From Candidatus Poribacteria bacterium (GTDB taxonomy: Bacteria; Poribacteria; WGA-4E; WGA-3G): 11,565 nt of DNA. Made by a program: the position numbers and the translations under genes. Below, piece by piece: positions 1 through 11,565 of the stretch (its first letter is position 1; each line of letters starts with the position of its first letter). The stretch is taken from NCBI GenBank assembly GCA_009845505.1, contig VXZL01000603.1:1-11565 (forward strand). Direction: 5' to 3'. The notes below the pieces were generated by a model. It saw only the letters and a program-made list of their open reading frames with translations. It did not search any database and was not told where the DNA came from.

Positions 1-11
1 GGGTGGGACAA

Positions 12-28
12 TTGGCACAGTTTTTGCT
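12..28 (+). promoter_or_regulatory. Sigma-54 (-24/-12) promoter
   Basis: TTGGCAC at 12-18 and TTGCT at 24-28 are separated by 5 bases, and the GG (14-15) and GC (26-27) pairs lie exactly 12 bases apart. This is the required RpoN spacing, and the match to the known consensus (YTGGCACR-N4-TTGCW) is close to complete. Transcription would start near base 39, leaving a leader of about 97 bases before the ATG at 136. Such promoters need an AAA+ enhancer-binding activator. Its site would lie upstream, outside the window. A sigma-70 reading (TTGGCA with TGTAAT at 37-42) has a 19-base spacer and fits less well. Confidence 0.75.
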
Positions 29-135
29 TAACAAGTTGTAATACGCGCCGTATGTTTCTTTTCCCAAATTTTTGTATGTTAAAGAGTAAGCATTCTGTTT
101 ATGGCGCGCGAATTTAAAAGGAAAAAATAAAAAAA

Positions 136-405
136 ATGAGCAATAACGAACAGAACAACGGATTACCAACCCTACTTGCCTTTTTCACAGGCTTCATGGC
201 GGGTGCGGTGATTGGTCTTCTCTATGCCCCGACTTCAGGTGAGAAAACCCGAGAGCAAATTCGGAGCACCGCCGTTGATGCGAAAAATCAGACGGTGGAG
301 TTCACCCAACAGGCTGTCGGTACGCTTAAGGAAGGTATACAAAACCTTAGGACCGAACAGAGGAATAGCTCTGCCGACGAAGATGAAACGACTGAGGACG
401 CATAG
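136..405 (+). CDS. YtxH-like small membrane protein
   Basis: This is an 89-residue protein with one predicted membrane segment at about residues 10-28, rich in Gly, Ala and Phe. It is followed by the LLYAPTSGEKTREQI stretch that is typical of YtxH/general-stress family proteins (Gly-Leu-Leu-x-Ala-Pro-x-x-Gly, then Lys/Arg). The rest is a charged, probably helical cytoplasmic tail (about residues 35-80) ending in an acidic run. No enzymatic residues are visible. The family is linked to envelope or stress functions in other bacteria, but its molecular role is unclear. The ATG at 136 follows AAGGA at 118-122, with a long A-rich spacer of 13 bases. The gene sits just downstream of the sigma-54 promoter at 12-28 and precedes the SLC12-type transporter. 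No terminator lies between them, so co-transcription is possible. Confidence 0.82.
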   Translation: MSNNEQNNGLPTLLAFFTGFMAGAVIGLLYAPTSGEKTREQIRSTAVDAKNQTVEFTQQAVGTLKEGIQNLRTEQRNSSADEDETTEDA

Positions 406-462
406 CTTCTATGAAGTTTAAGTATTTATAGTAAGGTTTAGCATTAATTGAACATTAGCACT

Positions 463-484
463 GGCGAGGTTAGGAAACCTCGTC
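463..484. repeat. Hairpin with CGAGGTT/AACCTCG arms
   Basis: Bases 463-471 pair with 476-484 (9 bp including one G-U) around the loop AGGA, giving a strong stem-loop with core CGAGGTT/AACCTCG. It lies between ytxH and the transporter, ending 2 bases before the ATG at 487 and 20 bases before the ATG at 505. No T-tract follows, so it is not a canonical terminator. It may be a dispersed palindromic repeat or may influence initiation of the transporter. The same 7-base arms recur at 3637-3668 in the opposite order. Confidence 0.6.
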
Positions 485-504
485 AAATGAAAGAGAAGTT
501 GAAC

Positions 505-1371
505 ATGATTTCAGAACCAGAGCAGCAATCCACATCCGAACAAGGACTCGGATTCGGGACCGCCCCAGTGTTTCTCACCTCAGTTACGACAATACTGGGG
601 GCGATTCTTTTCTTGCGGTTCGGTTATGCTGTGGCGAACGTCGGGCTTTGGGGAACCCTTATGATTGTGCTCCTGGGCCATCTCGTAACGATTCCAACTG
701 TATTAGCAGTGTCCGAGATTGCGACCAATCGCCGTGTCGCAGGCGGCGGGGCGTATTACATCGTGAGCCGCTCCTTCGGTACAAGCATTGGCGGGGCAAT
801 CGGACTTGCATTGTATCTTTCCCAAGCCATCTCAGTTGCTTTCTACATGGTGGCATTTGCTGAAGCTTTTGGCCCCGTCTATGAATGGGTATCCGGTCGG
901 TATGAAATACAACTTGATGCCCGTTGGGTGAGTGTGCCTGGCACCGTTTTGCTGATCGTACTGATGCTGACGAAAGGCGCAAATATGGGGATGTCAGTAT
1001 TATGGGGTGTTAGCGTGATCCTCGGGGCATCCATAGCTACCTTTTTCTTAGGGCAGGGACCTGAATCCATACGACCCGAGGGGTTGAATATCACGGCAAG
1101 CATCGAAAATGGTGATAATTTCAGTACGGTTTTTGCAACCTGTTTTCCAGCGTTCACAGGTATGATTGCAGGCTTAGGGCTCTCTGGGGACCTGAAAAAT
1201 CCGCAGCGAAGTATTCCACTTGGATCGATTGGTGCAACCCTCACAGGGATGATCGTATACGTTCTTGTGGCTTTCAAGTTATGTCAGAGTGCCACCCCTG
1301 AAGAACTTGCCGCCGATCAGTTTATAATGGCCCGGATTTCTCTGTGGGGCCCGCTATCTATATCGGATTAG
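505..1371 (+). CDS. SLC12-type cotransporter, N-terminal part (frameshifted)
   Basis: This is the first part of an amino acid-polyamine-organocation superfamily transporter most like the cation-chloride cotransporters (SLC12; NKCC/KCC). Recognisable landmarks are TM1 with TILGAILFLRFGYAVA, the GGGAYYIVSRSFGTSIGGAIG segment around TM3, and TFPA-like FATCFPAFTGMIAGLGLSGD followed by LKNPQRSIP. In animals this last segment reads FPAxTGIxAGxNxSGDLKDPxxxIP. About seven membrane segments are visible. The frame ends at a TAG (1369-1371), but homology continues in the -1 frame after base 1352, so this is half of one gene. I chose the ATG at 505 because AAGAGAAG (491-498) lies 6 bases upstream. The ATG at 487 and the TTG at 448 are alternatives. 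Substrate ions cannot be assigned from sequence. Expected function is electroneutral co-transport of chloride with Na+ and/or K+, if the protein is made. Confidence 0.82.
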   Translation: MISEPEQQSTSEQGLGFGTAPVFLTSVTTILGAILFLRFGYAVANVGLWGTLMIVLLGHLVTIPTVLAVSEIATNRRVAGGGAYYIVSRSFGTSIGGAIGLALYLSQAISVAFYMVAFAEAFGPVYEWVSGRYEIQLDARWVSVPGTVLLIVLMLTKGANMGMSVLWGVSVILGASIATFFLGQGPESIRPEGLNITASIENGDNFSTVFATCFPAFTGMIAGLGLSGDLKNPQRSIPLGSIGATLTGMIVYVLVAFKLCQSATPEELAADQFIMARISLWGPLSISD

Positions 1372-2750
1372 CAGCGGCGGCCCTCTCTTCTGCGCTGGGA
1401 TCCATCTTAGTGGCTCCAAGAACGCTTCAGGCACTCGGACGCGATAATGTGCTCCCGATTCCGCAGTTGAACCGGCTAATGGAAAAAGGTGTCGGTGAAA
1501 ATCAGGAGCCCGTGTATGCGACCTGTGTATCAGCGGCGATCGCGATGGTATTCGTGGTCATCGGGGGCGTGGACTTTATTGCACAGATTCTGAGTATGTT
1601 TTTTATGGTCATGTACGGTGCACTCTGTATGGTTTCCTTCCTTGAGTATTTCGCTGGAAATCCGTCTTACCGCCCCACATTCCATTCCCGTTGGTACCTG
1701 TCGCTGTTGGGTGCAGTGATGTGCGGGTTGATGATGGTTCAAATAAGCCTGCTTTACGCGTTCATCTCGGTTGGACTTATGGTCGTAACCTACTTTGGGC
1801 TCCGACGGAGCAGACAAGGTCAGCGGGATTTGACAGCTATCTTTCAAGGGACAATGTTCCAACTGACTCGATGGATTCAAACGACACTACAGAAGAGCCG
1901 CGTCATTACATCTGAAGATGGATGGAGACCTTCCATTGTCGCTGTGACTCGATTCGGCGCCCGACGTCTTGGACATTTCGATTTACTCCGCTGGATTTGC
2001 CATAGACACGGGTTTGGGCACTTTCTTCAATTCCTCCATGCGGATTACTCGTCTTCAAGGGCACAAGAAGCCCGCCGCCTCGTCAACCGGTTAATCCAAC
2101 GTACAGAGGTTAGTAGCGCAGGCATTTTTGTAGATGCGGTCGTTTGCCCGACGTTCCAGCTCGCGATCGCACAGGTACTACAGACCCCTGGTATTTCGGG
2201 TTTGCCTAACAATTGTATCTTGCTTGAGTTCCAACAGGAAAACCCTGATGAACTCGATGAGGTTAGACAAGGCACCCATCTCGCATCGGATTTAATGTTC
2301 AACATTCTTATCCTCCGTTCGACGGAGTATCGCTTCGGGTATCGCGCCTCCATTCATATCTGGGTAACAGAAGATGACTTGAAAAATGCACCACTGATGC
2401 TGCTATTGGCGTATATCATTGTAGGGCATCCAGAGTGGAAGCGCGCCAGCATCCGGCTCTTCGTTTGCTCAGAAACCAAGAACGCCGAGCGTGAGGCGGA
2501 CAGACTCTCGACACTTATAGCAGAAGGACGACTGCCTATCTCAAGGCAAAGGGTGACCTCCGTCTCCTACGACAGCAAAACGGCTTTAGAAGCAGAAGTG
2601 GATCGCCGATCTTCTCAGGCTGACCTTGTTATGGTAGGTTTATCGGAGAAAGATTTGGAGGCTGATAAATTCGCAGAGACCTTACAGTCGTTTGCGGCAG
2701 CCAACGATGTCCTATTTGTTCATTCAGCTGAACAAATTTCGATTGATTAG
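1344..2750 (+). CDS. SLC12-type cotransporter, C-terminal part (frameshifted)
   Basis: This frame continues the SLC12-type transporter. It opens with IYIGLAAAALSSALGSILVAPRTLQALGRDNVLP, split here as IYIGLAAAALSSALG and SILVAPRTLQALGRDN, which matches the TM8-loop region of animal members (SAPRxxQALxxDNxxP). About four more membrane segments follow, up to a positively charged stretch near 1800-1825 (RRSRQGQR). A soluble C-terminal domain of about 300 residues comes next, as in NKCC/KCC proteins. It includes a late segment (QADLVMVGLSEKD and VLFVHS) that resembles the nucleotide-binding-like fold of SLC12 tails. The GTG at 1344 is only where the open frame begins. It has no ribosome-binding site and lies inside the gene, so it is unlikely to be a genuine start. 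Read through the shift from 505, the protein would be 748 residues. Either the gene is broken or the sequence has an error. The intact C-terminal frame argues for recent or artefactual damage. Confidence 0.82.
   Translation: MGPAIYIGLAAAALSSALGSILVAPRTLQALGRDNVLPIPQLNRLMEKGVGENQEPVYATCVSAAIAMVFVVIGGVDFIAQILSMFFMVMYGALCMVSFLEYFAGNPSYRPTFHSRWYLSLLGAVMCGLMMVQISLLYAFISVGLMVVTYFGLRRSRQGQRDLTAIFQGTMFQLTRWIQTTLQKSRVITSEDGWRPSIVAVTRFGARRLGHFDLLRWICHRHGFGHFLQFLHADYSSSRAQEARRLVNRLIQRTEVSSAGIFVDAVVCPTFQLAIAQVLQTPGISGLPNNCILLEFQQENPDELDEVRQGTHLASDLMFNILILRSTEYRFGYRASIHIWVTEDDLKNAPLMLLLAYIIVGHPEWKRASIRLFVCSETKNAEREADRLSTLIAEGRLPISRQRVTSVSYDSKTALEAEVDRRSSQADLVMVGLSEKDLEADKFAETLQSFAAANDVLFVHSAEQISID
1346..1353 (+). 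other. Frameshift site in the transporter gene
   Basis: The upstream frame reads Ser-Leu-Trp-Gly-Pro through TCT CTG TGG GGC CCG. The homologous continuation Ala-Ile-Tyr-Ile-Gly-Leu is in the -1 frame from 1353. One missing base in the G4C3 run would explain this, either as a true deletion or as a homopolymer assembly error. Formally the bases GGGCCCG (1347-1353) also fit the X-XXY-YYZ pattern for programmed -1 slippage. However, only a weak 5-bp stem (1372-1376 with 1393-1397) follows, and it begins 18 bases downstream of the heptamer, so programming is not well supported. Confidence 0.75.
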
Positions 2751-2780
2751 TAGAAAAATCTTGATTTTTGGCGTTTTTTT
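2714..2780 (+). terminator. Possible terminator-like stem-loops
   Basis: A perfect 9-bp stem (2714-2722 with 2729-2737, loop TTCAGC) overlaps the last transporter codons. It is followed by a weak A/T stem (2754-2759 with 2764-2769) and a run of seven T (2774-2780). The strong stem and the T-run are 36 bases apart, so this is not a canonical intrinsic terminator. It could attenuate transcription between the transporter and the downstream enzymes. Confidence 0.25.
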
Positions 2781-2790
2781 ACGATTACAG

Positions 2791-3618
2791 ATGAGACACA
2801 ATAACATGACGCACCAAAACACACAAACTATATGGAACATAACAAAAGGTCACAGTCCAATCGTAGCAGCAGCGATTCATGATGGGCATCGGGTACGCAA
2901 GGAAGTGTCTGAAATCCTCGCGTTAACTGATGCAGAAAGGCTCAGAGAAGAGGATCCGTTTACGGCACTCTGGACTGAGGTATCCGAAACACGAATTATA
3001 GGGACACACTCTCGCTTTGAGGTGGATTTAAACCGCCCGCGTGAGAAAGCCGTCTATATTGAACCCGAAGATGCGTGGGGATTACACGTCTGGAAAGAAC
3101 GTCCAAACACGCAACTGATTGACAGATCCTTAGCGGGTTATGATGCGTTCTATGCAGAAGTCCACGCGTTGTTGAGAGACGTAGAACAGCAGTTCGGACA
3201 TTTTATTGTCTTCGATCTACACTCATATAATCATCGGCGCAATGGACCCAGTGCCCCACCAGCAGATATAGCAGGGAACCCAGAGGTTAATATTGGCACG
3301 GGAACCGGGATTGACCAGAAATGGATCCCTTTGATTCACGGTTTCATGGAAAACCTTCGGAATTTCGACTTTATGGGTAGACACCTCGATGTTAGGGAAA
3401 ACATCAAATTTCGAGGTGGACAGTTCTCACGTTGGGTTCATGAATCTTTTCCAAACTCTGGTTGTTCGCTCGCTATTGAGTTCAAAAAATTCTTCATGGA
3501 CGAATGGACAGGCGAACCGGACATGGAGAAGACCAAGACCATTCAACAAGCCTTAAAGTCCACACTTTTAGGTATACGAAAAGAACTGGCCAAATTGAGC
3601 GAAACCGATTCAGCTTAA
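2791..3618 (+). CDS. N-formylglutamate amidohydrolase-like hydrolase
   Basis: This 275-residue enzyme is of the N-formylglutamate amidohydrolase (HutG/FGase, PF05013) family. Family members hydrolyse N-formyl or N-acyl amino acids using a metal. Visible family landmarks are PIVAAAIHDGHR at residues 24-34 (HDGH at 30-33), DPFT near 50, the FEVDLNRPREKAVY stretch, DLHSYNHRR at 142-150, NIGTG, and HESFPNSG from 217 followed by LAIEFKKFFMDEW. The His, Asp and Glu residues in these blocks are the expected metal and catalytic ligands. The open frame extends back to a TTG at 2692, but that overlaps the transporter, so I chose the ATG at 2791. The ATG at 2806 is a close alternative, and neither has a strong ribosome-binding site. 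Lack of any histidine-utilisation gene nearby, and the two peptide-active genes downstream, suggest a substrate other than formylglutamate. Confidence 0.85.
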   Translation: MRHNNMTHQNTQTIWNITKGHSPIVAAAIHDGHRVRKEVSEILALTDAERLREEDPFTALWTEVSETRIIGTHSRFEVDLNRPREKAVYIEPEDAWGLHVWKERPNTQLIDRSLAGYDAFYAEVHALLRDVEQQFGHFIVFDLHSYNHRRNGPSAPPADIAGNPEVNIGTGTGIDQKWIPLIHGFMENLRNFDFMGRHLDVRENIKFRGGQFSRWVHESFPNSGCSLAIEFKKFFMDEWTGEPDMEKTKTIQQALKSTLLGIRKELAKLSETDSA

Positions 3619-3636
3619 GAAACCCTCCAAATCTGA

Positions 3637-3668
3637 AACCTCGGTACCACAAAACCGAGTGCGAGGTT
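3637..3668. repeat. Nested or alternative hairpins before the QEGLA gene
   Basis: Two perfect pairings share bases. AACCTCG (3637-3643) pairs with CGAGGTT (3662-3668), and CTCGGT (3640-3645) pairs with ACCGAG (3654-3659). They compete for 3640-3643. They could form alternative structures in the leader of the peptidase gene or may simply be a dispersed repeat. The outer arms are the same heptamers seen at 463-484. No T-tract follows. Confidence 0.5.
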
Positions 3669-3689
3669 GATTGCGTTGGTTGAGGAAAC

Positions 3690-5624
3690 ATGAGAAAAAT
3701 GGAAGATCAATCAAAAGTAACTAATAAAGTTATCAGTGATCGGTTCATCAGGACGGTTTGTTCTCGACTTGCCGAAAACAAGCAGGTACGTCGCACGCTT
3801 CCTGACCATGGACGGTTGCATATTGATCGGCAATTGCCATTTCTCTGTGTCTATCGATATCCACCAAGGCGCAAAGATGCTGGTACAGAACGTCTTGTTA
3901 TGGGACAACCATCTTATCTGATTGCTTCAGGCGACAAGCAAACTCGGGAAAGTCTATCTAAACTCATTCAGAATATAGTCCAGACATTATCACGCGAGTT
4001 TGGGGCATTTCTTATTTTGGAGATTTGGAGCAGCGGAAAAAGGGGAAATGACCTTGATGTTGATACGTTTACAACGGCACCGGAATTCCGGATTACAGCA
4101 CAATCAAATCTGAGTCCCTTTAGAACCGTTGAGACGCTCGCGGAGGCACTCCGCCTCGTTCGCGTCCGAAAACAGACGACTACCGTCAAAATTGCGAGGC
4201 ACCGAAAAATAGCTCCGCTCGGTTTACCGGCACTTTTACCAAACCCAGTTCTCAAGGAAAGCGGATGTGCTCTAATTGGGCTTGAGGTCCATCCGATCTA
4301 TCGTTCGCCTGAAACGGATGAAGTATTTCCGATAATTCGGAGGCTACTTGCACATGAAATCACTGGGGTGCTGCAGAAAACCTTTTTTCAATTCTCACGG
4401 ACACAAACGACCCATCGTCCCACACATTTTCATGTTCTGGGGCGTCGGGCAGTCGTTAAAGCAGTTTGGAAAATAGACACAGAACTTGCCGAAATTAGTA
4501 ACGCCTTTGATTTTCTGCTACAGGTTACACCCATCAACACAGAATCGGCGTATGCATCATTTAGACGTTCACATTTTGAACGCACACCCGTTTTTTACTA
4601 TCGTCCACAACCCTTTGACGCTGCAATGCTCAAACGTAAGCTCTGGAACACTCGACTCGAAAGTATAGAAGACCCCACGCTTGGTTACCTCTTTCGGGAA
4701 AAGCGGTATGAACTTGACATACAACTCACGATGCTGAGTCATATCGATACACCGCGGTTTTTTCACGGGAGCTTGCAGCTTTTTGGCAGTGTAGAAGACG
4801 AGCTATTGGAACTTGCTGAGAAAATAGTAGAACAAGTGCCTTCGCACAGTCGCGAGAGGGGATCTAAGATTAGACTTGATGCCACGGCTTTTGCGAAACG
4901 CGTCGAAGAGGAACTTCAATACTATCGACAGCAATTACCCGAATTTTCTGCAAACGCTGAAATACGTGATGATATTTACACGGGACTTATGGTGTCCAAG
5001 GGAAACCTACTCATCGGAAAAAAAACAAGGATTTCAGATTCTCGCGCTGATGCGTTAATTCAGCATGAAGTCGGCACGCATATACTCACCTATTTCAATG
5101 GACGTGCGCAACCTTTCCAGATGCTCTATACTGGACTTGCAGGTTACGAAGAGATGCAGGAAGGCCTCGCGGTTCTTTCAGAGTACCTTGTCGGCGGGCT
5201 GAGTCTTCCGCGTCTACGACTCCTGGCGGCACGCGTAATTGCGGCACGCTGCCTCATAGATGGTGCTTCTTTTATCGAGACTTTTCAAATTCTCAAAGAG
5301 ACCTATTCATTCACACAACGCACAGCCTTTACTGTCACAATGAGAGTCTACCGCAGCGGCGGTTTAATTAAAGATGCAGTTTATCTCAGGGGTCTTGTAG
5401 GTTTGTTAGACTATTTAAAAAAAGGCGGAGCACTTGAACCGCTCTTTGTGGGGAAAATCGCAGCTGAACACATTCCTATTATTCAAGAATTACAGTGGCG
5501 TAAGGTTTTAAAACCGGCACCCCTACGCCCAAGATATATGGAACATCCAAATATAGAAGAGAAATTCAACGCACTACGTAAAGGGCTATCCGTCCTTGAC
5601 TTCATCAAAAAGGAGAAAAAATGA
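3690..5624 (+). CDS. QEGLA-motif metallopeptidase (DUF1704 family)
   Basis: This 644-residue protein belongs to the family annotated as flavohemoglobin expression-modulating QEGLA protein (DUF1704, PF08014). The diagnostic pair is present: HEVGTH at residues 459-464 (HExxxH zinc site) and QEGLA at 490-494, whose Glu491 is the probable third zinc ligand. The eukaryotic members are MATCAP tubulin tyrosine carboxypeptidases, so a carboxypeptidase activity on a small peptide or tailed protein is a reasonable inference. The bacterial substrate is unknown. The first 250 or so residues form an extra N-terminal region I cannot assign. No signal peptide is seen, so it is probably cytoplasmic. The ATG at 3690 has GAGG 4 bases upstream, and Met at 3699 is an alternative. 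The gene ends in an ATGA overlap with the ATP-grasp gene, so the two are co-translated. Confidence 0.88.
   Translation: MRKMEDQSKVTNKVISDRFIRTVCSRLAENKQVRRTLPDHGRLHIDRQLPFLCVYRYPPRRKDAGTERLVMGQPSYLIASGDKQTRESLSKLIQNIVQTLSREFGAFLILEIWSSGKRGNDLDVDTFTTAPEFRITAQSNLSPFRTVETLAEALRLVRVRKQTTTVKIARHRKIAPLGLPALLPNPVLKESGCALIGLEVHPIYRSPETDEVFPIIRRLLAHEITGVLQKTFFQFSRTQTTHRPTHFHVLGRRAVVKAVWKIDTELAEISNAFDFLLQVTPINTESAYASFRRSHFERTPVFYYRPQPFDAAMLKRKLWNTRLESIEDPTLGYLFREKRYELDIQLTMLSHIDTPRFFHGSLQLFGSVEDELLELAEKIVEQVPSHSRERGSKIRLDATAFAKRVEEELQYYRQQLPEFSANAEIRDDIYTGLMVSKGNLLIGKKTRISDSRADALIQHEVGTHILTYFNGRAQPFQMLYTGLAGYEEMQEGLAVLSEYLVGGLSLPRLRLLAARVIAARCLIDGASFIETFQILKETYSFTQRTAFTVTMRVYRSGGLIKDAVYLRGLVGLLDYLKKGGALEPLFVGKIAAEHIPIIQELQWRKVLKPAPLRPRYMEHPNIEEKFNALRKGLSVLDFIKKEKK
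5611..5624 (+). promoter_or_regulatory. Coupled RBS and ATGA stop-start overlap
   Basis: AGGAG (5611-5615) lies 5 bases before the ATG at 5621. The TGA stop of the peptidase (5622-5624) overlaps that ATG. This is the clearest Shine-Dalgarno site in the window. It indicates translational coupling and probably fixed stoichiometry of the peptidase and the ATP-grasp ligase. Confidence 0.85.
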
Positions 5625-6667
5625 AAATCGGATTCCTCATCAATGATCTGGAAACTGAACAAGCAGGATACACAACGACTCGGCTGGCAATGCAGGCGAT
5701 CAATATGGGACATGAGGCGTGGATAATAGCAGTAGGCGACCTCGCTTACGATCCAGATGAGTATATCCGCGCCACGGCGCGTATGGCACCACGCGGAAAT
5801 TATAAATCTCACGAAACCTATTTTAATGACCTGCAAAGCAGAAGGGCAAAAGTCGAGCGTATTACCGTCGATGAATTAGATATTTTGCTCCTGCGGAACA
5901 ATCCAGCGGATGATGCTATTGCAAAACCTTGGGCGCAAAACGCAGGACTCATTTTCGGGAGAGTTGCAATGCGGCATGGTGTTATTGTGCTTAATGATCC
6001 AAATGGGCTTGCCAAAGCACTCAATAAAATGTATTTCCAACTTTTCCCCGAAGAAGTGAGACCGAGAACCTTAATTACGAGAAGTCAAAGCGAGATCAAG
6101 GCATTTGCTGAAGAACAAGACGGGACAATCGTCCTGAAACCGCTCCAGGGATCCGGTGGACAAAGCGTTTTTCTTGTGAGACCTGATGACCTTCCAAATA
6201 TCAATCAGATGATTGAGGCAGTAGCCAGAGATGGATATGTCATTGCACAAGAATACCTACCGGCAGCAGCAGAAGGCGACACCCGCCTGTTCGTTCTCAA
6301 TGGACAGCCGTTGCGTTATCGTGGTAGATATGCTGCTTTCCGTCGTGTTCGCATGGGTGGCGACATGAGAAGTAACATTCACGCGGGTGGGAAACTGCGG
6401 CAGGCGGAAATTACGGATACCGCCTTAGAACTCGTTGAAATGGTCCGTCCTAAATTAGTTCAAGACGGCATGTTCTTGGTAGGTTTGGACATTGTAGGTG
6501 ACAAACTTATGGAGATTAATGTGTTCAGCCCAGGCGGGTTGGGAAGCGCACAACGGTTTGAAAAAGTGAATTTCAACATCGCCGTTATCGAGGCACTTGA
6601 GAAAAAGGTGCAGTACATGAAATACTACCGGCGAAACTTTGACAACGTGGAAATGGCAGTCCTGTAA
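5621..6667 (+). CDS. Glutathione-synthetase-like ATP-grasp ligase
   Basis: This 348-residue ATP-grasp carboxylate-amine ligase most resembles prokaryotic glutathione synthetase (GshB). A GshB-type N-terminal domain (MKIGFLINDLE) is followed by the ATP-grasp core. This has LKPLQGSGGQSVF at about 172-184 (Lys173 and the flexible Gly-rich loop), AQEYLPAAAEGDTRL with Glu211 and Arg222, a RMGGDMRSNIHAGG loop, and GLDIVGDKLMEINVFSPGG with Asp290, Glu298 and Asn300 as the Mg-ATP ligands. The same blocks in GshB read KPLxGxGG, EGDxR, RxNxxxGG and GLDxxGxxLxEINxxSP. All catalytic positions appear intact. No glutamate-cysteine ligase gene is nearby, and the gene is coupled to a DUF1704 peptidase and follows an amidohydrolase. 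Its product may therefore be a different gamma-glutamyl or peptide compound, or a protein tail, rather than glutathione. It ends 4 bases from the convergent phoU stop. Confidence 0.86.
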   Translation: MKIGFLINDLETEQAGYTTTRLAMQAINMGHEAWIIAVGDLAYDPDEYIRATARMAPRGNYKSHETYFNDLQSRRAKVERITVDELDILLLRNNPADDAIAKPWAQNAGLIFGRVAMRHGVIVLNDPNGLAKALNKMYFQLFPEEVRPRTLITRSQSEIKAFAEEQDGTIVLKPLQGSGGQSVFLVRPDDLPNINQMIEAVARDGYVIAQEYLPAAAEGDTRLFVLNGQPLRYRGRYAAFRRVRMGGDMRSNIHAGGKLRQAEITDTALELVEMVRPKLVQDGMFLVGLDIVGDKLMEINVFSPGGLGSAQRFEKVNFNIAVIEALEKKVQYMKYYRRNFDNVEMAVL

Positions 6668-6671
6668 GTGT

Positions 6672-7313
6672 TTAAGAATGTCGGATGATGTCGCCTTTGA
6701 CGAGATAGTAGACCTCTTCACCGATATTTGCTGCGAGGTCGCCCACGCGTTCGAGATGGCGGAAAAGGAGTAAGATGCTGATACCCGGTGGAATAAGTGC
6801 GGGATGTTCGGTTAGCGTCGCGAGAAGTTCATGGAGCATCTTTTGATAAATTTCATCGACCTCATTGTCGCGTTCTCGGATTTCTAAGGCGAGTTCAGCG
6901 TTTCGGTTAACGAAAGCATCCAACACATCCTTTACCATGGTTTGAATCACTTGTGCGACATACGGTAAATCGACGAAAGGTTTGAGGGGTGGATATTCCA
7001 ATAATTCAAGACTTCGTTTCGCAATAGCGACGCTTTTATCGGCAATCCTTTCAATGTTGAAACTGATCTTCATTACCGTCGCCAGGAAGCGGAGCTCAAA
7101 AGCGACGGGTTGATGGAGTGCGATGAGTTGGATACAAGATGATTCGATTTCGTTTTCAAACCGATCAATCTGATCATCTGTAGCAATCACTGTCCGTGCT
7201 AATGCCTCGTCTCGCGTTAGAACGGATTCAATGGTTTGGCGTAGCATCTGTTCAGAAAGCCCTGCCATTTCCAAAAGTTTATGCTGAAGTTCTCTGATTT
7301 CATTCGCTAACAT
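6672..7313 (-). CDS. phoU: PhoU phosphate signalling protein
   Basis: This 213-residue cytoplasmic PhoU is the normal size, with two three-helix repeats. Each repeat ends in the family's metal-cluster motif: ERIADKSVAIAKR at 88-100 and ERVGDLAANIGEE at 188-200. PhoU connects the Pst transporter to the PhoR/PhoB sensor system and limits phosphate uptake. Here it is the last gene of the minus-strand block, after the third PstB, which is the usual final position in pst operons. The ATG is at 7311-7313. AGGAG (complement of 7329-7333) is 15 bases upstream, which is rather far. A gap of 137 bases with a degenerate inverted repeat separates it from pstB, so it might be expressed at a different level. 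Confidence 0.9.
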   Translation of the reverse strand: MLANEIRELQHKLLEMAGLSEQMLRQTIESVLTRDEALARTVIATDDQIDRFENEIESSCIQLIALHQPVAFELRFLATVMKISFNIERIADKSVAIAKRSLELLEYPPLKPFVDLPYVAQVIQTMVKDVLDAFVNRNAELALEIRERDNEVDEIYQKMLHELLATLTEHPALIPPGISILLLFRHLERVGDLAANIGEEVYYLVKGDIIRHS

Positions 7314-7347
7314 ACTTTTAACTATTTACTCCTGGGCTGCTGCGTCC

Positions 7348-7446
7348 GTTGTCCTTGCAGTCTTCCAATCGCCAACAAACCTTTGACAACCTAAAGCAGG
7401 TCTCTTAACATTCTCAAATGACCCCTGATAATTGGCGACTGACAAC
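7348..7446. repeat. Imperfect inverted repeat between pstB and phoU
   Basis: The right arm, TTGGCGACTGACAAC (7432-7446), is the reverse complement of a left arm interrupted by short insertions: GTTGTC (7348-7353), CAGTC (7358-7362) and TCGCCAA (7369-7375). The TCGCCAA/TTGGCGA pair is perfect. The pattern suggests a decayed miniature palindromic element or an operon-internal RNA structure. I see no gene in the whole 7314-7450 gap. Confidence 0.4.
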
Positions 7447-7450
7447 TATT

Positions 7451-8215
7451 TTACCCCATTCTACCTGTTACATACTGTTCCGTTCTGCTGTCCTGTGGGT
7501 TGGTAAAGATTCTTTCCGTTGCTCCAAATTCGATTAACTCGCCGCCGTAAAGAAATCCTGCAACATCAGAAACGCGAGCGGCTTGCCTTCTTTTGTTCGT
7601 GGCGAAAATGAGTGTGCAATCGTTTGTCAACTCCCGCATAAGGGTCTCAATCTTAACAGTCTCAATAGGATCAAGTTCACCACAGGGCTCATCGAATATC
7701 AGAACCTCTGGTTCAGCAGCCAAGGCGCGTGCGACACAGAGCAGCTGCTGTTGTCCCGTGGATAACTGCGCCGGTGTTTCGTCTAAGATGCCCTTGACCT
7801 CATTCCAGAGTCCGGTTCTTCGGAGGTTTCCCTCAACAACGACATTTAACTCAGAGGTTCGGTTTACGCCTGAAATCCGAGCTGCATACGCTATATTTTC
7901 GTGGATAGATCCTTGGAATAAGACGGGTCTTCGGAACACCATCCCGATCTGTTTCCGCACAATTGTAGCGTCCTGCTCGGCATACAAAGAGCTCCCCTTA
8001 AAAAGGATTTCACCGGTGAATTTGAAGTTTGGTGTAAAGTCGTTTAATCGATTGAAGCACCGGACAAGGGTGCTTTTACCGCAGTTAGCGGGCCCGATGA
8101 AAGCCGTTATCCGTTTTTCCTGAACCTCAAAAGAGAGCGGCTTCAGAATCTCCTTTTCACCATACCAGATATTCAGATCACGAATGCTTAGAATAGATCG
8201 CTCTTTTGCGGTCAT
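7451..8215 (-). CDS. pstB: PstB-like ATPase 3, Q-loop and H-loop altered
   Basis: This 254-residue ABC ATPase of the phosphate importer type shows the PstB landmark RCFNRLND after Walker A. Walker A is GPANCGKST (41-49), the signature is LSTGQ (151-155), and Walker B is VLIFDE (171-176) with the catalytic Glu176. Two key residues are changed. The Q-loop glutamine is Arg95 (MVFRRP, usually MVFQRP) and the switch histidine is Asn207 (FATN, usually VTHN). The D-loop is GELD instead of SALD. I checked both substitutions in the DNA (CGA and AAC codons). As a homodimer it would probably hydrolyse ATP poorly, but it could donate its signature motif to PstB 2. No clear Shine-Dalgarno precedes the ATG at 8213-8215. 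The 104-base gap to pstA holds no gene, only a weak CGCGA/TCGCG pair at 8228-8248. Confidence 0.88.
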   Translation of the reverse strand: MTAKERSILSIRDLNIWYGEKEILKPLSFEVQEKRITAFIGPANCGKSTLVRCFNRLNDFTPNFKFTGEILFKGSSLYAEQDATIVRKQIGMVFRRPVLFQGSIHENIAYAARISGVNRTSELNVVVEGNLRRTGLWNEVKGILDETPAQLSTGQQQLLCVARALAAEPEVLIFDEPCGELDPIETVKIETLMRELTNDCTLIFATNKRRQAARVSDVAGFLYGGELIEFGATERIFTNPQDSRTEQYVTGRMG

Positions 8216-8319
8216 TATTGTCTGTATCGCGAGGTATTGAAATTCGCGCTCCGTGTCTCCGATATGTGTTCGTCTTAAACATTTAACGCAGTTAACAAAC
8301 TTAAACGCACCAGCAAACG

Positions 8320-9159
8320 TCAGGTGTGTCGTATCGAAACAGCAGCGTGTCTCTCAGCGAGGAAACTTGAGAAAATACTCAACAGCAACGCACCACCTAA
8401 AAACAGCATAAATCTGCCGGACGCTTGTCCAGACTGGACTGGACGACTCCAGATACAGATACCGACGAATAAGGCGGCGGCGGCAAGTGCGCAAGACATC
8501 GCACGGCATCCACCAGCAAGTATCCGTCGGCGTGCAAGCGGCACGACATGTTCCATCAGCACTTGCCAGCGATTGGCACCAAGTGCGTACGCGGCTTCAC
8601 GAATTGGCATCGGTACCGACCGAAGTGCTTCTTGGGTCGTCTTAATCGTCCTCGGCATCACTAACAAAATAAAGGTCAACACGGCGATATAAAACAGCGT
8701 CGTATCACCTTGAAAAGAGCCTGTTTTCAATGAAGTCGCATCCAAACTTTCCGCAGCCATAAGCCCCTCAACCGTTCCGAAAACACCACTGTAGGGCAGA
8801 AAAATTGAGACTGCTAAAAGTCCATATAAAAGCGAGGGGACACTGCTTAAAATACCGACCTGACTCTCGACGAAACGTCGAACCCAATTTGTCTCTCGAA
8901 GCCACTCTTCAAAGTAAAAGGCACATAGCACCGCAAACAAAATTGCGAAAAAACTAATAATTAAAAAAAGATAGAGATCGCTGAGTGGTCCCGATAGCGT
9001 CTCCGAGACAGGTATTACTGATGATACCTCTACATCAGAGACGCGCAATTTTTGTAGAAGGTACCATATTGGGATGAACACCGCTCCCAGTATAACGAGC
9101 GCAATACTCTGCAAAGCGAATTTTTGTCTTGGATTCGGACGAGTCATTAAAGAATTCAT
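8320..9159 (-). CDS. pstA: PstA-like ABC permease, divergent
   Basis: This 279-residue inner-membrane permease has about six membrane segments (near 15-36, 62-83, 101-122, 153-170, 216-236 and 247-267). The segment YFEEWLRETNWVRRFVESQ followed by SVPSLLYGLLAV matches the PstA pattern (EEYA...VPSxxYGLxG). An EAA loop (REAAYALGANRWQVLMEHV, 187-205) contacts the ATPase. The conserved RALGET-type segment that normally follows the EAA loop reads ALAAAA (224-229) in ungapped register, encoded by a run of four GCC codons, so the usual charged residues are missing there. It is the only permease in the window. It would need a PstC partner encoded elsewhere or form a homodimer. The ATG at 9157-9159 is weakly supported (Met5 at 9145-9147 is an alternative) because repeats abut the start and no ribosome-binding site is visible. 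Confidence 0.83.
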   Translation of the reverse strand: MNSLMTRPNPRQKFALQSIALVILGAVFIPIWYLLQKLRVSDVEVSSVIPVSETLSGPLSDLYLFLIISFFAILFAVLCAFYFEEWLRETNWVRRFVESQVGILSSVPSLLYGLLAVSIFLPYSGVFGTVEGLMAAESLDATSLKTGSFQGDTTLFYIAVLTFILLVMPRTIKTTQEALRSVPMPIREAAYALGANRWQVLMEHVVPLARRRILAGGCRAMSCALAAAALFVGICIWSRPVQSGQASGRFMLFLGGALLLSIFSSFLAERHAAVSIRHT

Positions 9160-9167
9160 AATATTGG

Positions 9168-9339
9168 CAATCAGCGGGAATAGCAGTCAGCACGCTGCGC
9201 TTTCAGCAATCAGCAGTCAGCAAGAGGAAGATCCTTTAAACGGAACAGATCTTTACTGACCGCTGAGAGGGTTGCGTAGCAATCCCGGTTCATGCCACAC
9301 GGAGAACCTGAATACCGTTGATGCTGAATGCTGAATGCT
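9168..9339. repeat. CNNTCAG heptad repeats with inverted copy
   Basis: The gap between pstB 2 and pstA consists of repeat-like DNA. CNNTCAG units stand at 9168-9174, 9184-9190 and in tandem at 9200-9220 (CTTTCAG CAATCAG CAGTCAG). Bases 9322-9339 are an inverted copy of 9205-9222 with 16 of 18 matches. Inside lie two more palindromes: AAGATC/GATCTT (9228-9233 with 9248-9253) and TTGC-GTA-GCAA extended by GGG/CCC (9269-9286). The unit begins 8 bases upstream of the pstA ATG and ends 4 bases before the pstB 2 stop codon. This looks like a miniature palindromic or heptad element that could stabilise or attenuate the operon mRNA. Confidence 0.6.
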
Positions 9340-9343
9340 ATCC

Positions 9344-10117
9344 TTATCCGTACCGCATTTGCACATAATCTGCAGTTTTGGGGTGTTCTGGTGTCTGAAA
9401 CAGTGCCTGTGTCTCTCTATATTCAATAAGTTCACCGAGGAACATGAAGATACACTCTTTACTCACGCGTCGCGCTTGCGCCATATTGTGCGTCACAATT
9501 AAGAATGTGTAGGTTCCTGCGAGTACCTCCATGAGTTCTTCAACAGCGAGTGTTCCTTTTGCATCCAAGGCGGAGCACGGTTCGTCCATGAGAATAACTT
9601 TCGGCTTAAGCGGTAATAGCCGCGCGATACAGAGTTTCTGTTGCTGTTCAAGCTGAAGTGTTGTTGCGCGGACCTTCAATCTATCCTTTAGGTCATCCCA
9701 GAGGAAAACAGAGGTTAAAGCTTCTTCAACGATCTGATCGCAGTCCGTCCGTGTTAGGCTGCGCATTGGTGAGTGAATCCGCAAACCGAATAAGACATTT
9801 TCGTAAACCGAAATTGGCAATGGATTCGGTCGCTGGAACACCATACCGACGGCTTTGCGGAGTTCTGGTAAAGAGACATCTGGGTCGTAGATATTTTTTC
9901 CGAGGACCTCAATTTTCCCCTTGGTCGTGACGTTGCCGTAACGCTCGTTGACCCGATTAAAACAGCGAAGTAATGTCGATTTCCCGCATCCTGATGGACC
10001 GATAAGAGAGGTTATCTGACCATTGGGTATTTTGACATTGACATCAATGAGTGCTTGAAAATCGCCGTACCAGAGACTAAGATTTTCAGTTTCAATGCTA
10101 TAATTCATCATTCCCAT
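9344..10117 (-). CDS. pstB: PstB-like ATPase 2, signature motif lost
   Basis: This 257-residue PstB-type ATPase has an intact catalytic half. Walker A is GPSGCGKST (40-48), the Q-loop is VFQRPNPLP (Gln95), Walker B is VILMDE (174-179), the D-loop is SALD, and the switch is VTHNM with His210. The ABC signature, which should read LSGGQ, is LQLEQ (154-158; bases 9644-9658), confirmed codon by codon. The following QQQKLCIAR remains normal, so this is not a frameshift. In an ABC dimer the signature acts on the partner's ATP. A homodimer would therefore lack both active signature contacts, whereas pairing with PstB 1 or PstB 3 would create one full site. The RCFNRVNE stretch supports PstB identity. 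The ATG at 10115-10117 lies 12 bases after the PstB 1 stop, so the two are co-transcribed. Confidence 0.88.
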   Translation of the reverse strand: MGMMNYSIETENLSLWYGDFQALIDVNVKIPNGQITSLIGPSGCGKSTLLRCFNRVNERYGNVTTKGKIEVLGKNIYDPDVSLPELRKAVGMVFQRPNPLPISVYENVLFGLRIHSPMRSLTRTDCDQIVEEALTSVFLWDDLKDRLKVRATTLQLEQQQKLCIARLLPLKPKVILMDEPCSALDAKGTLAVEELMEVLAGTYTFLIVTHNMAQARRVSKECIFMFLGELIEYRETQALFQTPEHPKTADYVQMRYG

Positions 10118-10129
10118 AGTTTAAAAAAT

Positions 10130-10915
10130 TTAGCCAAAAGTGCCGTTGACGTAATCGTAAGTGGCCTGATTCCTCGGGTTGTCAGAAAAAATCACATCGG
10201 TTGTATCAATCTCAACGAGATCGCAATTGAGCATAAAAGCGGTGCGGTTTGCTTCCGGTTTCGCCTGTTGAACAAGATTGGTGACAAGAAGAATCGTCAT
10301 TTCCGTCCGTAAAGTTTTCAGGACGTCTTCAATACGCATCGTTGTAACAGGATCGACAGCAATAGAAAATTCATCAAGACAGAGAATCTCCGGTTGATGC
10401 GAGAGGGCGCGGGCGATCGTAAGGCGTTGTTGTTGTCCACCAGAGAGTTTCGTCCCAAGCGTATCCAGCCTATCTTTGACTTCATCCCAGAGTGCAGCTT
10501 GCTGCAGACACCGCTCAACGATTTCGTCTAATTCCGATTTTGCCCGAACGCTTGCTGTCCGCGGTGCGAAAGCGACGTTATCGTATATTGAAAGGGGGAG
10601 TCCTACGGGCAACGGCAACACCATACCGATACGCCGACGTAAGCCATAAACATCGCCAATCGTGCTAATGTCTACGCCATCAAGTTTTACAGAACCTTCT
10701 ATAGTCGTTCCTGCCGTAAATTCCAGCGTTCTGTTGATAACCCGCAAAAGTGTGGTCTTACCCGACTGCGCAGGTCCAATGATACCGAGAATCTCATTTT
10801 TATGGACATCAAAAGAGATTCCGTTCAGCGCAGGTGTATCGCCGTAACGGACCGTCAGATCGTTGATTTCAATTATAGGTGTGGTTTGTGAATCATTATT
10901 ACCATTCGTGTTCAT
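10130..10915 (-). CDS. pstB: PstB-like ATPase 1, Q-loop and H-loop altered
   Basis: This 261-residue PstB-type ATPase has Walker A GPAQSGKTT (47-55), an intact signature LSGGQ (157-161) and Walker B ILCLDE with Glu182. The Q-loop region is MVLPLPVGLP, with Pro101 where glutamine is expected. The conserved DEP after Walker B is DEF, the D-loop is IAVD, and the switch histidine is Asn213 (LVTN). I checked these changes in the nucleotide sequence. The pattern matches the degenerate-site half of asymmetric ABC transporters, and PstB 3 shows the same two losses. The N-terminus has an extra polar stretch of about 13 residues (MNTNGNNDSQ). Its ATG (10913-10915) is 5 bases after the channel stop, with no clear Shine-Dalgarno, which suggests coupling with the channel gene. 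Confidence 0.88.
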   Translation of the reverse strand: MNTNGNNDSQTTPIIEINDLTVRYGDTPALNGISFDVHKNEILGIIGPAQSGKTTLLRVINRTLEFTAGTTIEGSVKLDGVDISTIGDVYGLRRRIGMVLPLPVGLPLSIYDNVAFAPRTASVRAKSELDEIVERCLQQAALWDEVKDRLDTLGTKLSGGQQQRLTIARALSHQPEILCLDEFSIAVDPVTTMRIEDVLKTLRTEMTILLVTNLVQQAKPEANRTAFMLNCDLVEIDTTDVIFSDNPRNQATYDYVNGTFG

Positions 10916-10920
10916 ATTTT

Positions 10921-11565
10921 TTAGCCACTTTTTGTGTCGCTGTGTTCCGTAGATTGATTCTCTTTTTCTTCAGCTTCCTCTGCTGCTTCGCGTTCCACGC
11001 GTGCTTCCGTCAAAGCCGATGCCAACAATCCAGAAGGAATCGCGATAAGCCCTACACCCACAAGGGTGACGAGCGCAGTGAAAACCCTTCCACCGCCTGT
11101 TTCTGGATAGACATCTCCATACCCGACAGTTGTCAATGTCACAACAGCCCACCACATCGAATCAAGGATAGAGCCGAACTTTTCAGGTTGGACATCTCTC
11201 TCAAAGTAGTGGATCCCGCATGCCGCGAGATAGACGAGCATCAACGATAAGATAACGAGTGCCAAGAGTTCTTGCTGGATGCCACGAAGTGCTGTTGCGA
11301 GCCGATCAACTGCGAGGATAAAACGGGTTGCCTTGAAGATTCTGAAGACCCGCAAGAATCGGAGGACGCGTAGCACACGAAATCCGGGGACGAGAAACAG
11401 AGACGGTAAAATCGCCAGCAAATCAATTATACCATAGAAACTGAAAATGAAATCCCGTTTTCTGGGTTCAATGTAGACCCGCAGTGCATATTCCGCTGAA
11501 AATAAAACAAAAAACACCCAGTCTAAAATAAGAAAATGCGTTGCATATCCGGCTAATCCCCACAC
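10921..11565 (-). CDS. Voltage-gated K+ channel, 5' end outside window
   Basis: This is a partial protein of 214 or more residues that runs off the right edge of the window. It is a Kv-type channel. Helices S2 and S3 are followed by an S4 sensor with Arg at every third position (RVLRVLRFLRVFRIFK), an S4-S5 linker and S5. The pore helix carries the TTVGYGD selectivity filter (bases 11113-11133), then comes S6 with a Gly-rich hinge (VGVGLIAIPSGLLASAL). A short charged, probably helical tail rich in Glu and Ala ends it. The filter sequence makes K+ selectivity certain for the family. Segment S1 is missing, so the GTG at the window edge is not the true start. It is the first visible gene of the pst block, 5 bases from PstB 1, so a functional or regulatory link between K+ flux and phosphate uptake is possible. 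Confidence 0.9.
   Translation of the reverse strand: MWGLAGYATHFLILDWVFFVLFSAEYALRVYIEPRKRDFIFSFYGIIDLLAILPSLFLVPGFRVLRVLRFLRVFRIFKATRFILAVDRLATALRGIQQELLALVILSLMLVYLAACGIHYFERDVQPEKFGSILDSMWWAVVTLTTVGYGDVYPETGGGRVFTALVTLVGVGLIAIPSGLLASALTEARVEREAAEEAEEKENQSTEHSDTKSG

Follow-up and report, generated by a model that had tools for sequence, protein, structure and literature searches.

The Pst system is the textbook high-affinity phosphate importer, and its ATPase, PstB, is a textbook homodimer. A contig of Candidatus Poribacteria (VXZL01000603.1, assembly GCA_009845505.1), whose 11,565 nucleotides form the window analysed here, carries three pstB genes that each lack part of the ABC motif set, raising the question of whether, and in what combination, their products could form a working ATPase.

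Organisation of the locus

The reading frames of pstB1, pstB2 and pstB3 are intact in the window, at the coordinates first assigned to them. The features are listed below, with codons and motifs of PstB1 and PstB2 placed by alignment and the residue numbers of PstB3 counted by hand on the translation.

10921..11565, minus strand: potassium-channel-like gene (Ion_trans; kch), incomplete at the contig end
10130..10915, minus strand: pstB1 (N-type), LSGGQ present, Pro101 for Q-loop Gln, Asn213 for switch His
10613..10615, minus strand: Pro101 codon of PstB1, aligned with the Q-loop Gln (position counted from the translation)
10433..10447, minus strand: PstB1 LSGGQ signature, residues 157-161
10277..10279, minus strand: Asn213 codon of PstB1, aligned with the switch His
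9344..10117, minus strand: pstB2 (E-type), full Walker A/B, Gln95 and His210, LQLEQ as signature
9833..9835, minus strand: codon of PstB2 Q-loop Gln95
9644..9658, minus strand: PstB2 LQLEQ (residues 154-158) where canonical PstB has LSGGQ, with an acid as fourth residue
9488..9490, minus strand: codon of PstB2 switch His210
8320..9159, minus strand: pstA', PstA-like permease (TIGR00974 94.7 bits, below the 193.45 cut-off)
7451..8215, minus strand: pstB3, Arg95 for Gln, LSTGQ, Asn207 for His; canonical-PstB descendant by tree
6672..7313, minus strand: phoU, final gene of the operon (TIGR02135 203.6 bits, above cut-off)

The pstA' gene sits inside the range 7451..10915 covered by the original prediction, which does not mention it. 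In relatives pstS-pstC-pstA lie directly upstream of the pstB1-pstB2 pair, with kch between pstA and pstB1; the window contig stops inside kch, before reaching them. The complete order pstS-pstC-pstA-kch-B1-B2-PstA'-B3-PhoU is found at 52 of the 57 family loci, the remaining five being incomplete (four at a contig end), and it is from these loci that co-encoding with pstS, pstC, pstA and phoU, as expected of a PstB, can be read.

All three proteins are recognised by the PstB profile TIGR00972 (PstB2 313.5, PstB3 299.1 and PstB1 268.4 bits, all E <=5e-80) and all fall below its curated cut-off of 343.2 bits, which four canonical PstB controls exceed (388.5 to 423.4 bits).

Complementary motif loss in PstB1 and PstB2

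In the window PstB2 has GPSGCGKST, GMVFQ(95)RPNP, a DE Walker B and H210, with LQLEQ (154-158) as its signature, while PstB1 has GPAQSGKTT, GMVLP(101), LSGGQ, DE and N213. Neither carries the complete motif set of a PstB, and their losses are complementary. We refer to proteins with LSGGQ and Asn for the switch His as N-type, and to those with an acid at signature position 4 as strict E-type. The motif pattern is constant for each paralogue, in 62 of 62 PstB1 rows and 64 of 64 PstB2 rows drawn from 57 genomes of the family plus 7 of the 14 others in the order, and such fixity is more than chance. The motif set originally described for PstB2 (Walker A/B, Gln95 and His210, but LQLEQ) thus reads the same on re-examination, the pattern is kept throughout its rows, and the loss is specific to each paralogue rather than random. 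In 9 of the 62 PstB1 sequences a Gln stands one residue ahead of the canonical Q-loop position (GMVQPLP). Sixteen positions conserved in canonical PstB are lost in N or E, nine of them within Walker A, the Q-loop, the signature or the H-loop.

Median dN/dS is 0.074 for PstB1 and 0.060 for PstB2, indicating purifying selection on both, compared to 0.121 for PstB3 and 0.246 for PstA', the fastest-evolving member; PstC (0.049) and PstA (0.039) have the lowest values in the operon. In a quick tree built without the motif columns, E and N each occupy one side of a branch (SH-aLRT 94 each).

We consider it likely that PstB1 and PstB2 together make up a single, obligately heterodimeric ATPase, serving a PstS-PstC-PstA importer, with one complete and one degenerate site. 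PstB2 would be the catalytic subunit, providing Walker A/B, the Q-loop Gln and the switch His, and PstB1 would provide the LSGGQ that completes its ATP site; in the tabulated pairs one composite site, judged by sequence, does hold all catalytic residues. The other site would be the PstB1 pocket, without Gln and His, facing the acidic LxxEQ of PstB2; across the pairs it combines LxxE/D with His replaced by Asn and Gln by Ala, Pro or Ser, the Walker B Glu being kept. It probably binds ATP, or closes, without hydrolysis, in which case a single ATP site would drive each stroke. However, N-types retain the Lys of Walker A and the Asp-Glu of Walker B, and slow hydrolysis at the second site may therefore still occur. 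Heterodimerisation, the single active site, the ATP stoichiometry and the role of PstB3 are all points that we infer from sequence.

The N/E pair beyond Poribacteria

Records bearing the labels Holophagales, Acidobacteria, planctomycete, Ignavibacteriae, Binatia, Deltaproteobacteria or WOR-1 also have adjoining N and E genes, as does the phylum to which an Elusimicrobiota record belongs. A search with an N profile gave 57 new loci (L236, L263 and L264 were left out of this count, their genomes being already represented), of which 54 combine a single N with a single E, the N gene always lying upstream. Two features not used for classification are equally regular at these 54 loci: E carries the acid in all (52 E, 2 D), and the Q-loop Gln of N is lost in all (24 A, 24 P, 6 S).

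The converse search with an E profile gave 85 loci. Twenty are not strict E-types, comprising 15 canonical proteins, L303, L308, L345 and L347 (ISGGQ or MSGGQ) and L346 (LSIGQ). For 60 of the 65 strict E-types N is present at the same locus; among the others, three lack an N inside roughly 10 kb, and in one the N lies some 3 kb away. Eight N-types from this search have MSGGQ or ISGGQ in place of LSGGQ, and L289-L291 show a third arrangement (Q-loop lost, VPH, no acid partner) that is an exception to the N/E rule. Over all tabulated sets, including eight hand-picked Poribacterial loci, N accompanies E at 131 of 137 E loci, and five of the remaining six genomes have N elsewhere.

At nine of ten named non-Poribacterial loci pstS-pstC-pstA precede the pair, and the tenth ends at a contig edge. 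Of six non-Poribacterial pair members scored with TIGR00972, four fall below the cut-off (L127 N 328.5, L124 N 281.1, L124 E 317.6 and L131 N 322.6 bits) and two above (L127 E 369.4, L131 E 354.1). A separate canonical PstB is encoded in seven of the ten named genomes, and a truncated one in an eighth (G100), so that the canonical protein might in principle be the partner of N or E instead.

Mirror-tree comparison of N and E gave r = 0.895 over 131 pairs (permutations at most 0.050), a correlation that mostly reflects shared inheritance, for which the permutations do not control. Fusion proteins lend the pairing weak support. Among the best 120 of 231 matches to a joined N-E query, 14 proteins contain two PstB stretches. 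By eye, P0241, P0242 and P0060 resemble frameshifts close to where the N part ends, the N ends of P0244, P0279 and P0294 are garbled, P0292 and P0327 contain the N tail only, and P0330 is a lone E-type split in two. P0243 and P0245 are candidate true N-E fusions, but we give them little weight because each is known from one contig and canonical-canonical chimeras also exist (P0268, P0286, P0320).

PstB3 and alternative interpretations

The original prediction also proposed that PstB2 has two alternative partners, PstB3 acting as a second donor of the signature so that two mixed ATPases would switch the mode of transport. PstB3 is present at all 57 family loci, is under purifying selection and mostly keeps LSxGQ; in the window it has GPANCGKST, GMVFR(95), LSTGQ, DE and N207, so that retention of the signature with loss of both Gln and His, as first described for PstB1 and PstB3, does hold there. 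In relatives it holds for PstB1 but not consistently for PstB3, in which His to Asn is constant (56 of 56 rows) while the Q-loop residue varies over the 56 readable rows (R 36, Q 9, H 4, P 3, G 2, E 2) and the signature drifts (LSTGQ 15, LSIGQ 17, LSNGQ 10, LPTGQ 3, LSISQ 3, LSIGH 2, and others). PstB3 was not seen at the seven order loci, nor at nine further loci with the pair for which the neighbourhood was read. One further locus, L251/L386, has a third degenerate ABC gene. Its ancestry is also different, since the tree groups it with canonical Poribacterial PstBs (99*), which excludes it from the N class, and it is linked to PstA' and PhoU. Two switchable partners therefore seem unlikely. 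PstB3 and PstA' would instead lie outside the core, as the drifting remnant of an ordinary pstS-pstC-pstA-pstB-phoU operon retained beside PhoU, with a role more likely in regulation than in transport.

The pair might alternatively be a nucleotide-binding sensor, in which N/E lower hydrolysis and Pst is mainly a phosphate receptor for PhoU signalling. For six of the ten named loci outside Poribacteria a PhoU match lies near the pair, one of these matches being weak at 27% identity, and the canonical PstB of seven of those genomes could carry bulk transport. Yet the tabulated pairs have one complete composite site, PstC and PstA show the lowest dN/dS of the operon, and the genome of the window itself (86% complete) yielded no canonical PstB above cut-off, so that we regard a sensor as improbable. 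Decay of redundant paralogues would fit PstB3 and PstA' in part, given their higher dN/dS, but as an account of the motif losses as a whole it is very improbable: the patterns of PstB1 and PstB2 are invariant, recur across phyla and are accompanied by low dN/dS, which rules out random decay of these two. The obligate PstB1/PstB2 ATPase that the original prediction put forward is strongly supported at the level of sequence, by fixed complementary loss, co-occurrence, gene order, purifying selection and analogy with known degenerate sites.

Comparison with known systems and significance

TAP1/TAP2, TM287/288 and Pdr5 likewise join a complete composite site to a degenerate one. They are exporters with NBD and TMD on one chain, whereas the two Pst NBDs are proteins of their own in an importer that depends on a binding protein, and both keep the Walker B Glu. 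The signature of NBD2 in yeast Pdr5 is LNVEQ, with the same acid at position 4 as the E-type LxxEQ, and in the degenerate site the His of the H-loop is altered (PMC7756269). The best PDB sequence match to PstB2 is the canonical PstB homodimer of 9k3x/9k3y (E 2.9e-70), in which a single sequence (four chains, two entries) carries LSGGQ, Gln and His, in contrast to the two incomplete subunits here.

That PstB is normally a single homodimeric protein needs qualifying as regards the single gene. Enterococcus faecalis has adjacent pstB1 and pstB2 in its pst operon with non-equivalent functions (PMC12096839), but both are motif-intact, whereas each Poribacterial protein is incomplete. According to a further study, in which PstBA and PstBB of B. 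subtilis are listed as the pair of NBDs in a single modelled complex, the ribose and guanosine importers RbsA and NupO have one degenerate ATP site by sequence (PMC11466899). The latter are thus also ABC importers with a degenerate site, but are single fused, non-Pst polypeptides whose second Walker A lacks Lys, rather than products of separate genes.

On balance we favour, with modest confidence, a phylum-spanning class of Pst systems with an obligate N/E heterodimer, one hydrolytic site, a Pdr5-like LxxEQ and possibly one ATP rather than two per phosphate. If so, this would be a natural one-site importer, bearing on the old question of whether two ATP hydrolyses are needed per importer cycle, and many genes annotated as PstB in several phyla would be unable to function alone. 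A testable prediction is that PstB1 and PstB2 are each inactive without the partner. Many little-studied bacteria appear to take up phosphate by means of two half-broken, complementary ATPases rather than an identical pair.

PstB paralogues in the window

The original prediction described three PstB genes with complementary motif loss. Its coordinates proved correct, all three open reading frames are intact, and alignment bore out its motif reading for each protein; pstA' and phoU of the same operon are listed with them:

10130–10915, minus strand: PstB1, with LSGGQ, Pro101 and Asn213
9344–10117, minus strand: PstB2, with Gln95, His210 and LQLEQ
8320–9159, minus strand: pstA', a second PstA-like permease gene
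7451–8215, minus strand: PstB3, with Arg95, Asn207 (residues numbered by hand) and LSTGQ
6672–7313, minus strand: phoU

All three PstBs match the NCBI PstB model strongly (PstB2 313.5 bits, PstB3 299.1, PstB1 268.4), each below the curated cut-off of 343.2; four canonical PstBs scored likewise as controls all exceeded it. We refer to PstB1-like proteins (LSGGQ, Asn for the switch His) as N-type and to PstB2-like proteins (acid at signature position 4) as E-type.

Conservation in the family and order

PstB2 is present in all 57 family genomes (the window's own, 36 of the same genus and 20 further; one copy is truncated) and in seven of the 14 other genomes of the order, at 73–77% identity. The proposed comparison of motifs per paralogue across family and order loci found both members of the pair invariant: 62/62 PstB1 rows carry LSGGQ, with Pro replacing the Gln and Asn replacing the His (nine have a Gln one residue before the canonical position), and 64/64 PstB2 rows carry Gln, His and LQLEQ, counts that exclude the canonical loci L112–L119 and, for PstB1, two loci where it lies beyond the contig end. 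For PstB3, predicted to have lost both residues, the change of His to Asn is constant (56/56) but the Gln loss is not (R 36, Q 9, H 4, P 3, G 2, E 2, with one more row masked), and its signature drifts among relatives. In a large protein collection (8000 candidates, best 120 per query examined), LQLEQ occurs in 118 of the best 120 PstB2 relatives, a few of which are labelled as, for example, Gemmatimonadota, Latescibacteria or Zixibacteria; the remaining two are P0054, with IQLEQ, and P0060, a frame with two domains, of which the E part carries LQLEQ. All of the best 120 PstB1 relatives have LSGGQ with VTN.

The order pstS-pstC-pstA-kch-pstB1-pstB2-pstA'-pstB3-phoU occurs in 52 of 57 family loci (kch call doubled in five, phoU split in one); in the remaining five the set is incomplete, four of these, including the window, lying at a contig end and L090 having no upstream genes in the fetched stretch. 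In seven relatives from the order the genes run pstS-pstC-pstA-pstB1-pstB2, and pstA' and pstB3 are absent; phoU precedes the operon in six, and in one a second PstC match occupies the expected place of pstS. The PstB1-PstB2 pair thus accompanies the standard permease genes, pstA'-pstB3 being an extra.

Median dN/dS (NG86, 16 close pairs; 15 for PstS, PstC, PstA and Kch) indicated constraint on every operon gene, all three PstBs included, as the proposed check had asked: PstA 0.039, PstC 0.049, PstB2 0.060, PhoU 0.071, PstB1 0.074, PstS 0.106, PstB3 0.121, Kch 0.149 and PstA' 0.246. PstB3 and PstA' are under weaker constraint than PstB1, PstB2 and PstA.

Several neighbouring features were also observed. 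The voltage-gated potassium-channel-like kch (Ion_trans; window 10921–11565, L055 5345–6118) lies between pstA and pstB1 within a phosphate operon, and the pstA' frame (window 8320–9159) is found in 57/57 family loci despite evolving fastest in the operon. PhoU of the order relative L111 (8969–10159, minus strand) is extended by a C-terminal part which we take to resemble low-molecular-weight phosphatase. Elsewhere in the window, 448–1371 is an amino-acid-permease-like frame (PF00324), which the overlapping frame at 1344–2750 may continue, and 2692–6667 holds a cluster of N-formylglutamate amidohydrolase-like, MATCAP-like (PF08014) and ATP-grasp glutathione-synthetase-like genes that may make up a peptide or amide ligase system.

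N/E pairs beyond Poribacteria

Scanning one genome per species with a PstB2 alignment, we found E-types (LxxE, Gln and His retained) in at least ten non-Poribacterial loci among the best 80 matches, labelled Holophagales, Binatia, Accumulibacter, Elusimicrobiota, Ignavibacteriae, WOR-1, Deltaproteobacteria, planctomycete and Acidobacteria. Immediately upstream, nine of the ten have an N-type with LSGGQ, no Q-loop Gln, and TN or SN in place of TH; in L126 (Elusimicrobiota label) the E-type borders the contig end and no partner is visible. Seven of these ten genomes also carry a separate canonical PstB.

An N-profile search of 247 genomes in each of two phyla, those of G105 (Acidobacteria label) and G103 (Deltaproteobacteria label), yielded 57 new loci (best 30 per phylum, less three repeats), 54 of which contain a single N followed by a single E, the other three having a different Q-loop-deficient PstB. 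From an E-profile search of the phyla of G101 (247 genomes), G104 (246) and G100 (149) we read 85 new loci, 65 of which hold strict E-types. In 60 cases N shares the locus, eight of these N-types having MSGGQ or ISGGQ. The other five strict E-types, whose loci lack N, all belong to the phylum of G100: one stands at the end of its contig, another is preceded by N at a distance of approximately 3 kb, and for the remaining three no N lies within approximately 10 kb; N occurs elsewhere in all five genomes. No N-type was found in a search of G100 (1.5 Mb assembly), a sixth E-only genome. Over all tabulated sets, which include eight hand-picked Poribacterial loci and those found with the N profile, N is present in 131 of 137 E loci; since the best loci alone were read, these counts give minimum occurrence rather than frequency.

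Other arrangements were seen in passing. One genome from the phylum labelled Acidobacteria has, after its N/E pair, an extra ABC gene whose Q-loop, signature and His are all lost (L386, 600–1484, minus strand), with a second copy elsewhere in that genome (L402). In L383, L384 and L385, one pst operon holds a PstB without the Q-loop Gln but with VPH, and the neighbouring pst operon a canonical PstB beside an LTLGQ PstB (of these two, L385 shows just the LTLGQ one).

Ancestry and residue changes

In a quick unrooted tree built without any motif column, 24 E rows fall together on one side of a branch and 23 N rows are likewise set apart by another (SH-aLRT 94 each); PstB3 (100*) clusters with the canonical PstBs from relatives within Poribacteria (99*). 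These relatives carry pstA-pstB-phoU, with PhoU 62–66% identical to the window's. PstB3, PstA' and PhoU therefore seem to be what is left of an ordinary operon.

Comparing 66 N, 67 E and 31 canonical rows, we found 16 positions conserved in at least 80% of canonical PstBs and in less than 15% of N or E. Nine lie inside Walker A, Q-loop, signature or H-loop (PstB2 positions 44, 95, 98, 100, 156, 157, 207, 210, 212) and seven outside (36, 37, 57, 137, 138, 195, 223). In N-types Gln is replaced by P (30), A (28) or S (8), and His by N in 66/66. E-types retain the first signature glycine in 4/67 and the second in none, all having an acid instead (65 E, 2 D), a constancy which suggests selection rather than chance. 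CFTR G551D presumably affects this same position. The same acid occupies it in the LNVEQ signature of yeast Pdr5 NBD2, where the degenerate-site H-loop His is changed too (PMC7756269).

A putative asymmetric ATPase

Among the matches listed in searches of the open PMC literature (8 to 20 per search, of up to 250), none describes complementary PstB motif loss. The nearest of them concerns E. faecalis pstB1/pstB2; according to its authors, how much each of the tandem pstB paralogues contributes had not been addressed in print for any microbe, and both proteins have intact motifs, unlike the N/E pair (PMC12096839). Each ABC ATP site is formed jointly by two subunits, one contributing Walker A/B and the Q- and H-loops and the other its signature (PMC7756269). 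Homodimers of E or of N would have no complete site. Pairing E with N would complete a single site, in which the E pocket meets the LSGGQ of N, and leave the other degenerate. From the motifs, together with this established architecture, we infer that E and N may form a heterodimer with one complete ATP site.
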